Shown here: positions 1 through 64,000 of the stretch, piece after piece
Position numbering within the stretch: the stretch's first letter is position 1
Layout of the letters: each line of letters opens with the position of its first letter
Source of the DNA: Spirochaetaceae bacterium
GTDB taxonomy: Bacteria; Spirochaetota; Spirochaetia; Treponematales; Breznakiellaceae
Reading direction: 5' to 3'
Assembly (NCBI GenBank): GCA_031278215.1
Contig: JAITKV010000019.1
Span: 1 to 64,000 of the forward strand
DNA: 64,000 nucleotides
Position numbers and translations under genes: made by a program
Notes under the pieces: generated by a model
What the model was told of the DNA's origin: nothing
The model's input: only the letters and a program-made list of their open reading frames with translations
The model's database searches: none

Positions 1-1
1 A

Positions 2-736
2 AATGACCTTGCAAGTTCCATTTTTGATATATCAATAATTATCCTTATTCTGCTAAACATTGTCGCCGTCATAGCGGCTTCATTTTCCGATTTTGCCGCC
101 GTCCATATTGTGGAGCTACATCGTTTTGAAATTTTCTCTATTACGATTTTCTCAATAGAATATCTTTTAAGAATATGTACGGCGGATTATAAATACCCTG
201 GTTTAAAATATCCGCATATTTGTTATTTTTTTTCCGCTTCGGCCATAATTGATTTAGCGGCGATTCTGCCGTTCTACCTCCCGTTTGTAACCGGTATAGA
301 CCTTCGTTTTCTACGGATTTTACGGCTCCTACGGATGTTCCGAATTTTCAAGCTGGGCCGCTACAATGAATCTATGGCAATTATCGGAAGAGTATTAAAA
401 AAAGAAAAAGAAAAACTCATAACCACTATTGTTTTGACCGTAATTATGATTTTTGTTGCCTCCTCAATTATGTATTATGTGGAAAGCCCCGCCCAGCCGG
501 AAGTATTTACCGACATCATAGCTACTACATGGTGGTCTGTAGCAACCTTTACAACTGTCTGGTACGGAGATGTATACCCGATCACTATAGCAGGTAAAAT
601 CCTAGGTGGTATTATATCCCTTTTGGGAATTATGCTTATTGCTCTCCCCAGTGGTATTATTTGTTCTGGATTTATGACGGAACTGGAACATGATAAAAAA
701 AATATCTGCCCCCATTGTGGAAAGGAGATTGAGTAA
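2..736 (+). CDS. Voltage-gated potassium-channel-like protein (5' end outside window)
   Basis: Membrane ion channel of the six-helix voltage-gated family. The reading frame is open from base 2, so the true start lies upstream; a GTG at 110 is only an internal candidate. Visible parts in order are the end of S1, S2, S3 (IIDLAAILPFYL), an S4 voltage sensor with arginines every third residue (RFLRILRLLRMFR), S5, a pore loop and S6, ending in a small CPHCGKE zinc-ribbon-like tail. The selectivity filter reads TTVWYGD where the family has TTVGYGD, so the first filter glycine is a tryptophan. The stop codon abuts the next start. The stretch is visibly AT-rich compared with the rest of the window, which suggests acquired DNA. 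The family call is firm; ion selectivity is uncertain because of the filter change. Confidence 0.85.
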   Translation, partial: NDLASSIFDISIIILILLNIVAVIAASFSDFAAVHIVELHRFEIFSITIFSIEYLLRICTADYKYPGLKYPHICYFFSASAIIDLAAILPFYLPFVTGIDLRFLRILRLLRMFRIFKLGRYNESMAIIGRVLKKEKEKLITTIVLTVIMIFVASSIMYYVESPAQPEVFTDIIATTWWSVATFTTVWYGDVYPITIAGKILGGIISLLGIMLIALPSGIICSGFMTELEHDKKNICPHCGKEIE

Positions 737-1147
737 ATGGGAATCAGTTTTCGTAAGTCTTTCAAGGCTGGCCCTGTCAGGGTAAATCTTTCAAAATCAG
801 GTGTAGGAATGTCAGCCGGTGTTAAGGGCGCACGTATAGGGTCTGGCCCTAGGGGAACTTATATTAGCGGCGGCAAAGGAGGAGTCCGATTCTATAAAAC
901 CCTTAATGGTAGTAAAATACAGGCTGGGGAAGGAATTGATTTATATAAGGAATATTCTACTCCCCAGCGTATCGCTATGGTTATTTTTGGGATCGTTTTA
1001 ATTATATTAGGTTTGTTTTTTGCCCTCCTTTTTGTAATGGGATTTTATATGCTTATTGTTGGAGTAATTTTAATTCTGTCAGGTATTTTTTTAATCATAA
1101 AACAAAAAACAGTAATAGCAATAGAAGAACCGCAAGGCGTAAAGTGA
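737..1147 (+). CDS. DUF4236 family protein with two C-terminal membrane helices
   Basis: 136-residue protein whose first 60 residues have the DUF4236 pattern: MGISFRKSF, then LSKSGVGMSAGVKGARIG and a GPRGTY-GG-GG stretch. The C-terminal half holds two closely spaced hydrophobic segments (about residues 78-118), so it probably sits in the inner membrane. The family has no established function. The ATG follows the stop of the channel gene directly, and GGAGATT just upstream can serve as ribosome binding site, so the two are probably cotranscribed. Like the channel gene it is AT-rich. Confidence 0.8.
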   Translation: MGISFRKSFKAGPVRVNLSKSGVGMSAGVKGARIGSGPRGTYISGGKGGVRFYKTLNGSKIQAGEGIDLYKEYSTPQRIAMVIFGIVLIILGLFFALLFVMGFYMLIVGVILILSGIFLIIKQKTVIAIEEPQGVK

Positions 1148-1159
1148 TTCAGAAAGAAA

Positions 1160-1184
1160 CTGACTGGTGTACTATACCAGTCAG
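1160..1184. terminator. Perfect 9-bp hairpin after the DUF4236 gene
   Basis: CTGACTGGT and ACCAGTCAG flank a 7-base loop just after the stop codon. There is no T-run behind it, so a classical intrinsic terminator is not shown; it may end or protect the transcript. Confidence 0.4.
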
Positions 1185-1285
1185 GGCGGGGGTTCATAAT
1201 AAAGAGGTAAACCGTGACCATTTCCCGAAACACGCTGCTTAATTATGCCCCCCTGTATACTGGACTATATAAGCAGGAGACTTAT

Positions 1286-1723
1286 ATGTCCAATTCTCAG
1301 GAAGAAAAATGGAAGCTTTACGAAGCCAATGAACGCTGTACGAACAAGCTGATAGAGACCCAGCAAAAGACGGACGCATTTGCCGACAAATGGCTAATAA
1401 CCCTCGCGGCGGGTTCTTTCGGGCTTTCCTTCATATTCATTGAATCCTTGGTTCCCCTGGAAAAAGCCGTGAGCAAACCCTTGCTGATTGCCGCCTGGGG
1501 CTGTTTCGCCGTAGTCCTTGCCTTGCAGCTTGCCGGGTTTATTATCAGTTCCATACGCTTTACCCTTCTGGCTGCGGAAGCCGATAAGGGACTTTTACTT
1601 ATGTATGAAGGTAAAGAACCCGATTATAAACGCGGGGGCCGCGAAATCCCCCGCCCTGTACCGCCGCAAATACCAGTTCAAACGCCTAAAACACCCCCTT
1701 CAGGGCCATCTTCGGAACCCTAA
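1286..1723 (+). CDS. Small membrane protein of unknown function
   Basis: 145 residues, not recognised. The ATG at 1286 is preferred over an earlier in-frame ATG at 1214 because AGGAG lies six bases before it. The N-terminus is charged and helical (residues 1-35). Two hydrophobic segments follow (about 38-60 and 70-95), then a short charged stretch and a proline-rich tail from about residue 118 (PRPVPPQIP...PKTPPS). Both membrane segments and the tail can be seen directly. A role as a small membrane anchor is only a guess. GC content is higher than in the two preceding genes, so it need not share their origin. Confidence 0.6.
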   Translation: MSNSQEEKWKLYEANERCTNKLIETQQKTDAFADKWLITLAAGSFGLSFIFIESLVPLEKAVSKPLLIAAWGCFAVVLALQLAGFIISSIRFTLLAAEADKGLLLMYEGKEPDYKRGGREIPRPVPPQIPVQTPKTPPSGPSSEP

Positions 1724-1824
1724 AAACCCGGAGCGGAGCGGGAATCCGCAGGCCGGGAATGAGTAAAAAAATGAGAAAACGGGCGGCTGGGAAAAAATAG
1801 TGTCCCATACAGCCAAAAAAATGC

Positions 1825-1852
1825 TTGACTTTTCAATTGTTTTTTCTATAAA
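1825..1852 (+). promoter_or_regulatory. Sigma-70-type promoter ahead of the tRNA-like/tRNA-Lys stretch
   Basis: TTGACT, a 16-base spacer and TATAAA. Transcription would begin near 1860, just before the tRNA-Arg-like sequence, and run on into tRNA-Lys. Confidence 0.55.
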
Positions 1853-1862
1853 ATGTCTTTTA

Positions 1863-1944
1863 TAATCCGTCTTAAACGGGTATAGGTATAGCTAAATGAC
1901 GACTTCGAATCCGTAGACAGCAGGTTCGAGTCCTGCCGGACGCA
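1863..1944 (+). pseudogene. Damaged tRNA-Arg(UCG)-like sequence with intact 3' half
   Basis: The 3' half is textbook: anticodon loop CTTCGAA (anticodon TCG) followed by TCCGT, a T arm GCAGG-TTCGAGT-CCTGC and a 3' acceptor strand CGGACGC with discriminator A at 1944. The 5' half does not fit. Only four of seven acceptor pairs can form (TCCG at 1866-1869), a possible D arm (CTTA...TAGG) is followed by about nine extra bases, and the 5' side of the anticodon stem does not pair. It could be a decayed gene, or the 3' tRNA fragment left when an element integrated. The promoter at 1825 would still transcribe it. Confidence 0.6.
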
Positions 1945-1967
1945 AAAACTGTATCGCGTTTTTTTCC

Positions 1968-2040
1968 GGGCCGCTAGCTCAGCTGGTAGAGCAGCAGACT
2001 CTTAATCTGCGGGTCGAAGGTTCGATCCCTTCGCGGCTCA
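1968..2040 (+). tRNA. tRNA-Lys (CTT)
   Basis: Complete 73-nt cloverleaf. Acceptor GGGCCGC pairs with GCGGCTC (one G-T pair), the D arm contains AGCTCAGCTGGTAGAGC, the anticodon stem GCAGA/TCTGC encloses CTCTTAA (anticodon CTT), and the T loop is TTCGATC. Discriminator A; CCA is not encoded. Confidence 0.97.
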
Positions 2041-2111
2041 CTTCAGGACCGCCGGAATTCCACTGGTTAAACGGTAAAAACCCGGCTTACCAGGGCCATG
2101 GCGGGTACTTT

Positions 2112-2142
2112 ATTCCCCGACAATTTTAAATTGTCGGGGAAT
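2112..2142. repeat. Dispersed palindrome, family A, copy 1
   Basis: Perfect 15-bp arms ATTCCCCGACAATTT / AAATTGTCGGGGAAT around a single T. The flanks (ACTTT before, TCCG after) and most of the arms recur at 45987-46018, where one C-G pair is replaced by T-A on both arms. Copy 1 lies downstream of tRNA-Lys and of the convergent aldo/keto reductase gene, so it could act as a terminator hairpin for both strands. Apart from this element, 2041-2235 holds nothing I recognise. Confidence 0.8.
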
Positions 2143-2235
2143 TCCGGTTGTAATTGTTTGTGGGCAAAGTCCCTGCCTGACAAACCAAAATCTATTGCGT
2201 ATAAAAATTGCGGGGCCTTAAAGAAGACCCTTCCC

Positions 2236-3252
2236 CTACCGCGTGAGGGTCCCCTCTGGATCCCAAAGATCTTCCCAGCCCGTGGCGCCGGGCCACAGGA
2301 ATACTTGTCCCTTGACAAGCCGGCAGTTTCGTTCCGCCCCCCTAATCGCTTCCATCTCTGCGGAACTTAGGGGATCTTCGGCAACCGCTTTAAGGTTGCT
2401 CAGATAATTTTTCTCATGCACCGAAAAAGGGATGGGGATGGAAGGGCGTTGAACGGCCCATTTTAAGCAGACCAGGGCCGGATGAATCCCCCGGGCTTCG
2501 GCGATGGCGGCGATCTCGGGAAGTTCCGTGTCCGCCACGTCTCTGGGGGTCCTGTCCCTTTCGGGCCGGTTGGGGGAACCAATGGGACAATAGCCTATCA
2601 CGGCGATTCCCCGGCTTTTGCAGTAGTCAAAAAGCTCCTGCTGCTGGAAAGAGGGGTGCTGCTCCATTTCCAGCATGGCCGGTTTAATTTTACAGCGGGG
2701 AAGAACCGCCTCGAGTTTAGGGATGGTCATGTTGCACATGCCGATATATTTAGCAAGCCCCATGCCGGCTATGCTTTCCATCTGGGCCCAGAGGTCCATA
2801 AATTTACCGGTGGAAAAAGGAACCGAACCGGGATTACGGGCGCCGCCGTTACAGCCGGGGGCGTGATAGTTGGGAAAGGGCCAATGAACAAAATAACAGT
2901 CCACATAATCAAGCCTAAGGTCCTTAAGGCTCTTTGCCAAAGAAACCAGAACGTCCCCTTTGCCGTGCATGTCGTTCCATACCTTGGAGGTGATAAAAAG
3001 TTCTTCCCGCTTTACCCCGCCGCACGCAAGGGCCTCTTCAAATACGGCGCCTATGCGGTCCTCGTTCCCGTAAACCGAGGCGCAGTCAAAAAAGCGGTAA
3101 CCCGCACGGATCGCCCCGGCCACCGCCGCCGAAACTTCGCCGGCGCTGTATTTGTCGGACCCAAAGGTTCCCATGCCAATGGACGGTATGCTTTGACCGG
3201 AACCAAGGACAATCCGCGGTATTTTTGACGCATCGATAAATTTCGTTTCCAT
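2236..3252 (-). CDS. Aldo/keto reductase
   Basis: 338 residues, the usual AKR length. NADPH-dependent reduction of an aldehyde or ketone in the cytoplasm. The catalytic tetrad is in place: Asp56 and Tyr61 (FFDCASVYGNE), Lys90 (TSKVWND) and His123 (YFVHWP). It is the last gene of the minus-strand sugar operon, four bases after the alcohol dehydrogenase gene, so it is very probably cotranscribed with fucI. In an L-fucose pathway a natural substrate would be lactaldehyde (to 1,2-propanediol) or the sugar itself. That is inference from context; the sequence does not fix the substrate. Confidence 0.9.
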   Translation of the reverse strand: METKFIDASKIPRIVLGSGQSIPSIGMGTFGSDKYSAGEVSAAVAGAIRAGYRFFDCASVYGNEDRIGAVFEEALACGGVKREELFITSKVWNDMHGKGDVLVSLAKSLKDLRLDYVDCYFVHWPFPNYHAPGCNGGARNPGSVPFSTGKFMDLWAQMESIAGMGLAKYIGMCNMTIPKLEAVLPRCKIKPAMLEMEQHPSFQQQELFDYCKSRGIAVIGYCPIGSPNRPERDRTPRDVADTELPEIAAIAEARGIHPALVCLKWAVQRPSIPIPFSVHEKNYLSNLKAVAEDPLSSAEMEAIRGAERNCRLVKGQVFLWPGATGWEDLWDPEGTLTR

Positions 3253-3255
3253 TAT

Positions 3256-4317
3256 TTATGTAAGCTCCTCATCCGCACAGACTGCCACCTTGCCGCAGCG
3301 CCCTTCGGCCATAAGCCGGTAGGCTTCATCGGCCCTTTCCAGGGGGAAGCGGTGGGTTACCAGTATGTCGGGATGCATGTTCCACCGGACCAGTTCTTCC
3401 ACAAGGTTTTCCATAAGCCAGATACTGGTAACCCAGCTTCCGTAGATGCTTTTTTGGGGATGTATAATATCCGGGCTGGGGTTAAAGGCAACGGAATTTC
3501 CCTCGCCCACAAAAGCGATTTTTCCCCACTGCCGTGCGGCCCGTATGGCGGTCTGCCTTCCTTCGTCGCTGGCCGACGCGTCAAAGGCCCGTTCAACCCC
3601 GTTGCCGCCGGTTAGGGCCCTAATCCGTTCAACATTGCCGCTGCCGGGGCTTAGAATTTCATCGGCCAGGTTTAATTTTTTTGCCAAATCAACGCGGTAT
3701 TGATTTCCCTCGACGCCGAAGAGCTTTCGGGCGCCCATGGCCTTACAGAGCATCAGGGCGGCCAGTCCCACGGGGCCCAGGCCGGCCACAAGCACGTTGT
3801 CCGCCCCGCTTACCCCTATTTTGTAAATAGCCTCGTATACGGTGCCGAACCCGCAGGCAACCTGGGCGCCGTCGGCATAGGAAAGGGCGTCGGGCAGTTC
3901 CACCAGGTCCTTTTCGTCGCAGAGTATATACTCCGCCATACCTCCGTCCCGCTGCCAGCCGTAGGCGGCCCTAAGGGGGGACGAGCAGGAAATCATATAC
4001 CCCATGCGGCAGTCGTGGCAGACCCCGCATCCCGAAATGTGGTACACAATAACCCGGGCGCCTTTTTTAAAACGGCGTATGCCGGGCCCTTCCTCTACGA
4101 CCTGGCCGCAGGGTTCGTGGCCCGCGATTACTCCCTGATAGCCTTCGGGGCCCTTTCCCAGATGCTCCCGGTAAATGGCCCGGATATCGCTTCCGCAGAT
4201 AGTACAGGCCTTCATTTTTACCAGCACCTGCCCATGGCCGGGCCGGGGTATGGGCACATCCCGTAATTCCACCGTACTGTTGCCGGGGAGATACGCCCCC
4301 TTCATGGTTCCCTCCAT
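3256..4317 (-). CDS. Zinc-dependent medium-chain alcohol/polyol dehydrogenase
   Basis: 353 residues. Catalytic-zinc ligands are visible at Cys41 (ICGSD) and His67-Glu68 (GHE). The structural-zinc lobe is complete with Cys97, Cys100, Cys103 and Cys111. The Rossmann motif GLGPVGL lies near residue 175. This is the threonine/sorbitol dehydrogenase branch of the MDR superfamily. The first ATG has AGGAGGT eight bases upstream; a second ATG four codons later also has GGAGG, so the start could be 4305. It is placed between the sugar permease and aldo/keto reductase genes of the fucose operon. A role in oxidising the sugar, or in reducing lactaldehyde, is inferred from position only. Confidence 0.9.
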   Translation of the reverse strand: MEGTMKGAYLPGNSTVELRDVPIPRPGHGQVLVKMKACTICGSDIRAIYREHLGKGPEGYQGVIAGHEPCGQVVEEGPGIRRFKKGARVIVYHISGCGVCHDCRMGYMISCSSPLRAAYGWQRDGGMAEYILCDEKDLVELPDALSYADGAQVACGFGTVYEAIYKIGVSGADNVLVAGLGPVGLAALMLCKAMGARKLFGVEGNQYRVDLAKKLNLADEILSPGSGNVERIRALTGGNGVERAFDASASDEGRQTAIRAARQWGKIAFVGEGNSVAFNPSPDIIHPQKSIYGSWVTSIWLMENLVEELVRWNMHPDILVTHRFPLERADEAYRLMAEGRCGKVAVCADEELT

Positions 4318-4414
4318 AACTTTTACCTCCTATTCTCCACCCGGGGCTTTTACGGCCCTTCGTTTTTGATGCTGTTTTAGAACCGCGTTTTCCTGTACAA
4401 AAACACCCGCGCCG

Positions 4415-5395
4415 CTATGCCCGTTTCGCGTATTTCTTCATGTCGAAGAAGACGGCGATAATAATGATGCTTCCCTTAACCAGAAGCTGATAATACGAGT
4501 CGATGGACAAAAAGCTCATGCCGTAATTGATAAGCCCCATGGTAAATACGCCTATGATCATGCCCGTTACGGTGCCCACTCCGCCGTTCTGGGAAACTCC
4601 GCCGACGGTAACCGCGGCGATGGCGTCCAGTTCCATGCCGTTTGCCGTTAAGGCATTGGCCAAGCCCAGACGGCCCGCCTGAAGCACCCCGGCGCATCCG
4701 TAAAGGAGCCCGGCGTAAAGGTAAACGCACACCAGGTCCCGTTCCACATTAATGCCCGACACCCTGGCGGCCTGGGCGTTGCCTCCGATGGCATAAAAAT
4801 TCGTACCCTGCTTGGTATGTTTAAGCAGCACCCAGACAAGAATAGTGATGACCAAAACATAGATCCCCAAAAAAGGGACGGAAGAAAACAGGGAACTTTG
4901 GGCCAGGGCCTTAAAGTTCGCGTTCAAGGAACCCACAATGGCGGCCCGGGTATAGATCAGCTGAATGCCCCGGGCCAGGGACATGGTGCCCAGGGTGGCG
5001 ATAAAGGGGGGCAGTTTTCCATAGGCCACCAGGGTCCCGTTAAAAAGGCCGAAGACGCCGCCGGCCAATATGCCCGCCACAATGGGGACAAAAAGCGGGA
5101 ACGAGTGGCCGTAGTACAACGCCGATTCATAGGTGGGAATCTGGGCGAAAGACGCGGCCACCGACGCGCACAGGCAAACCACGTACCCTATGGAAAGATC
5201 TATGCCCTTGGTGATGATGATCATTCCCACCCCCAGGGATGCAAAGGCCCTGACAGATTCGGCAATAATCAGAGTTTTTATAGAAGCCCAGCTAAGGGCC
5301 TGCCCCCTGGTAAGTACGGCCAGTACAAAGACCAATACCACAAAAGTAACAAGGGTCGTATAGTCGCTTAAAATTTTCTTTACACTGACTTTCAT
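4415..5395 (-). CDS. mglC: Sugar ABC transporter permease, MglC/RbsC type
   Basis: 326 residues with 8-10 hydrophobic segments. It carries the family stretches GVGMIIITKGIDLSIG, GTMSLARGI, AIGGNAQAARVSGI and LDAIAAVTVGG, and ends with FDMKKYAKR much as E. coli MglC ends. It forms the inner-membrane channel for the importer whose ATPase and binding protein precede it in the same operon. The 97-base gap before the dehydrogenase gene contains only a weak hairpin. Transported sugar: probably fucose or galactose-like, judged from fucI and fucU nearby. Confidence 0.9.
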   Translation of the reverse strand: MKVSVKKILSDYTTLVTFVVLVFVLAVLTRGQALSWASIKTLIIAESVRAFASLGVGMIIITKGIDLSIGYVVCLCASVAASFAQIPTYESALYYGHSFPLFVPIVAGILAGGVFGLFNGTLVAYGKLPPFIATLGTMSLARGIQLIYTRAAIVGSLNANFKALAQSSLFSSVPFLGIYVLVITILVWVLLKHTKQGTNFYAIGGNAQAARVSGINVERDLVCVYLYAGLLYGCAGVLQAGRLGLANALTANGMELDAIAAVTVGGVSQNGGVGTVTGMIIGVFTMGLINYGMSFLSIDSYYQLLVKGSIIIIAVFFDMKKYAKRA

Positions 5396-5434
5396 CCTGC
5401 TATTTTTCTCCTTCCCGTCTACGGTTTTTGGCGC

Positions 5435-6958
5435 TTAGGCCTGCGAAAATTTGGTGGCAAGCCTCATAACAGCTTCCGGGGTAACTTCCGCCTTATCCAG
5501 CGTACCCGTATGCAATCCTGCGCAGAGCACCATAATGCGGTGGCTCATCCCGATAAGTTCCGGCATTTCGCTGGACACCATGATGACGGCCTTTCCCTGC
5601 TTTACCAGTTCCGCCATGATCGTATAAATCTCATATTTTGCCCCCACATCAATGCCCCGGGTGGGTTCATCCATGATCAGTATTTCCGGCAGGGTCATAA
5701 GCCAGCGGCTTAAGATAACCTTTTGCTGGTTTCCTCCGGAAAGGTCCTGGATCAGCGTTGACATGGAGGGGGTCTTAGTTTTAAGCTGCCGGTTTTGAGA
5801 AGCCGCCACGGCAGAAATCTTTTTATGATCCAAGATGCCGATTTTATTTTTATAATTACCCAGGGATGCAATGGCCGTATTAACCGTCACATTAAGAAGG
5901 GGAAAAATCCCCGAACTGCGGCGATCTTCGGTTACAAGCCCTATGCCCGATTTAATGGCTTCGGAGGGCCGGATCTTTTCAAGGGGCTTTCCGTTCACAA
6001 AAATCTCTCCCCCCCGAACCGCCCTGATCCCGAAAATTGCTTCCACCAGTTCGGTTCGCTGGGCGCCCACCAGCCCGCCGACGCCAAGGATCTCTCCTTT
6101 TCTAAGCTCAAAGCTGATATTCTTAAACGAACGGGGATCTTCGGCGCTTAAGTTCCGTACCTCAAGGCACACTTCGCCTGTTTTCGATTCCACCGGAGGA
6201 AACCGGTTGGTAATGTCCCGGCCCACCATGAGGGAAATAAGCCCGTCCCCGGTAAGGTCCTTTACCGGAAAGGACCCAATCATTTTTCCGTCCCGCATAA
6301 CCGTAACGTCGTCGGCGATCTGAAAGATCTCTTCCATTTTGTGGGAAATATATATGATCGCCACGCCCTTGGACCGCAGATTTCGTATAATATCAAACAG
6401 ATGGTTTACTTCATTTTCCGTCAAGGAACTGGTGGGTTCGTCCATCACCACGATGGAAGCGTTGTACGAAACAGCCTTGGCGATTTCGCAGCCCTGCTGA
6501 TGGCTGATAGAAAGGCTGCCCATCCGGGCTGCGGGATTAAAATCAAAGTTCAAGTCCATAAGAAGGCTTTTTGTATCCTCAAGCATCTTTTTGTGGTTGA
6601 TAAGGAAAAATCTGTTAAGCGGTTCCCTGCCAAGCCAGATGTTCTGGGCTACCGAACGCTGGGGAACATTGGAAAGCTCCTGGTGTATCATGGAAACTCC
6701 GGCGGCCATGGCGTCGGCGGCGTTGTTAAAACGGCATTCCCTGCCGTGAAGTATAATTTTTCCCCCGTCCATTTTATAAATGCCAAAAAGACACTTCATC
6801 AGGGTAGATTTACCGGCTCCGTTTTCTCCCATAAGGGCGTGGACCGTTCCGGGCTTTACCTTAAAATCAACGTTGTCCAAGGCCAGCACTCCCGGAAATC
6901 TTTTAGTTACCCCGATCATCTTAAGAACGTCTCCGGTCTCTTCCATCATTACTCCCAT
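5435..6958 (-). CDS. mglA: Sugar ABC transporter ATP-binding protein, MglA type
   Basis: 507 residues, two fused ABC domains. The first has Walker A GENGAGKS (44-51) and MDEPTSSLTENEVNHLF, a close match to galactose MglA. The second has a degenerate nucleotide loop (GGLVGAQRTE) and the signature LSGGNQQKV, as usual in MglA and RbsA. A later ATG (6946, Met5) has GGGAG five bases upstream and may be the true start. The gene is separated from the binding-protein gene by a hairpin, so its expression is probably lower. It powers sugar uptake with the permease gene that follows. Confidence 0.93.
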   Translation of the reverse strand: MGVMMEETGDVLKMIGVTKRFPGVLALDNVDFKVKPGTVHALMGENGAGKSTLMKCLFGIYKMDGGKIILHGRECRFNNAADAMAAGVSMIHQELSNVPQRSVAQNIWLGREPLNRFFLINHKKMLEDTKSLLMDLNFDFNPAARMGSLSISHQQGCEIAKAVSYNASIVVMDEPTSSLTENEVNHLFDIIRNLRSKGVAIIYISHKMEEIFQIADDVTVMRDGKMIGSFPVKDLTGDGLISLMVGRDITNRFPPVESKTGEVCLEVRNLSAEDPRSFKNISFELRKGEILGVGGLVGAQRTELVEAIFGIRAVRGGEIFVNGKPLEKIRPSEAIKSGIGLVTEDRRSSGIFPLLNVTVNTAIASLGNYKNKIGILDHKKISAVAASQNRQLKTKTPSMSTLIQDLSGGNQQKVILSRWLMTLPEILIMDEPTRGIDVGAKYEIYTIMAELVKQGKAVIMVSSEMPELIGMSHRIMVLCAGLHTGTLDKAEVTPEAVMRLATKFSQA

Positions 6959-6978
6959 CTTCTCAATACGTGGTTTTA

Positions 6979-7018
6979 AAAAAACCAGCGTTCCGTCTTT
7001 ATGAAACGCCGGTTTTTT
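6979..7018 (-). terminator. Hairpin with T-run between binding-protein and ATPase genes
   Basis: Arms AAAAAACCAGCGTT and AACGCCGGTTTTTT pair with one mismatch. On the minus strand the stem runs straight into a T-run, so it looks like an intrinsic terminator that partly stops transcription after the binding-protein gene. That is the usual way to make more binding protein than membrane components. Confidence 0.75.
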
Positions 7019-7033
7019 CCGCTCCGCGGCCTG

Positions 7034-8113
7034 CTACGAGTTGTTTTTGTAATAGTCCGAATCTTTGGTTACCGGCGCGAAGGGCACCAGGTAGCATTGT
7101 CCGATAATCGAGGCGTCGTTGGCCGGCGCTTCGTCAATCGGGGTGGTGGCCGCGGGGGTTCCCCCGGCGGGATTACCGGGCTTGTAGGCGCCGGTGGCAA
7201 TCTGGTGGATAACGTCAAAGGCCGCCGAGGATTGACCCGCCGCATCCTGCAGCACCGTGGCGTAGAGTTTGTTTTCCTTCATGGAATTTAGAGCTTCCCC
7301 GGTGGCGTCAATACCCAGGACCGGTACGGTAAGAATCGTACCGTCGTCGGCGTTATTCTTCGTAAGGCCGTTTTGAATCAGGGATTCCACCGCCCCCAGG
7401 GCCATGCCGTCGTTCTGGGCGGCGACCACGTTAAACTGATTGCGGTAGGCGCCGATCCACGCGTCCATTTTCTGCTGGGCCTGATCGGGGGTCCAGTTCG
7501 CCGTATCCTCGGCAACGACGTTGACGGTATAACTCCTGGCGGCGAGTTCCGACATAAGCCCCGCCCGGCGGTTAACCTGGGCGGGATGTCCAAGCTGGCC
7601 GTTGATGATGATCATGTTAAGGACTTTGCCGGGGGCCTTATCCGGATATGCGTCAAAATAATCGGCTATAATCTGAGCCTGATACTGGCCGGCGACAAAT
7701 TCGGGGGAAGACGCAAAGAAGAAATTCTTTCCCACCTTAAGGGCCTCGGTGGTAGGCTGAATGTTGGAATACGCCGCGGCGCCGTCTTTGGCCAGAATTT
7801 CCTGATTCATCTGTTCCGTGAGTTCCGAAACGCAGGGAACGATCACAAAGTACTTGTAGCCCTGGTTAAGCAGGGTCTGAAGCTGGGTCAGCTGGGTGGC
7901 GCCGTCACTCCGGGCGTCCTGCACGTTCAGCTCCACCCCCGCCTGATCCGCCAGCCTGCGGACGCTTTCGGAATAATCCTTAAGGAACTGTTCGTCCATG
8001 TTCCGCATAAGCAGCGCAATCCGCACCTTGCCGCCGTCTCCCGAGGGGGTACATCCCGTAAACAGGGCCGCCGAAACAAGCAGGACGGCTAAAATCACTA
8101 AAAACCTTTTCAT
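7034..8113 (-). CDS. mglB: Periplasmic sugar-binding lipoprotein, MglB/RbsB type
   Basis: 359 residues. A lipoprotein signal peptide ends in a lipobox LFTGC with Cys21. The mature protein has the type-I periplasmic-binding fold: an initial VRIALLMRNMDEQFLKDY strand-helix, FVIVPCVSE, and later VVAAQNDGMALGAVES and VLGIDATGEAL, the ligand and hinge segments of the galactose/ribose group. GGAGAGGAG precedes the ATG. The first of the three importer genes, followed by a terminator-like hairpin. It delivers sugar to the MglA/MglC-type membrane complex. Ligand inferred from context as L-fucose or a related sugar. Confidence 0.92.
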   Translation of the reverse strand: MKRFLVILAVLLVSAALFTGCTPSGDGGKVRIALLMRNMDEQFLKDYSESVRRLADQAGVELNVQDARSDGATQLTQLQTLLNQGYKYFVIVPCVSELTEQMNQEILAKDGAAAYSNIQPTTEALKVGKNFFFASSPEFVAGQYQAQIIADYFDAYPDKAPGKVLNMIIINGQLGHPAQVNRRAGLMSELAARSYTVNVVAEDTANWTPDQAQQKMDAWIGAYRNQFNVVAAQNDGMALGAVESLIQNGLTKNNADDGTILTVPVLGIDATGEALNSMKENKLYATVLQDAAGQSSAAFDVIHQIATGAYKPGNPAGGTPAATTPIDEAPANDASIIGQCYLVPFAPVTKDSDYYKNNS

Positions 8114-8166
8114 TTTTTTCTCCTCTCCAAAAATTTTAAGATCTGATTAACAATCAGAAAATCTTT

Positions 8167-9960
8167 CTACTTGTACAGGGGCCCCAGGGCCGCGCACGCC
8201 CGGTAATCCGCGCCTTCCTTATCCAGTCCAAAGGCGTTCCAATAGGCGGGCCTAAAAATATCTTCTTCCGGAACATTGTGCATGCAAACCGGGATCCGCA
8301 GTATTGAACATAGGGCGATCAGATCCGCCCCGATATGGCCGTAGGAAATTGCTCCGTGGTTGGCGCCCCAGTTGTTCATCACGTCGTAGGCGGTCTTAAA
8401 GGCCCCCGTACCGGTTACCCTGGGGGCAAACCAGGTGCAGGGCCAGGTATAGTCGGTGCGTTTCCATAATATGTCCGAAACAGGATCCGGCAGGTTCACC
8501 GTCCAGCCTTCGGCAATTTGAACGACGGGGCCCAATCCCTTTACCATGTTAAGCCTGGTCATGGTAACGGGCATTTCCGCCCTGGTAAGGAACCGCGAAG
8601 AAAAACCACCGCCCCGGAAATACCCCAGATCCGCCGCATTCCAGGTTGTCGCCGCCAGGCATGCCTCTTGATCCGCCCCGGTAACTTCCCAGAAGGGCTT
8701 CATCAGCCCCCGGCCCTCCGGATCTTTCATTTCTCCCGATGCGTCGATACAGGCCGCGCCGGAATTGATCAGGTGGATAAAGCCCCCGGCTTCCTTTGCC
8801 TTTCCGCTAAGCTCGTACGCGGCGGCTTTTTTAAGCGCCCCGGGACTCCAGTAGGTCCGGACGTCGGCAAAAATTTGGGCGCGACCGGTTAGGAGTTTTC
8901 CAAACAGCATGCCCGCGCCGTTGAGGGTATCGTTTTCCGTGGCCAGAATATAAGGCTCCCTGGCCCCCTCCCAGTCAAAGGACGAATTTAAAAGGGATTC
9001 GGGAAAATCACAGTTCGGATAAAAATCGGTCCACTGCCGCTGCCCCTGGAAGCCTCCGGCGATGGCGTTATGACCGGCCCGTTCTTCCTCAAAGCCTTCG
9101 GGCAGGTTTGGGTTGCCGTTAAAAAGATCCTTGATGATGCACATCATTTTGACCAGAAATTCCCAGGATCTTTCTTTTTCCGCCGGGGACTTTTGCATCT
9201 CTCCGGGGTTTTTATCAAATCCTTCCTTGCAGTATTTCTTGGTCCAGGCCAGGGCCTTTTTGAATTCCGCTTCGTCGTAGACGCCCTTTTCTATCCGGCG
9301 GATAATCTCCACCTCGTCAACGCTTTCGACCCTCATGCCCAGGTATTCTTCAAAAAAATCGGGATTGATGATTGAACCGGCGATTCCCATACAGATGGAG
9401 CCGATCTGCAGGTAACTTTTTCCCCGCATGGTGGCGGCCGCTAGGGCGGCGCGGCCAAAACGGAGCAATTTTTCCGTCACGTCCCCGGGAATCTCCGTAT
9501 CCTGGGCGTCTTGAACATCCCGCCCGTAGATGCCGAAAGCAGGAAGACCCTTCTGGGCGTGGCCGGCCAGTACCGCCGCCAGATAGACCGCTCCGGGCCG
9601 TTCGGTGCCGTTAAATCCCCAGACCCCTTTGATGGTCAGGGGGTCCATGTCCATGGTTTCCGAGCCGTAACACCAGCAGGGAGTAACCGTCAAGGTAATG
9701 TCCACCCCTTCCCGCCTGAATTTAGCGGCGCAGGCCGCGGCTTCCGCCACGCGCCCTATGGTGGAATCGGCAATAACAACCCGAACCGGATCTCCGTTGG
9801 AATACCGCAGGTTTTTTTCAAAAAGCGCCGCCGCGGCCTTTGCCATATTCATGGTCTGATCTTCCAGAGATTCCCGGACCTTTAAGGGACCCCGCCGCCC
9901 GTCGATGGTGGGCCGGATTCCAATCCTGGGATACGCTTCCCTATAACGGTTTTGTGCCAT
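8167..9960 (-). CDS. fucI: L-fucose isomerase
   Basis: 597 residues, the normal length. It interconverts L-fucose and L-fuculose (and usually D-arabinose and D-ribulose), Mn-dependent, cytoplasmic. It is recognised throughout: [20 protein letters not shown] at the start, [23 protein letters not shown]-like [46 protein letters not shown], and [12 protein letters not shown] near the end. The ATG at 9960 is chosen because GAGGAGG lies just upstream; the frame also opens at 9975. It overlaps the end of the regulator gene by 20 bases. No fuculokinase or fuculose-phosphate aldolase is present in this window. Confidence 0.97.
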
Positions 9961-10969
9961 TCGTTTCCTCCTCATGACGAATAATAGTTACCGGAAGCCG
10001 GGTAACGCGGCTTCCGTATTTTTCCCGCGGAAAAAAGCCGGATTTTTTTTGGTTGATTTTGTCGATGATCTTTGTGCAGGCGGACCTGCCCATTTCAACG
10101 GCGTTCTGCGCGGCAATATACCGGCAGCCCGGCAAGAAGGGGGTGTACTCGGAGGTGTCAAACCCGGCTATCACCGCCTGGGCCCCGGCCCCCAAAAGGT
10201 AGCGTTCCATCCCCAGGTGGACCATCAGGTTCACCGCCACCATCGCCTCCGGGGGATTTGGGTTCTCCAGGACAGTCTTCATCCGGTCGTATCCGTCTTG
10301 TACCTCCATGCCGCCCAGACAAATCAAGCCCGGTTCGGGAACTATCCCCGCTTCCGCCAAAGCCCGGGCAAAACCGGAAAGCCGTTCCCGGGCGGTGGAT
10401 ACGGTAATATCCCCGCCCACAAAGGCGATACGCCGGTACCCGTCGCCAAGGAGGGCCCTGGTAAGCTCAAAGGCCCCTTTTTCGTTGTCCGAAGCAATGG
10501 CGTCCAGATTTGCCCCCTCCGCAAGCCGGTCTACCAGGATCACCGGTATTCCCCGGTCCGCGACGGCCTGAAGATGATCCCCCCGGGAACTTGCGGGTAT
10601 AACCACCATGCCGTCGACGCCCCGGTCCGCCAGCATGGCAGTCCGCTTTTTTTCCACCTCCGTAGAATTGCCGGAAGAAACCAAAAGCATGGTATAGCCG
10701 TAGGTAATCAATTTTTCCCCCATTTCTTCCGCCACATCCATAAAAAAATTGTTCGCCAGTTCCGGAACAATAAAGGCCACGGTCATGGTGGACCGGGTTT
10801 TAAGGCTCCGGGCGATAAAATTTGTCCGGTAGCCAAGGCTTTTCGCCGCTTTAAGTACCTTTGTTCTGGTTTCTTCCGTAACCCCTTTGGTTTCCGGCGC
10901 CAGGACCCTTGAAACGGTCGCCGTGGAAACTCCGGCTAAGGCTGCTACATCACGGATCGTTTTTCCCAT
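9941..10969 (-). CDS. LacI-family transcriptional regulator of the fucose operon
   Basis: 342 residues. The N-terminal helix-turn-helix and hinge are classical ([20 protein letters not shown]), followed by a sugar-binding core like that of RbsR/PurR ([28 protein letters not shown]). The ATG at 10969 is preferred; the frame can extend to a TTG at 10984. A LacI-type operator (10988-11001) lies directly before it and another (11559-11572) at the promoter before fucU. The regulator therefore probably represses its own operon and is released by a sugar or sugar derivative. It sits second in the operon, between fucU and fucI. Confidence 0.93.
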
Positions 10970-10987
10970 CGTACCTGTCCCCAATAA

Positions 10988-11001
10988 TGTAAACGTTTAC
11001 A
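10988..11001. promoter_or_regulatory. LacI-type operator between fucU and the regulator gene
   Basis: Perfect 14-bp palindrome TGTAAACGTTTACA, the CcpA/LacI-type operator core with central CG. It abuts the fucU stop codon and precedes the regulator start. With the second site 570 bases upstream it could support looping. Confidence 0.85.
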
Positions 11002-11439
11002 CTATTTTTTAAGTGGAATTACCCCCTTTGTCAAAATGATATTACCGTAGGGCGCCGTTTCGCCGGACATGACCACCGCATAGGCCTTTCTGCACCGTTC
11101 GTAAAAAGCGGACCGTTCTATCCGCTCCGTCGCGGGGGTCCCGGGCCAGCGCCGGTCTATGACGGCGCGGAAGGACCTTTCCACCGAAGGATCAAGCTCG
11201 TCCCCCGGAACAGGCTTCATCATGAGCACCGGATGGGGAACATAGGAGTCCAAATTGATTAGGGCCAGAATTCCCTCTAAAAGCGCCGGTATTTTAACCC
11301 CGTCGGCCCGGATCACCCGGGAATTAAAGGTATTTCCCGGGAAGAAGGCGTCTCCCAGGACCAGTTCATCCCCATGACCCATGCGGAACAAGGCGTCCAG
11401 GAGTTCGGGGCTTATAACAGGATCGATTCCGATTAACAT
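11002..11439 (-). CDS. fucU: L-fucose mutarotase
   Basis: 145 residues of the RbsD/FucU family (E. coli FucU 140). It interconverts alpha and beta anomers of L-fucose so that FucI gets its preferred form. The conserved segments are MGHGDE with His22, the catalytic-type histidine, then VIRADG, LDSYVPHPVLMM, RSAFYERCRKAYAVV and YGNIILTKGV. The start is set by GGAGGAACT directly before the ATG at 11439; the open frame runs further upstream but without a binding site. It is first in the fucose operon, about 75 bases after the predicted transcription start. Confidence 0.95.
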   Translation of the reverse strand: MLIGIDPVISPELLDALFRMGHGDELVLGDAFFPGNTFNSRVIRADGVKIPALLEGILALINLDSYVPHPVLMMKPVPGDELDPSVERSFRAVIDRRWPGTPATERIERSAFYERCRKAYAVVMSGETAPYGNIILTKGVIPLKK

Positions 11440-11521
11440 AGTTCCTCCGGCAGTTGTCCGGTCTGCGCCGCGGCCCGCCGCTACCCGCCGCGGCCTCCCC
11501 GGTTTTAAAACAACTGTCATC

Positions 11522-11550
11522 AGTATCACCCCAAAATTCCCGGCTGTCAA
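11522..11550 (-). promoter_or_regulatory. Promoter of the fucose operon
   Basis: On the minus strand: a consensus TTGACA (11550-11545), a 17-base spacer, then GATACT (11527-11522). The operator at 11559-11572 lies eight bases upstream of the -35 box, so bound LacI protein would hinder polymerase. Between 11440 and 11766 there is no gene, only this promoter, the operator, a GC-rich leader with a possible CAGTTGT/ACAACTG stem, and the tRNA-Gly promoter. Confidence 0.8.
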
Positions 11551-11558
11551 CAAAAAAA

Positions 11559-11572
11559 TGTAAACGATTACA
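11559..11572. promoter_or_regulatory. LacI-type operator at the fucose promoter
   Basis: TGTAAACGATTACA, differing from the second site (10988-11001) at one position. It sits just upstream of the -35 box. Confidence 0.85.
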
Positions 11573-11684
11573 TTTTTTTCGGAAATTTCTCCTTTTTTTG
11601 CGAATTTAGGCCGCCGGGAACCTATACGCCGTAGATCGGTAGTTCCCGGCGCCATAAAATGTCCGGGAATAATGCCCTTTTCTC

Positions 11685-11714
11685 TTGACAGACCGGCGCC
11701 TTAATGAGTATGGT
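11685..11714 (+). promoter_or_regulatory. Promoter of tRNA-Gly
   Basis: TTGACA, an 18-base spacer and TATGGT, about 50 bases before the tRNA. Confidence 0.5.
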
Positions 11715-11766
11715 AATACGGACCGGGCTTATACGCCGGCCAAGGGTCCTTTGGGGCCGGAATTGT

Positions 11767-11838
11767 GCGGGAATAGCTCAGTGGTAGAGCGCCACCTTGC
11801 CAAGGTGGATGTCGCGGGTCCGACTCCCGTCTCCCGCT
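11767..11838 (+). tRNA. tRNA-Gly (GCC)
   Basis: 72-nt cloverleaf: acceptor GCGGGAA with CTCCCGC (last pair A-C), D arm AGCTCAGTGGTAGAGC, anticodon stem CCACC/GGTGG around TTGCCAA, T arm GCGGG-TCCGACT-CCCGT. The T loop starts TCC rather than the usual TTC. Discriminator T; no encoded CCA. Confidence 0.95.
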
Positions 11839-11857
11839 GAAGGTAAAAACAAAAGAT

Positions 11858-14455
11858 CTAGACCAGATCGCGCCTTGTGGCGATCCGCACGGCGTCGGCG
11901 CCGTTAAGGGCCCCCAGTTTTTTGTACAGCAGCTTCATCGTGGTTTTAACCGCCCCAATGGAAAGCCCTTCGTTTTCCGCGATTTCTTCCCAGGTAAAGC
12001 CCTTGGAAAGATTCGTCAGCATAAGCTTTTCTTTTCTGGTAAGGAATATCCGGGCGTTTTTTTCGTCCTCATGGCATTTTTTTACAAGAGAAATTTTCTT
12101 GGCGTAGGCCGAAGCGCGGCTTCGGATTCCTTCGAGCCATTTTCGGGGAATGGAACATGTTTTGTCTTCCAGGGCCGCCCCCAAAAGAAGCCGCATGTCG
12201 TCCCCCAGTTCAATAAAGGGCATGTCCAGGGAACTGGGGACAGAAACTTCATAGGCCGTTTTAAGGATCTTCAGGGCGCCCTTCCGGTCTCCCCGGTGAT
12301 ACCGGCTTACCGCTTCCAGGGCTTTCATCTCCAAAAAACCCAGAATATACGTTCCCAGGCTTTTGTTATATTCCTCGCTGGCAAGTATTTCCATCACCGC
12401 GTCGTACCGTTTTTCTGCAAAAAACCATTTTGCCTTTATCAGGATTTCCAGGTGGTTAAACAGGGAATTTAACTCTTCTTCCTCGAATTCGCTTAAAAGC
12501 CACCGGGCAAGCCTGTCCGGTTCTCCAATGTGGGCATAAAACCATCCGGTAACAATGTCATGGTTAACATGGCGGTTAAAATAGCCGGTAACCGCAAGCT
12601 GCGCTTCCAGTTGCCGTAAAATTTCGGTGATCCCCCGGTAATTTCCTTCATGCAGCAGGATCCGAAGCAGAAAAAAAAGCCCCCGGTTTTCCGTTTCGTA
12701 CTGCCGTTTTTCCCGGGCCTTAAACACCGCCTGCCGGGCAAACTGTTCGGCGCCGTTAAGGTCGCTCTTAAAATAGGCCATTTCGGCATAGGCCAGATCG
12801 TCGGCGCCGTAAAGGAATCCGTCAAGTACATTGGCCGCATGGGGAACCGCCGCGGCAAAGGCCTGAAGGGCCCCTTCAAATTCTCCGGGTTCCAGGGGAT
12901 GCGGAACTTGGCTTACATAGGAAAGTATGCTGGTTTTGGCCACACGCCCTCCCCCTTCCCAGGGATTACGCATGTGGTAATAATTTGCCCGGATATAATT
13001 ATCTACCCCAAAATAATTCCGGGTATAACGGCACAGAATAAGCGAAAGGCTTCCCAGGCCGGTGTAACATTCCGAAAGGATATGGGAACTTAGGGGGCTT
13101 GGCGGCAGGGTTTCGAAATACGCGATGGCTTCTTTTAATTCCGCGGTGGAATCGTCAAAACGCCCCAGGTTAAGAAGCAGCTGGGGTCTTACAACGTACC
13201 TAAGGATAAGAAAATTCCCGTCCGCTTCGTCCCGGTCCGGGGCGGTATACAGGTCGGTAAGAATGTCCAGCAAAGAAGACGCGGTGGTCCGTGTCATGAT
13301 CCGGGGAAAAAGGGAAACAAGATCCACCAGCCCCTGGTAGCTGCGGGCCCGGGCCAGGTGGATAGCCGCGTCGGTGTAAAGGCCGTTTTGCACGCACCAT
13401 TCGGCAATCCGCACGGATTTTTCTTTAAGCTCCTCGCCGGCCAGTTCCTTTTGCTTTTTCTGCAGATAATCCAGAAAAATCCTGTGGATGCGGTATCCGT
13501 TCAAGTAGCTGTCAAACCAAATCAGGGAACTGAATTTTTCCATTTCTTCGATCACCATCTTCCGGGGCGCCAATAGTTCCAATAAATCCCGGGGCCACCG
13601 TTCAAGCAGGGAAAGTTCAATCAAAAATTTTTTAACACCGCCGTCCATTTTTTGATAGGCGGTATCCACCAGGTCCCGGACCATGCCGGTGTTAAGCAGG
13701 CCCCGGGTATACGGCTTTTTATATTTTTCCATTTCCCCCGCAAGAAAATTTACCGCCAGGGCCCAGCCCTCGGTGTCATGGTGAATGTCCCGCAGTTCCT
13801 GCTCGGTAAGAAGGATCTTTCTTTGGCGAAATAACGCTTCTATTTCCATTTCATTAAACCGCAGTTCATCGGCCCCTACCCGGATAAGGTTGCCCTTGGA
13901 CAGAATCGGAACGGTATTAAAAGCCGGTTCGTGCCGGCAAATAAAAATAAACCGGTAATGGGAAATGGGAACCGCCAGAATCCGCTCCATAAATTCCCAA
14001 ACCGGTTTTGCCTGGATCATATGAAAGTCGTCAAAAACCATGACATAGTTTTTTCCGGCGATCATCTCCCTTTCCAGCACCGCAAGATGATGATAAATCA
14101 TTCTGCCCGTATCGGGAAAACCCATTTCCACCATGCTTTTGCCTACCCGGTGATCAATTAGCCCGATGGATTTAGAAATGTTTTCCCAAAAATGTCCGGG
14201 ATGATTATCCCGCGCAGAAAGCTGCACCCATATCGTCTGTTCCGGCTTTTTAAGCAGAAAAGAAGATACCGCATAGGTTTTACCGTATCCTTCCCCGGCG
14301 GTTATAATAGTTACAAAACTTTTTTGGCAATGTTCCAAAATAGCATCCACCCGTTCCCGTTGCAGAAATTCACCCGGCAGCGCCGGCGGCAGAGGGACGG
14401 GCGGTTTTTTGTTTTTATTCAATACCGGTGGTTTTCCGAAGATTCTATACTGCAT
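11858..14455 (-). CDS. Large MalT-like LuxR-family transcriptional activator
   Basis: 865 residues, the size of MalT-type STAND regulators. Walker A AGEGYGKT is at residues 53-60 and Walker B VMVFDDF near 138-143. A long helical, TPR-like middle (about 330-780) follows. The C-terminal LuxR helix-turn-helix starts at about residue 800 (LTRKEKLMLTNLSKGFTWEE, then LSIGAVKTTMKLLYKKL). In the family, an inducer and ATP switch the protein to a DNA-binding oligomer. It stands alone between tRNA-Gly and repeat-bearing non-coding DNA, so its target is unknown; the neighbouring fucose operon already has its own regulator. Confidence 0.9.
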   Translation of the reverse strand: MQYRIFGKPPVLNKNKKPPVPLPPALPGEFLQRERVDAILEHCQKSFVTIITAGEGYGKTYAVSSFLLKKPEQTIWVQLSARDNHPGHFWENISKSIGLIDHRVGKSMVEMGFPDTGRMIYHHLAVLEREMIAGKNYVMVFDDFHMIQAKPVWEFMERILAVPISHYRFIFICRHEPAFNTVPILSKGNLIRVGADELRFNEMEIEALFRQRKILLTEQELRDIHHDTEGWALAVNFLAGEMEKYKKPYTRGLLNTGMVRDLVDTAYQKMDGGVKKFLIELSLLERWPRDLLELLAPRKMVIEEMEKFSSLIWFDSYLNGYRIHRIFLDYLQKKQKELAGEELKEKSVRIAEWCVQNGLYTDAAIHLARARSYQGLVDLVSLFPRIMTRTTASSLLDILTDLYTAPDRDEADGNFLILRYVVRPQLLLNLGRFDDSTAELKEAIAYFETLPPSPLSSHILSECYTGLGSLSLILCRYTRNYFGVDNYIRANYYHMRNPWEGGGRVAKTSILSYVSQVPHPLEPGEFEGALQAFAAAVPHAANVLDGFLYGADDLAYAEMAYFKSDLNGAEQFARQAVFKAREKRQYETENRGLFFLLRILLHEGNYRGITEILRQLEAQLAVTGYFNRHVNHDIVTGWFYAHIGEPDRLARWLLSEFEEEELNSLFNHLEILIKAKWFFAEKRYDAVMEILASEEYNKSLGTYILGFLEMKALEAVSRYHRGDRKGALKILKTAYEVSVPSSLDMPFIELGDDMRLLLGAALEDKTCSIPRKWLEGIRSRASAYAKKISLVKKCHEDEKNARIFLTRKEKLMLTNLSKGFTWEEIAENEGLSIGAVKTTMKLLYKKLGALNGADAVRIATRRDLV

Positions 14456-14596
14456 TGAATTACTTTGCAGCCTCCGTTTTTTTAATTAGTTTCTATACTT
14501 ATTTTTCGCTATTTATAAAAATCTGTCAACAGCGTGGAGCACAATACGGACAAGGGCGCAAAAATCTTTGCCCCCCGGCCCCTTAAAAAAAACAGG

Positions 14597-14673
14597 GTTG
14601 TTTAAAAACAGCAAAATGCGGAACATTTTGCAAAGACCTGTTCCATAAGCAGCCGGGTTATTGAACAGGTTCC
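14597..14673. repeat. Dispersed two-hairpin repeat, family B, copy 1
   Basis: Starts GTTGTTTAAAAAC. Then a hairpin GCAAAATG/CATTTTGC (14611-14631) and a second hairpin with arms ACCTGTTC (14636-14643) and GAACAGGT (14663-14670) around CCGGGTTATT. It recurs at 29599-29704, with a compensatory C-G to G-C swap in the second stem. It lies in the 283-base gap between the MalT-like gene and the next gene, which otherwise holds only AT-rich sequence with no clear promoter. Confidence 0.8.
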
Positions 14674-14738
14674 CTATGCCGTATTTTTTCCATTTGGGTG
14701 TGGTACGCGTAATTTTCTCTTATTAGTGTTTAAAGGCA

Positions 14739-15254
14739 GTGGTAAAAAAGAACGAAGTCCTGTACCTGGTGGCGGAGCCGGAAAAATCGTGTAAAGCCCA
14801 GGTCAAGACCATGCGCCGGAAATTCCCGCCGCCGCGTCGATACAAAAAATACCTTAAATTTGTAAAAGAAGCGCCGTCCCAAAGTTATGTGTACCGCCCC
14901 CTGGACAGGGAGCGGGTTTTTTTAACGGCCCTGCGCCGGAGGGACGCGAATGCCGCCAAAAGGATCCTGGACGGGCTTTTATCCTCCTTTCGCAGATCCG
15001 GCCCCGGTAAATTACACCTTACCCGGTACCGGGCGGTGGAACTTATCGTACTGCTTTCCCGGACAGCCGCGGGAATAAACAAGGATCCCTTCATGCCGGA
15101 AGAAAACAACCGGTATATACGCCGCGTTCAAAAAGCCCGGAACAACGAAGAACTTACGATCCTGCTTAAACGGTTTGCAAAAAAAAGAGAAGCCCGCATT
15201 CTTTCACCGCCGGAAATACCCCGCAGGGGTTTCCGCGACCGTCCGTGTAATTGA
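14739..15254 (+). CDS. PocR-like/AraC-regulator fragment without DNA-binding domain
   Basis: 171 residues, basic. Residues about 55-110 resemble the linker of PocR-type AraC regulators: FLTALRRRDANAAKRILDGL, a gap, then a RYRAVELIVLLSRTAA stretch. No sensory domain precedes it and no AraC helix-turn-helix follows; the ends are rich in Arg, Lys and Pro. It starts at GTG with only a weak binding site. It could be a small stand-alone regulator, a remnant of a larger gene, or an unrelated protein. The stop codon overlaps the -35 box of the tRNA-Leu promoter. Resemblance is from memory of the family, so confidence is moderate. Confidence 0.55.
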   Translation: MVKKNEVLYLVAEPEKSCKAQVKTMRRKFPPPRRYKKYLKFVKEAPSQSYVYRPLDRERVFLTALRRRDANAAKRILDGLLSSFRRSGPGKLHLTRYRAVELIVLLSRTAAGINKDPFMPEENNRYIRRVQKARNNEELTILLKRFAKKREARILSPPEIPRRGFRDRPCN

Positions 15255-15279
15255 CAAAGCCCCCTCGATGGGGTATATT
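15251..15279 (+). promoter_or_regulatory. Promoter of tRNA-Leu
   Basis: Consensus TTGACA, a 17-base spacer and TATATT, 26 bases before the tRNA. It probably also drives tig and the protease genes behind it. Confidence 0.85.
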
Positions 15280-15304
15280 CCTTTATTGTCATGCGGTTAA
15301 ACCG

Positions 15305-15385
15305 GCGAGAGTGGTGAAACTGGTAGACACGCCAGACTTAGGATCTGGTGCCTTTGGCATAGGGGTCCGAGTCCCCTCTCTCGCA
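15305..15385 (+). tRNA. tRNA-Leu (TAG)
   Basis: 81-nt tRNA. Acceptor GCGAGAG/CTCTCGC, D arm GGTGAAACTGGTAGACAC, anticodon stem CCAGA/TCTGG around CTTAGGA (anticodon TAG), a short variable arm GTGCCTTTGGCAT and T arm GGGG-TCCGAGT-CCCC. Discriminator A; no encoded CCA. The trigger factor gene follows 36 bases later. Confidence 0.97.
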
Positions 15386-15421
15386 TACATACGAGGGAAC
15401 CCAATTTACACGAGGAATACG

Positions 15422-16783
15422 GTGGCCATAAACAAAGAAATAACCCGGCTGGAAAATTCATCGCTTAGGATGACCCTAAGGGTAAACAAGGAAGACGTCC
15501 GTTCCCAGTACGATGAATTGCTGGACGAATACGTTAAATCTTCCGCCATTCCCGGCTTTCGCAGGGGAAAGGTTCCCCGGGATATACTCGAACGGAAATT
15601 CGGCGCCGCCTTTCAACAGGAAGTCCTGGGAAAGATCATAGGCAAGACCGTGCAGGAAGTTTTTGCCGGCGACGACATTCCCCGGGAAAACAAACCCCTT
15701 CCCTACGCCGATCCCCGGCTGGAGGACGAACCGGCGCTGGACTTTGACAGCGACCTTTGTTTTTCCATTGTGTACGATGTCCTTCCCCAATTTACCCCCG
15801 GTCCCTGGAAGGGCCTGGAAGTAGAAGTACCGTCGGCGGCGGTAAGCGAAGAAGACATAGCCCGGGAACTGGAAGATATTCGGGACCGATCCTCCATTGT
15901 GCTGGACCGGGATGAGGGGGACGGCGCCGCCGCAGGAGACGTGGTTACCGTGGACTACTGCGAGCTTCGGGACGGCGGCCCCGTTCCGGGAACCGAACGG
16001 CAGGATTTTGTGTTTACCCTGGGAAGCGGCTACAACATATACCAGTTTGATGAACAGCTTATCGGCATGAAAAAGGACGAAACCAGGGATATTACCAAAA
16101 CCTTTCCCGACACCTACCCCTATAAGGATTTGGCGGGGAAAACCCTTACCGTCCGGGTTGTCCTTAGGGCCCTGAAAGAAAAAAAACTGCCGGATTTAAA
16201 CGACGAACTTGCCCAGGACGTAGACGAAAAATACCAGACCCTGGGGGACCTTAAAAACAGCATTCGGGAACGGCTTGGCAGGTCCCTGGACGGCCGAATC
16301 CGGGAAATTACCGTTTCCAGGATCTTGGAAAAGATCCTGGAAACCACCTCCATCGGTCTTCCCGAATCCATGGTCCGGCTGGAACTGGATTCCCGGTTCA
16401 AAAACCTTGCCCGGCGCTTTAATATCAACCAGAACGAGCTTATGGATAATCTGGCAAAAACAGGCCAGGATCCGCAGAAAATGCGGGAAGAATGGAGGCC
16501 CGAGGCGGAACGGGCCCTAAAAACCAGGCTTATCGTGGAAACCTTGATGGAAGAACTCAAACTGGAGGCGTCGGAACAGGACCTGGATGAGGAAATTAAA
16601 AGGCGGGCGGCTCTTCCCGACTCTCCCGGGGATTTTGAACAGTACTACAAACAGGAACAGGTGCGGGAGTACCTGAAAGAAGATATTAAGGAACGCAAGC
16701 TTTTTGACCTGCTTATCGCGGAAAATAAGATTAAGAAGGGAAAAAAGAGGACATACCTAGACCTTATGGGAAATAAGGAATAA
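15422..16783 (+). CDS. tig: Trigger factor, ribosome-associated chaperone
   Basis: 453 residues. It binds the ribosome exit tunnel and shields nascent chains. The ribosome-binding signature [18 protein letters not shown] is near residue 45, followed by the FKBP-type domain (about 150-245, with GDVVTVDY and [19 protein letters not shown]) and the long helical C-terminal arms. The start is a GTG at 15422 with CGAGGA upstream. The open frame extends back through tRNA-Leu, so an earlier start is impossible. It is first in the tig-clpP-clpX-lon cluster, a common bacterial and spirochaete arrangement. Confidence 0.95.
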
Positions 16784-16792
16784 ACTACAAAG

Positions 16793-16837
16793 AAGCTGTC
16801 CAACAAAGGTTTTTAATTTTTTTTTCAAGGACGGCTT
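16793..16837 (+). terminator. Hairpin with T-rich loop after tig
   Basis: Arms AAGCTGTCC and GGACGGCTT enclose a 27-base loop with two T-runs. It is not a standard terminator because the T-runs are in the loop. The left arm and loop closely match 21620-21647, so this may be a repeat rather than a terminator. Confidence 0.45.
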
Positions 16838-16926
16838 TGAATAAAGGGCCTTTTTTCGTCAAGCCCCGGAACGGCAGTTTTGTTCCGGATTGTGGGCCTG
16901 GCCCGGAAAGGTCCGCGGGAGCGGCT

Positions 16927-17529
16927 ATGAGCAACATCCTTCCTCATGTATTTGAACAAACCGGCATGGGCGAACGGTTTTATGATATTTATTCCAGGCT
17001 TCTTTCGGATAGGATCGTTTTTCTTGACGGGGATATTATGGACCTTACCGCCGATCTGGTGGTGGCCCAGCTTCTTTTCCTGGACGGTCAGAATACGGAA
17101 AAGGACATTAACCTGTACATTAATTCTCCCGGGGGCTCGGTTACCGCGGGGCTTGCCATCTACGACACGATTCAACATGTAAAATCCAGCGTCCAGACCA
17201 TATGTCTGGGCCAGGCCGCCAGCATGGCGGCCCTGATCCTCTGTTCCGGGTCCCCGGGAAAACGGCTGGTCCTGCCTTCTTCCCGGGTCTTAATACACCA
17301 GCCCTGGGGGGGCGCCCAGGGCCAGGCCGCCGACATAGGCATCCAGGCCCGGGAGATCCTGCGGTTAAAAAAGATCACCATTGACATTTTTGCCCGCCAC
17401 ACCGGCAGGGATCCGCAGCAGATTGCCCTTGACATGGAACGGGACTTTTATATGTCCGCCGAGGAAGCGGTAAGCTACGGAATGGCGGACAAGGTCTTAA
17501 TGAGGGAAAAACATGGCGCGACTGCGTAA
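16927..17529 (+). CDS. clpP: ATP-dependent Clp protease proteolytic subunit
   Basis: 200 residues. Serine protease chamber of the ClpXP complex. The catalytic triad is visible: Ser99 (GQAASMAA), His124 (LIHQPWGG) and Asp173 (MERDFYMS). The ATG at 16927 with GGGAG upstream gives the normal length; the open frame goes back to 16837 with non-conserved residues. It overlaps clpX by 17 bases, consistent with translational coupling of the two partners. Confidence 0.97.
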
Positions 17530-18766
17530 CGGTTACGGTAACGGGGAACGATCCTGTTCTTTCTGCGGAAAAAGCGCCGACATGGCCCGGCGGCTTATCG
17601 CGGGCCCCAACGATGTGTTTATCTGCGACGAATGCGTGGAGGTCTGCCGGAAGATCCTTTCTGACGAAGAACAGGATCTTACCGCCCAGTTTACAGGGGA
17701 TATCCCCACCCCCAAGGAAATAAAAAAATACCTGGATCTTTTTATCATAGGCCAGGACGAGGCGAAGAAGGCCCTTTCGGTGGCGGTGTACAACCATTAC
17801 AAGCGCATTGCCAATCCCGTAAAGGATCCCAACGACGTGGAAATCGAAAAGTCCAATGTCCTTCTAATCGGCCCCACGGGAACGGGTAAAACCCTGCTGG
17901 CCAAGACCCTGGCAAAAAAACTTAAAGTTCCCTTCGCCATTGTGGACGCCACCACCCTGACAGAGGCGGGCTACGTGGGCGAGGACGTGGAAAACATCCT
18001 TCTAAAACTTATACAAAATGCCGGGGGGAATATTGCTTCGGCAGAGCGGGGAATCGTCTACATCGACGAAATCGACAAAATAGCCCGGAAGGGAGAAAAC
18101 GTTTCTATTACCAGGGACGTATCCGGAGAAGGGGTCCAGCAGGCCCTGCTTAAAATCATAGAAGGAACCATCGCCTCGGTGCCCCCCCAGGGGGGGCGGA
18201 AGCATCCTAACCAGGAGATGATCCGCATCGACACCACCAATATACTTTTTATCTGCGGCGGAGCCTTTGTGGGGCTGGATAAGTACATAGAAAAACGGGT
18301 GGTCCAGCATCCCATGGGCTTTGGCATGGATGTAAAGGACAACAGGGAACAGAGCCTGCGGGAGCTCTACGCGAAGCTCCACCCGGATGATCTTATCCAC
18401 TTTGGCATGATCCCCGAATTTATCGGGCGCCTTCCCATCGTCGTAAGCCTGGAAGAACTAAAGCTGGAAGATTTAAAACGGATCATCACGGAGCCCAAAA
18501 ACGCCATCGTAAAGCAGTACCAGGCGTCCCTTGCCATGGACAATGTAAAGCTGGAATTCACCGACGGGGCGATCAACGCCATCGCCAGTACGGCGATTAC
18601 ACAAAAAACCGGCGCCCGGGGGCTGCGGGCCATTGTGGAACGGCTTATGACGGACATTATGTTTGAAATACCCTCCATGGAAGGAAGCAAGCAGGTTATT
18701 ATCACCCAGGATACGGTAGAAAAGGCCGAAAGCCCCGAAATCCTTCCGGTCCAGAAAAGTGCATGA
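17513..18766 (+). CDS. clpX: ClpX, unfoldase subunit of ClpXP
   Basis: 417 residues. AAA+ ATPase that unfolds tagged proteins and feeds them to ClpP. The N-terminal zinc-binding domain has Cys15, Cys18, Cys38 and Cys41. Walker A GPTGTGKT, Walker B ([10 protein letters not shown]), the ClpP-contacting IGF-type loop region (HPMGFGMD) and sensor residues ([10 protein letters not shown]) are all present. It overlaps clpP upstream by 17 bases and lon downstream by 4 (ATGA), so the three proteases form one coupled unit. Confidence 0.97.
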
Positions 18767-21360
18767 AGTATGAAGGTGTTTCAAAACTCCTGTCCGCCAT
18801 AACCGGCAGGCAGAAAAGCGAGGAATTTCCCCTCCTTCCCCTTCGCGAACTGGTTATCTTTCCCCAAACCATCGTCCCCCTGTACATAAGCTATAAGGCG
18901 GGGATAAATGCCATTGAAGCCGCGGGGAAAAACAATACACGGTTCTTTGCCGTTCCCTTTAAAGTCTCTCCCCCGGCTCCGGTGGAAACGCCGGATCTGC
19001 CGGTACTGTACGGCCTGGGCGCCGTGGTTAGGATGGTTCAGCACCTAAAACTTCCCGACGGAAGCTGCCGGGCGGTGTTCCACGGTGAATACCGGGGCAG
19101 GCTTCTGTCCTTAACCAGGAATGGACCCTGCGCCAGGGTAACGGTGGCGCCCCTGGAATTACCGGAAGAAACAAAGGCCCCGGGCCCGCAGCGGCTTGCC
19201 CTGATCCGGTCCGTACAAAAGGCCTTTATCCGCTATGCGGAATATTCACGGCGGGTAGGCACGGAAACCTTGTCGATGACCGATAAAACCGACGATCCTG
19301 AATATCTGTGTAATATTATCGCCAATGCCCTGGCTGTTAAAACCGACAAAAAGGTAATGCTGCTGGACCACACGGACACGGACCGGCGGCTGGAATTTAT
19401 GCTGGAGACCCTGGAACTGGAAAACGAAATCCTGGGTATTCAAAAAAACATTTCTGTAAAGGTCCGGAACCGGATGGAAAAAAACCACCGGGAATTTATC
19501 CTGCAAGAACAGCTTCGGGAAATCAACAAAGAATTGGGAAACGGCCGGGGGCAGGATGAATTTGCGGAACTGGAAAAGGCGATTCGGGACCGGGACCCGG
19601 GAGAAGAGGTGCTCCTTAAAACCGGAAAAGAACTCGCCCGGCTCAGGAAACTTCAGCCCCTTTCTCCGGAAGCGGGGGTCCTCCGGGGCTACCTTGAATG
19701 GATCGCGGACCTTCCGTGGAAGGGCGCCGGTGATTTTGCCTCGTCCCCGGAAATGCCGGACGGGGGCCGGGAAGAACCGGCTAAGGCCGCGTCCTTGGCA
19801 GCGGCCTTGGCCGCGGCCAAGGACGAAGGATCCCGGGGGGCCGAAATTCTGGCGGCGGCGGAAAGGATCTTGGAGGCGGATCACTACGGCATGGAAAAGG
19901 CCAAAGAGCGGATCCTGGAATTTATCGCCGTCCGGGAATTGTCGGGGGGAGAAAGCAGGCCCCTAAAGGGGCCGATCCTCTGTTTTGTGGGCCCCCCGGG
20001 AACGGGAAAAACAAGCCTGGGCAAATCCGTGGCCCGGGCCCTGAACCGGCGTTTTGTGCGAATCTCCCTTGGGGGCCTTAGGGACGAGGCGGAAATCCGG
20101 GGGCATCGAAAGACCTACGTGGGGGCCCTGCCGGGAAAGATCATCCAGTCCATGCGCCGGGCCGAAACGGTGAACCCGGTTTTTTTACTCGACGAAATTG
20201 ATAAACTTTCCAGCGATTTCCGGGGGGATCCCGCCTCGGCGCTGTTGGAAGTACTGGATCCGGAACAGAACAACACCTTTACCGATCATTACCTTGAGGT
20301 CCCCTACGATCTATCCCGGGTTCTGTTCATCGCCACGGCCAATTCCCTCCATACCGTCCCCTTTCCCCTGCTGGACCGGATGGAGCTTATCGAAATACCC
20401 GGCTATGGAGAGCGGGAAAAACTTGCCATCGCCAAGCGCTTTTTAATTCCCAAGCAACTGGACGAAAACGGATTAGGAAACGCCGCAATACGGTTTGAAG
20501 ACGACGCTATTCTGCGGATCATCCGCCACTGGACCATGGAATCGGGGGTCCGGGGGCTTGAACGGGAAATAGCCCGGTGCGCCAGAAAGCTGGCCCGCCG
20601 GGCGGTGGAAAACGGCTATATCGCCGGTGAAATTCCGGCGCCCAAAACTATAAACAACTACAAAAAAACCGTTAAACCCGGAGACCTGGAAAAACTGCTG
20701 GGCCGCCGCAAATACAAACAGGACCTGGCCCTTATTAAAGAAGAACGGGTGGGGGTTGCCTACGGCCTTGCCTGGACCGAAACCGGGGGCGCCATACTGC
20801 CGGTGGAAACCAAAAGCTACGAAGGAAACGGGGAATTAATAATCACGGGAAACCTGGGAGATGTGATGAAAGAAAGCGCCCGGACGGCCCTCTCGTACCT
20901 GCGCAGCGAGCAAAGGGGCTTCCGGTTCTTGGTAAAGGACATCGGTAAAACGGATTTTCACATTCACATACCCGAGGGGGCGATCCCCAAAGACGGGCCT
21001 TCGGCGGGCATTACCCTGGCCGCGTCCCTGCTTTCCACCCTCTGCGGCAAAGCGCCCCGGGCGGGGATCGTGATGACCGGGGAATTGACCCTGACGGGCC
21101 GGATCCTTCCCGTGGGGGGCCTTAAAGAAAAGATCCTGGCGGCCGTCCGGAGCGGCATGGACAGGGTATTGTTACCCGCCGAAAACCGGGAAGACTGGGC
21201 AGAACTGGACAAGGATATCCGCTCGTCCATCGAAGCGGATTTTATCGACAGCGCCCGGGACGCTTTTAAACTGCTCTTTAACGAAACAATCTACAGCCCC
21301 ATCAAGGCGCGGGGGGGGAATTCCAAAACCCTAAAACGGGCGCCGAAGAAGGACTCTTAA
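18763..21360 (+). CDS. lon: Lon, ATP-dependent protease
   Basis: 865 residues. Homohexameric protease that degrades misfolded and regulatory proteins. Domains: an N-terminal substrate-binding region starting [20 protein letters not shown], a coiled-coil part, the AAA+ module ([18 protein letters not shown]) and the protease domain with Ser in KDGPSAGIT and Lys in [10 protein letters not shown]. There is an alanine/glutamate-rich insert around residues 325-365 before the AAA+ module. It starts on the ATGA overlap with clpX. The next feature is tRNA-Arg with its own promoter. Confidence 0.96.
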
Positions 21361-21403
21361 GGGCGCAAAAAGAGATCGCGAACAAACGCCCCCGCCTTTT
21401 GCC

Positions 21404-21432
21404 TTGACAGCCCCTTGCGGGCCCTATATGCT
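21404..21432 (+). promoter_or_regulatory. Promoter of tRNA-Arg
   Basis: TTGACA, a 17-base spacer and TATGCT, ten bases before the tRNA. Confidence 0.75.
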
Positions 21433-21441
21433 GTAAGGCAC

Positions 21442-21515
<74 letters not shown>

Positions 21516-21519
21516 AAAA

Positions 21520-21695
21520 TTGTTGTTTAGGGAACGGGGATGTCCGGGAAGTTTGTTAGTTTCCGGATATCCCCCGCATTTGCTTCTGTTTCGTTGAAAC
21601 CTTTGCAAATGCCGCACTAAAGAAGCCGTCCGAATAAGGTTTTTTAACGTTTCGGGCAGCCCCGTTCCCTTTAGAAGTTTTATTCTAAACGACAA
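21520..21695. other. 176-nt multi-stem structured element (ncRNA or mobile-repeat candidate)
   Basis: The ends pair: TTGTTGTTTAG (21520-21530) with CTAAACGACAA (21685-21695), continued by GGAACGGGG (21531-21539) with CCCCGTTCC (21660-21668). Inside are three further stems: ATGTCCGGGAA/TTTCCGGATAT (21540-21570), GCATTTGC/GCAAATGC (21576-21612) with an inner GTTTC/GAAAC, and GCCGTCCGAA/TTCGGGCAGC (21625-21660) with one mismatch. The whole forms a closed junction with three arms, directly after tRNA-Arg and before maf. No ORF of note lies in it. It could be a non-coding RNA read from the tRNA promoter, or a small inverted-repeat element. Confidence 0.55.
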
Positions 21696-21731
21696 GCCCG
21701 GGGTCTTAAAAAAATCTGGTGGATGTAAGAA

Positions 21732-22319
21732 GTGGAGCCTATTGTTTTAGCTTCTAGTTCTCCGAGAAGGCAGGAATATTTTAAACTGCTGGGGCTTCCG
21801 TTTAATATTATGCCTTCCCGGGTGGAAGAAACGCCGAAGCCTGGACAAAGTTCAAAAGAGTACACCCGGTATATGGCGTTAAAGAAGATCAACAGCATCC
21901 TCGAACAGCTTAAGGGGCGCATTCCCCAGTGGATTTGCGGCGCCGATACAATAATTTCGATTAACCGGGAATTGCTGGGAAAGCCCCGCGACCGGGGCGA
22001 AGCCAGGACCATGCTGGAAAAACTTCAGGGCCGGGAGCACAAAGTTTCCACCTCCGTGGCCCTCTTTAAGGGGAAGACCCAGGCCACCGACTGCCGGACC
22101 GTGGAATCCCGGGTAAGTTTTGTACCCCTGTCGGAACGGGAGATTGAATGGTATATCAATACCGGGGAATGGCAGGGGGTTGCCGGGTCCTACAAAATTC
22201 AGGGACTGGGGGGATGTTTTATCTCTTCCATCAGCGGATCCTACAGCGCCGTGGTGGGCTTGCCCATGCATGAATTTTATGCTATGCTCCTGGACAACGG
22301 CTACCAATACGCCGTTTAA
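21732..22319 (+). CDS. maf: Maf-family nucleotide pyrophosphatase
   Basis: 195 residues. Maf proteins hydrolyse non-canonical or excess nucleoside triphosphates (dTTP/UTP or modified bases) and have been linked to septum formation. The start has the diagnostic LASSSPRRQEYFKLLGLPF, then CGADTIISINRELLGKP with the catalytic Asp, GREHKVSTSVAL, and GVAGSYKIQGLGG near the end. It starts at GTG. After it, 22323-22370 holds two small hairpins (CGGCG/CGCCG and CTTCCGGC/GCCGGAAG) that may end its transcript or belong to the rpsB leader. Confidence 0.93.
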   Translation: MEPIVLASSSPRRQEYFKLLGLPFNIMPSRVEETPKPGQSSKEYTRYMALKKINSILEQLKGRIPQWICGADTIISINRELLGKPRDRGEARTMLEKLQGREHKVSTSVALFKGKTQATDCRTVESRVSFVPLSEREIEWYINTGEWQGVAGSYKIQGLGGCFISSISGSYSAVVGLPMHEFYAMLLDNGYQYAV

Positions 22320-22486
22320 ACCCGGCGTAACACGCCGCGGCAACTTCCTTCCGGCTAATCATGCCGGAAGAGATATAGAGAAGGTTTACCGGCCGCAGAG
22401 CCGTGCGTACAGGGGCCGCCGAACAAGTTTTTAACCTTAGGCAGTTCCCGCCGCAAGACGGTCCGGGCCAGGTCCAGGAGGAAAAC

Positions 22487-23380
22487 GTGGCAGTAGTCAC
22501 CATGAAAAGCCTGCTTGAATCGGGGGTTCACTTCGGTCATCAGGTAAAACGATGGGATCCGCGGATGAAAAAATACATCTTCGCGGAACGGAACGGAATT
22601 CACATCATCGATCTGCAAAAAACAATCCAGTCTATCAAGGACGCCTACGAGGCGGTGCGAAAAACCGTGGCGGCGGGAAAGACCGTACTCTTTGTGGGTA
22701 CCAAAAAACAGGCCCAGCACGCCATTCAAAAAGAAGCGGAACGCTGCGGCATGTTCTATGTAAACAACCGCTGGCTGGGCGGCATGCTTACCAACTTTGT
22801 TACCATAAAAAAATCCCTGCTCCGTCTAAAAAAACTGGAAAAGATGGAAGTGGACGGCTCTTTTGAAAACCTGACAAAGAAAGAAATTGCCGCCCTGGGA
22901 CAGGAACGGGCCCAGCTTCAAAAAAACCTGGCGGGCATTAAAGAGATGAAAGAGCATCCCGGGATCCTCTTTATTATCGATACCAGAAAAGAATTTATCG
23001 CGGTAAAAGAAGCCAAGCGCATGGGCATACCCATTGTGGCGGTGGTGGATACCAACTGCAACCCCGAGGGCATAAACTATCCCATTCCCGGCAACGACGA
23101 CGCCATTAGGGCCATTACGCTTTTTACCCAGATTATCGCCAACGCCGTGGTAGAGGCGGACAATGAGGCGGGGCTTAAAATTATTGAAACCCTGGGGGAT
23201 GAAGACGAGGACATGGAAGAGCTGATGAACGATGTATCCGTAAAAGAAGAGGACCGGGAAATCGACATAGAATCTTACGCCACCGAAACGGAGGCAAAAA
23301 AAGAAGAAGCCCCCCCGGGAGACGAGGAAGACGATCTTCCCGTGGATATGGACAAGGTGTACGAAGAAAAATCTAAATAG
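22487..23380 (+). CDS. rpsB: 30S ribosomal protein S2
   Basis: 297 residues. Core small-subunit protein. It has the family landmarks [40 protein letters not shown] and [12 protein letters not shown]. The GTG at 22487 is chosen because AGGAGG lies five bases before it; the frame opens earlier without support. The C-terminus carries about 55 very acidic residues beyond the globular domain. It heads the rpsB-tsf-frr-uppS-cdsA-rseP gene string, with a 160-base leader. Confidence 0.97.
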
Positions 23381-23394
23381 GAGTTTATGGACAA

Positions 23395-24255
23395 ATGGCT
23401 GAAGTTACTGCAGCGGACGTTAAAAGGCTTCGGGAAAAAACCGGGGCGGGAATGATGGAATGTAAGAATGCCCTGGTTGCCGGCGGCGGCGATTTTGCCG
23501 CCGCCGAGAAGATCCTTAAAGAAAAGGGCCTGGCGGCGGTGGAAAAACGGGCCGGCAAGGCCGCCAACGAGGGAAAGATCTTTATTAAGGCGGCGCAGTC
23601 CAAGGCGGTGCTGGCGGAAATAGCCTCGGAAACGGACTTTGTAGCCCGGAGCCCGGACTTTATCAGCCTGGGGGCGGCGCTTACGGAACGGGCCCTGGAA
23701 AAAGGATATTCACAGCCCCACGAGGAACTTCAGGGCATGGTTACGGAACTGGCGACGAAGATCCGCGAAAACATGACCCTTAAACGCCTTAGGACCCTTA
23801 CGGCGGCCCCCAATGAATACCTAACCCACTATATCCACGGGGACGGGGCCATTGGGGTGGTGGTAAAAATCGCTTCGGATAAACCGGAGATCTTTACGGA
23901 GGAGGAATTTAAATCCTTTGCCTTTAACCTTGCCCTGCACATTGCGGCCTTTAACCCCCTGGTTATTTCCCGGGACAAAGTGGATCCGGCATGGCTTAAG
24001 GAACAGGAAGGCATCTTCCGCAAACAAATGGAAGGGGACGATTCTTTTAAAGACAAACCGGCCGCGGTAACGGAAAATATCCTTAAGGGCAAGGTAAACA
24101 AATTCTTAAAAGAGATATGCCTTCTCGATCAGGGCTACGTCAAGGACGAAAAAATCAGCGTCGCCCGGGCTTTGGAAGAGGCGGGAAAGAAAACCGGCGC
24201 CACGCTGGCTATTTCCGACTACGTGTATTACAAGGTAGGTTCCGGCGATGCATAG
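23395..24255 (+). CDS. tsf: Elongation factor Ts
   Basis: 286 residues. Exchanges GDP for GTP on EF-Tu. The N-terminal UBA-like domain VKRLREKTGAGMMECKNAL and the SETDFVARSPDF motif that contacts EF-Tu are clear. A strong AGGAGT precedes the start. It overlaps frr by eight bases. The gene pyrH, which sits between tsf and frr in many bacteria, is not here; as I recall this matches the order in Treponema. Confidence 0.97.
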   Translation: MAEVTAADVKRLREKTGAGMMECKNALVAGGGDFAAAEKILKEKGLAAVEKRAGKAANEGKIFIKAAQSKAVLAEIASETDFVARSPDFISLGAALTERALEKGYSQPHEELQGMVTELATKIRENMTLKRLRTLTAAPNEYLTHYIHGDGAIGVVVKIASDKPEIFTEEEFKSFAFNLALHIAAFNPLVISRDKVDPAWLKEQEGIFRKQMEGDDSFKDKPAAVTENILKGKVNKFLKEICLLDQGYVKDEKISVARALEEAGKKTGATLAISDYVYYKVGSGDA

Positions 24256-24802
24256 TACCATAGCGGCCTGTGAAGAGCGGATGAAAAAGACCCTGGCCGG
24301 CCTGCGGGAAGATTACGCGGCCCTGCGGACCGGCCGGGCCTCCCCTTCCCTCTTTGACAAAATCCGGTTTGATTACTATGGTGAAAAAACGCCCCTGAAT
24401 CAGGCGGCCACCATTTCCGCCCCCGAGGCCCGGCTGGTGGTGATCCAGCCCTGGGACAAAAGCCTTATCGGAGAAATAGAAAAGGCCGTCCGGACCTCGG
24501 AACTTTCCTTAAATCCGTCGAATGACGGAAAAATAATCCGCATCGCCATCCCCCCCCTAACGGGGGAACGGAGGAAGGACCTGGAACGCCAGGCCAAGGT
24601 CCAGGCCGAACAAAACCGGGTGGCCATACGAAATATCCGCCGGGACGGCAACGAGGAACTTAAAAAACAGCTTAAGGACAAGGAGCTTACCGAAGACGAA
24701 GAGGGCAAGTATTCCGGGGACCTTCAAAAGCTCACCGACTCGTACATTAAACAGATCGATAAAATATTGGAGGAAAAAACATCGGAGATCAGGGAAGTCT
24801 GA
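24248..24802 (+). CDS. frr: Ribosome recycling factor
   Basis: 184 residues, normal length. With EF-G it splits the post-termination ribosome. The helical domain starts ERMKKTLAGLREDYAALRTG, followed by IRFDYYGEKTPLNQAA, VIQPWDKSLIGEIEKA, and RRDGNEELKKQLKDKELTED near the end. It overlaps tsf by eight bases and runs to within 12 bases of uppS, so it is expressed as part of the same operon. Confidence 0.97.
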   Translation: MHSTIAACEERMKKTLAGLREDYAALRTGRASPSLFDKIRFDYYGEKTPLNQAATISAPEARLVVIQPWDKSLIGEIEKAVRTSELSLNPSNDGKIIRIAIPPLTGERRKDLERQAKVQAEQNRVAIRNIRRDGNEELKKQLKDKELTEDEEGKYSGDLQKLTDSYIKQIDKILEEKTSEIREV

Positions 24803-24813
24803 TCCCCCTCCAT

Positions 24814-25488
24814 GTGGGAATAATCATGGACGGGAACGGCAGATGGGCGCAGGCCAGAAAAGAGCGAAGAACCCTGGGGCACCTGGAGGGGCTTAAGGCC
24901 GCTAAACGTATTGTAAAGGCGGCCAGCGATATGGGAATACGGTATTTAACTCTATATGTCTTTTCCACGGAAAACTGGAAACGCGCCGCGGAAGAGGTGG
25001 GGTTTATCATGGGCCTGGTAAAACAGTATTTACGGGCGGAACTGGCGTTTTACCGGGAAAACCATATACGGCTTCGCCATGCCGGGGATCTGGCGGGCCT
25101 TCCCCCGCAGATCGCCGGGGAATTAAGGGAGGTCTGTAAAATAACCCGGGATTGGGACGGACTCCAGGTGATTCTGGCCCTTAACTACGGCGGGCGGGAT
25201 GAAATAATCCGGGCCCTAAACCGGGCCGTCCGGTCGGGCGCGGAACTGCCGGCAATTACCGAAGAAACCTTCGCCGCGTTTTTAGATAATCCCGATGTGC
25301 CGGATCCGGATTTGATTATCAGAAGCGCCGGAGAATTCCGGGTCAGTAACTTCCTGCTTTGGGAGGGGGCCTATGCGGAATATTATGTTTCTCCGGTACT
25401 GTGGCCGGATTGGACCGAACAGGAACTGCGCCTTGCCCTGGAGGATTACCAAAAACGGGAGCGTAAATTCGGCGGTATAACACGGTGA
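24814..25488 (+). CDS. uppS: Undecaprenyl diphosphate synthase
   Basis: At least 224 residues. Makes the C55 lipid carrier for peptidoglycan and polysaccharides by adding isopentenyl units. MDGNGRWA with the catalytic Asp, GHLEGLKAAKRIVKAA, TLYVFSTENWKR, and RSAGEFRVSNFLLWEGAYAE are all present. The written start is a GTG that codes the Val of the usual HV-IIMDGNG stretch. Conserved-looking residues (LIPLH) lie just upstream but no ATG, GTG or TTG is in frame before them. The real start may be a CTG (24799) or an ATC or ATT codon downstream of GGAGG at 24769-24773. It overlaps cdsA by four bases. Confidence 0.92.
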   Translation: MGIIMDGNGRWAQARKERRTLGHLEGLKAAKRIVKAASDMGIRYLTLYVFSTENWKRAAEEVGFIMGLVKQYLRAELAFYRENHIRLRHAGDLAGLPPQIAGELREVCKITRDWDGLQVILALNYGGRDEIIRALNRAVRSGAELPAITEETFAAFLDNPDVPDPDLIIRSAGEFRVSNFLLWEGAYAEYYVSPVLWPDWTEQELRLALEDYQKRERKFGGITR

Positions 25489-26336
25489 AAAAGCTAATCC
25501 AGCGGCTTCTTATTTTTTTTATCGGCCTGCCGGTAATGGTGGCGCTTATCGTCTTTCTTCCCGGGTATAACCACCTGGCGCTGAATATCCTTATTATCCT
25601 TGCCAGCTCTTTGGGGGCGGTGGAATTTGCCCGGATGCTTAAGCTTAAGGGTTTTCCGGTATATATTCCGGAAACGGCGATCCTCGGCTCCCTAAGCCCC
25701 CTGTCCATGACCTTTATCGTAAGTTTCGACACCAACAGCCAGATTACCCAGTCCCTCTTTATCATCGGGGCGTCCTGGCTTCTTGTGTCGGAAATTTTTT
25801 ACCACCGGGAGGATTTTTCCCAGGTCGCAAGCCGCTTGGCCGCGGGGTTCTCGGTAATGATATACCCGGGCCTTCTTTTAGGCTGGATAATCACCATGTC
25901 CACTCTGGAACATTCCACCGCGGTGATCCTTACATTTGTACTGGCCACGGCGGCCAATGATTCTTTGGCCTGGGTTACGGGCCTGCTTTTCGGTAAAAAC
26001 AACCGGAACCTTTTTGTGGTAAGCCCTAATAAAAGCCTCGCAGGGTTTATAGGCGGACAAGCCGCGTCCATGGGGATCTGCGTTTTGATGGCCCGGCTGC
26101 TGCCCGGCTCATTTGCGGCCGATCAGATACCGGCCCTTCCTTCGGCGATGCTCCTGGGCTTTTTTTCCGGTATCGCCGTGGCCCTGGGGGATTTGGCGGA
26201 ATCCGCCATAAAACGCAGTTGTGGTTTAAAAGATTCGGGAAACATTATTCCCGGCAGGGGGGGCGTTCTGGACTGTACCGATTCCGTGGCCCTTTCGGCG
26301 CCGGTTTTTTATGTGTTGTACCGTTTCTTTTTTTAG
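25485..26336 (+). CDS. cdsA: Phosphatidate cytidylyltransferase
   Basis: 283 residues, integral membrane with about eight hydrophobic segments. Makes CDP-diacylglycerol, the branch point of phospholipid synthesis. The C-terminal signature is recognisable (ESAIKRSCGLKDSGNIIPGR, then GGVLDCTDS) but has Arg where the consensus has His, and Cys where it has Arg. Starts on a GTGA overlap with uppS. rseP follows 25 bases later; as I recall, T. pallidum has dxr between the two. Confidence 0.9.
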   Translation: MKKLIQRLLIFFIGLPVMVALIVFLPGYNHLALNILIILASSLGAVEFARMLKLKGFPVYIPETAILGSLSPLSMTFIVSFDTNSQITQSLFIIGASWLLVSEIFYHREDFSQVASRLAAGFSVMIYPGLLLGWIITMSTLEHSTAVILTFVLATAANDSLAWVTGLLFGKNNRNLFVVSPNKSLAGFIGGQAASMGICVLMARLLPGSFAADQIPALPSAMLLGFFSGIAVALGDLAESAIKRSCGLKDSGNIIPGRGGVLDCTDSVALSAPVFYVLYRFFF

Positions 26337-26361
26337 CCCTAAGTTTTAAAGTTTAGGATGT

Positions 26362-27723
26362 ATGATGATTGTTGTTAAAGTGGCGCTGGGCATAGTCGGC
26401 CTGGGCATAGTGGTCCTGATTCACGAACTGGGACACTTTATCGTTGCACGGCTCTCCGGTATTGAGGTGGAAGCCTTTTCCATAGGCTGGGGAAAGCCCG
26501 TTCTGCGAAAAAAGATCGGGGCGGTAGAATACCGTCTGGGCATGTTCCCCGTGGGGGGATACTGCAAAATGAAGGGAGAAAACGACTTCCAGGAAGCGTG
26601 GGAAAACAGTAAAAATGCCCTGGAACCCTCCAGGGGATCCTTTTTCAGCGCCAGACCCTGGCAGCGTATTCTGGTAGCCTTTGCCGGCCCCTTTTTTAAT
26701 TTTGTCTTTGCGGTATTTGTACTGTCGGCGCTCTGGGGCCGGGGCATTGAAATAAAAACCGTGGAAAACAAAATCGTCCTTTTGGCGGATCTGGACGGCC
26801 GGTCCTATCCTTCGGATCAGGGGGGGCTGCAGACCGGAGACCGAATCATAGAAATCAAGGGCCGGGAGATCCACAACTACCGGGACATCCAGGAAAACAT
26901 AGCCCTTAATCCTGATCAGGATCTGCCGGTAACGGTGCTGCGAAACGGCGCCACGGTTACGGCGGTGGTGCATCCCGGTCTGGACAAAACCGGCGCGGGA
27001 AAAATCGGCGTCTACTATTGGGCGGATCCTATCGTAAGGGCCCTGGAACCGGGAGGCCCCGCTGAAAAGGCGGGCCTTATGCCGGGGGACAGGATCCTCC
27101 GCGTCGACGGAGAGGACTTTCCCTATACGGTGGCCCTGCACCGTATTTTTAAAGACCGGCGGCCCGCGGAAATTCCGGTGGAATACCGGCGGAACGGCGC
27201 CGTCAACACCGTTACCCTTTCCGGCGTCGAGTATCTTCAGGATCTTCCCAACCTGGGCATTGAATACCCGGTTGTTCAATATAAGACCCCGGCCCTTTCC
27301 CCGCCCAGGGCCTTTGCCAAGGGCGGAGCGGAGGCCCTTAAAATATTTGCCGTATCCGCCAAAAGCCTGGGGCTTCTGTTTAAAAAAGGCGTGGACCTAA
27401 CCGAATCGGTATCGGGACCCGCCCGGATAACCTATATGTTGGGGGATATCGCCGCGGAAGGGTTTGAAGAAAGCGTGGGAACAGGTTTTAGCTCGGCCCT
27501 TAACTTTCTTGCCCTTATATCTATCGCCCTGTGCCTGATGAATCTTCTTCCCGTGCCGATCCTCGACGGGGGCCTTATCGTTCTTTTTTTAGTGGAATTG
27601 ATCCGGCGGCGGCCCCTTAACCCCAGGGCGGTTTCTGCCTTTCAAACCATCGGAATGGTAATTATCGTGGGCCTTATGATCTTTGGAATCTTTAACGATA
27701 TTCTTTTCTTTACCGGCCAATAG
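26362..27723 (+). CDS. rseP: Site-2 membrane protease RseP
   Basis: 453 residues. Intramembrane zinc protease. HELGH with His21, Glu22 and His25 lies in the first membrane helix, and the second zinc-site motif NLLPVPILDGG is near residue 395. Two PDZ-like domains lie between (about 115-190 and 205-285, with GGLQTGDRIIEI and EKAGLMPGDRILRV). In other bacteria the enzyme cuts anti-sigma factors and leftover signal peptides. It closes the envelope half of the rpsB operon. Confidence 0.95.
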   Translation: MMIVVKVALGIVGLGIVVLIHELGHFIVARLSGIEVEAFSIGWGKPVLRKKIGAVEYRLGMFPVGGYCKMKGENDFQEAWENSKNALEPSRGSFFSARPWQRILVAFAGPFFNFVFAVFVLSALWGRGIEIKTVENKIVLLADLDGRSYPSDQGGLQTGDRIIEIKGREIHNYRDIQENIALNPDQDLPVTVLRNGATVTAVVHPGLDKTGAGKIGVYYWADPIVRALEPGGPAEKAGLMPGDRILRVDGEDFPYTVALHRIFKDRRPAEIPVEYRRNGAVNTVTLSGVEYLQDLPNLGIEYPVVQYKTPALSPPRAFAKGGAEALKIFAVSAKSLGLLFKKGVDLTESVSGPARITYMLGDIAAEGFEESVGTGFSSALNFLALISIALCLMNLLPVPILDGGLIVLFLVELIRRRPLNPRAVSAFQTIGMVIIVGLMIFGIFNDILFFTGQ

Positions 27724-27762
27724 TTTAATTGGGCGTTGCTTATAAAGAATAAGGAGTACAAA

Positions 27763-28386
27763 ATGCGTCATAAAATTCCCTGTTTTTGCGACAACACCTT
27801 TACCGTGGATGTGCCGCAGGAAATTAACCTTGATACGGATCCCCAGTACATAGAGGACATTCTGGCGGGGAATTTTATGAATTTTATCTGTACCAGCTGC
27901 GGTAAAAAACATAAGCCCGAATTTCCCCTGACCCTTAACTGGCCCAGCAGGGGGCTTGTACTGGAAGTGCTGCCGGAACTTGACCGGGGCGAATTTTACC
28001 GCCGGCAGGAACAAAAAAACGCCGCCCCGGAAAAAGAAACGGTTATTTCCTATCCGGAAATGGCGGAACGGATCGCCATTATCAGGGACGGCCTTTCCGT
28101 AGAGGCCCTGGAGGCTTTAAAATACTATCTCTTTATAAAGGCCGACGAAGCGTACCCGGAAAACGAAATAAGCGTCTGGTACAATGCAAAGACCGCAGAA
28201 GCCCTGGAATTCCACATCCACGGAATTAAGGACAACGAAGTGGCGGTTATGAAGACCCCCCTGCACCTCTATGAAAAAACCCTCCAGGACTATAAGAAAA
28301 ATCCTAAGGCCGATCCCTTCGCGTCCCTGCGAATAAAAAGCTATTGCTCCCTTCAGAATCTGCTCCGCCCCGAGGAGCTAAAGTAG
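27763..28386 (+). CDS. CpXC-domain protein
   Basis: 207 residues. The N-terminus shows the CpXC zinc-ribbon-like pattern: Cys7-x-Cys9 (IPCFCDN) and Cys43-x2-Cys46 (ICTSCGK). The family is known only from sequence. The rest is a mixed alpha/beta domain with no motif I know. The ATG at 27763 is set by AAGGAG upstream; the frame opens nine codons earlier. It is probably the last gene of the operon. From 28387 to 28589 there is no gene, only GC-rich sequence with a weak CCGTCC/GGGACGG pairing that may end transcription. Confidence 0.8.
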   Translation: MRHKIPCFCDNTFTVDVPQEINLDTDPQYIEDILAGNFMNFICTSCGKKHKPEFPLTLNWPSRGLVLEVLPELDRGEFYRRQEQKNAAPEKETVISYPEMAERIAIIRDGLSVEALEALKYYLFIKADEAYPENEISVWYNAKTAEALEFHIHGIKDNEVAVMKTPLHLYEKTLQDYKKNPKADPFASLRIKSYCSLQNLLRPEELK

Positions 28387-28589
28387 GACCGGGTATGAAG
28401 CCAACCCTGTTCTGGTTTTGGCGGAACTAAAAAACCCGTCCCAAAGGGGCCTGTACGGTTTTTGCGGGGACGGCAAACCCGGCATTGGCGCCGCCAAAAA
28501 CAGGGCGCGATAAGCGGCGGCGCAAGCCGGGGTTTTACGGACCCGAAGCAGTGGGGGAGGCGGATCTGATCGTATCCCGCGGATATTCC

Positions 28590-29255
28590 CTAAAGCCCCT
28601 TGAGTTTTTTTACCACCCCTTTTCGTTTTTCTCTTTCCACCCCAAAAAACGTATTCCCCGCGACGATCACATCGGCCCCTTTTTCAATCACCGGACCGGC
28701 GTTTTCTACGGTGATCCCCCCATCCACAGAAATCAGGTAGGAATATCCCCCCTCCGCCCTAAGGGCCGCAAGTTTTACAATCTTTTCCAGGCAGGGGTCT
28801 ATTATCTTCTGACCCCCGAAACCGGGGTTTACCGTTAATACCAGAATCAGGTCCAAATCACCGAAGATCTCGTCCAGGGAATGCACCGGAGTTCCGGGAA
28901 CCAGGCATATCCCCGGTTTCATTCCCGCGGCCCGGATACGCTGGATAATCCGGTTTGAATGTACCGCGGCCTCCACATGGAACGTAAAAAAATCGGCCCC
29001 CGCCGAGGCAAAGCTTTCGACATAATCCTGGGGATTATCCACCATCAGGTGACAGTCCATGGGTAGTTTTGTCAGGGGTTTTAAATCCGCCACCGTCTTG
29101 GGGCCAAAGCTTAAATTGGGGGCAAAGTGGCCGTCCATCACATCCACGTGGATCCAGTCCGCGCCGGATTCTTCTATCGACATCACCGCTTCGGCCAGGG
29201 CGCCGAAATTTGCCGACAGCAGGGAAGGCGCCGCCAGGGTCGTTTTTTTCGTCAT
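28590..29255 (-). CDS. rpe: Ribulose-phosphate 3-epimerase
   Basis: 221 residues, standard length. Interconverts ribulose-5-phosphate and xylulose-5-phosphate in the pentose phosphate pathway, with a metal ion in a TIM barrel. Landmarks: PSLLSANFGAL, HVDVMDGHFAPNLSFGP, DCHLMVDNP, VNPGFGGQKI, and SVDGGITVENAG. Convergent to the CpXC gene. Followed upstream by the repeat-bearing gap before the dehydrogenase genes. Confidence 0.97.
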   Translation of the reverse strand: MTKKTTLAAPSLLSANFGALAEAVMSIEESGADWIHVDVMDGHFAPNLSFGPKTVADLKPLTKLPMDCHLMVDNPQDYVESFASAGADFFTFHVEAAVHSNRIIQRIRAAGMKPGICLVPGTPVHSLDEIFGDLDLILVLTVNPGFGGQKIIDPCLEKIVKLAALRAEGGYSYLISVDGGITVENAGPVIEKGADVIVAGNTFFGVEREKRKGVVKKLKGL

Positions 29256-29598
29256 TTGTGCCTCATCCGTTAAACCGATTATCTGTAAATCCGGTTAATT
29301 CACCGGTAAAGAAATCCCCCTCCACAGGGCCTTCTAGAGGTCAAGGAATAAGCGGTTCCTTAGGGAACCTCTGATTACATAGAGTCCATCAGCGCTTGCT
29401 TAGAAACAATACACCAACGGCGGCGCTAAATCAACCAAAAAACGCCGGCCCTTTCAATACCGGGTTTTACCGGCGCGGAGTCAAGAAAACGCCGGTTACA
29501 TGCTGCCAATCGCGTTTCCCTGTGTATTTGTTCATTGCGCAAATACCACATTAAAGCAGGCTGATTGCGCCAACGCAGCCGGCGAATTCTCAATTAGA
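29256..29598. other. Non-coding stretch between rpe and the dehydrogenase genes
   Basis: No gene seen. It holds a hairpin GGTTCC-TTAG-GGAACC at about 29353-29368, CCGGTTA repeats (29288-29307), and short GCCGG-containing pairings at 29430-29490. These look like decayed repeat material. The promoter of rpe should lie here, but no convincing -35/-10 pair was found. Confidence 0.5.
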
Positions 29599-29704
29599 GT
29601 TGTTTAAAAACCTCAGGTTTTAAACAAGAACCGCTAAAAAACAGCAAAATGCGGGGTATTTTGCAAGACGTGTTCAATAACTAACCGGGTTATTGAACAC
29701 GTCC
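29599..29704. repeat. Dispersed two-hairpin repeat, family B, copy 2
   Basis: Same order as the copy at 14597: GTTGTTTAAAAAC, a 30-base insert containing its own GGTTTT pairing, then ACAGCAAAATGCGG with the hairpin GCAAAAT/ATTTTGC (29644-29664), then a perfect 15-bp hairpin GACGTGTTCAATAAC / GTTATTGAACACGTC (29667-29703). The right arm overlaps the last codons and stop of the E1-beta gene. On the minus strand it would act as a strong hairpin just after that gene. Confidence 0.85.
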
Positions 29705-30709
29705 ATTGAATAAATCAGTGTTTCCTTCGAAAAACGATTCAATGGCGGCGGTGATTTCTTCTTCCGTAGGAACCACCCGGGCTTCCAGGCGGGGATTGTA
29801 GGGAACCGGTACATCCAGCCCCCCAAGCCGGCGGACCGGGGCGTCCAGGTGGAAAAACGCGTCGCCCCCGGCGATACACGCGGCAAGTTCCGCGCCAAAT
29901 CCGCCGGTCTGGGGGGCCTCGTAAACCACCAGGCAGCGCCGGGTTTTTTTAACCGAATGTATCAGCGTATCCGTGTCCAAAGGAACCAGGGTGCGGACAT
30001 CCACCACTTCGACGTCATAGCCCCTGGTCCCGGCCAGGGCGTCCGCCGCTTTTACACACCGGGGAACCATGCGGCCGTAGCTTATGATTGTAAGGTCCCC
30101 CCCGGGGCGCTTTATATCCGCCGTGCCCAGGGGAACGGTATAGTCTTCTTCCGGCCCGGGTACCGGTCCCGTGGTTTTATACAGAAGTTTTTGTTCCAGG
30201 AACACCACCGGATTCGGATCATAAATCGAAGCTTTTAAAAGCCCCTTGGCGTCGTAGGGGGTGGAGGGAACAACCACCTTAAGACCCGGAACATTGGTAA
30301 GCCAGGCTTCGGGGCTTTGACTGTGCTGCTCCGCCGCGCCGGTGCCCGATCCTTCCGGCGCCCGGAGCACCATGGGTACCGAGCCCTGGCCCCCGAACTG
30401 GAAGCGGTTCTTCGCGGCCTGGTTAACCAGGGGTTCCATGGCCAGGGTGATAAAATCGCTGAACATGATCTCCACAATGGGAAGAAGCCCCGTCATGGCG
30501 GCCCCCACGGCGCAGCCGGTGATGGCAAGTTCCGAAATCGGCGTATCCCGCACCCGGTCGGGCCCGAATTCCTGGATCATGCCCCGGGAAACCCCAAAGG
30601 CGCCGCCGTATATTCCCACATCCTCGCCCATAAGAATTATCCGCGGATCCTTTCTCATTTCTTCGCACATGGCCTCTCTAAGGGCCTGGGCATAGCTTAT
30701 TTCACGCAT
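29690..30709 (-). CDS. Pyruvate/acetoin dehydrogenase E1 component, beta subunit
   Basis: 339 residues. With the alpha subunit it forms the thiamine-diphosphate E1 enzyme that decarboxylates a 2-oxo acid (pyruvate most likely). Landmarks: [20 protein letters not shown], then [23 protein letters not shown], and the C-terminal transketolase-like domain. The ATG at 30709 with GAGGGG upstream gives the normal length. It starts 11 bases after the alpha gene's stop. The final codons and stop lie inside a family-B repeat arm. No E2 or E3 gene is nearby, so these must be elsewhere. Confidence 0.93.
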
Positions 30710-30719
30710 GACATCCCCT

Positions 30720-31721
30720 CTACAGTACAAAGCCCCGCTTGGGCTTCTGATTCCGTACATCCCCCGCCGCATAGAGATCCTCGAAGATCCGTTCCAAGGG
30801 CAGTTCCGGCGACGCGGCGGCAAAGTCCACCGCGGCCCGTATATCTTCCCGGGCCCGCCGGTCATAATCTTCCAGTTCCGCCTGGGTAAAGAGCTTTTCC
30901 CCAAGAAGGTATTCCCGGTAACGTTTGATGGGGCATTTTTTCTTCCAGGCCTCCACTTCCTCCTGGCTGCGGTACACCTGGGCGTCGCTCTTGGAATGAC
31001 CCAGCCAACGGTAGGTGTTCAGCACCATCAGCGCCGGGCCTTCCGCCAGGACATATTCCCGGAGTTTTTTTGTTTCCTCGTAAACCGCCAGCACGTCGTT
31101 CCCGTCCAGGGCAAGGCCCTTTATGCCGTAGGATGCGGCCCGGATAGAAATATCCGGAATATTCATAGATTTACTAATGTGGGTAGACATGCCGTAAAGA
31201 TTGTTGGTACAGACAAATATAAGGGGAAGCCGCCATACCGACGCGAGGTTCAGGGATTCATGGAAGGCCCCTTGGTTGGAGGCCCCGTCGCCGAAAAAAC
31301 TAACGGTAATGTAGGGCCGTTTAAAATACTTCTGGGACAGGGCCGCCCCGGTAGCCACGGGAATGCCCCCCCCGACTATTCCGTTGGCCCCCAGGCTTCC
31401 GACGGAAAAATCGGCGATATGCATGCAGCCGCCCTTTCCCTTACAGTAACCGGTTTCTTTTCCCAGAAATTCGGCCATCATTCTTTTTATATCCATCCCC
31501 TTGCCTATGGCCTGGCTATGCCCCCGGTGGGTTTGGGTGATCATGTCTTCCTTTTCCAGGGCCCCGCAGACCCCCACCCCGGCGGCTTCTTCCCCTATAC
31601 AAAAGTGGGCGGTGCCATGGACCTTTCCTTCCGCAAAAAACCCGGCGGCGGTCTCTTCAAACGTCCGGGTTTGGACCATCTTTAGATACAGATCCCCGTA
31701 TTGTTCTTTAGACAGTTTCAT
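30720..31721 (-). CDS. Pyruvate/acetoin dehydrogenase E1 component, alpha subunit
   Basis: 333 residues. Carries the thiamine-diphosphate motif starting [17 protein letters not shown] and ending with the TNN segment, plus [11 protein letters not shown] and GGCMHIADF. Length and motif spacing match PdhA and AcoA of the simple alpha2beta2 type. The ATG at 31721 with GGAGG is chosen over one seven codons earlier. Upstream (31722-31879) is non-coding and contains a partial family-B hairpin. The two E1 genes are thus bracketed by repeat copies. Confidence 0.93.
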
Positions 31722-31766
31722 CCGCAACCTCCGTAAAATCATCCGTGGACACCGCGACAGAACGCC

Positions 31767-31787
31767 GCAAAACGCGGCGCATTTTGC
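31767..31787. repeat. Partial family-B hairpin
   Basis: GCAAAACGCGGCGCATTTTGC: same plan as the first hairpin of family B (GCAAAA-y-GCGG...ATTTTGC). The second hairpin is missing. It lies upstream of the E1-alpha gene. Confidence 0.5.
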
Positions 31788-31879
31788 AGGACCCGCGAAG
31801 CAAATCCAAAAAACAGGGAAAAGCGGCGAAAACCTGCGCCGCCGGCAGCAAAAACACGATCGGTATAGAAGAGCCGGTT

Positions 31880-32176
31880 TTAATCGTGGGAGGGGTTTTT
31901 ACGAACCCGCTCTATGGCCCGGGAAACCGCGTCCTTTAGCGACTTTGCATAGGACGTTTCGTTCATAGCCTGGGCGGCGTATTGGGCCCCCAAAAGGGAA
32001 ACCCGGTACAGGGGCCGCACCGTATTCAGCGCCACCGCGGCCATATCCACCACGCATTCATTGCAGCGGCAGATTGTATTCGTATAAGCGCCCAGCTGCT
32101 GTTCCAGTTCTTCAATAACCAGCTTTTCCGATTCGTTTCTTAGCACGTCAAAATCATATTCGTCTACAAAGGCCAT
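31880..32176 (-). CDS. ComFB-like protein
   Basis: 98 residues. Shows the late-competence ComFB pattern: an acidic helical N-terminus, then a cysteine motif (CRCNECVVDMAAVALN, Cys36, Cys38, Cys41) and PLYRVSLLG. ComFB-domain proteins bind cyclic dinucleotides in some bacteria. Here that is inference; no competence genes are near. GGGAG precedes the ATG. It follows dnaB by 27 bases on the same strand, so it could be read with it. Confidence 0.75.
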   Translation of the reverse strand: MAFVDEYDFDVLRNESEKLVIEELEQQLGAYTNTICRCNECVVDMAAVALNTVRPLYRVSLLGAQYAAQAMNETSYAKSLKDAVSRAIERVRKNPSHD

Positions 32177-32203
32177 ACTTTCTCCCTTTATATAACTATA
32201 ACC

Positions 32204-33538
32204 CTATTGCCGGTCCCTGGCAAAGGGGACAAAACGTACGTACCGGGGAAGGAAGACAATTTCCAGGGTTCCCACCGGGCCGTTGCGCTGTTTGGCAATA
32301 ATCAGTTCCGTTTTGCCGTCGTGTTCCTTGCCGGACTTCCCGTCCGATTCCCGTTCCCGGTGAAGAAAAATCACCAGATCCGCGTCCTGTTCTATAGAAC
32401 CCGATTCCCGGATATCCGACAGGTTAGGCCGCTTGCCTTCCGCATCCCGGCGAAGCTGGGACAGGGCCACCACCGGTATGTCCAGTTCCCGGGCCAGGCT
32501 TTTCAAGGACCGGGAAATTTCCGCAATCTGTTCATGCCGGGGCAGGTTGTGGTTATCCGAGGTAATCAAGGTTAAATAATCAATAAAGATGATCCGCACC
32601 CCCTGCTGGGACCGGAGCCGCCGGGCCTGGGACCGGAGATCCAAAAGTTTTATCCCCGGAGTGTCCACGATATAAAAAGGGGCGTCGTAAATTTTTCCCG
32701 CGGCGTCCAAGAGACTTTGAAAATCCTGGGGCTTCAAAAGGCCCGACCGTATCTTTTCCGATTCGATTCTGGCCTCGGAGGAAATAAGCCGCAAAACCAG
32801 GGCCATATCGGACATTTCCAGCGAAAAAAACGCCGAGGGGATTTTTTTTTCGATGGAGATATGGGCCGCCATTGTCAGGGCCAGGGCGGTTTTTCCCACC
32901 GAAGGCCGGGCCCCGATAATAACCAGCTCGGAATTCTGAAAACCCGAGGTCTGGACATCCAGATCGTCAAACCCCGAAGGTATGCCCGTATAGGCTTCTT
33001 TAGACCGGTAAAGGTTTTCGATCATTTCTATGGCCCGGGGCATAAGGTCCCGGGGGCTCTTAAAGGAAAGGGTTTGCCTGTTTTCCCCCAGTTCAAAAAT
33101 TTGCTGCTGGGTTTCTTCCAGGACCACCCTGGATTCCACGGATTCGTCGAAGGACCGGGTATTTATTTCCGCGGAAACCCTCAGCAGGGCCCGCCTTAAG
33201 GAACAGTCCTGGACCAGCCGCGCATAATAATCTATGTTACTGCTGGAAGGAACCACATTGGTTAAAGAGGCCACATAGGCGGCCCCTCCGGCGGCGTCCA
33301 GTTCCCCCATCTGGCGCAGTTCCGCCACCACGGTAATAATATCCGCCTTTTGCCGGCCCTGGTTGTTTAGATTCAGGATCGCCTGGAAAACCCTGCGGTT
33401 GGCATTGGAATAAAAATCTTCCGGTTTTATATACTGCAGCGCCGTGTCTATGACGTCGTTATCCAGTAATATGGCCCCCAGCGCGGCCTGTTCCGCCTCT
33501 TCGTTATGGGGCGGAACCTTATCTTTAAGCGGGGGCAT
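32204..33538 (-). CDS. dnaB: Replicative DNA helicase
   Basis: 444 residues. Ring helicase at the replication fork. The N-terminal primase-interacting domain (PPHNEEAEQAALGAILLD) is followed by the RecA-like core with Walker A GARPSVGKTAL, FFSLEMS, IIFIDYLTLI and SRSLKSLARELDIPV. The end (RFVPFARDR) is typical. It begins three bases after rplI's stop, in the conserved rpsF-ssb-rpsR-rplI-dnaB arrangement. Confidence 0.97.
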   Translation of the reverse strand: MPPLKDKVPPHNEEAEQAALGAILLDNDVIDTALQYIKPEDFYSNANRRVFQAILNLNNQGRQKADIITVVAELRQMGELDAAGGAAYVASLTNVVPSSSNIDYYARLVQDCSLRRALLRVSAEINTRSFDESVESRVVLEETQQQIFELGENRQTLSFKSPRDLMPRAIEMIENLYRSKEAYTGIPSGFDDLDVQTSGFQNSELVIIGARPSVGKTALALTMAAHISIEKKIPSAFFSLEMSDMALVLRLISSEARIESEKIRSGLLKPQDFQSLLDAAGKIYDAPFYIVDTPGIKLLDLRSQARRLRSQQGVRIIFIDYLTLITSDNHNLPRHEQIAEISRSLKSLARELDIPVVALSQLRRDAEGKRPNLSDIRESGSIEQDADLVIFLHRERESDGKSGKEHDGKTELIIAKQRNGPVGTLEIVFLPRYVRFVPFARDRQ

Positions 33539-33541
33539 GGT

Positions 33542-34258
33542 TTAGCTGTCCGCCGCCGCTCCGGTTTCGGCCTTCTCCGGTTCCGGCGGAGTTTCCACCG
33601 CGGCCCCGGCGGCGGCCGGCGATGTCTCCACCGCGGCCCCGGCCGCAGCTTCAGCCGGCGGCGTTTCGGCCCCGGCGGCGGCGGCCGGTGTTTCGGTCGC
33701 GGTCCCGGCCCCGGCGGCGGCCGGCGGCGTTTCGGCCGCGGGACTTTCTCCGGATGCCCCCCGGCGTCTTCCCCGCTGGAGAAGGCCCGTAGTTTTTGTC
33801 TCCGTTCTTAGCTCCTGGCCCTCCACGGTAAGGGAACATTCGGCCGACGCGTTCTCGTAAAGTTTTACCGTTACCTTGTACCGGCCGGTACTTTTAATGC
33901 TGTTGCCGGGAAGCTCTATTCTTTTCCGTTCAATTTGAAAGCCCTGTTTACCCAGTTCGTCCGCCAGGGTCTGGGCGGTTACGGCGCCGTAAAGTTTTCC
34001 GTTGGCCCCCGCCGGCATGGTAATCTCCAGGTTAAGGGCTTCAATTTTTTCCTTAAGCCCCACGGCGTCCTGCCGTTTTTCTTGTTTCCGCGTTTCAATC
34101 GCGTCTTTTCTGGCTTCAAACAGTTTAACGGTCCTTTCATTGTACGGAAGGGCTATACCCCGGGGAAAAAGATAGTTCCGCGCGTAACCTCTGGCTACTT
34201 CTTTCACATCCCCTTCTTCACCCAGGGTGGCAAGGTCCTTGTCTAAAATTACCTTCAT
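33542..34258 (-). CDS. rplI: 50S ribosomal protein L9 with long Ala/Pro/Glu/Thr tail
   Basis: 238 residues, against about 150 in most bacteria. Residues 1-150 are ordinary L9: VILDKDLATLGEEGDVKEVA, GYARNYLFPRGIA, and the C-terminal domain with ANGKLYGAVT. From about residue 160 comes a tail of roughly 75 residues of Ala, Pro, Glu, Thr and Gly in loosely repeated units (such as AGAAVETPP). The tail is low complexity and encoded by GC-rich repeats. AAGGAG lies before the ATG. It belongs to the rpsF operon. Confidence 0.95.
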   Translation of the reverse strand: MKVILDKDLATLGEEGDVKEVARGYARNYLFPRGIALPYNERTVKLFEARKDAIETRKQEKRQDAVGLKEKIEALNLEITMPAGANGKLYGAVTAQTLADELGKQGFQIERKRIELPGNSIKSTGRYKVTVKLYENASAECSLTVEGQELRTETKTTGLLQRGRRRGASGESPAAETPPAAAGAGTATETPAAAAGAETPPAEAAAGAAVETSPAAAGAAVETPPEPEKAETGAAADS

Positions 34259-34295
34259 AATCCAAACTCCTTAACCGGAAACAAGCCGGCAGTCT

Positions 34296-35255
34296 CTATT
34301 TTGGGGTCCGGAAAGGCACCCAGTTTTCCGCGATTCCCAGGAGCAGAAACAGGCTTAACAGGGCCATCATCGCTCCCGGAATAAAAAGTAAAAAAATAAT
34401 CCCCACATTGGCAAGGATGCGGAAAAAAAGCGATGTTTTGAGCAGATAGTAAAACACGATGGCTCCGCCTTGAACGCAAAACAGTATACCCGAAACAACC
34501 AGGATGTTCCAGCCGCTTATTTCTACAATTTCCAAGTCCGCCATCCGGCCCAGAACCACGGATCCCAGGGCGGCGGAAAAAACCCACACAAGAAACGGGG
34601 GAATGCGGAACGACAGGATGCTTCCTCCCGGAGGACTATGCCGTGCGATCCGTACAATGCCCGCGGCTATTTGCCGGTTTATCCACCAAAAGATCATGCA
34701 GGACGCCGGGATCCCTCCCCGTAAACCTATACGCACCAGGGTGGCGGTAAATTCCTCCACCGTAAGGCCCCCTTCCTGGCCGGTAAGACCATTCAAGGCC
34801 GCCAGCTGAGCCGCCGCCAGACCCTGAAGCTGGGAATCATCGATTAAAAAGCGAAAGGCCGCAATCATAATCAGCGTAGACAGTACCGCCCCCGCCGCCA
34901 TACGGTACGGAATATCCAGGAATATCCAAAACCGGCTTAGGGGGGCGTTAATCCAGGTAAAAACCAGCGTCATGACCGTATAGTAAAGGCCCCCCCAGAG
35001 CAGAAAGACCGGGTTAATATCCTGGTACAGATACGCCCACAGGGATATGATGACGTTGCCGGTTACCGCCGCAATGCCCCCGGCCCAGGCGGTTTTTGGC
35101 CCCCCCGCAAAGGCCCCCAAAGCCAGGGGAATCAAAAAAAAGAAACTAAGGAAGCCGGTCCGGAAACAAAAAACCGACACCCCCGCCCCCCCGGCAGCCA
35201 GCAGTAGAGAAGAGGCCGCGGAAAGCGGCGGTGAAACTCCGTCCCCGGGTTCCAC
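34296..35255 (-). CDS. YybS/DUF2232-like membrane protein
   Basis: 319 residues with about eight hydrophobic segments. Position (between rpsR and rplI) and topology fit the DUF2232/YybS group, which often sits beside rplI. The protein itself has no catalytic motif I know. It starts with GTG, which shares one base with the rpsR stop codon (TAGTG), so it is translationally coupled to rpsR. Function unknown; similar-looking families form substrate-binding parts of ECF transporters, but that is only a resemblance. Confidence 0.7.
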   Translation of the reverse strand: MEPGDGVSPPLSAASSLLLAAGGAGVSVFCFRTGFLSFFFLIPLALGAFAGGPKTAWAGGIAAVTGNVIISLWAYLYQDINPVFLLWGGLYYTVMTLVFTWINAPLSRFWIFLDIPYRMAAGAVLSTLIMIAAFRFLIDDSQLQGLAAAQLAALNGLTGQEGGLTVEEFTATLVRIGLRGGIPASCMIFWWINRQIAAGIVRIARHSPPGGSILSFRIPPFLVWVFSAALGSVVLGRMADLEIVEISGWNILVVSGILFCVQGGAIVFYYLLKTSLFFRILANVGIIFLLFIPGAMMALLSLFLLLGIAENWVPFRTPK

Positions 35256-35581
35256 TAATCCGCCACAAACGGAAGGAGCGCGATAAGCCTGGCCCGCTTT
35301 ATGGCCGCCGCCAGGGAACGCTGGTGTTTTGCACAGGTTCCGGTAATACGCCGGGGAAGAATCTTGCCCCGTTCGGTGATAAATTTGCGAAGCATATCGC
35401 CGTCTTTGTAGTCAATCTTAAGTTTTTGCGTACAAAAACGGCAGACCTTTTTCTTAAAGAATACCTTGCCCTTGCCCCGGCCGATTTTATCGTCTCCGTC
35501 CCGGTCCCGGCCGTCCATTTGGGCTTCCAGGGCCCTATCGGGCCTGGAAGGCCTTTCTTCGGTATATTGTTCATCAGACAT
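35255..35581 (-). CDS. rpsR: 30S ribosomal protein S18
   Basis: 108 residues. The last 70 are ordinary S18 ([38 protein letters not shown]). The first 38 form a charged, Arg/Asp-rich extension ([20 protein letters not shown]). AAGGAG precedes the ATG. Follows ssb by 11 bases. Confidence 0.96.
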
Positions 35582-35592
35582 GCATTAACTCC

Positions 35593-36063
35593 TTAAAAGG
35601 GAATATCATCGGTAAAATCGTCGTGTCCGCCCGAAGCGGCCGGCGCCCCCTCGGGCCGGGGACCGGGGGCTTCCCCGGCCCCTCCGCTAAATGAGCCGCC
35701 GTTCCCCCCGGTATAGGAACCGCCGCTTCCGGCGCCGGGATTACCCCCCAGAAGCTGGATATTATTGGCCACAATTTCGACCTTGGAACGGTTCTGGCCG
35801 TCCTGCTCCCAGCGGTCCTGGCGCAGTTCGCCGTCCACCCCCACCAATTTACCCTTAACAAGGTACTGGTTAAGGGATTCCCCCTGCCGGCCCCAGAGCA
35901 CGATGTCGAAAAAACTTGCCTCGTCCACCCACTGATCCCCCGACTTCCGCCGCCGGTTCACCGCAATGGAGAATTTGCACACCGCCTGGCCGCTGGCGGT
36001 ATACTTAAGTTCCGCATCCCGGGTCAACCTGCCGATCAATACTACATGGTTAAGGTCCGCCAT
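35593..36063 (-). CDS. ssb: Single-stranded DNA-binding protein
   Basis: 156 residues. The OB fold (residues 1-108) is normal: NHVVLIGRLTRDAELKYT, FSIAVNRR, WGRQGE. A Gly/Ser/Pro-rich linker follows, and the acidic tip DDFTDDIPF that recruits partner proteins is intact. GAGGA precedes the ATG. Lies between rpsF and rpsR, one base after rpsF. Confidence 0.97.
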   Translation of the reverse strand: MADLNHVVLIGRLTRDAELKYTASGQAVCKFSIAVNRRRKSGDQWVDEASFFDIVLWGRQGESLNQYLVKGKLVGVDGELRQDRWEQDGQNRSKVEIVANNIQLLGGNPGAGSGGSYTGGNGGSFSGGAGEAPGPRPEGAPAASGGHDDFTDDIPF

Positions 36064-36064
36064 A

Positions 36065-36346
36065 TTATTCCTCGATTTTTACAAAAAGGTAGCGCAGGAG
36101 CTTGGAGTTAAGCTTAAAAGCCTTGTCCAGGTTTGTAATTTTGCGGGGATCCGCCTTGAGGGTAAAGAGCACATACCGGCCCCGGCGCCTTTTTTTTATC
36201 TCGTAGGCGAGATCGCGATCCCCAATCTCATCGGTTTTGACTATTTCCGCCCCCTGGGCGGCAAGATCGGCTAGAACCGTTGTTCTTCCGGCCTGATACT
36301 GGTCCTCTTCCGGTGGAAAGATGACCGTCAGTTCGTACTGACGCAT
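36065..36346 (-). CDS. rpsF: 30S ribosomal protein S6
   Basis: 93 residues. Begins RQYELTVIFPPEEDQ and contains GDRDLAYEIKKRRRGRYVLF, both typical of S6. AAGGAGG precedes the ATG. First gene of the minus-strand rpsF-ssb-rpsR-YybS-rplI-dnaB group, read from the promoter region near 36.45 kb. Confidence 0.96.
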   Translation of the reverse strand: MRQYELTVIFPPEEDQYQAGRTTVLADLAAQGAEIVKTDEIGDRDLAYEIKKRRRGRYVLFTLKADPRKITNLDKAFKLNSKLLRYLFVKIEE

Positions 36347-36425
36347 AGGTCCTCCTTATGGACTTTTATTTTCCCCGTCCCGGACACGGGACAGGCGCCG
36401 CCCCCACGGACGGACGGCCTGCCGC

Positions 36426-36480
36426 TTGACAGCAGGCAAAGAGGTAAGGCTATACTATAATAAATAACGAACATTGTCAA
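36426..36480. promoter_or_regulatory. Bidirectional promoter between rpsF and the 36.5-kb gene
   Basis: Plus strand: TTGACA (36426-36431), 19 bases, TATACT (36451-36456). Minus strand: TTGACA (36480-36475), 17 bases, TAGTAT (36457-36452), or TATAGT with a 15-base spacer. The two -10 boxes share the AT-rich run at 36451-36462, so both polymerases would compete for the same few bases. Confidence 0.7.
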
Positions 36481-36519
36481 AGGGTCTCCCTTTGTTTTTC
36501 GGGCCAGGCTGCCGACAAT

Positions 36520-36966
36520 ATGGGTATGAATAAGTATATCAATTTTGAAGACAATATTTTTATCCTGAATATACGGATTCGCATGATCCAGGACCTTCTA
36601 ATTCTTGATACGGATACGGACCTTTTCCTGAACAAAACCCTGGACGACCTTGACTTTATCAACTCAAGCCTGGCAAGCCTGCTTATGAGCCTAAAAGAGA
36701 ACCTGCGGCTTATCGAGCGGGACGAACAGTTCCACAACCTTACCGGCACGGAACAGCTTTTCTGCGAGGTCCTGAACGAACTGGATCACGGCGAGGGAAA
36801 TATCTCGGGCCTGCACTATCCAGAACTGCGGGATCGGGTGGGTTTTCTGCAAAGCCGGTCCCTGGACAGGCAGCGATCCATCGAAAATTTGATTATCGAA
36901 GCAAAAAATATGACCCTGGAACCGGTGGTAGGATACGACGAGCTGCATGAACTTTTAAGCCACTGA
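36520..36966 (+). CDS. Hypothetical helical protein upstream of rsmD
   Basis: 148 residues, not recognised. Almost entirely helical by composition, rich in Leu, Ile, Asp and Glu, with no membrane segment, signal or cysteine pattern. A heptad-like run near residues 35-65 (LDFINSSLASLLMSLKENL) could form a coiled coil. The start context is weak (Met1 or Met3). Its stop overlaps the rsmD start by one base, so the two are translated together; a ribosome-related role would be a guess. Confidence 0.7.
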   Translation: MGMNKYINFEDNIFILNIRIRMIQDLLILDTDTDLFLNKTLDDLDFINSSLASLLMSLKENLRLIERDEQFHNLTGTEQLFCEVLNELDHGEGNISGLHYPELRDRVGFLQSRSLDRQRSIENLIIEAKNMTLEPVVGYDELHELLSH

Positions 36967-37520
36967 TGCGGGTTTCCGGGGGCGTTCTGACGGGAAGAAC
37001 CATTCAGATCCCGCCTGGAGTCATACGGCCCGCGATGGACAGAATGCGGGAATCGGTCTTCGCAAGCCTGGGGGATCTAAGGGGGTGTTCCTTTCTTGAT
37101 CTGTTTTCCGGCTCCGGAATCATCGCCCTGGAAGCGGCTTCCCGGGGGGCGTCCCCGGTGGAGGCCGTTGAATCGGATCCGGTAAAGCGAAAAATCCTTC
37201 TAAAAAATATCGCCATTTCTCCGGTCCCCGTTATGTGCCGTTTTATGGCGGCGGAATTATACATCCGGCGGGCAAAACGAAGCTTCGATATTATTTTTTG
37301 CGATCCCCCCTTTTCCTACAAATACAAATATAAACTTCTCCAATCCATTGCAGAATCTTCTCTTGCCGCCGGGGGCGCCCGGGTGCTGCTTCACCGTCCC
37401 AGGACGGAATATATGGACCGGGGGTTTCATAAAAAAGAGAAGTTGTTTCATTTGCAAAAAACAAGACATTACGGAAGTTCCGCGGTAGATTTTTTTCTGT
37501 ATGCAAAAAAAATACTTTGA
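36966..37520 (+). CDS. rsmD: 16S rRNA guanine-N2 methyltransferase RsmD
   Basis: 184 residues. Methylates G966 of 16S rRNA. The SAM-binding motif LDLFSGSGIIALEAASRGA and the catalytic FCDPPF are plain, as is VRPAMDRMRESVF-like VIRPAMDRMRESVFASL at the start. The start shares a base with the previous stop (TGATG). Confidence 0.93.
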   Translation: MRVSGGVLTGRTIQIPPGVIRPAMDRMRESVFASLGDLRGCSFLDLFSGSGIIALEAASRGASPVEAVESDPVKRKILLKNIAISPVPVMCRFMAAELYIRRAKRSFDIIFCDPPFSYKYKYKLLQSIAESSLAAGGARVLLHRPRTEYMDRGFHKKEKLFHLQKTRHYGSSAVDFFLYAKKIL

Positions 37521-37625
37521 TTTTTACAAAGATGCTGGTATGTTAAATGTACTGATAAGATGATCGATCATTATAACGTTTCTAAAACTGTGGTAAAAAT
37601 TGGTGATTTAAGAGGACGATGTAAA

Positions 37626-37970
37626 ATGGACTACCGGAAGATCTTTGAACGGTTTGAAAATCCCCAGGGGGGATTTATAAAAACCACCGTTAAACCTTCG
37701 ATCGACGGAACTACAAAGGCGGCCCTTAATCGCAAGGGAAACACGCTTTTTAATACCGGAGATGTGGAAGGGGCCAAACGGATCTTTCTAACCACCGGCT
37801 ATTCCGACGGCCTTTCCAGGATCGGGGATTATTACAAATCCCGGGGACGGCCTTTGGACGCCCTGCGAATGTACTGGGTCGCTCCGGATCACACTAAAGC
37901 AAATCCCATGATCCAACAGCTTTCGGAAATAATCAGACACTTTATTTATGAAGAGGATGTCAATGAGTGA
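37626..37970 (+). CDS. Small conserved-type protein before the TPR gene
   Basis: 114 residues, not recognised. Starts MDYRKIFERF; the ATG at 37626 follows GAGGA, though the frame opens at 37560. The middle (LNRKGNTLFNTGDVEGAKRI) resembles half of a TPR hairpin, and GLSRIGDYYKSRGRPLDALR resembles another, so it is probably a short TPR-like protein. It overlaps the next TPR gene by eight bases, suggesting the two products work together. Confidence 0.7.
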   Translation: MDYRKIFERFENPQGGFIKTTVKPSIDGTTKAALNRKGNTLFNTGDVEGAKRIFLTTGYSDGLSRIGDYYKSRGRPLDALRMYWVAPDHTKANPMIQQLSEIIRHFIYEEDVNE

Positions 37971-39198
37971 ACCCCTTGAACCCTGGAATCAACCTGTGGA
38001 ATTTCTTGTAAACGCCAGCGTACAGGAATATTCCGCCGGACCGGATCAGACGGACGGCGCCGGGAATTGCTGTCCCCCGTTCTCCACCGATCCCCAGCAG
38101 CCGGAAGCCCCGCTTAACGAAGAAGCCCTGCCGAGTATATCCGACTGGTCAAAACGAGGATACCAGTTACTGCGGGAAAACCGCATTAAAGAAGCCCAGG
38201 AGTACTTTATGCAGATCCTGGCGGTGGACGAAAATAACAATTACGCTTTGGTGGGATTAGGAGACGCGGCCCGGAAACAGGGAATATACCGGGAAGCCGT
38301 AAACAGCTACAGCCGCTGTCTTCAGTATCATCCGGGAAACAACTACGCCCTTTTTGGCCTGGCGGACTGTTACAAAAGCCTAAACCAGTTCCACAAGGCC
38401 ATTGAAATTTGGGAACAGTATCTGCTTCACGACGATCAAAATATTACGGTTCTTACCCGGGTTGCCGACGCCTACCGCAAGGTTCGGGATTTTAAGCATT
38501 CCAAAGAAGTATACCTGCGGGTCCTGGAAATGGAAAACACCAACGCCTACGCGATCATAGGATTGGGTCATCTGCATTACGATTTTAAAGAATACAGGGA
38601 AGCCCTATTCTACTGGAAAAAAATGCTGGAGATGGGCAAAGAAAACACGGATATCCGGGTTCTTACTTCCATAGGAAACTGTTACCGTAAACTTAAAACC
38701 TTTGAAAACGGCATCGAATTCTTTGAAATGGCCCTAAGCCGGGACGCCCAAAACTTCTATGCGTTCTTTGGCCTGGCGGACTGTTACCGGGGCATGAACC
38801 AGCAGGAACAGTCCCTGCACTACTGGAACCGTATTTTAGAACAGGATCCCCGGAATAAGGTTATCCTTACCCGGGCCGGAGACGCCTACCGCAGCCTGGG
38901 AAGCTATGACGCCGCCGTTGAATACTACCAGCGGGCCCTTAATATTGAATTCGACACCTACGCGGTCCTGGGGCTTGCCTTGGTGGCCAAGGCCCAAAAC
39001 AAGTATATTGACGCTATTGAATCCCTTAAACGGCTTATTCAGCAGGATCCCCGGAATTACCGGCTCTACATCGAACTTTCCGACTGTTGGTACTGCAGGG
39101 GAGAAAAAAACCTGGCCGTGGAAACCCTTAACAGCTTTCAAAAACAGGGCGTCCGGAATGCAAAAATATCAGAACTCCTGGAACGGTACCGGAACTAG
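37963..39198 (+). CDS. TPR repeat protein
   Basis: 411 residues. After an acidic N-terminus of about 60 residues come some ten 34-residue TPR units (for example YALVGLGDAARKQGIYREA and YALFGLADCYKSLNQFHKA), continuing to the end. No signal peptide or membrane segment, so it is cytoplasmic and probably a protein-interaction scaffold. The ATG at 37963 (AAGAGG upstream) is preferred over one five codons earlier. It overlaps the preceding small gene and is followed after 16 bases by rlmN. Confidence 0.88.
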   Translation: MSEPLEPWNQPVEFLVNASVQEYSAGPDQTDGAGNCCPPFSTDPQQPEAPLNEEALPSISDWSKRGYQLLRENRIKEAQEYFMQILAVDENNNYALVGLGDAARKQGIYREAVNSYSRCLQYHPGNNYALFGLADCYKSLNQFHKAIEIWEQYLLHDDQNITVLTRVADAYRKVRDFKHSKEVYLRVLEMENTNAYAIIGLGHLHYDFKEYREALFYWKKMLEMGKENTDIRVLTSIGNCYRKLKTFENGIEFFEMALSRDAQNFYAFFGLADCYRGMNQQEQSLHYWNRILEQDPRNKVILTRAGDAYRSLGSYDAAVEYYQRALNIEFDTYAVLGLALVAKAQNKYIDAIESLKRLIQQDPRNYRLYIELSDCWYCRGEKNLAVETLNSFQKQGVRNAKISELLERYRN

Positions 39199-39214
39199 GC
39201 CGATCCTTTCCGGG

Positions 39215-40324
39215 ATGACTATCCCGGAACTGGAAGAAGCCCTGGCGGGGACCCCGGGAAAGGCCCCCTACAGGGCCCGGCAGATCTTTTCCCGGATAAG
39301 CGGGGGCGCCTGTTCCTTCGAGGAGATGACAAACCTTCCCCTTCCGCTGCGGAAAGAACTGGCGGAACAATTCCGCATCCGCGGCATTGGCGCGGTGGAA
39401 AAACAAGAGGACCGGGACGGAACCGTAAAACTTCGCCTGGGTCTGCCCGGGGGCGCCGCGGTGGAAACGGTGCTGCTTTCTTCGGGTCCCGGGGAACGCC
39501 TTACCGCCTGTCTTTCCACCCAGGCGGGATGTCCCGTAGCCTGCGTGTTTTGCAAAACCGGGAACACCGGTTTTCTTAGAAACCTTGAAGCATGGGAAAT
39601 TGTTGAACAGGTTCTGGTCCTGTCCGGCCTGGTCCGGGGCAGGGGCAAACAGATCTCCCACATCGTGGTCATGGGCATGGGCGAGCCCCTGCTTAACCTT
39701 CCGGCCCTGCGCAAAGCCCTAGAAATTCTCTGCGATCCCCGGGGCCTTGGTTTTTCCAAACGGAAGATCACCGTATCCACTTCGGGAATTTACCGGTCCA
39801 TTTTAGACATGGCGGAAAACGGCCCCCGGACAGAACTGGCCCTTTCCATTACCACGGCCCGGGAAGAACTGCGGCGGCGGCTTATGCCGGGTTCCGCAAA
39901 AAATCCCCTGGACCGGATAAAAGAGGCCCTTAAGGTTTACCAGGAAAAACAAAAACGGCGGATCACCCTGGAAACGGTGCTCCTGGGGGGAATTAACACC
40001 ACCGAAGCCGACGCCCGGGCTTTGGCACACTTTGCCCGGGGGCTTTATACCCTGGTTAACCTAATTCCGTGGAACCCCGTGGCGGAACTGCGGTTCGATA
40101 ATAAACCCCTGCGAAAACCTCCGGCGGAAGAAACCGGAAGGTTCCGGCGCATGCTGGAGGATCTGGGACTTGAAGTAAGCATCCGGTACCGCCGGGGCCG
40201 GGGCGTCTGCGGCGCCTGCGGGCAGCTGGGAACCGCCCCGGTTCAGGGAGACGACGCGGCGGTGGCGGCCTTGCCCTTACTGTCATACAGGTCCACAACC
40301 GATTCGGGAAGCCAGCCCCAGTAG
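39215..40324 (+). CDS. rlmN: 23S rRNA/tRNA adenine-C2 methyltransferase RlmN
   Basis: 369 residues from this start. Radical-SAM enzyme that methylates A2503 of 23S rRNA. CPVACVFC supplies the Cys-x3-Cys-x2-Cys iron-sulfur site; MGMGEPLLN, SKRKITVSTSG and NLIPWNP follow, and the reactive C-terminal cysteine is in CGACGQL. In-frame ATG at 39158 would add 19 residues and restore a leucine before SGMTIPELE as in relatives, so it may be the true start. The last 27 codons run antisense into the SH3 lipoprotein gene, an 82-base convergent overlap. Confidence 0.93.
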   Translation: MTIPELEEALAGTPGKAPYRARQIFSRISGGACSFEEMTNLPLPLRKELAEQFRIRGIGAVEKQEDRDGTVKLRLGLPGGAAVETVLLSSGPGERLTACLSTQAGCPVACVFCKTGNTGFLRNLEAWEIVEQVLVLSGLVRGRGKQISHIVVMGMGEPLLNLPALRKALEILCDPRGLGFSKRKITVSTSGIYRSILDMAENGPRTELALSITTAREELRRRLMPGSAKNPLDRIKEALKVYQEKQKRRITLETVLLGGINTTEADARALAHFARGLYTLVNLIPWNPVAELRFDNKPLRKPPAEETGRFRRMLEDLGLEVSIRYRRGRGVCGACGQLGTAPVQGDDAAVAALPLLSYRSTTDSGSQPQ

Positions 40325-40638
40325 TCCCCCTCGGTAAGGACCCAGTAGCTTAAGGACTCTCCTTCCCGGACAAGACGGCGCTCTAACACCGTAAGAATAG
40401 TCCGTTCCCGCACATAGCCCAGGGCCACCCCCTTATTGTTTGGCTCGTCCAGGATCCTGGTATAAGAAGCCGTTACCACCCCGTACCCGAGTACGGTCCG
40501 GGAAAGGGGGGGGTCCGAAGGGGGGATAATCTCGATCCGGGGGGAACAGCCCCACAGCAGGACGCACAGCACCCCGGGAAAAAATACGGCGCCGGGGGAA
40601 AACCCTTGTTTATCCCTGTTTTTTAGCCCTATACTCAT
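40243..40638 (-). CDS. SH3-domain lipoprotein
   Basis: 131 residues. A lipoprotein signal peptide ends in the lipobox LLWGC. The mature part is a bacterial SH3-like domain (VTASYTRILDEPNNKGVALG, ILTVLERR, YWVLTEGDYWGWLPES), usually a peptidoglycan or cell-wall contact module. It starts three bases from the divergent omptin-like gene and ends inside rlmN. No ribosome binding site is visible before the ATG. Confidence 0.75.
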   Translation of the reverse strand: MSIGLKNRDKQGFSPGAVFFPGVLCVLLWGCSPRIEIIPPSDPPLSRTVLGYGVVTASYTRILDEPNNKGVALGYVRERTILTVLERRLVREGESLSYWVLTEGDYWGWLPESVVDLYDSKGKAATAASSP

Positions 40639-40641
40639 ACG

Positions 40642-41649
40642 ATGAAGATCATACCCCTTTTTACCTGCTTCGTCATCCTGGGGTTCTTCGTATCCCCTGC
40701 CTGCCGCGGCCAGATAAGAATTTTCCACCAGCCCTATGTTTTTACCCTTAGCCCCCAGGCGGGGGCTTTGTACGGAACCATATATGAAATTGTATATAAA
40801 GACAAGTCAACCAAGAACTACCTAAGCGAGATCCAGTGGAAACAAAAACCCCTGTGGTACCTGGGGTTTGATCTGTCCCTGGGCCCCCGGGATCCCCTGC
40901 GGCGCTGGGGATTTTTCTGGGGTGTATCGTTTAAAATGGCCGTTCCCGTAAAAACCGGGCTGGTGGAAGACCGGGACTGGCTGGACCTTAAGCCCGGCTT
41001 CTCCCCGGGGTCCCTAACCCATTTTTCACAACACGACAATGCTACCCGGTGGGCGATATTTGGCAGCCTTACCACCGGTTTTTCCGTCCCCCTGGGGAAA
41101 ATCTTTTTTTTACAGCTGCCCGTTTCCCTCGAATACCAGGGTGTCATAATGGACGCCGTGGACGGGTATACCCAATACGGAAACAACTGGTCGAGGCCGG
41201 GCCCCTATGAAACCTGGGATCCGTCATGGCCCAAGGAGTCCTTTTCCGGCGCCGGGATACGGTATTCCCAGTACTGGATAATCCTAAGCCCCGGACTGGT
41301 TCTGGGGATGAACCTATCCCGGTTTTCCCTGTCGATTTCCTGCAAGCTAAGCCCCCTTATCACCTCTATTTCCATTGACGACCATCTGGAGCGGGGCATT
41401 ATCTTTACCGATTATATGCTGGGGGGCATATATCTGGAACCCGCTGTAAGCGCCTCGTTTTCTTTTAACCCGCGGCTGGCGGCCGGCGCGAATTTTTCTT
41501 ACCGCCTTGTCAAGGGAACCCGGGGGAATGAGTTTGTCGATTATTACGGCGCCGCCAACGCCGGTAAAACCGACGGCGTCGCGTTGAATTGCGCCGGCGC
41601 GGGCATGGAACTCTTTACAGGTTCCGTTTTTTTAAAAATCCGTTTATAA
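40642..41649 (+). CDS. Omptin-like outer-membrane protease
   Basis: 335 residues with a signal peptide (about 1-23) and alternating beta-strands of a barrel. It carries the omptin active-site residues in the right order: Asp110 and Asp112 in EDRDWLD (OmpT D83 and D85 in DQDWMD), and Asp246 with His248 in IDDHLE (OmpT D210 and H212). Omptins cleave peptides between basic residues at the cell surface. A TATACT box lies 13 bases before the ATG with no binding site between, so the message may be leaderless. Family call rests on these motifs plus length; substrates unknown. Confidence 0.8.
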   Translation: MKIIPLFTCFVILGFFVSPACRGQIRIFHQPYVFTLSPQAGALYGTIYEIVYKDKSTKNYLSEIQWKQKPLWYLGFDLSLGPRDPLRRWGFFWGVSFKMAVPVKTGLVEDRDWLDLKPGFSPGSLTHFSQHDNATRWAIFGSLTTGFSVPLGKIFFLQLPVSLEYQGVIMDAVDGYTQYGNNWSRPGPYETWDPSWPKESFSGAGIRYSQYWIILSPGLVLGMNLSRFSLSISCKLSPLITSISIDDHLERGIIFTDYMLGGIYLEPAVSASFSFNPRLAAGANFSYRLVKGTRGNEFVDYYGAANAGKTDGVALNCAGAGMELFTGSVFLKIRL

Positions 41650-41715
41650 AATAAGCTTACGGCGGATTGTACCGCCCGCAGCCGATCCGGGCTCTTTTAC
41701 AGCGGATCCCGCCGC

Positions 41716-42111
41716 TTACAGGGCAAAGGCCCTGTCAAGGGCGGGAAAAAGCAGGCGGTCCGAAGCTGCAAAATCCAGGGTTTTAAGTTCCGCAAAGGGG
41801 GCCCAGCGCCACCGGGAATGGACCGAAAGGGTAAAAGATTCGCAGAGCAGCGCCACCCGGTAAGCCCGAAGGGTAAAACGGGCGTCCCCATGCACAAATT
41901 CTGCGGCGGCCAGATACGAAAGAACCTCTATCGGCGCCCTAAGCTCTTCTTCAAACTCCCTGATCAGCGCATCCTGGTCCGATTCCCCTTCCCGAACCTT
42001 ACCCCCGGGAAACTCCCATTTTTCCCCCAGGTCTCCGCCGGGAAGCCGCCGGGCAATAAAAAGATCCTTTCCCCGCAGGGCAATTCCCGCCACAGAGTTC
42101 CGGGGTTTCAT
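41716..42111 (-). CDS. MutT-type Nudix hydrolase
   Basis: 131 residues. Nudix box G(5)E(7)REFEEEL is complete (GGKVREGESDQDALIREFEE). The size and FPGGKV-type start fit the MutT/CTP pyrophosphohydrolase group that cleans oxidised nucleotides. The start overlaps the preceding membrane-protein gene by four bases. Confidence 0.9.
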   Translation of the reverse strand: MKPRNSVAGIALRGKDLFIARRLPGGDLGEKWEFPGGKVREGESDQDALIREFEEELRAPIEVLSYLAAAEFVHGDARFTLRAYRVALLCESFTLSVHSRWRWAPFAELKTLDFAASDRLLFPALDRAFAL

Positions 42112-42506
42112 AAAAAAAGAATGGAAGAAAAAATAAAATGCAGGGCCGCTGCGATAATGCAGATAAAACCCGTAAGTTTTCTGTTTCCATCGACAAATTT
42201 TTCAATTTGTTCCGCGGCCGGTGAAGCTATGGTGCTGCGGTTCCGGTAGAATTCAAAAACCAGGATAAGCCCCCCCGCCAGATTGGCCAGCGCGGGAACC
42301 AGGTCGCCCACCACGGGAATGCTTCCGGCCACCGGTGAAAGGATCTTTAGAAACCCCGTTATCACCGCAAGAATGCCCACCCCCAGCCTCACCGTTTCAT
42401 CGGCAAGGGCCGGGAACAGAACGCCCTTCGCGTCTTCCCTGTTCAGGATAAAAAGAAGGCCCACAAGAACATTTATAGCTATGGATAAAAAATAAACCGG
42501 AAGCAT
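42108..42506 (-). CDS. Small membrane protein of unknown function
   Basis: 132 residues from the ATG at 42506; the frame opens earlier with unlikely residues. Hydrophobic segments at about 1-22, 42-58, 65-90 and 110-132 suggest a four-helix membrane protein. Nothing recognisable. It overlaps the Nudix gene by four bases and is probably cotranscribed with it. Confidence 0.6.
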   Translation of the reverse strand: MLPVYFLSIAINVLVGLLFILNREDAKGVLFPALADETVRLGVGILAVITGFLKILSPVAGSIPVVGDLVPALANLAGGLILVFEFYRNRSTIASPAAEQIEKFVDGNRKLTGFICIIAAALHFIFSSILFL

Positions 42507-42609
42507 ACTAATTACTATACCACAAAAACCGCGGGAACCGCAAGTGCGCCCCCCGATTTTCGGTTCCACCACCGGCGGGCCCTAATTAGCGTCCGTCCGC
42601 GGCGCCCGG

Positions 42610-43131
42610 TTAATCGGGAACCACGGTAAAAAGGGCCCGCGCTTCCTTTACTTCCACCAGGATAAGGATCTTTTTCCCCGTAAAGGGGACGGAAAAACGA
42701 AAAAGTTCAGGGTTTTCCAGGGTAAAGTATATCCGCAGCCCCTGTACCGGCGCGTCCTGTTCCGCGGAAAGGGATACCGCCACGTCCACCGTTCCGGTAT
42801 ACGCGTCCGGGGTCCGGGCTTTTTTTTCAAGGCTGATATAGGATCTGCCCCCCAGGGCGACCGCGGAAATAGTAATCTCGTTGTCCCCCAGGACGGCGGT
42901 GGTTCCGCCGCCAAGGATCCGGGAAAGAATAATCATGGTAACGCAAAGGGTGATTATCGAAACAAAGAGGAACGCCAGGGGCGGGGTTGCGGTAAGGGTC
43001 TTCCACAGATTGGGTTTAAAGGGCGGCGACGGTCTGTTTAGATCCTGTACCGCCGGGGAAGCCTTTTCCAGCCGGGCTTCCCGGGAATAGTAGAAGACCA
43101 GCCTGCCGTCGTCATCTTCCGGTTCCGCCAT
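42610..43131 (-). CDS. Single-pass membrane protein with extracytoplasmic domain
   Basis: 173 residues from the ATG at 43131. A charged cytoplasmic N-terminus of about 50 residues, one membrane helix (about 55-77, FLFVSIITLCVTMIILSRIL) and a beta-rich domain outside. Not recognised. It follows the NAD(P)HX repair gene by seven bases, so probably the same operon. Confidence 0.65.
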   Translation of the reverse strand: MAEPEDDDGRLVFYYSREARLEKASPAVQDLNRPSPPFKPNLWKTLTATPPLAFLFVSIITLCVTMIILSRILGGGTTAVLGDNEITISAVALGGRSYISLEKKARTPDAYTGTVDVAVSLSAEQDAPVQGLRIYFTLENPELFRFSVPFTGKKILILVEVKEARALFTVVPD

Positions 43132-43138
43132 AACGCTG

Positions 43139-44719
43139 CTAGGGCCTCCGCCAGCCAGGGGCCCCCAGCCAGGCGTTTCCTGCCAGGCCGGCGGCGGTTC
43201 CTGCCAGTTCCAGGGGGTCAAAAAAGACCGGCCCCCGGGCTTTTGCCGCGGCCGCCAGAAGGGCGGCGGCGGCCCCCGCGGCGGCATAGGGATCAAAGCT
43301 TTCCCCGCCCCGGCGTTCCGCGGCCCGCAAGCGCCCGGCAATCGCGGCGCAAAGGCCCGCAAGGAAATCGCCGCTGCCCCCCGCCCCCAGGGCGGGATTC
43401 ATGCCGTCCACAAAACCAATTCTGCCCCCGGGATCCGCCAGGACCATCACATGGCTTTTAAAGAGGATCAGCCCCTGGTACTGCCGGGCCAGGTCGCGGA
43501 TCCGGGCGGGCTCGGAAAGCAGCCGATCTTTGGGGATCCCCGAAAGGGCTTCCAGTTCCCCCCCGTGGGGGGTAAGTATGGCCCGGCGGTGAAAAGCGAC
43601 ATCTCCGGTTTCTGCCGAAAGGGTTTTTAGCAGTCCTATCCCGTCGGCGTCCAGCACCAGGGGGGTTCCCGCCTGTTCCGCCTCCAGGGCCCCGGCCAGG
43701 GTTTCTTCCCGGCCCTTCCTGCCCCAGCCGGGCCCGAGCAGTACCGCGTCGCAGGGGCCGGGCTTCTTCCCCGCCTGGGACAGGGGAACCACCATAATTC
43801 CCCCCGCGGCGGAAGCCAGAGGGGGGTACAGTTCGTCGTCCGCCACCAGCCGGATCAGCCCCGCCCCGGCGGCGGAGGCGCCCGCGGCGGCCAGCCGGGC
43901 GGCGCCGGCAAAACCGGAACTGCCCGCGTGGATCTCCACCACCCCCCGGATGTACTTATACGCATCCGGCGGCGCCGGGGGAACCGCCCCCCCCATTGTT
44001 TCCCAGGCCAGCAGATCCGCATCCCGGTAGCGGCCCAGCAGGGCCGGGGGAAAGATTCCCCGCACCGGAATAATCGTTCCGCACCGGGGCCGCAGGGCCG
44101 GGGTATACAGCGCGGCCTTTACCGGCTCCACCGCCAGGGTACACCCCGCGTCCACCACGGGAAAACCCGGCCGCCACTGTTCTCCGGCCCCCGAAGGGAT
44201 GTCAATCGAAACGATCCGGTCTTTGTCCCCCGCGGCCGCCAGGGCCTGAACCATTTCCAGGGGACTTCCCTCCAGGGGGCCCCGGATCCCCGTCCCCGCA
44301 ATGCCGTCTATGATCAGCGACGCGTCCCTAACCGCGGCGTCGTCGCCCTTCCAGGAAAGAACCGGAACCCCCATGGCCCCCAGGGCCTGAACCGCCGCGG
44401 ACCGGGGGCTCTGTTCCCCTTCTCCGGGAAAACGGCTTAGCAGGGCCGCCGCCCCCGCGGCCAGGGAAGGATCCCGCATTAAAAGCCCCCGGAGCATCAC
44501 CAGCGCGTCGGCGCCGTTATTGCCGGGGCCCGCGCAGGCCAGTAGTTTTTCGCCCCTTCGCAGCAGGGGGCCAAGCGCTTCGGCGCAGGACCGGCCCGCC
44601 GCCTCTACCAGGGCGAAGGGATTAAGCCCCCAGGAAGCCGAAGCTTCCCGGTCCAGCGCCGCGGCGCTTTCGGCGGAAACCAGGGCTTCCGGCAGGATCC
44701 GGGAACCCGATCCGCTCAC
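43139..44719 (-). CDS. nnr: Bifunctional NAD(P)HX epimerase and dehydratase
   Basis: 526 residues. Repairs hydrated NADH and NADPH. The N-terminal epimerase half (1-205) has AGPGNNGADALVMLRGL and DGIAGTGIRGP. The C-terminal ADP/ATP-dependent dehydratase half has LGPGWGRKG, LDADGIGLL, LTPHGGELEAL and the GAGGSGDFLAGL ending. The GTG at 44719 overlaps the stop of the lipoprotein gene (GTGA), so translation is coupled. Confidence 0.93.
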   Translation of the reverse strand: MSGSGSRILPEALVSAESAAALDREASASWGLNPFALVEAAGRSCAEALGPLLRRGEKLLACAGPGNNGADALVMLRGLLMRDPSLAAGAAALLSRFPGEGEQSPRSAAVQALGAMGVPVLSWKGDDAAVRDASLIIDGIAGTGIRGPLEGSPLEMVQALAAAGDKDRIVSIDIPSGAGEQWRPGFPVVDAGCTLAVEPVKAALYTPALRPRCGTIIPVRGIFPPALLGRYRDADLLAWETMGGAVPPAPPDAYKYIRGVVEIHAGSSGFAGAARLAAAGASAAGAGLIRLVADDELYPPLASAAGGIMVVPLSQAGKKPGPCDAVLLGPGWGRKGREETLAGALEAEQAGTPLVLDADGIGLLKTLSAETGDVAFHRRAILTPHGGELEALSGIPKDRLLSEPARIRDLARQYQGLILFKSHVMVLADPGGRIGFVDGMNPALGAGGSGDFLAGLCAAIAGRLRAAERRGGESFDPYAAAGAAAALLAAAAKARGPVFFDPLELAGTAAGLAGNAWLGAPGWRRP

Positions 44720-45939
44720 AGGTTCATTTCTCCCAGCAGGCGGTCGGTACGCCACCATACCAGCCGGACCTCCCATTCGGTGGCCAAAAGGCCCGACAGG
44801 ATCCCCTCGGCGGAAAGATTAAAGGCGTTGTATTTTAATTCGTCATTACGAACCTGGATAAAGCCCAGCCGCTGTTCCCGGGAACCGGCGGTTAACACCA
44901 GAAGGGAATAGCCCCCGTCCACGGGAAAATATAAAAAGACCCGGGAATTTTTAATAACCCCCAGCATGGCATAGGGCAGCTTTTGGGTAAGCTTCTTTTC
45001 GTTTTCCGTGGTGGTGTATTCAAAGAAGGGAACCGTAATCGAATCCTCATAAGAACCGGATTCCACATCCATGATCCAGATCACCGACGAATCGGGGATC
45101 GCCATGGAATTGTTGCTTTCGTCCACCGTATTGCGGTAGTAGTCCACTTTAAAAAAGAGTTTTCGTTCATCCGGCGAAACCGCGACCGTATCCATGGACA
45201 CGTAGTCTACCTTAGAACCGGGAGGAACGGGGATGCTGTCATTTTGCAGATGGACAAGATACAAGAGGGTTCCTTCGGAATTAAACCAGTAGATATTCCA
45301 CCCCGAAACCAGCAGGCAAACCACCGCGATCTCGTCATCCTGGGAAGCGTAGATCCCCATGATCCGGGAAAAGGGTTTACCCCCTATTCCTTCCTGCCCA
45401 AGAAAATTAACAAAACGGCCCGAATCGTTAAAATGAAGCACCACATTATCCAGCAGGCTGTTAGTTTCCGTATCCATAAGCTTCCTGTCCCCGTCCACCT
45501 TGTCCGCGGTGTAAATATGCTTGCGGGAATCCACGGTCAGGGCGCCCGGTTCTTTTAAGGGATGGGCTATGGACCAGCGGGTAACCATCCCCTCCTCGTC
45601 GATCCCCCGGCGCAGGGTGATGGGGGGCGGGCTGGTTTCTTCATTGTAGATCACAAAGAGCAGATCCCCGTAGGAATTATACCGGACAATCTTTCCCCCG
45701 GAGGTGTCGGAGATATAAAAAAGCCCGTCCCTCATGGCCAAACTGGTCCTGTTGGAGGATTGGCCCACCGCGGCGCCCACAAGGTTCACCTGGTCTTCCA
45801 GGGGCCCCATTTCCAGATTAAAAAGATCCATCCGGGCCACCGACGAAATGCGGCCCCGGGAACAGCCGGAAAAAGCAAGGATTAAAAAAAGGAACGCCGG
45901 GGCCCATCCTTGTATACCCCGTCCATGTAGTAGTCTCAC
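44716..45939 (-). CDS. Lipoprotein of spirochaete type, probable beta-propeller
   Basis: 407 residues. Signal peptide with lipobox FSGC. The rest is beta-rich with recurring strand-turn units (GLFYISDTSGGKIVRYNSYG, HIYTADKVDG, MGIYASQDDEIAVV) that look like propeller blades. Such lipoproteins occur in spirochaetes without known function. It may be displayed or periplasmic. It heads the four-gene minus-strand group that ends with the Nudix gene. Confidence 0.75.
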   Translation of the reverse strand: MRLLHGRGIQGWAPAFLFLILAFSGCSRGRISSVARMDLFNLEMGPLEDQVNLVGAAVGQSSNRTSLAMRDGLFYISDTSGGKIVRYNSYGDLLFVIYNEETSPPPITLRRGIDEEGMVTRWSIAHPLKEPGALTVDSRKHIYTADKVDGDRKLMDTETNSLLDNVVLHFNDSGRFVNFLGQEGIGGKPFSRIMGIYASQDDEIAVVCLLVSGWNIYWFNSEGTLLYLVHLQNDSIPVPPGSKVDYVSMDTVAVSPDERKLFFKVDYYRNTVDESNNSMAIPDSSVIWIMDVESGSYEDSITVPFFEYTTTENEKKLTQKLPYAMLGVIKNSRVFLYFPVDGGYSLLVLTAGSREQRLGFIQVRNDELKYNAFNLSAEGILSGLLATEWEVRLVWWRTDRLLGEMNL

Positions 45940-45986
45940 AGTTATAGTATTGGGTTTTTTGAATTATTTTTCAATGCCGGCGCTTT

Positions 45987-46018
45987 ATTCCCTGACAATT
46001 TGAAAATTGTCAGGGAAT
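45987..46018. repeat. Dispersed palindrome, family A, copy 2
   Basis: Perfect 15-bp arms ATTCCCTGACAATTT / AAATTGTCAGGGAAT around GA. Compared with copy 1 (2112-2142) a C-G pair has become T-A on both sides. It lies between the divergent lipoprotein gene and secA, so it would sit in one of their leaders. The 158-base gap holds nothing else clear. Confidence 0.8.
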
Positions 46019-46097
46019 TCCGTGTGTATAAAATGCCGAATTTCAACATTTCAACGGCGCCCTTCACTTTCTTCTTAAAATTTCTTATAGTAAGTTA

Positions 46098-48917
46098 ATG
46101 TTAGACAAGTTCATAAAAGCCCTGTTTGGCTCTCAGCATGAACGGGACCTAAAGCGGTTGATCCCCCTGCTTCACCAGGTTAACGAAAAAGAAGCATGGG
46201 CCGCGGCCCTTTCCACCGAAGAATTCCCCGGCCTTACGGCCCTGTTCCGCCGCCGCTGCGAGGAGGGCGAAACCCTGGACTCCCTCCTGCCCGAGGCCTT
46301 TGCCCTGGCCCGGGAAGCAAGCCGGCGGATCCTGGGGGAACGGCCCTACGATGTGCAGGTCCTGGGTTCCATCGTGCTCCACCAGGGCAAGATCGTAGAA
46401 ATGAAGACCGGGGAAGGAAAAACCCTTATGAGCGTGGCCGCGGCGTACCTTAACGCCATCCCCGGCAAGGGGGTCCATGTGGTAACGGTCAACGACTACC
46501 TGGCGGGCCGGGACTCGGACTGGATGCGGCCGGTGTTTACGGCCCTGGGCATAACCGTGGGCAGCATCCTTTCCGACATGGACAACGACCGGCGCCGGGA
46601 AAACTACCGCTGCGACATTACCTACGGAACCAACAACGAACTGGGTTTTGATTACCTTAGGGACAACATGCGCTGGGATCTGTCCGGCCGGGTTCAGCGG
46701 GGCCATCCCTTCTGCATCGTAGACGAAATCGACTCTATCTTAATAGACGAGGCCCGGACGCCCCTTATTATCTCCGGCGCCGCGGAGGACGACACCTACA
46801 AGTACGCGGAGGTGGACAAGCTCCTTTCTACCCTGGAAGAGGTCCGTAAAAAAGAAGACGGCGACTACCCCGACGAAGCCCAGGGTGAAGAAGTAAGCGG
46901 GGATTATAAACTAAACGAAAAAAACAAGAACATTTCCTTTACCAACGCGGGGCTTGCAAAGATAGAAGAAATACTGCAAAAACGGAACCTTATTAAAGGC
47001 AACATCGTGGACGAGGAAAATTTTGAATATATCCACTACTTTACCCAGGCCCTGCGGGCCCATAAGCTTTTTCACACCGATGTGGATTATGTGGTCCAGG
47101 ACGGACAGGTCCAGATCGTTGACGAATTTACCGGCCGGATCCTCCACGGCCGCCGCTACTCCGACGGCCTTCACCAGGCCATCGAAGCAAAGGAACGGAT
47201 CAAAATCGCCCAACGAAACCGTACCCTGGCCACCATAACCTTCCAGAACTACTTTAGGATGTACGAGAAAATTTCCGGCATGACGGGGACCGCCGATACG
47301 GAAGCCATGGAATTTAACAAGATATACAACCTGGACGTGGTGGTAATTCCCACAAATCTTCCGGTGGTTAGAATCGACGAGGATGACGTGGTGTATTTAA
47401 ACGAGGCGGACAAGTTTAACGCCCTCTGCGACGAAATAGCGGCGGCCCACCAGAAGGGTCAGCCCCTTCTGGTGGGGACCGTTTCCATAGAAAAATCCGA
47501 AAAAGTTTCCGCCCTGCTTACCCGCCGGGGCATACGCCACGAGGTACTGAACGCGAAAAACCACGCCCGGGAAGCGACTATTATTGCCGAAGCCGGGGCC
47601 CGGGGAGCGGTTACCATCGCCACCAATATGGCCGGCCGGGGCACGGACATTAAACTGGGGGGCAGTCCGGAACACCGGGCCCGGAAACGGGCGGGAACCA
47701 GCGCGGCGGCGGAACAGTACGCCGCGGCCTATGAAGCGGAATATGCAAAATGGAAGACCGACTACGAGGAAGTTAAATCCCTGGGGGGGCTTTACGTTAT
47801 CGGTACGGAGCGCCACGAAAGCCGGCGGATTGACAACCAGCTGCGGGGCCGTTCGGGCCGCCAGGGGGATCCGGGGCGGTCAAAATTTTTTATTTCCATG
47901 GACGACGACCTGATGCGGCTCTTCGGGGGCGAGAATATCAAGAGGATCATGGCAAAAATGGGCATGGAAGCCGGTGAACCTATCTACCATCCCTGGCTTA
48001 ATAAAAGCATCGAAAAGGCCCAGAAAAAAGTGGAAGAGCGGAACTTTGAAATTCGCAAGCACCTTTTGGAATACGACGACGTTCTTAACCAGCAAAGAAA
48101 ATTTATCTACGAGCAGCGGGACGCGATCCTAAACGACGGGGAGCTAAAAAAACGGGTCAATGAAGCCACCGCCGGCATGATAAACGCCGGGGTGGAACAG
48201 TTTATCTCTACCCAGAAGCGCAATCCCGCCGAGGCCCTAAAGACCCTGCAAAGTTTCCTAAAAGAAAAATTCAACCACGTTCCCGTTCCGGGCGGGGATT
48301 CGGCAATTTCGTCCGGGGGAACGGTAAAGAACCCGGAACTGCTGGAAGAACAGCTTTTGCGGGATCTGGAAGAAGATATTGCCGCGAAAGAGGCCCTCCT
48401 GGGGGCCGAAACAATCAACGCCTTTATCAGGGCCCAGTACCTCCAGTTCATCGACCGCCAGTGGCTTGATCACCTGGAAAACATGGAATCCCTTAGAGAG
48501 GCGGTATACCTGCGGGGTTACGCCCAGAAAAATCCCCTCACCGAATACAAGCTTGAGGGTTTTGAAATTTTCGACACCATGATTGATGCCATACGGCAGG
48601 AAATCGCATCCCGGATACACCTGGTCCGGATCCACACGGAAGGAAACCGGGAAACCCGCCAAACGGTACGGATCCACTCCGCCAACCACGGGGCCGCGGC
48701 AAGTTTCGGGGGCGGCGGTCTCGCCGGCGGCGGCGCCGCGGGCGGCGGTCCTGCGGGCGGCGGCGCCGGCGGCGGCGGCGGCGCCGGGGGAGGCGGCCCC
48801 CCGGGCCGTTCCCAGCCGGAAAACGCCACCGTGGTGCGGAATTATCCCAAGGTGGGCCGTAACGACCCCTGCCCCTGCGGTTCCGGAAAAAAGTACAAAT
48901 ACTGCCACGGACGTTAG
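46098..48917 (+). CDS. secA: Preprotein translocase ATPase SecA
   Basis: 939 residues. Drives proteins through SecYEG. Motor motifs: [12 protein letters not shown] (Walker A), [40 protein letters not shown] and [10 protein letters not shown]. The C-terminal zinc tip [12 protein letters not shown] is intact. Before it lies a glycine/alanine linker (about residues 872-908) of repeated GGG and AGGG units, encoded by GC-rich trinucleotide-like sequence. Divergent from the lipoprotein gene. Confidence 0.97.
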
Positions 48918-48955
48918 CCGCGTCGGAGGATGGCGCTTTTTATCCTCCGCGGGCG

Positions 48956-50242
48956 TTAGTTTCCCCGTCTGACAAACGCGTCCGTGTACCCCATGGACTG
49001 AAAACTTTTAAGCAGGGCCCCGGATTCCCCCTGGTTAACGGGACCCACCAGGATCCGGTATACCGGCCTGCCGGAGCTTCCGGTACATTGAACCGCCAGA
49101 GGATAGGCCTTGTTCACCTTGGCCAGTTCCCGTTCCACCGCGGCAACCTGGCTGTAGGCCCCTATCTGGAGGTAGTATTTTCCGTACTCAAGATCCGACA
49201 CCGCAAGGACGCTGAAAATCTGGGGAACGGAACCGGAAGCTCCTGCGGAGGACTGGGGAACCCGTTCTTCCGCCGGAACAAGGGTATAACCGTATCCGCC
49301 GGCGGCGCCCGTGGGAGGCTCCGGGGAAGGCGCCGGAGCAGGGCCGGAGGCCCCTTCGGCGGCGGGGGCGGCTGGGACCGGTACGGGTACCGGTACCGGC
49401 ACCGGAATAAGCACCGGGGCGCTTATTAAGGCGGGGGGTTCCGGTTGTTCTTCCGGCGCCGGAATAAATTCCCGGGGAATATCCGACAGCACCGGCTCCC
49501 CCCCGGCGCCGTTCCGGGAAACAGGGGTTTCGGTGGTTTCCACCGAATCTTCCACCGCTGCGGGAACAAGGAGTTCCGGGGTTTCGGAAGGGGTAATCCT
49601 TTCGGGATCCTTTTCCGGCTCCCGGACGGCCAATACCGGTTCTTCCTTTATAAGCGGGGGCGGTTCCGGTATAATTTCCTGCACCGGCGGCCCGGAGGAG
49701 ACTGCGGCAATCACCGGTTCCGATACCGCCGGAACAGCTTCCTCCGGCGCCGGATCTGCCGCCGCCGCCGGATCGGCCGGCGCCGCCGCTGCCGGGGAAA
49801 CGGCTTCCGCCGGGGAACTATTCGCGCCGGCGGAACCGCCGGGATAGGCCCCCTCTATGGCGGCCAAAGGATCGTAATCGGGGTCCCCGGAACGAAGGTG
49901 ATCTTCGGTAAACCGCGAAAAAGCTATGGGATCCGAAGGCTGGATCATCCGTATCCGGCCTATGGTACGGCTTTGGAGCCCCACCGCCACCGCCGCTTCC
50001 CGGGATACCAGGGCCAAAAGGCCCGGAGTATCCAGGCCTGCGGATACAATTACCCGGACGGTTTTTCCTGTTTCCAGGTTGGTTAAATCCACCACCGTAT
50101 TCCGGGGAAACGCGTTGGTGGCCACGTACAGGCCCTCTTCGGGGAAATCTCCCGAAACCGCCGCGGCCCCCTCCCACACGGAGGCGCCGGTAAAGAGAAA
50201 AAAAGCCGCCGCGGCCAGGGAAATAAAAAAAGTTTTTTTCAT
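48956..50242 (-). CDS. Exported RlpA/SPOR-domain protein with long Pro/Ala/Glu linker
   Basis: 428 residues. Signal peptide (1-28), then an RlpA-like double-psi beta-barrel part (about 35-115, VATNAFPRNTVVDLTNLETG) without the catalytic acidic residue I would expect. A disordered stretch rich in Ala, Pro, Glu and Val (about 135-345) follows. The C-terminal SPOR domain (YYLQIGAYSQVAAVERELAK...YRILVGPVNQGE) binds denuded peptidoglycan at division sites. Two bases after the small exported-protein gene. Confidence 0.85.
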   Translation of the reverse strand: MKKTFFISLAAAAFFLFTGASVWEGAAAVSGDFPEEGLYVATNAFPRNTVVDLTNLETGKTVRVIVSAGLDTPGLLALVSREAAVAVGLQSRTIGRIRMIQPSDPIAFSRFTEDHLRSGDPDYDPLAAIEGAYPGGSAGANSSPAEAVSPAAAAPADPAAAADPAPEEAVPAVSEPVIAAVSSGPPVQEIIPEPPPLIKEEPVLAVREPEKDPERITPSETPELLVPAAVEDSVETTETPVSRNGAGGEPVLSDIPREFIPAPEEQPEPPALISAPVLIPVPVPVPVPVPAAPAAEGASGPAPAPSPEPPTGAAGGYGYTLVPAEERVPQSSAGASGSVPQIFSVLAVSDLEYGKYYLQIGAYSQVAAVERELAKVNKAYPLAVQCTGSSGRPVYRILVGPVNQGESGALLKSFQSMGYTDAFVRRGN

Positions 50243-50244
50243 AC

Positions 50245-50751
50245 CTACGAGCCTCTATGTACTAGTTGGGGGATAAGCCTTTCCGCGCTTTTTTTCGCAT
50301 CCGCCAATTCCTCGCCGGAATCTTCCCAGGGTTTTGCGATCACGGAACTTTCATACAGCAGTTTTCCGGTGGAAACACTAAAGATCTTCATGCGTATTTC
50401 CCGGGGATGTTCCGGGCCCCCTTCGGGAAACAATAGAAGGACCATCACAAAAAATTCCGCGCCCCCAAGCCGGGCTTCGTCAAAATCACGCCGGGCCTGA
50501 AGGGGTATCTGCGAATCCGGCGCCGCCGGATTTCCCGGCGCTGCCGGAATTCGCAGAATCGGGGCGTTGAAAACAATATGACCGGCGTCAAACAGAACAT
50601 CCATTATCCCGCTTTCCCAGACCGCCGCCGATTGGGTCCGGCCGGTACCGGACAGAAATCCCGCTTCTACGACCAAAACGGAAACCGTCGCCGCGTGAAG
50701 GGATATAAAGCCTGCAAAAGCAAGAATTAAAGCAATGAAATGCCGTTTCAT
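50245..50751 (-). CDS. Small exported protein of unknown function
   Basis: 168 residues with a signal peptide (MKRHFIALILAFAGFISLHA). The rest is a mixed alpha/beta domain with no motif I know; the middle has a VFNAPILRIPA stretch and a run of Pro/Ala. GGAGG precedes the ATG. Cotranscribed with the SPOR gene, so a periplasmic envelope role is likely but unproven. Confidence 0.65.
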   Translation of the reverse strand: MKRHFIALILAFAGFISLHAATVSVLVVEAGFLSGTGRTQSAAVWESGIMDVLFDAGHIVFNAPILRIPAAPGNPAAPDSQIPLQARRDFDEARLGGAEFFVMVLLLFPEGGPEHPREIRMKIFSVSTGKLLYESSVIAKPWEDSGEELADAKKSAERLIPQLVHRGS

Positions 50752-50846
50752 GGCAATCCTCCATTTACACTATCGGCGGGTATGAAACACGAATTAAGCC
50801 TAAGAAGCTTCACTCTGGGCTTTTTATTTTGTAAACTGGTCTATAG

Positions 50847-51389
50847 ATGAAGTACTTTGCCGCCCAAGTAAAAACCCGAAAAGAAGAAAAATACATTAAG
50901 CTGTTCAGGGCCCTGCATCCCCGGTGCACCATAAACATTTATTTTCCCAAGCGGAAGCTTAACGTCCGCCGCCGGGGGGCAATGGTTCCCACCACCCTGG
51001 CGGTTTTTCCGGGGTATATTTTTTTAGAAATCGACGAAGAAGATTCAATCCTGCGCTACCATTGGCTCTTCCGTAAAACCGACGGATTCTACCGGTTCCT
51101 AAAATCCAACCAAAATATCCGGCCCCTGGAAAACCGGGATCTGGAGACGGTGCTCCATTTTATAAAAAAGACGGGCCCCCTGGCGGGTATTTCCAGGGTC
51201 TACTTTGACGAAAAATCCCGGATTGTGGTCGTCGACGGCCCCCTGGTGGGTCTTGAGGGAGATATCATAAAGGTCGATAAAAGAAAGGGAAGGGCCAAAA
51301 TAAAACTCGACCTGTACGACGATTCTTTTACCATAGATTTGGGCTTTGAAATGATAGAGCCGGCGGCCCAGCCCGGACCGAAGGTTTAA
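50847..51389 (+). CDS. NusG paralogue, probable operon-specific antiterminator
   Basis: 180 residues. N-terminal NGN domain (KYFAAQVKTRKEEKYIKLF) and a C-terminal KOW segment (GPLVGLEGDIIKVDKRKGRA). Such LoaP/UpxY/RfaH-type relatives sit at the head of long polysaccharide or secondary-metabolite operons and prevent early termination. Here it is followed after 26 bases by a sugar dehydratase gene, which fits. The main nusG should be elsewhere. Confidence 0.85.
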   Translation: MKYFAAQVKTRKEEKYIKLFRALHPRCTINIYFPKRKLNVRRRGAMVPTTLAVFPGYIFLEIDEEDSILRYHWLFRKTDGFYRFLKSNQNIRPLENRDLETVLHFIKKTGPLAGISRVYFDEKSRIVVVDGPLVGLEGDIIKVDKRKGRAKIKLDLYDDSFTIDLGFEMIEPAAQPGPKV

Positions 51390-51415
51390 ATCGATCCCAT
51401 GAGGGAGGGGATACT

Positions 51416-52981
51416 ATGAAAGAAACAGAACGATCCCAGATGTATATTATCGGCGCGGGTTTTGCGGGGCAGACTCTGGCCCGGGAAATTAAGGCCAAAA
51501 CTATTTTAGGGACCGTTGTGGCCTTTCTTGACGATGATCCGGGAAAAATAGGAAAAAAGATTGAAGGAATCCCCGTTTTGGGGCCCATCCGGGATGTGGC
51601 CCGGCTTTTACGGATGAACCCCGCGGACGAAGCGATCATCGCCATTCCCAGCGCATCCCGGGAATACCTAAAGGAATTATACGCAATCCTAAAAAAAGCC
51701 GGGTTCCAGCGGATCCGCATCCTGCCGGGCATTTCCCAGATCATAGAAGGGGACGCCCACCTGATCCAGACCAGGTCCATCGATCCCCAGGATCTGCTGG
51801 GCCGGACGCCGGTGGCGGTGAACCTTAAAAAAAGCCTGGAATACCTGCGGGGTAAACGGGTTTTGGTTACCGGCGCCGGAGGCTCCATAGGCAGCGAACT
51901 GTGCCGCCAGCTCCTTTCCGGCGGCGCTTCACGGCTCTACCTGTTCGGCCACGGGGAAAATTCAATCTATCTAATCGACCGGGAACTACGGCTTCTTCAG
52001 GAAGAGGGGGTAGGAGAAAAGGCCACCATCATCCCCATCATCGGGGACCTTAAGGACCGGGATTATATGCACTATATCCTGGGAAAGCTGCGGGCGGATG
52101 TTATTTTTCATACCGCGGCGTATAAACATGTTCCCATGATGGAAGAAAATCCTGTGGCGGCCATGGAAAACAATTTTTTCGGCACCAAAAACCTTGTGGA
52201 CGCCGCGAAGACCCAGGGGGTACGGCGCTTTGTTCATATCACCACCGACAAGGCGGCGGACCCCGTGTCGGTCTACGGCGCCTCCAAGCTGCTTTGCGAA
52301 CGGCTTGTCCTGGCCGCGGCGGGGCCCGAAAACCGTTTTATGGTGGTCCGGTTCGGTAATGTTCTGGGATCCCGGGGATCGATCATGCTCCTGTTTCAAA
52401 AGCAGATTGAAAAAGGGGGCCCCCTGACGGTAACCCACCCGGATATGAAGCGCTGGTTCATGACCATTCCCGAAGCCTGTTCTCTGGTGCTAAAAGCCGG
52501 GGGAGTGGGCGAAAACGGAAACTTGTACCTGCTGGACATGGGGGAACCGGTGTTGATCCGGGAGCTTGCGGAACAGATGATCCGCTTTTACGGCTATGAA
52601 AGCGGCCGGGATATCAAGATCGAATACACCGGTCCCCGGCCCGGAGAGCGGCTGGACGAAAAACTCTGGGGAGAAGACGAATATCCGGTACCCACGGACT
52701 TTGACCGGATCCTCGCGCTTAAACGGGAACCTCCTTCAAGTATCGATCTGGACGCCCTTATCGAAGGGCTGCGGCCCATTATCACCCTTGATCCTTCCCG
52801 CCGGGACAAGTACCGGAACGCTTCTTTGCTGCGGGAACTCCTCCGAAACTATATACCCACCCTTAGGCCCGGCTATTCCGGCGGAAAGCTTCGCTGCGAC
52901 GCCTCAAAAGTCCCGGCCCCTCCCCTTCCCGCCTCTCCGCTGTTTTCGGCCCCCTCCGTGCGGCCCGCCCCGGTTTTCTGA
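51416..52981 (+). CDS. CapD/FlmA-type nucleotide-sugar dehydratase
   Basis: 521 residues. An N-terminal CoA-binding-like Rossmann domain (MYIIGAGFAGQTLAREI) without the membrane helices seen in many relatives is followed by the dehydratase domain: VTGAGGSIGSELCRQLL, HTAAYKHVPMMEENP, TTDKAADPVSVYGASK and RFGNVLGSRGSIM. The family makes 4-keto-6-deoxy sugars for polysaccharides. The Y in SVYGASK replaces the Met of the PglF-type active site. GGGAGGGG precedes the ATG. The next gene, an aminotransferase, would use its product. Confidence 0.9.
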   Translation: MKETERSQMYIIGAGFAGQTLAREIKAKTILGTVVAFLDDDPGKIGKKIEGIPVLGPIRDVARLLRMNPADEAIIAIPSASREYLKELYAILKKAGFQRIRILPGISQIIEGDAHLIQTRSIDPQDLLGRTPVAVNLKKSLEYLRGKRVLVTGAGGSIGSELCRQLLSGGASRLYLFGHGENSIYLIDRELRLLQEEGVGEKATIIPIIGDLKDRDYMHYILGKLRADVIFHTAAYKHVPMMEENPVAAMENNFFGTKNLVDAAKTQGVRRFVHITTDKAADPVSVYGASKLLCERLVLAAAGPENRFMVVRFGNVLGSRGSIMLLFQKQIEKGGPLTVTHPDMKRWFMTIPEACSLVLKAGGVGENGNLYLLDMGEPVLIRELAEQMIRFYGYESGRDIKIEYTGPRPGERLDEKLWGEDEYPVPTDFDRILALKREPPSSIDLDALIEGLRPIITLDPSRRDKYRNASLLRELLRNYIPTLRPGYSGGKLRCDASKVPAPPLPASPLFSAPSVRPAPVF

Positions 52982-52983
52982 AC

Positions 52984-54162
52984 ATGGACGGCATACCCTT
53001 TGCCCGCCCCTGGATCGGCAAGGAAGAAGAAGAAGCGGCGCTTCGGGTGCTCCGGTCCGGCTGGCTTACCACGGGAAAAGAGGCCCTGGCCTTTGAAAAA
53101 GAATTTTCCGCCTTTTTAAACGGAGGGGCCGCGGCGGAGGGGCCGGTCCGGGCCCTGGCGGTAAATTCCGCCACATCGGGGCTCCACCTGGCCCTGGAGG
53201 CCCTGGGAATAGGCCCCGGGGACGCGGTTTTTCTTCCCTCGTATACCTTTACCGCCACCGCGGAGGTGGTCCGTTACCTCGGGGCCGAGGCGGTGTTTGT
53301 GGATCTGGCGCCGGATTCCTACAACATCGACGGCGCCGGCCTGGAACTTGCCCTGTCCGGCGGCCTGGCGCGAAAAACACGTCCCCGGGCAATAATTCCC
53401 GTCCATTTCGGGGGTTTTCCCTGCGACATGGAAGCCCTGAACGCACTGGCCCACCGCCGCGGATTGGCGGTGGTATAAGACGCGGCCCACGCCTTTCCCG
53501 CCCGGCTTCCGGGGGAACCGCCCCGGTGGGCCGGAACCGGGGGGGACGCCGGGGTTTTCTCGTTCTACGCGACAAAAACCATCACCACCGGCGAGGGGGG
53601 CATGGTGGTTACCTCCCGGGAGGATCTGGCCCGGCGAATCTCCCTTATGCGCAGCCACGGTATAGACCGCAGCATCTGGAACCGGTATACGGACGTGCAA
53701 AACCCCTGGTACTACGAAGTAGTGGCGCCGGGATACAAGTACAACCTGCCGGACCTTCTGGCCGCCCTGGGAAGGGTCCAGCTTAGCCGGGCCATGGAAC
53801 TTCTGCGGCTCCGGGAATCCATCGCCGCCCGGTACGACGGGGCCTTTGCGGACGAAGAAGCGCTGATCTTGCCCCCCCGGGGCGGGGCCCGGCACCTTTA
53901 CACCCTGCGGTTCCGGAGTCCCGGGGACCGGGATCCCTGCATCGAAAAACTCCGAAACGCGGGCATAGGGACCTCGGTACACTTTATTCCCCTCCACATT
54001 ATGCCCTATTATAGAGACAGGTACGGCCTGGCAGAAGAGGATTATCCGGAATCCCTAAAACGGTTTAGGGAAACCCTGTCTCTTCCCATCTGGCCCGGCA
54101 TGAGCGAAGCCCAGGTAGACCGGGTAATCGCGACGGTCCGGGACTTTCTAAGGCAGACCTGA
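52984..54162 (+). pseudogene. DegT/DnrJ aminotransferase broken by an in-frame stop
   Basis: The same frame runs for 393 codons with one TAA at 53476-53478. Upstream: GIPFARPWIGKEEEEAALRV, TSGLHLALEALG, PSYTFTATAE. Downstream: DAAHAFPAR, FYATKTITTGEGGM with the PLP-binding Lys, and a normal C-terminus. The stop takes the place of the Glu in the conserved EDAAHA motif (GAA to TAA), after about 164 residues. Without the stop it would be a full sugar aminotransferase for the 4-keto sugar of the preceding gene. It could be a true loss, a readthrough case or a sequencing error. Three bases follow the CapD-type gene. Confidence 0.9.
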
Positions 54163-54168
54163 GGTTCC

Positions 54169-56271
54169 GTGGAAAAGCCCCCCTTTGTGGACGACATTAA
54201 CAGTAAACACTGCCTCTGGGGTATATTGCTCCGATCCCCGGTAAGCGCCGGGGAACTAAAGCTTATCCGGACCCCCAAGCTTCCCTCCGGCGTGTCCCTG
54301 GTACAGGAAGGGGACGTCCCCGGCAAAAAAACAATTATCTGTCCGGCCAAAACGGAGATCCCCGTATTCCCCGGACGGGAGCTGTCGTACTACGGCCAGC
54401 CCCTGGCATTGCTGCTGGGGCCGGACCCGGCAAAACTGCGGGATCTGGCGGACCAGTGTACGATCATCGCCGAACCCCGGCCGGAAGCGGCGGAAACGGT
54501 ACTGGTAGAACGAAACTACGCCGGCGGGGATACGGAAACGGCCTTTGAAAAGGCGGTTTCGGTGGTAGAAGGAGTCTACACCGCGGAGTTCCTGGAGCCC
54601 TGGCCCAGCGATCCCCTGGGGGTCCTTGCGCTGCCCGGCCCGGGACTGTCCATGCTTATCCATACCGGCGCCCAGTGGCCCGGCCTTGTCCGAAGCTCCG
54701 TAGCCCGGGTCCTTGATATTAAGGATGCCGCGGTACAAATACGGGCCGCCAGGCTGGAGATCCACCTTGACGGAAGAATCTGGCCCCCCGCCCTCCTGGC
54801 CTGCCAGGCGGCCGTAGGGGCCCTTGTCCGGAACAGGCCCGTTAAGCTGGTGCTTACCCGGGAAGAGGATTTTCTCTATTCCCCCAAAACCGTCCGGGCA
54901 GAAATTCAAATCCAAAGCGCCCTGGGTATGCAAAAACAAATACTGGGAAGCAGGATCAAGATCCGCGCGGATCTGGGGGCCTACGGGATTTTTGCCGAAG
55001 AAATTCTTGACCGCGTCGCCCTGGGGGCTTTGGGGGCCTATAACCACGGCAGCATACAGCTTAAGGCCCAGGGCTGTTCCCGCCCCATCCCTCCGGCGGG
55101 CCCCATGGCGGGCTTCGGGCTGGCCCAGGGCTTTTTTGCCGCGGAACGCCACGCCTCCCGGGTGGCCGACACCCTGGAAGAGGATCCCGCGGAATGGCGA
55201 AAGAACTTTTTTCTTCACCGGGGAAAAAAACTTTTTCCGGGCATAGAAATCCGGGAAGAACCGCCCCTGGAAGAACTGCTGGATACCGTGGCGGCCATGA
55301 GCGATTACCGCCGGAAATGGGCGGCCAACGAACTGCTCCGGAAAAACCGCCGGAACAATCCGCTTCAGTGGAAAAACATCAACGAACCCTTCCGGGGCAT
55401 CGGCATAACCCTGGCCTACCAGGGCAGTTCCTTTTTGTACGAACACCCCCTTTCGAATTTAAAAACCGCCGGGGCGGTGGAGGCTACCCTGGAAAAAGAC
55501 GGCGCCCTGGAAATACGAACCAGTTTTCCCTGGGGGGAAAATCAAATCCAGGGCTGGAAAACCCTGGGAACCCAGATCCTGGGGGTGGAAAATCTACGGA
55601 TCCGTTCATGGGACGGGGAAAAGCCTGTTCCCGAATCGGGGCCCGCGTGCCTTTCCCGGGGCATAGCCACGGTAACCATGCTGGTGGAAAAGGCATGTAC
55701 CGCCATCCGCAAGCAGCGGTTCCGGGACCCCCTGCCCATTACGGTCCGGCGGTACTATCACCCCGCAAAGATTCAGGGCTGGGGGCAAAGCGCCTACGAC
55801 GAAAACGCCCTCTCTCCCCTAAGCTGGGGAAGCGCGGTGGTAGAGGTGGAAATCGATCCGGTGGAATATATACCCAGGATCCGGGGAACCTGGATAGCCC
55901 TGGAAGGGGGAACCATTCTAACGGAGGCCAGGGCCCGAAAAAGCATAACCAATTCCTGTACCCTGGCTCTTTCCTGGGCCATGGGGGAAAAAATCGAATA
56001 CTCCGGGGGAAAGATAGATCCCCGGACCATAAAAAGCTACCGGTTTCCCCGGATGGGCGAGATCCCCCCCCCGGGGATTGACTTTCTCTGGTCCCAGGGC
56101 CCCCCCCGGGGTATCGGGGAACTGCCCTTTGTCACGATCCCCGGCGCCTATGCGCAGGCCCTTTCCCAGGCCCTGGACTACCCCTTTCGGAAATATCCCG
56201 TGGATTCCCAGGAGATATGGATGGCCGTACAGAACCTCTTATCCGCGGGAATACGGGAGGGAAACCCATGA
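54169..56271 (+). CDS. Xanthine-dehydrogenase-family molybdopterin subunit, divergent
   Basis: 700 residues, slightly short for the family. The architecture is that of the large Mo-binding subunit: ELSYYGQPLALLLGPDP, TREEDFLY, GFGLAQGFFAAERH, the C-terminal QSAYDENA region and GIGELP with the catalytic Glu. But the usual GGGFGGK loop is replaced by RLEIHLDGRIWPP, and the Arg of the MRGFG-type motif is Ala. It may act on another heterocycle or aldehyde. GTG start with GAGG upstream. Overlaps the iron-sulfur gene by four bases. Confidence 0.85.
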   Translation: MEKPPFVDDINSKHCLWGILLRSPVSAGELKLIRTPKLPSGVSLVQEGDVPGKKTIICPAKTEIPVFPGRELSYYGQPLALLLGPDPAKLRDLADQCTIIAEPRPEAAETVLVERNYAGGDTETAFEKAVSVVEGVYTAEFLEPWPSDPLGVLALPGPGLSMLIHTGAQWPGLVRSSVARVLDIKDAAVQIRAARLEIHLDGRIWPPALLACQAAVGALVRNRPVKLVLTREEDFLYSPKTVRAEIQIQSALGMQKQILGSRIKIRADLGAYGIFAEEILDRVALGALGAYNHGSIQLKAQGCSRPIPPAGPMAGFGLAQGFFAAERHASRVADTLEEDPAEWRKNFFLHRGKKLFPGIEIREEPPLEELLDTVAAMSDYRRKWAANELLRKNRRNNPLQWKNINEPFRGIGITLAYQGSSFLYEHPLSNLKTAGAVEATLEKDGALEIRTSFPWGENQIQGWKTLGTQILGVENLRIRSWDGEKPVPESGPACLSRGIATVTMLVEKACTAIRKQRFRDPLPITVRRYYHPAKIQGWGQSAYDENALSPLSWGSAVVEVEIDPVEYIPRIRGTWIALEGGTILTEARARKSITNSCTLALSWAMGEKIEYSGGKIDPRTIKSYRFPRMGEIPPPGIDFLWSQGPPRGIGELPFVTIPGAYAQALSQALDYPFRKYPVDSQEIWMAVQNLLSAGIREGNP

Positions 56272-56753
56272 CCATACGGTTTATTCTAAACGGCGAAGAC
56301 ATGGAAATTAGCACCGAGGCAAATCAGCGGCTTATCAGCATCCTTCGGGAACGGTTTAACCTTACCGCTTCAAAAAACGGCTGTTTTAACGGAAACTGCG
56401 GCGTCTGTACGGTGATCTTTAACGGCGCCGTTTCCCCTTCCTGCCTTATTCCCGCGTTCCGTATCCAGGAAAGCGAGATCATCACCCTGGAGGGCTTTTC
56501 GCAAACCGTGGAGTACCAGGATATTATGGCCGGCTTTGCCCGGGCGGGGGTGGAAAATTGCGGGTACTGCGACGCGGGAAAGATCCTTACCACGGAACTG
56601 TTGCTGGAACAGAAATTCCAGCCCTCCAGGGAAGACTTTGCCGCGGCCTTCCGGGGCGTCCAGTGCCGGTGTACCGATGCGGAGGCCCTCTACCAGGGGG
56701 TGCTGGCCGCCGGGGAACTGCGGCAGCGGAGGATCTATGGCCGTTCTTCATAA
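56268..56753 (+). CDS. Two-[2Fe-2S] subunit of the xanthine-dehydrogenase-like enzyme
   Basis: 161 residues. Carries all eight cysteines: plant-ferredoxin type Cys39, Cys44, Cys47 and Cys59, and the second cluster Cys98, Cys101, Cys133 and Cys135. The second-cluster loop reads CGYCDAGKI where the family has CGFCTPGMI. ATG set by the overlap with the large-subunit stop. Transfers electrons from the Mo site to FAD. Confidence 0.92.
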   Translation: MTIRFILNGEDMEISTEANQRLISILRERFNLTASKNGCFNGNCGVCTVIFNGAVSPSCLIPAFRIQESEIITLEGFSQTVEYQDIMAGFARAGVENCGYCDAGKILTTELLLEQKFQPSREDFAAAFRGVQCRCTDAEALYQGVLAAGELRQRRIYGRSS

Positions 56754-57555
56754 CCAGGTGCTTCGGCCCGGAAGCTTTTCCGAGCTTTTTCCGGTCTGGA
56801 ACCGCTACCCCGACGCGGTCCTCTTTGCCGGGGGCACCGCGTTGATCCGTTCCCAGGGCCGGGAACTGCCCAAGCTGCCGGATAATATCCTTTCCCTGGA
56901 AAGAATTGACGAACTGCACCGGATAACCAGAACCGAACGGTACCTGGAAATCGGCGCCGCGGTAAAATTAAGCGACATTATTGCCCTGGGAAAAATCGTC
57001 CCCGACGCCTTTTCCGGCGCCCTCCGGGGCATCGCCAGCCCCTCCGTCCGGAACCTGGCCACCATCGGGGGCAACCTCTGCGTCTGCGGGGACGCGACGG
57101 CCCCCATGGCGGCCCTGGACGCCCGGTACGAACTCCGCAGCGCCGGGGGCATACGGTGGATTTCGGCAAACCGTTTTTCTTCCCTTCCCATGAACCTGAA
57201 AGCCCAGGAACTGCTAAGCCGGATCCGCATACCCCTGGAACAGTGGACCTATACAATATACCGGAAATTCCACTCCCCGCCGGAAAACGACGGGGGGGTG
57301 CTGCTTATACTGGTACAAAACCAAAAAGATATCCTTGCCAAAATTCAGATAGTCTTTGCGGGCCAAACCCTGTACAGGGACAAAAACAGTGAAACCTTTC
57401 TGGAAGGAAAGGCCCTGCCCCTGGATCGCAAAGACGCGTTTCATTACCGGGATCTATGGAAAACATATCTGGAGGGCCTTGGACAACCGGGGCCCCTGCT
57501 GCGGTCTAAAATCATCAACGGCATAGAAGCGGCCATTCTGGGATTGTCGGACTAA
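56737..57555 (+). CDS. FAD subunit of the xanthine-dehydrogenase-like enzyme
   Basis: 272 residues. FAD-binding motifs LFAGGTALI and the SPSVRNLATIGGNLCVCGD stretch are clear. GGAGG precedes the ATG at 56737, which overlaps the iron-sulfur gene by 17 bases. It hands electrons to NAD or another acceptor. The three subunits are complete, but no molybdenum-cofactor maturation gene (XdhC type) is in view. Confidence 0.92.
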   Translation: MAVLHNQVLRPGSFSELFPVWNRYPDAVLFAGGTALIRSQGRELPKLPDNILSLERIDELHRITRTERYLEIGAAVKLSDIIALGKIVPDAFSGALRGIASPSVRNLATIGGNLCVCGDATAPMAALDARYELRSAGGIRWISANRFSSLPMNLKAQELLSRIRIPLEQWTYTIYRKFHSPPENDGGVLLILVQNQKDILAKIQIVFAGQTLYRDKNSETFLEGKALPLDRKDAFHYRDLWKTYLEGLGQPGPLLRSKIINGIEAAILGLSD

Positions 57556-57737
57556 GGGCCCCGGTACAGGGGGGCATAGATTGCTTTTTTTGCCAAGGAA
57601 TGGTATTTTGTTATTAACAAAGACCTTTCCCTTACTCCGGAGCGTGTTACGGCCGCCCGGGGGTATTTTGGTCGTTCATTTTTCACTTTACATCGGGCAG
57701 GTTTGAACAAAGCCGTAGTAATGCCCAAAGGATAGTT

Positions 57738-58835
57738 TTGCCCGGATCCCTGCGTTTTAATTTCGGAGGCTTATCCAGTTCCGTCAGTATACAAAGAGCG
57801 CCGCCCCGACCGGAGGAACTGTACGCAGGCGCCGGGTACCCGGCGGGGGATAAACCGGCGTCCCTCCTGGTCTGCGACGCCAATACCGCCTCTCTGGCCC
57901 GGTATACGGGCCTGCCCCTCTGCATCCTTCCCCCGGGGGAAGGTACAAAGGACTGGGAAGGGGTAGAAATTATAGTCCGGGCCGCCCGGGCCCGGGGTTT
58001 GGGACGGGACGGTCTTTTTGCCGGATTCGGCGGCGGGGTTGTCTGCGACCTTACCGCGTTTGCCGCTTCCGTATATATGCGGGGAGCGGCCCTGGTTCTG
58101 GTTCCCACCACCCTCCTTTGCATGGCCGACGCGTGCCTGGGGGGAAAAACAGGGTTTGACCTGGGGGGAATAAAAAACCTTGTGGGAACCTTTTATCCCG
58201 CCCGGTTCATCGTTCTGGCCTCGGATCTGTTACGCACGTTGCCCCCCGCGGAATGGAAATCCGGCGCGGCGGAGCTTATCAAAACGGCAATTTTGTCGGG
58301 GGATCCGGATTTTCTTGAACAGTTTACGGAACCCCGGACATTTCCGGAAAATCCGGAGTCGATGCTGCCCCTGCTAAGCCGGGCTCTTCGGATCAAGGGC
58401 CGGATTGTGGAATCGGATCCGCAGGAAACCGGAACGGACCGGGCCTTGTTAAATTTGGGGCATACCTTTGGTCATGCCCTGGAAGCGGCCCTGGGGTTTG
58501 GAACCATAAGCCACGGCGAGGCCGTAGCCTGGGGACTGGCCCGGTCCTGCGAGTTAGGACAGGAACTGGGGATAACCCCCCCGGAACTAGGAAGGAAGAT
58601 CCTTTCGATCCTTGCCGCGGGGGGCTACGAAACCGCGGCCCCCTACCCTCTGCCGCTAAATCCCGGTATATTTTGGGAAGCCCTGGAAAGTGATAAAAAG
58701 AAAAAGGACGGAAAGCTCCGCTTTGTGGTCCCCGCCGCCGAAGGGGCCCGGCTGGCCGTTATAGAAAAATCCGCGGAAAAGACGGTGTTACGGCGTTTTT
58801 ACCCGGAGAATACACCGCCTACGGAAATTATTTAA
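57738..58835 (+). CDS. aroB: 3-dehydroquinate synthase
   Basis: 365 residues. Second step of the shikimate pathway, NAD- and metal-dependent. Landmarks: GGGVVCDLTAFAASVYMRG, PTTLLCMADACLGGKTGFDL, KNLVGTFYP, LINLGHTFGHALE-type LLNLGHTFGHALEAALG and HGEAVAWG. Starts at TTG with AAAGGA upstream. The 182-base gap before it holds no gene. Followed by a hairpin-rich gap. Confidence 0.95.
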   Translation: MPGSLRFNFGGLSSSVSIQRAPPRPEELYAGAGYPAGDKPASLLVCDANTASLARYTGLPLCILPPGEGTKDWEGVEIIVRAARARGLGRDGLFAGFGGGVVCDLTAFAASVYMRGAALVLVPTTLLCMADACLGGKTGFDLGGIKNLVGTFYPARFIVLASDLLRTLPPAEWKSGAAELIKTAILSGDPDFLEQFTEPRTFPENPESMLPLLSRALRIKGRIVESDPQETGTDRALLNLGHTFGHALEAALGFGTISHGEAVAWGLARSCELGQELGITPPELGRKILSILAAGGYETAAPYPLPLNPGIFWEALESDKKKKDGKLRFVVPAAEGARLAVIEKSAEKTVLRRFYPENTPPTEII

Positions 58836-58856
58836 CTGTAATGTTTGCAGAGCAAA

Positions 58857-58892
58857 CTTGTTTGCAGGGCAAACTTTTGTCCTGCAAACAAG
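58857..58892. terminator. 12-bp hairpin after aroB
   Basis: CTTGTTTGCAGG / CCTGCAAACAAG around GCAAACTTTTGT. A small GTTTGC/GCAAAC hairpin precedes it and shares the motif. No T-run follows. It may end aroB transcription or be repeat material. Confidence 0.5.
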
Positions 58893-58933
58893 GCTGCTAC
58901 CATTTTTCGTGGGTATGTACTAATTCTAACCGC

Positions 58934-58966
58934 CCCAAGGCGCCCCCGCGCAAGCGGGTTCTTGGG
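58934..58966 (+). other. Two-step stem capped by a GCAA tetraloop before the Omp85-like operon
   Basis: Outer stem CCCAAG/CTTGGG and inner stem CCCGC-GCAA-GCGGG, separated by short internal bulges. GCAA is a stable GNRA loop. It sits 70 bases before the outer-membrane protein start, so it could be part of a structured leader. No known riboswitch class recognised. Confidence 0.45.
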
Positions 58967-59035
58967 TAGTAGACCCCGCTGCGAATAAAAAGCATTTTAA
59001 CCAGGCCTCTGCTTATTAATTTTCACGGAATAACA

Positions 59036-60565
59036 ATGCCCCGGGGGCCGGTAAGCCTGCAATTCCGTACCTGCCGCTGGTTCCTGGGTTTTTTCCTTTT
59101 GGGAAAGATTTCTCTTTTCGGACAAACCGGAGAGGAAGGAACACAAAACACGGTATATGTGATCCGGGCCGTCGAATACCGGATCACCGGAAAGACCCGG
59201 CCCCATGCCTTAAACCGGGTGCTGAATCCTCGGCCGGGGAAGATCCTCCCAAGCCTCGAAGCCCTGGAAGGCTACATCGCGGAGAAAACCAGGGAACTCC
59301 ATAATATCCGGGCCCTGGAAGCGGGGGAAAGTTTTATCAGCTATACCCTGGGAGAAAGGGAATCCGACGGAAGGATCCCGGTAGATCTGGAAGTTTTTGC
59401 CTTTGACAGCGGCAATTTTATTGTTCTTCCCGAACCCAAGTACGATTCCAATTCCGGCTTTACCTTAAGCTTAAAGGCCCGGAATTATAACCTTTTTGGG
59501 AGCCTTTCTCCCCTTAAATTCGATCTGGGCTGGGAGACCGACGAAAAAGAACGAAAATCCCTGGGCTTTCTTCTGGATGCGGAACTTCCCTTCCGGGCCT
59601 TCGGCCGCGACTGGAACTTTACCTTTAGTCATAACTTTAAGTACTATTTTAACGCCCCGGCGTATTATAAACAGGCCCTGGGGCTTTCTGTGGACTTTCC
59701 CCTTTGGTTTACCGTCCTGCGGACGGGCTTTGAACAGGGACTGGTGATCCATGAAGAAAACAACACCAAGGATCGTATCGAAGACGGGGACTACCATGAC
59801 TGGTACCTGTACAGCAGGATCTACGGCCGGTGGAAGATTCCCACCCCCTTGGAAGCGGGCCCTTTCGGTACGGTAAGCTACACCCCCGAACTGTACGGGA
59901 ATATCAATTACCAGCCCCGCGGGGACGTGGGGGAATACCGCCGGGGCCCCAGCGTGGGCCTTATCCAGCGCCTGGGCTTTGATCGCATCGACTGGCTGGG
60001 GAATTTCCGGCAGGGCCTTAGCGCGGAGCTTACCGCGGCAATCGACTATAACACAGCCTGCGGGGACTGGGATAACAGCATAGGCGCCGGCCTCCAGGGG
60101 CATCTAAGGGTTTCCCGGCTCTTCGGCGTATCCGGCAGGTTTACGTATACCCTTTGGCTGGACGATTCATACGATCGGGGGGGGGATCTGATCCGGGGCT
60201 ACCGGGACGATGAACTGGACCTTACACAGCGGCTTTCCTTTAACCTGGACTTCCCGTTCCGGCTTATCCGTTTTGTCCCCTCCGAATGGTTCAACAATCC
60301 CAGGGTCCGGTACTTTGACTTTGAACAGCACTGGTCGCCCTTTATTGACATTCTGATGGCCGATTCAAGCGGCAGCGGTTACAGCTTTAAACCCGAAGAC
60401 GCCGTTATCGCCCTGGGACTGGAACTGATTACCTTTCCCCTGGCCTGGCGCAGCTTTTACCTGCGTATCAGTGCGGGCTGGGATATACGGGAATGGGTCC
60501 TGCGGGGCCGTCTTCCCTCGGGAATTCACCGTGAAATTTTTATCGGCCTTGGCCACTTTTATTAA
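59036..60565 (+). CDS. Omp85-like outer-membrane barrel protein
   Basis: 509 residues. Signal peptide (about 1-32), one POTRA-like domain (about 38-125, YVIRAVEYRITGKTRPHALN), then a barrel of aromatic-rich strands with a RGYRDDELDLTQRLSFNLD segment like the Omp85 VRGF/Y loop, ending in phenylalanine-tyrosine (GLGHFY). Much shorter than BamA, so it is a TamA-like or single-POTRA relative. The three transporter genes follow with overlaps, which suggests it is the outer-membrane part of an envelope export or lipid-transport route. That role is inference. Confidence 0.75.
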   Translation: MPRGPVSLQFRTCRWFLGFFLLGKISLFGQTGEEGTQNTVYVIRAVEYRITGKTRPHALNRVLNPRPGKILPSLEALEGYIAEKTRELHNIRALEAGESFISYTLGERESDGRIPVDLEVFAFDSGNFIVLPEPKYDSNSGFTLSLKARNYNLFGSLSPLKFDLGWETDEKERKSLGFLLDAELPFRAFGRDWNFTFSHNFKYYFNAPAYYKQALGLSVDFPLWFTVLRTGFEQGLVIHEENNTKDRIEDGDYHDWYLYSRIYGRWKIPTPLEAGPFGTVSYTPELYGNINYQPRGDVGEYRRGPSVGLIQRLGFDRIDWLGNFRQGLSAELTAAIDYNTACGDWDNSIGAGLQGHLRVSRLFGVSGRFTYTLWLDDSYDRGGDLIRGYRDDELDLTQRLSFNLDFPFRLIRFVPSEWFNNPRVRYFDFEQHWSPFIDILMADSSGSGYSFKPEDAVIALGLELITFPLAWRSFYLRISAGWDIREWVLRGRLPSGIHREIFIGLGHFY

Positions 60566-60585
60566 ACCCCCCGGAGCCAAATCTT

Positions 60586-61293
60586 ATGCCCCCCCCAGAT
60601 CGTAAACCAATTATCGTCCTTAAGGATATTAGAAAAAATTACCCCATGGGCCAGGTGAACGTGGAAGCCTTGAAGGGTATTTCCATCGAACTTTCCGGGG
60701 GGGATTTTATTTCCGTCGCGGGGCCTTCCGGGTCCGGCAAAACCACCATGATGAACATTATCGGCCTTATCGACAGGCCCTCGGGGGGCAGCCTCTTTGT
60801 GGAGGGGCTGGAGCTTAATTCTTTGGGGCGCCGGGAACTTACCCGGATCCGCAGGGAATTCATAGGGTTTGTATTCCAGTCTTTTAACCTGCTGCCCGTA
60901 TTAAGTGTTTTTGAAAACGTAGAATTACCCCTTTTAATCGGAAATGCAAAACTTTCCAAGGCCCAGCGGAAGGACCGGGTGGAGTATTTTCTGGAAGAAG
61001 TGGGGCTTGCGGACCGCAGAAACCACCGGCCTTCGGAGCTTTCCGGGGGGCAGCAGCAGCGGGTGGCCATTGCCAGGGCCATGGTAACCAAACCCAAGCT
61101 GGTCATCGCGGACGAGCCCACGGCAAACCTGGATTCCGCCAGCGGAGAAAGGATTCTGGAACTGATGAAAAAAGTAAACCGGGAAGAGGCCACCACCTTT
61201 CTTTTTTCCACCCATAACCCCGACATCTGGAACATCGCGGATCACATCCTGTTCCTGCGGGACGGGGAAGTGGAATCGGAAAAACGAAAATGA
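60586..61293 (+). CDS. MacB/LolD-type ABC transporter ATPase
   Basis: 235 residues. Walker A GPSGSGKT, Q-loop FQSFNLLP, signature LSGGQQQRVAIARA and Walker B LVIADEPTANLD. This subfamily drives FtsX-type permeases that extract lipoproteins or work mechanically rather than moving small molecules through the membrane. It starts 20 bases after the Omp85-like gene and overlaps the first permease by four. Confidence 0.95.
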   Translation: MPPPDRKPIIVLKDIRKNYPMGQVNVEALKGISIELSGGDFISVAGPSGSGKTTMMNIIGLIDRPSGGSLFVEGLELNSLGRRELTRIRREFIGFVFQSFNLLPVLSVFENVELPLLIGNAKLSKAQRKDRVEYFLEEVGLADRRNHRPSELSGGQQQRVAIARAMVTKPKLVIADEPTANLDSASGERILELMKKVNREEATTFLFSTHNPDIWNIADHILFLRDGEVESEKRK

Positions 61294-62756
61294 TCTGGCA
61301 GCTTATCGTCCGTAACATCTTACGGAACAAAAAAAACAGCCTGGTAATCTTCCTGCTTATCACCCTTATCACCGCCCTCTTTTTTATCGGAAACAGCCTT
61401 ATAGGACAGACCAACGCGGGGCTTAAAAAAACCTACATAGACAGCCTTACCGCGGACGTGGTGATCCAAAAAAACAGCGATATGAGCATGAATCTGTTCG
61501 GGGCAAATTCGCCGGTGATCGACAACTATGTTACAATCCCCGTATTACCGGCCTACGATACTATCCTGGAACTTATTTCCGCGGAAAACGGAATACAACG
61601 CCGCACCAGCCAGGTTTCCGGCAGGGCCGTGATGGAAATACCGGATCTGTTAAAGGACGACGAACCGGTATTGATCTGCGGGGTGGAACCGGAAAGTTAT
61701 TTTGACTGTTTTCCCGGCATCTCGGTGGAAGAGGGCCGGTTTATACAGCCCGGGGAATACGGCGCCATGATCACCGCGGAACGGGCGGAACGGCTGGAAA
61801 AAGAAACGGGAACGCGTCCGGGCATCGGCGTTCCCCTGGTTTTTACCTCCGCGGGGTATATCGGATTTAAAATCCGGGAGGTCCCCCTGGTGGGCATTTA
61901 CCGGTATCAGAACCCCGGTCAGTTCATGAATGAAATAGTCATCGCGGACCCCCAAACAGTCCGGGTACTGCTGTCTGTTCAGGTTGCCACCGCCCCGGCG
62001 GCGGAAGACGCTCCCCTGCTCCCCATCGATGTGAACGCCTTCTTTACGGAGATGGACGCGGTCGAAGAGGACCCCGGGGAGCACCCGGAGGAATTTACCC
62101 CGGAGGAACTGGGAGACTTCCTTAGCTCGTTCAATACGGGAACGGAAACCGAAGAACCGGACGCGGAGTTAAGCGGCGGAGACTGGAATTTTATTCTGCT
62201 GCGGCTTAGGGAAGGAATTTCTCCCGCCGTCTTTATACGAAACCTGAACAAGCGGCTTACGCCCTTTGGCGTGTACGCTTCGGGCTGGAGAACCGCCGCG
62301 GGTACTTCGGCAATCATGATGCTGCTGGTCCAAACCTTTTTTAACATCGGCGGCGTTCTTGTCAGCATCGCGGGGATCATCGTGGTAATAAACATCCTCC
62401 TTATCGCCGTTTTTCGGCGCACCAGAGAAATCGGCGCCCTGCGGGCCATGGGGGCTTCCGATTCCTATATCCGCCTTCTTATCATGGGAGAAAATTGTTG
62501 CATCGCGTTCACCGGAGGAATTGCCGGGCTCGCCGCGGGGTCGGCTTTCCTTAGGCTTATCAACGCCATGAATATTGAAATACCCAACGCCCTGGCGGCT
62601 TCCCTTTTGGGGGGCCCCGTCCTTCACATCGGCTTTTTCCCCTCCACGGCCCTGGCGTCCTTTTGCATCGCCCTCTTTCTGGGGGCCGCCGCGTCGATCT
62701 ACCCCGTGGAAACGGCGGTGCGCATCGATCCCATTACGGCGGTACAAGAAGGATGA
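61290..62756 (+). CDS. FtsX/MacB-type permease 1
   Basis: 488 residues. N-terminal membrane helix (about 15-37), a large periplasmic domain (40-335) and three C-terminal helices (340-485), with RRTREIGALRAMGAS between the first two. The periplasmic part contains an acidic insert (about residues 245-280, EEDPGEHPEEFTPEE). Partner of the ATPase before it; overlap of four bases on both sides. Confidence 0.92.
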   Translation: MIWQLIVRNILRNKKNSLVIFLLITLITALFFIGNSLIGQTNAGLKKTYIDSLTADVVIQKNSDMSMNLFGANSPVIDNYVTIPVLPAYDTILELISAENGIQRRTSQVSGRAVMEIPDLLKDDEPVLICGVEPESYFDCFPGISVEEGRFIQPGEYGAMITAERAERLEKETGTRPGIGVPLVFTSAGYIGFKIREVPLVGIYRYQNPGQFMNEIVIADPQTVRVLLSVQVATAPAAEDAPLLPIDVNAFFTEMDAVEEDPGEHPEEFTPEELGDFLSSFNTGTETEEPDAELSGGDWNFILLRLREGISPAVFIRNLNKRLTPFGVYASGWRTAAGTSAIMMLLVQTFFNIGGVLVSIAGIIVVINILLIAVFRRTREIGALRAMGASDSYIRLLIMGENCCIAFTGGIAGLAAGSAFLRLINAMNIEIPNALAASLLGGPVLHIGFFPSTALASFCIALFLGAAASIYPVETAVRIDPITAVQEG

Positions 62757-64000
62757 AGCTGCCGGTTTTTTTTAAACTGTCCCTAAAGTACCTGTGGCGT
62801 TACCGCCGCCGCTATCTTTTTTTGTTTTTGGCCCTGGGTTTTGGCTTTGGGGTGGTAACGGTGATTAGCTCCATCAAGGACGGCATGAAAGAAAACCTGC
62901 GCCTTTCCGCCCGGTCCCACTATGCGGGAGACATCGTGGCCCTTGGGTACGATCCCGGTTTGGGGATTAAGCACCACCTGAGCGGGGGCGAAATGGAAGC
63001 GATTTTCGCATCCGCCGAAGCGGCGGGAATAGACCCCGCGGAAATCACCGTAAGGACCACCCTGATGGGAATGCGGGAAGGAACTATCTATTTTAACGGA
63101 AACGCCGCTCCTCTTAAATATGTGGTGGGGGCGGACTGGGACGGGGAAGCCTCTTATTTTAAAGAACTTTCGTATACCGAAACCCCGGCGCCGCCGAAGG
63201 CCGATTCGATCTTCCTTTCCTCCCCCATTGCCGAAGAACTGGGCGCCCGGCAGGGAGACGGCGTACTCCTGGAAGTCCTGACCGTTACGGGAGAAAAAAA
63301 TACCGGCCCCTTTATTATCGCCGGCATTGTGGACGATACAAGTTTTTTCGGTTATTACAAGGTCTACGTATCCCGGCCCGTGCTGAACCGCCTTATCGGG
63401 TTTGCCGGCGGGGACTGTTCCCTGGTCGGCTTTTACCTGCAGGACAAGGGCGCCGCGGCCGTTGAGGCCAAGCGCAGGGCCCTGCACCGGGAACTGGCGG
63501 AACGGATCCCGACGGGCCCCCTGGTGTACGACCGGGAAGCCTTTGACGAAGAAACCGGCAATGTAACGGAAAGCAGCGCCTTCCTGGTTACCCTGCCGGT
63601 CTACCTTTCCGAGGTGGCGGAACTGTTGGAGGCCATTGATCTGGCGTCCTACGTACTCTACGGAATGATGCTGGCGATCATCATGGTTAGCGCCGGCGTA
63701 ACCTGCCGCCTTATACTGCATGAACGGAACCGGGAAACCGGAACCATGCGGGCCATAGGATTTTACGAATCGGATCTACGGGCCATACTCCGGATGGAAC
63801 TGTGCATCGCGGCCCTTTTAGCCATGGCCGCAGGTCTTGTCCTGGCCCTTTTCATTAACCGGATTTTATCCTATACTTCCTTTAGCTGGTTCCCCGGTTT
63901 TGAAGTTTTTATGCAAAACGGCAGAATTCGGGCCCTGTATGTACCGGAAACAATGGCCTTTAATATGCTGGCGGTACTTTTTATGCTTAACCTGGCCGTT
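62753..64000 (+). CDS. FtsX/MacB-type permease 2 (3' end outside window)
   Basis: 416 codons are open to the window end. It starts at an ATGA overlap with permease 1. One N-terminal helix (LFLFLALGFGFGVVTVISSI, about 20-40), a periplasmic domain, then YVLYGMMLAIIMVSAGVTC and RNRETGTMRAIGFYESDL, the FtsX-type hallmark. The first reading of the frame gives no defects. With permease 1 it would make a heterodimer over one ATPase, as in LolCDE. Confidence 0.88.
   Translation, partial: MKLPVFFKLSLKYLWRYRRRYLFLFLALGFGFGVVTVISSIKDGMKENLRLSARSHYAGDIVALGYDPGLGIKHHLSGGEMEAIFASAEAAGIDPAEITVRTTLMGMREGTIYFNGNAAPLKYVVGADWDGEASYFKELSYTETPAPPKADSIFLSSPIAEELGARQGDGVLLEVLTVTGEKNTGPFIIAGIVDDTSFFGYYKVYVSRPVLNRLIGFAGGDCSLVGFYLQDKGAAAVEAKRRALHRELAERIPTGPLVYDREAFDEETGNVTESSAFLVTLPVYLSEVAELLEAIDLASYVLYGMMLAIIMVSAGVTCRLILHERNRETGTMRAIGFYESDLRAILRMELCIAALLAMAAGLVLALFINRILSYTSFSWFPGFEVFMQNGRIRALYVPETMAFNMLAVLFMLNLAV

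Follow-up and report, generated by a model that had tools for sequence, protein, structure and literature searches.

A three-hairpin structure beside a spirochaete tRNA-Arg gene is probably a MITE inserted into a hairpin

The window, that is, the whole stretch of 64,000 nucleotides analysed here, belongs to a draft spirochaete genome of 2.1 Mb (G000), whose closest named relatives found are Treponema MAGs, and we focus on its positions 21520-21695, a 176-nt stretch that lies directly after a tRNA-Arg gene. An original prediction, made from the letters, had described an outer stem closing over three stem-loops, had held this much nested pairing to be unlikely by chance, and had offered two readings, a small RNA released from the tRNA transcript by processing or a short inverted-repeat element inserted beside the tRNA. 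The arrangement is as described, with the tRNA-Arg(ccg) ending at 21515 and the stretch starting four bases past it. On the plus strand, the stretch folds at -72.4 kcal/mol, compared with -42.6 ± 4.0 for 200 dinucleotide shuffles, none of which folds as well (z -7.5), and the fold of its complement has a z of -5.1. The left side of the outer stem consists of TTGTTGTTTA and GGGAAC (21520-21535) followed by GGGG, and its right side of CCCC and GTTCCC (21664-21669), a 16-nt bulge and then TAAACGACAA (21686-21695); the three stem-loops, HP1, HP2 and HP3, lie inside. The fold had not been recognised, and a search of Rfam (Rfam 15) indeed gives it no match at curated thresholds and, at relaxed thresholds, chance-level matches only. 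The stretch has two components: the repeated element, which covers 21536-21663 only, and flanking sequence, which makes up the remainder of the outer stem. The features are given below; the covariance model behind the scores was built from 12 copies, and its E-values are rough.

21442-21515, plus strand: tRNA-Arg (ccg), the upstream neighbour
21520-21529, plus strand: outermost left arm TTGTTGTTTA, flank outside the repeat
21529-21535, plus strand: AGGGAAC, left half of a palindrome taken as the target (the two halves match perfectly, in inverted orientation, across the junction; paired-flank test)
21536-21663, plus strand: putative mobile element of 128 nt with ends GGGGATGTCC... and ...GGGCAGCCCC (covariance model 118.9 bits, E 5e-25 for the window; repeat copies in the genome)
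21536-21574, plus strand: HP1, the left-end hairpin, loop TTTGTTA (also occurs solo elsewhere in the genome)
21576-21612, plus strand: HP2, the central hairpin GCATTTGC...GCAAATGC, with an inner stem (fold; aligned copies; covariation)
21613-21624, plus strand: conserved HP2-HP3 linker, CGCACTAAAGAA here and often CGCANTAAGGAAG including the first HP3 base (aligned copies)
21625-21660, plus strand: HP3, the right-end hairpin (fold; aligned copies; covariation)
21664-21670, plus strand: GTTCCCT, right half of the presumed target palindrome (evidence as for the left half)
21686-21695, plus strand: TAAACGACAA, the outermost arm on the right; flank, with AAACGACAA conserved in the sister genome G001 (alignment)
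29596-29704, minus strand: second copy of the superfamily, of a different subfamily (GACGTGTTCAATAACCCGGTTAG...; 38.5 bits, E 4e-7; fold and alignment)
14576-14672, minus strand: degraded third copy, of the same subfamily as 29596-29704 (model score low at 12.2 bits, E 0.3; shares repeats of 84-90% identity with 29637-29702; alignment)

The two minus-strand copies share a TGTTCAATAACCCGGTTA hairpin of the other subfamily. Elsewhere in the window, a GGC-rich unit of 15 bases is directly repeated along 48693-48815 and may encode a glycine-rich repeat.

The element belongs to a dispersed repeat family of the order. A DNA search of its own genome with the 176-nt stretch finds 28 places, the longer of which share approximately 21536-21663 and not the outer arms; a pattern of the HP1 loop and arms matches 37 times, compared with 5 in a reversed control, and the covariance model matches about 15 times. 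Among genomes sampled from the same taxonomic family, which are fragmented drafts, 88 of 150 are positive with this model. A phylum-wide draw yields 14 positives among 296 genomes, all 14 of them in the same order, and the element is also present in two other families of that order. Copies are 118-168 nt long, have no conserved frame, reach dozens per genome and are mostly intergenic (44 of 51). HP1 has a 16-bp stem with the loop TTTGTTA in the window copy and TCGGTTA in most relatives. In family f3, where several genomes are single contigs of about 2.8 Mb, HP2 differs considerably in sequence, and the architecture, loop and linker are recognisably the same. The ends are inverted repeats: left and right ends of the same copy are 73% identical over 12 nt, compared with 63% for mispaired copies, and a scan with a TIR pattern gives matches in the genomes and none in the control. 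Many contigs of G003, G129, G133 and others (L427, L435, L439, L447, L452) start or end within an element copy, and identical copies seem to break short-read assemblies there. The element was not found in phage and plasmid collections or in three exact-pattern scans of viral contigs. Our literature searches likewise found no description of this repeat family, and this spirochaete repeat is thus apparently an undescribed family of tiny non-coding mobile elements.

Evidence for mobility comes from the flanks. We sorted copies by end type into groups A to F, the window copy falling into group C (GGGG-type ends), and permitted small boundary shifts in the duplication and paired-flank tests, the same in the controls. 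First of all, in group A (GTGTCTGTCC ends), perfect direct duplications of at least 6 bp, mostly TANNTA, flank 26 of the 33 copies, with 2.9 expected from mispaired flanks. Second, group D has 4-bp duplications in five of nine copies, compared with 0.6 expected. Third, group B nearly always has AATT on both sides (once GATT/GATT), a near constancy that makes the mispairing control uninformative. Group E, at five copies, is too small for the duplication test, and groups C and F show no clear duplication excess. These duplications in sister lineages are fresh, which argues that the family is a transposing one.

Shorter derivatives occur as well. In 490 kb of G003, 6-bp duplications flank 4 of 14 solo hairpins or remnants; the flanked ones are hairpins 38-39 bp long and a single remnant of 30 bp. 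This remnant (L439:18309-18338, G003:C14) consists of both ends only and retains the 6-bp duplication TAACTA. The simplest reading is that solo hairpins arise by internal deletion between repeated arms after insertion, and it is also possible that they move independently. Hairpins of about 40 nt standing alone, and inverted pairs of them within one element, are what one would see in REP, BIME and REPIN sequences (PMC3733652, PMC2817692), and a REP-associated tyrosine transposase (RAYT) could in principle have mobilised the family as a REP/REPIN-like repeat. Our element differs, however, in having target duplications, which disfavour this reading, and its aligned flanks lack a constant GTAG or CGTC tag at the base of the hairpin; we give such an origin very little credence.

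The flanks of the groups that show no duplication excess have a different property. In group C, left and right flanks pair with each other above mispaired controls, only 4 of 2000 shuffles reaching as high, and the same holds for group F (family f3), where none of 2000 does so and part of the signal is an A-run facing a T-run. In this test, orthologous pairs were counted once, and copy L251, whose palindromic flanks probably come from a contig end, was left out. No flank-to-flank pairing excess is present in the remaining groups, including those that make duplications. The GGGG-type copies thus combine, statistically, flanks that pair with each other and no excess of duplications. The window copy is the best case in group C, with AGGGAAC before the element and GTTCCCT after it, a perfect 7-bp inverted match at the junction.

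Insertion into a palindrome is a published behaviour of the IS1182 family: IS1272 and TnSha1 choose hairpins as targets, frequently terminators, and leave no duplication (PMC4923244, PMC5678879), as groups C and F appear to do. The window's own genome encodes an IS1182 transposase on contig G000:C5 (NF033551, 406 bits with a cut-off of 270), although the element (L400:1-1687) is cut by the contig start and its left end lies beyond the contig. Its right end, GGGGCTGTCTAAGAAGTTT, is able to fold back on itself and agrees at 16 of 19 positions, by eye, with GGGGCTGTCCGAAAAGTTT, the form in which HP3 usually ends in this genome. In the window copy, the right end has diverged further (GGGGCTGCCCGAAACGTTA). 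A second IS1182 element, in G309, has 16-bp GGGGCTGTCC-type repeats with hairpin ends and a gene now in two frames. The ends of both elements match GGGGCTGTC and are themselves hairpins, and GGGGCTGTCC-type terminal repeats with hairpin ends are thus a likeness between our element and the IS1182 copies of G000 and G309. Taken together, the paired flanks of group C without duplication, the hairpin-targeting signature of IS1272 and the IS1182 copy in the same genome lead us to read the outer stem as a split target hairpin; most likely, the outer stem of the 176-nt stretch is a target hairpin split by the insertion, extended by the GGGG/CCCC tips of the element.

We thus favour, on what the sequences offer and as probable, the explanation that the 128-nt element is a non-coding MITE moved in the window's lineage by an IS1182-family transposase into a hairpin. 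HP1 and HP3 would be its ends, each formed where a terminal inverted repeat pairs with an inverted copy of itself close by, and the conserved HP2 would lie between the two. An IS1182-family transposase, such as the one in G000, would have recognised ends of the GGGGCTGTCC type and placed the element in a hairpin, AGGGAAC/GTTCCCT, that lay downstream of tRNA-Arg, the loop of the target hairpin being removed or displaced on insertion, as published for IS1272 (PMC4923244). The closed structure would then be the split target stem around three element hairpins. At the present site, a simple scan calls no terminator.

The neighbourhood in relatives bears on the target. In the sister species G001, a different three-hairpin member (L415, G001:C84, about 5148-5328) lies directly after the same tRNA-Arg, and it belongs to the same subfamily as the window copies at 29596-29704 and 14576-14672. 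The tRNA-Arg tail may thus be a repeatedly used insertion site, which fits a hairpin target, the two cases being those of the window and of G001. The AAACGACAAG of the outermost right arm is kept in G001, which points to this arm, TAAACGACAA, being old flank. No clean element-free orthologous site was seen in G001, L048 or L049; L048 stops 14 bases past the tRNA, and in L049, where the tRNA is turned the other way round, inspection by eye recognised no element beside it.

What counts against the involvement of IS1182 is that, in sister lineages, the same core comes with duplications of 6 bp or 4 bp. A transposase other than IS1182 could have moved the MITE in the window's lineage as well, in which case the ends would resemble each other by coincidence or convergence, and G003 and G024, which have many copies, match none of PF01609, PF13751 and PF00665. 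This alternative has to set aside the hairpin ends of the G000 and G309 elements that match GGGGCTGTC and a hairpin-target signature that is that of IS1272 (PMC4923244, PMC5678879), and we regard it as unlikely. We found no mobiliser for the groups that make duplications, G003 and G024 being incomplete drafts searched for these three families only; both genomes are rich in fresh copies despite the lack of a match to these large transposase families. Furthermore, 490 kb of G003 contains no end pair at insertion-sequence spacing, G064 has no transposase in the one candidate interval read, and the ORF clusters beside copies, which carry no family annotation, include no obviously recurrent transposase. 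A candidate insertion sequence with group-A ends in G100 was rejected, since its 1.6-kb end pair is two elements flanking a LacI-like regulator gene.

The element also differs from the IS1182 family itself in having no transposase gene, in its conserved HP2, loop and linker, and in having related lineages that make duplications. Neither HP2 nor the HP1 loop nor the linker can be made out at the ends of the two IS1182 elements examined, which gives no support to derivation by simple internal deletion. Between groups, the arms are 44-59% identical, compared with 62-72% for the loop, HP2 and linker, while within groups arms and core are conserved to a similar degree; several genomes, G026 for example, contain more than one end type. 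A core that is more alike between groups than the ends, together with mixed end types, suggests that the core persisted while the ends and the insertion rule changed. A bolder and rather doubtful extension, which we offer tentatively, is that the core (loop GGTTA, HP2 and linker TAAGGAAG) is an independent passenger module that repeatedly acquired new ends and was carried by unrelated transposases, with a change from hairpin targeting to 6-bp or 4-bp duplication. If this is true, the family would be a structure-defined passenger element and not a decayed insertion sequence.

The remaining reading is that of a functional structured RNA, a small RNA or UTR element, either cut from the tRNA-Arg transcript or mobile, with selection acting on the fold at the RNA level. 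The three nested hairpins with their z of -7.5 speak for it, as do two-sided changes in 44 of 47 pairs: paired substitutions in relatives, which the original prediction had proposed to look for, are abundant, and 94% of cells are paired, where shuffles reach 73% and slid structures no more than 50%, in an alignment that was fitted to the covariance model and leans toward it. However, the arms of HP1 and HP3 are terminal repeats and inverted copies of them, likely transposase sites, so that joint change is expected in any case and without RNA. HP2 also covaries though it is not a terminal repeat, and its covariation is the one part that transposase sites do not account for; a putative role as a DNA cruciform is possible. 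Non-Watson-Crick cells are balanced between G-T and A-C (7 and 8 in the HP2 interior, 13 and 14 in HP3) and lean to A-C inside HP1, and this balance gives no sign of selection on one of the RNA strands. The complement strand has the better fold in 122 of 150 copies. Orientation to neighbouring genes is random (10 with, 9 against), and terminal repeats and target duplications are at odds with a functional RNA. A functional RNA is thus quite improbable, and the 176-nt fold is most likely not a processed RNA. Of the two readings originally proposed, processing from the tRNA-Arg transcript finds no support, given the many unrelated loci, the random orientation and A-C mismatches about as frequent as G-T pairs, while the inserted inverted-repeat element is supported by the genome-wide repeats, the terminal inverted repeats, the target duplications of sister lineages and the paired flanks here.

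Our understanding of bacterial MITEs, reviewed with RUP, BOX and SPRITE among those named (PMC10969869), accommodates a short, non-coding, mostly intergenic element with terminal inverted repeats and many copies. The present family is unlike them in its three-hairpin plan across an order, in a core that varies less than the ends from lineage to lineage, and in its two insertion modes. A striking 'unknown RNA' is accounted for as mobile DNA, and an order-wide MITE family is added in Treponema and relatives. The case also carries a caution, in that covariation alone does not prove RNA, much of it here being able to stem from inverted transposase sites. Furthermore, the 30-39-bp solo derivatives raise the question of the minimum size of a mobile hairpin or remnant. 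The same core with different ends and insertion rules in sister lineages provides a natural comparison of how target choice, hairpin or duplicated site, follows the transposase.
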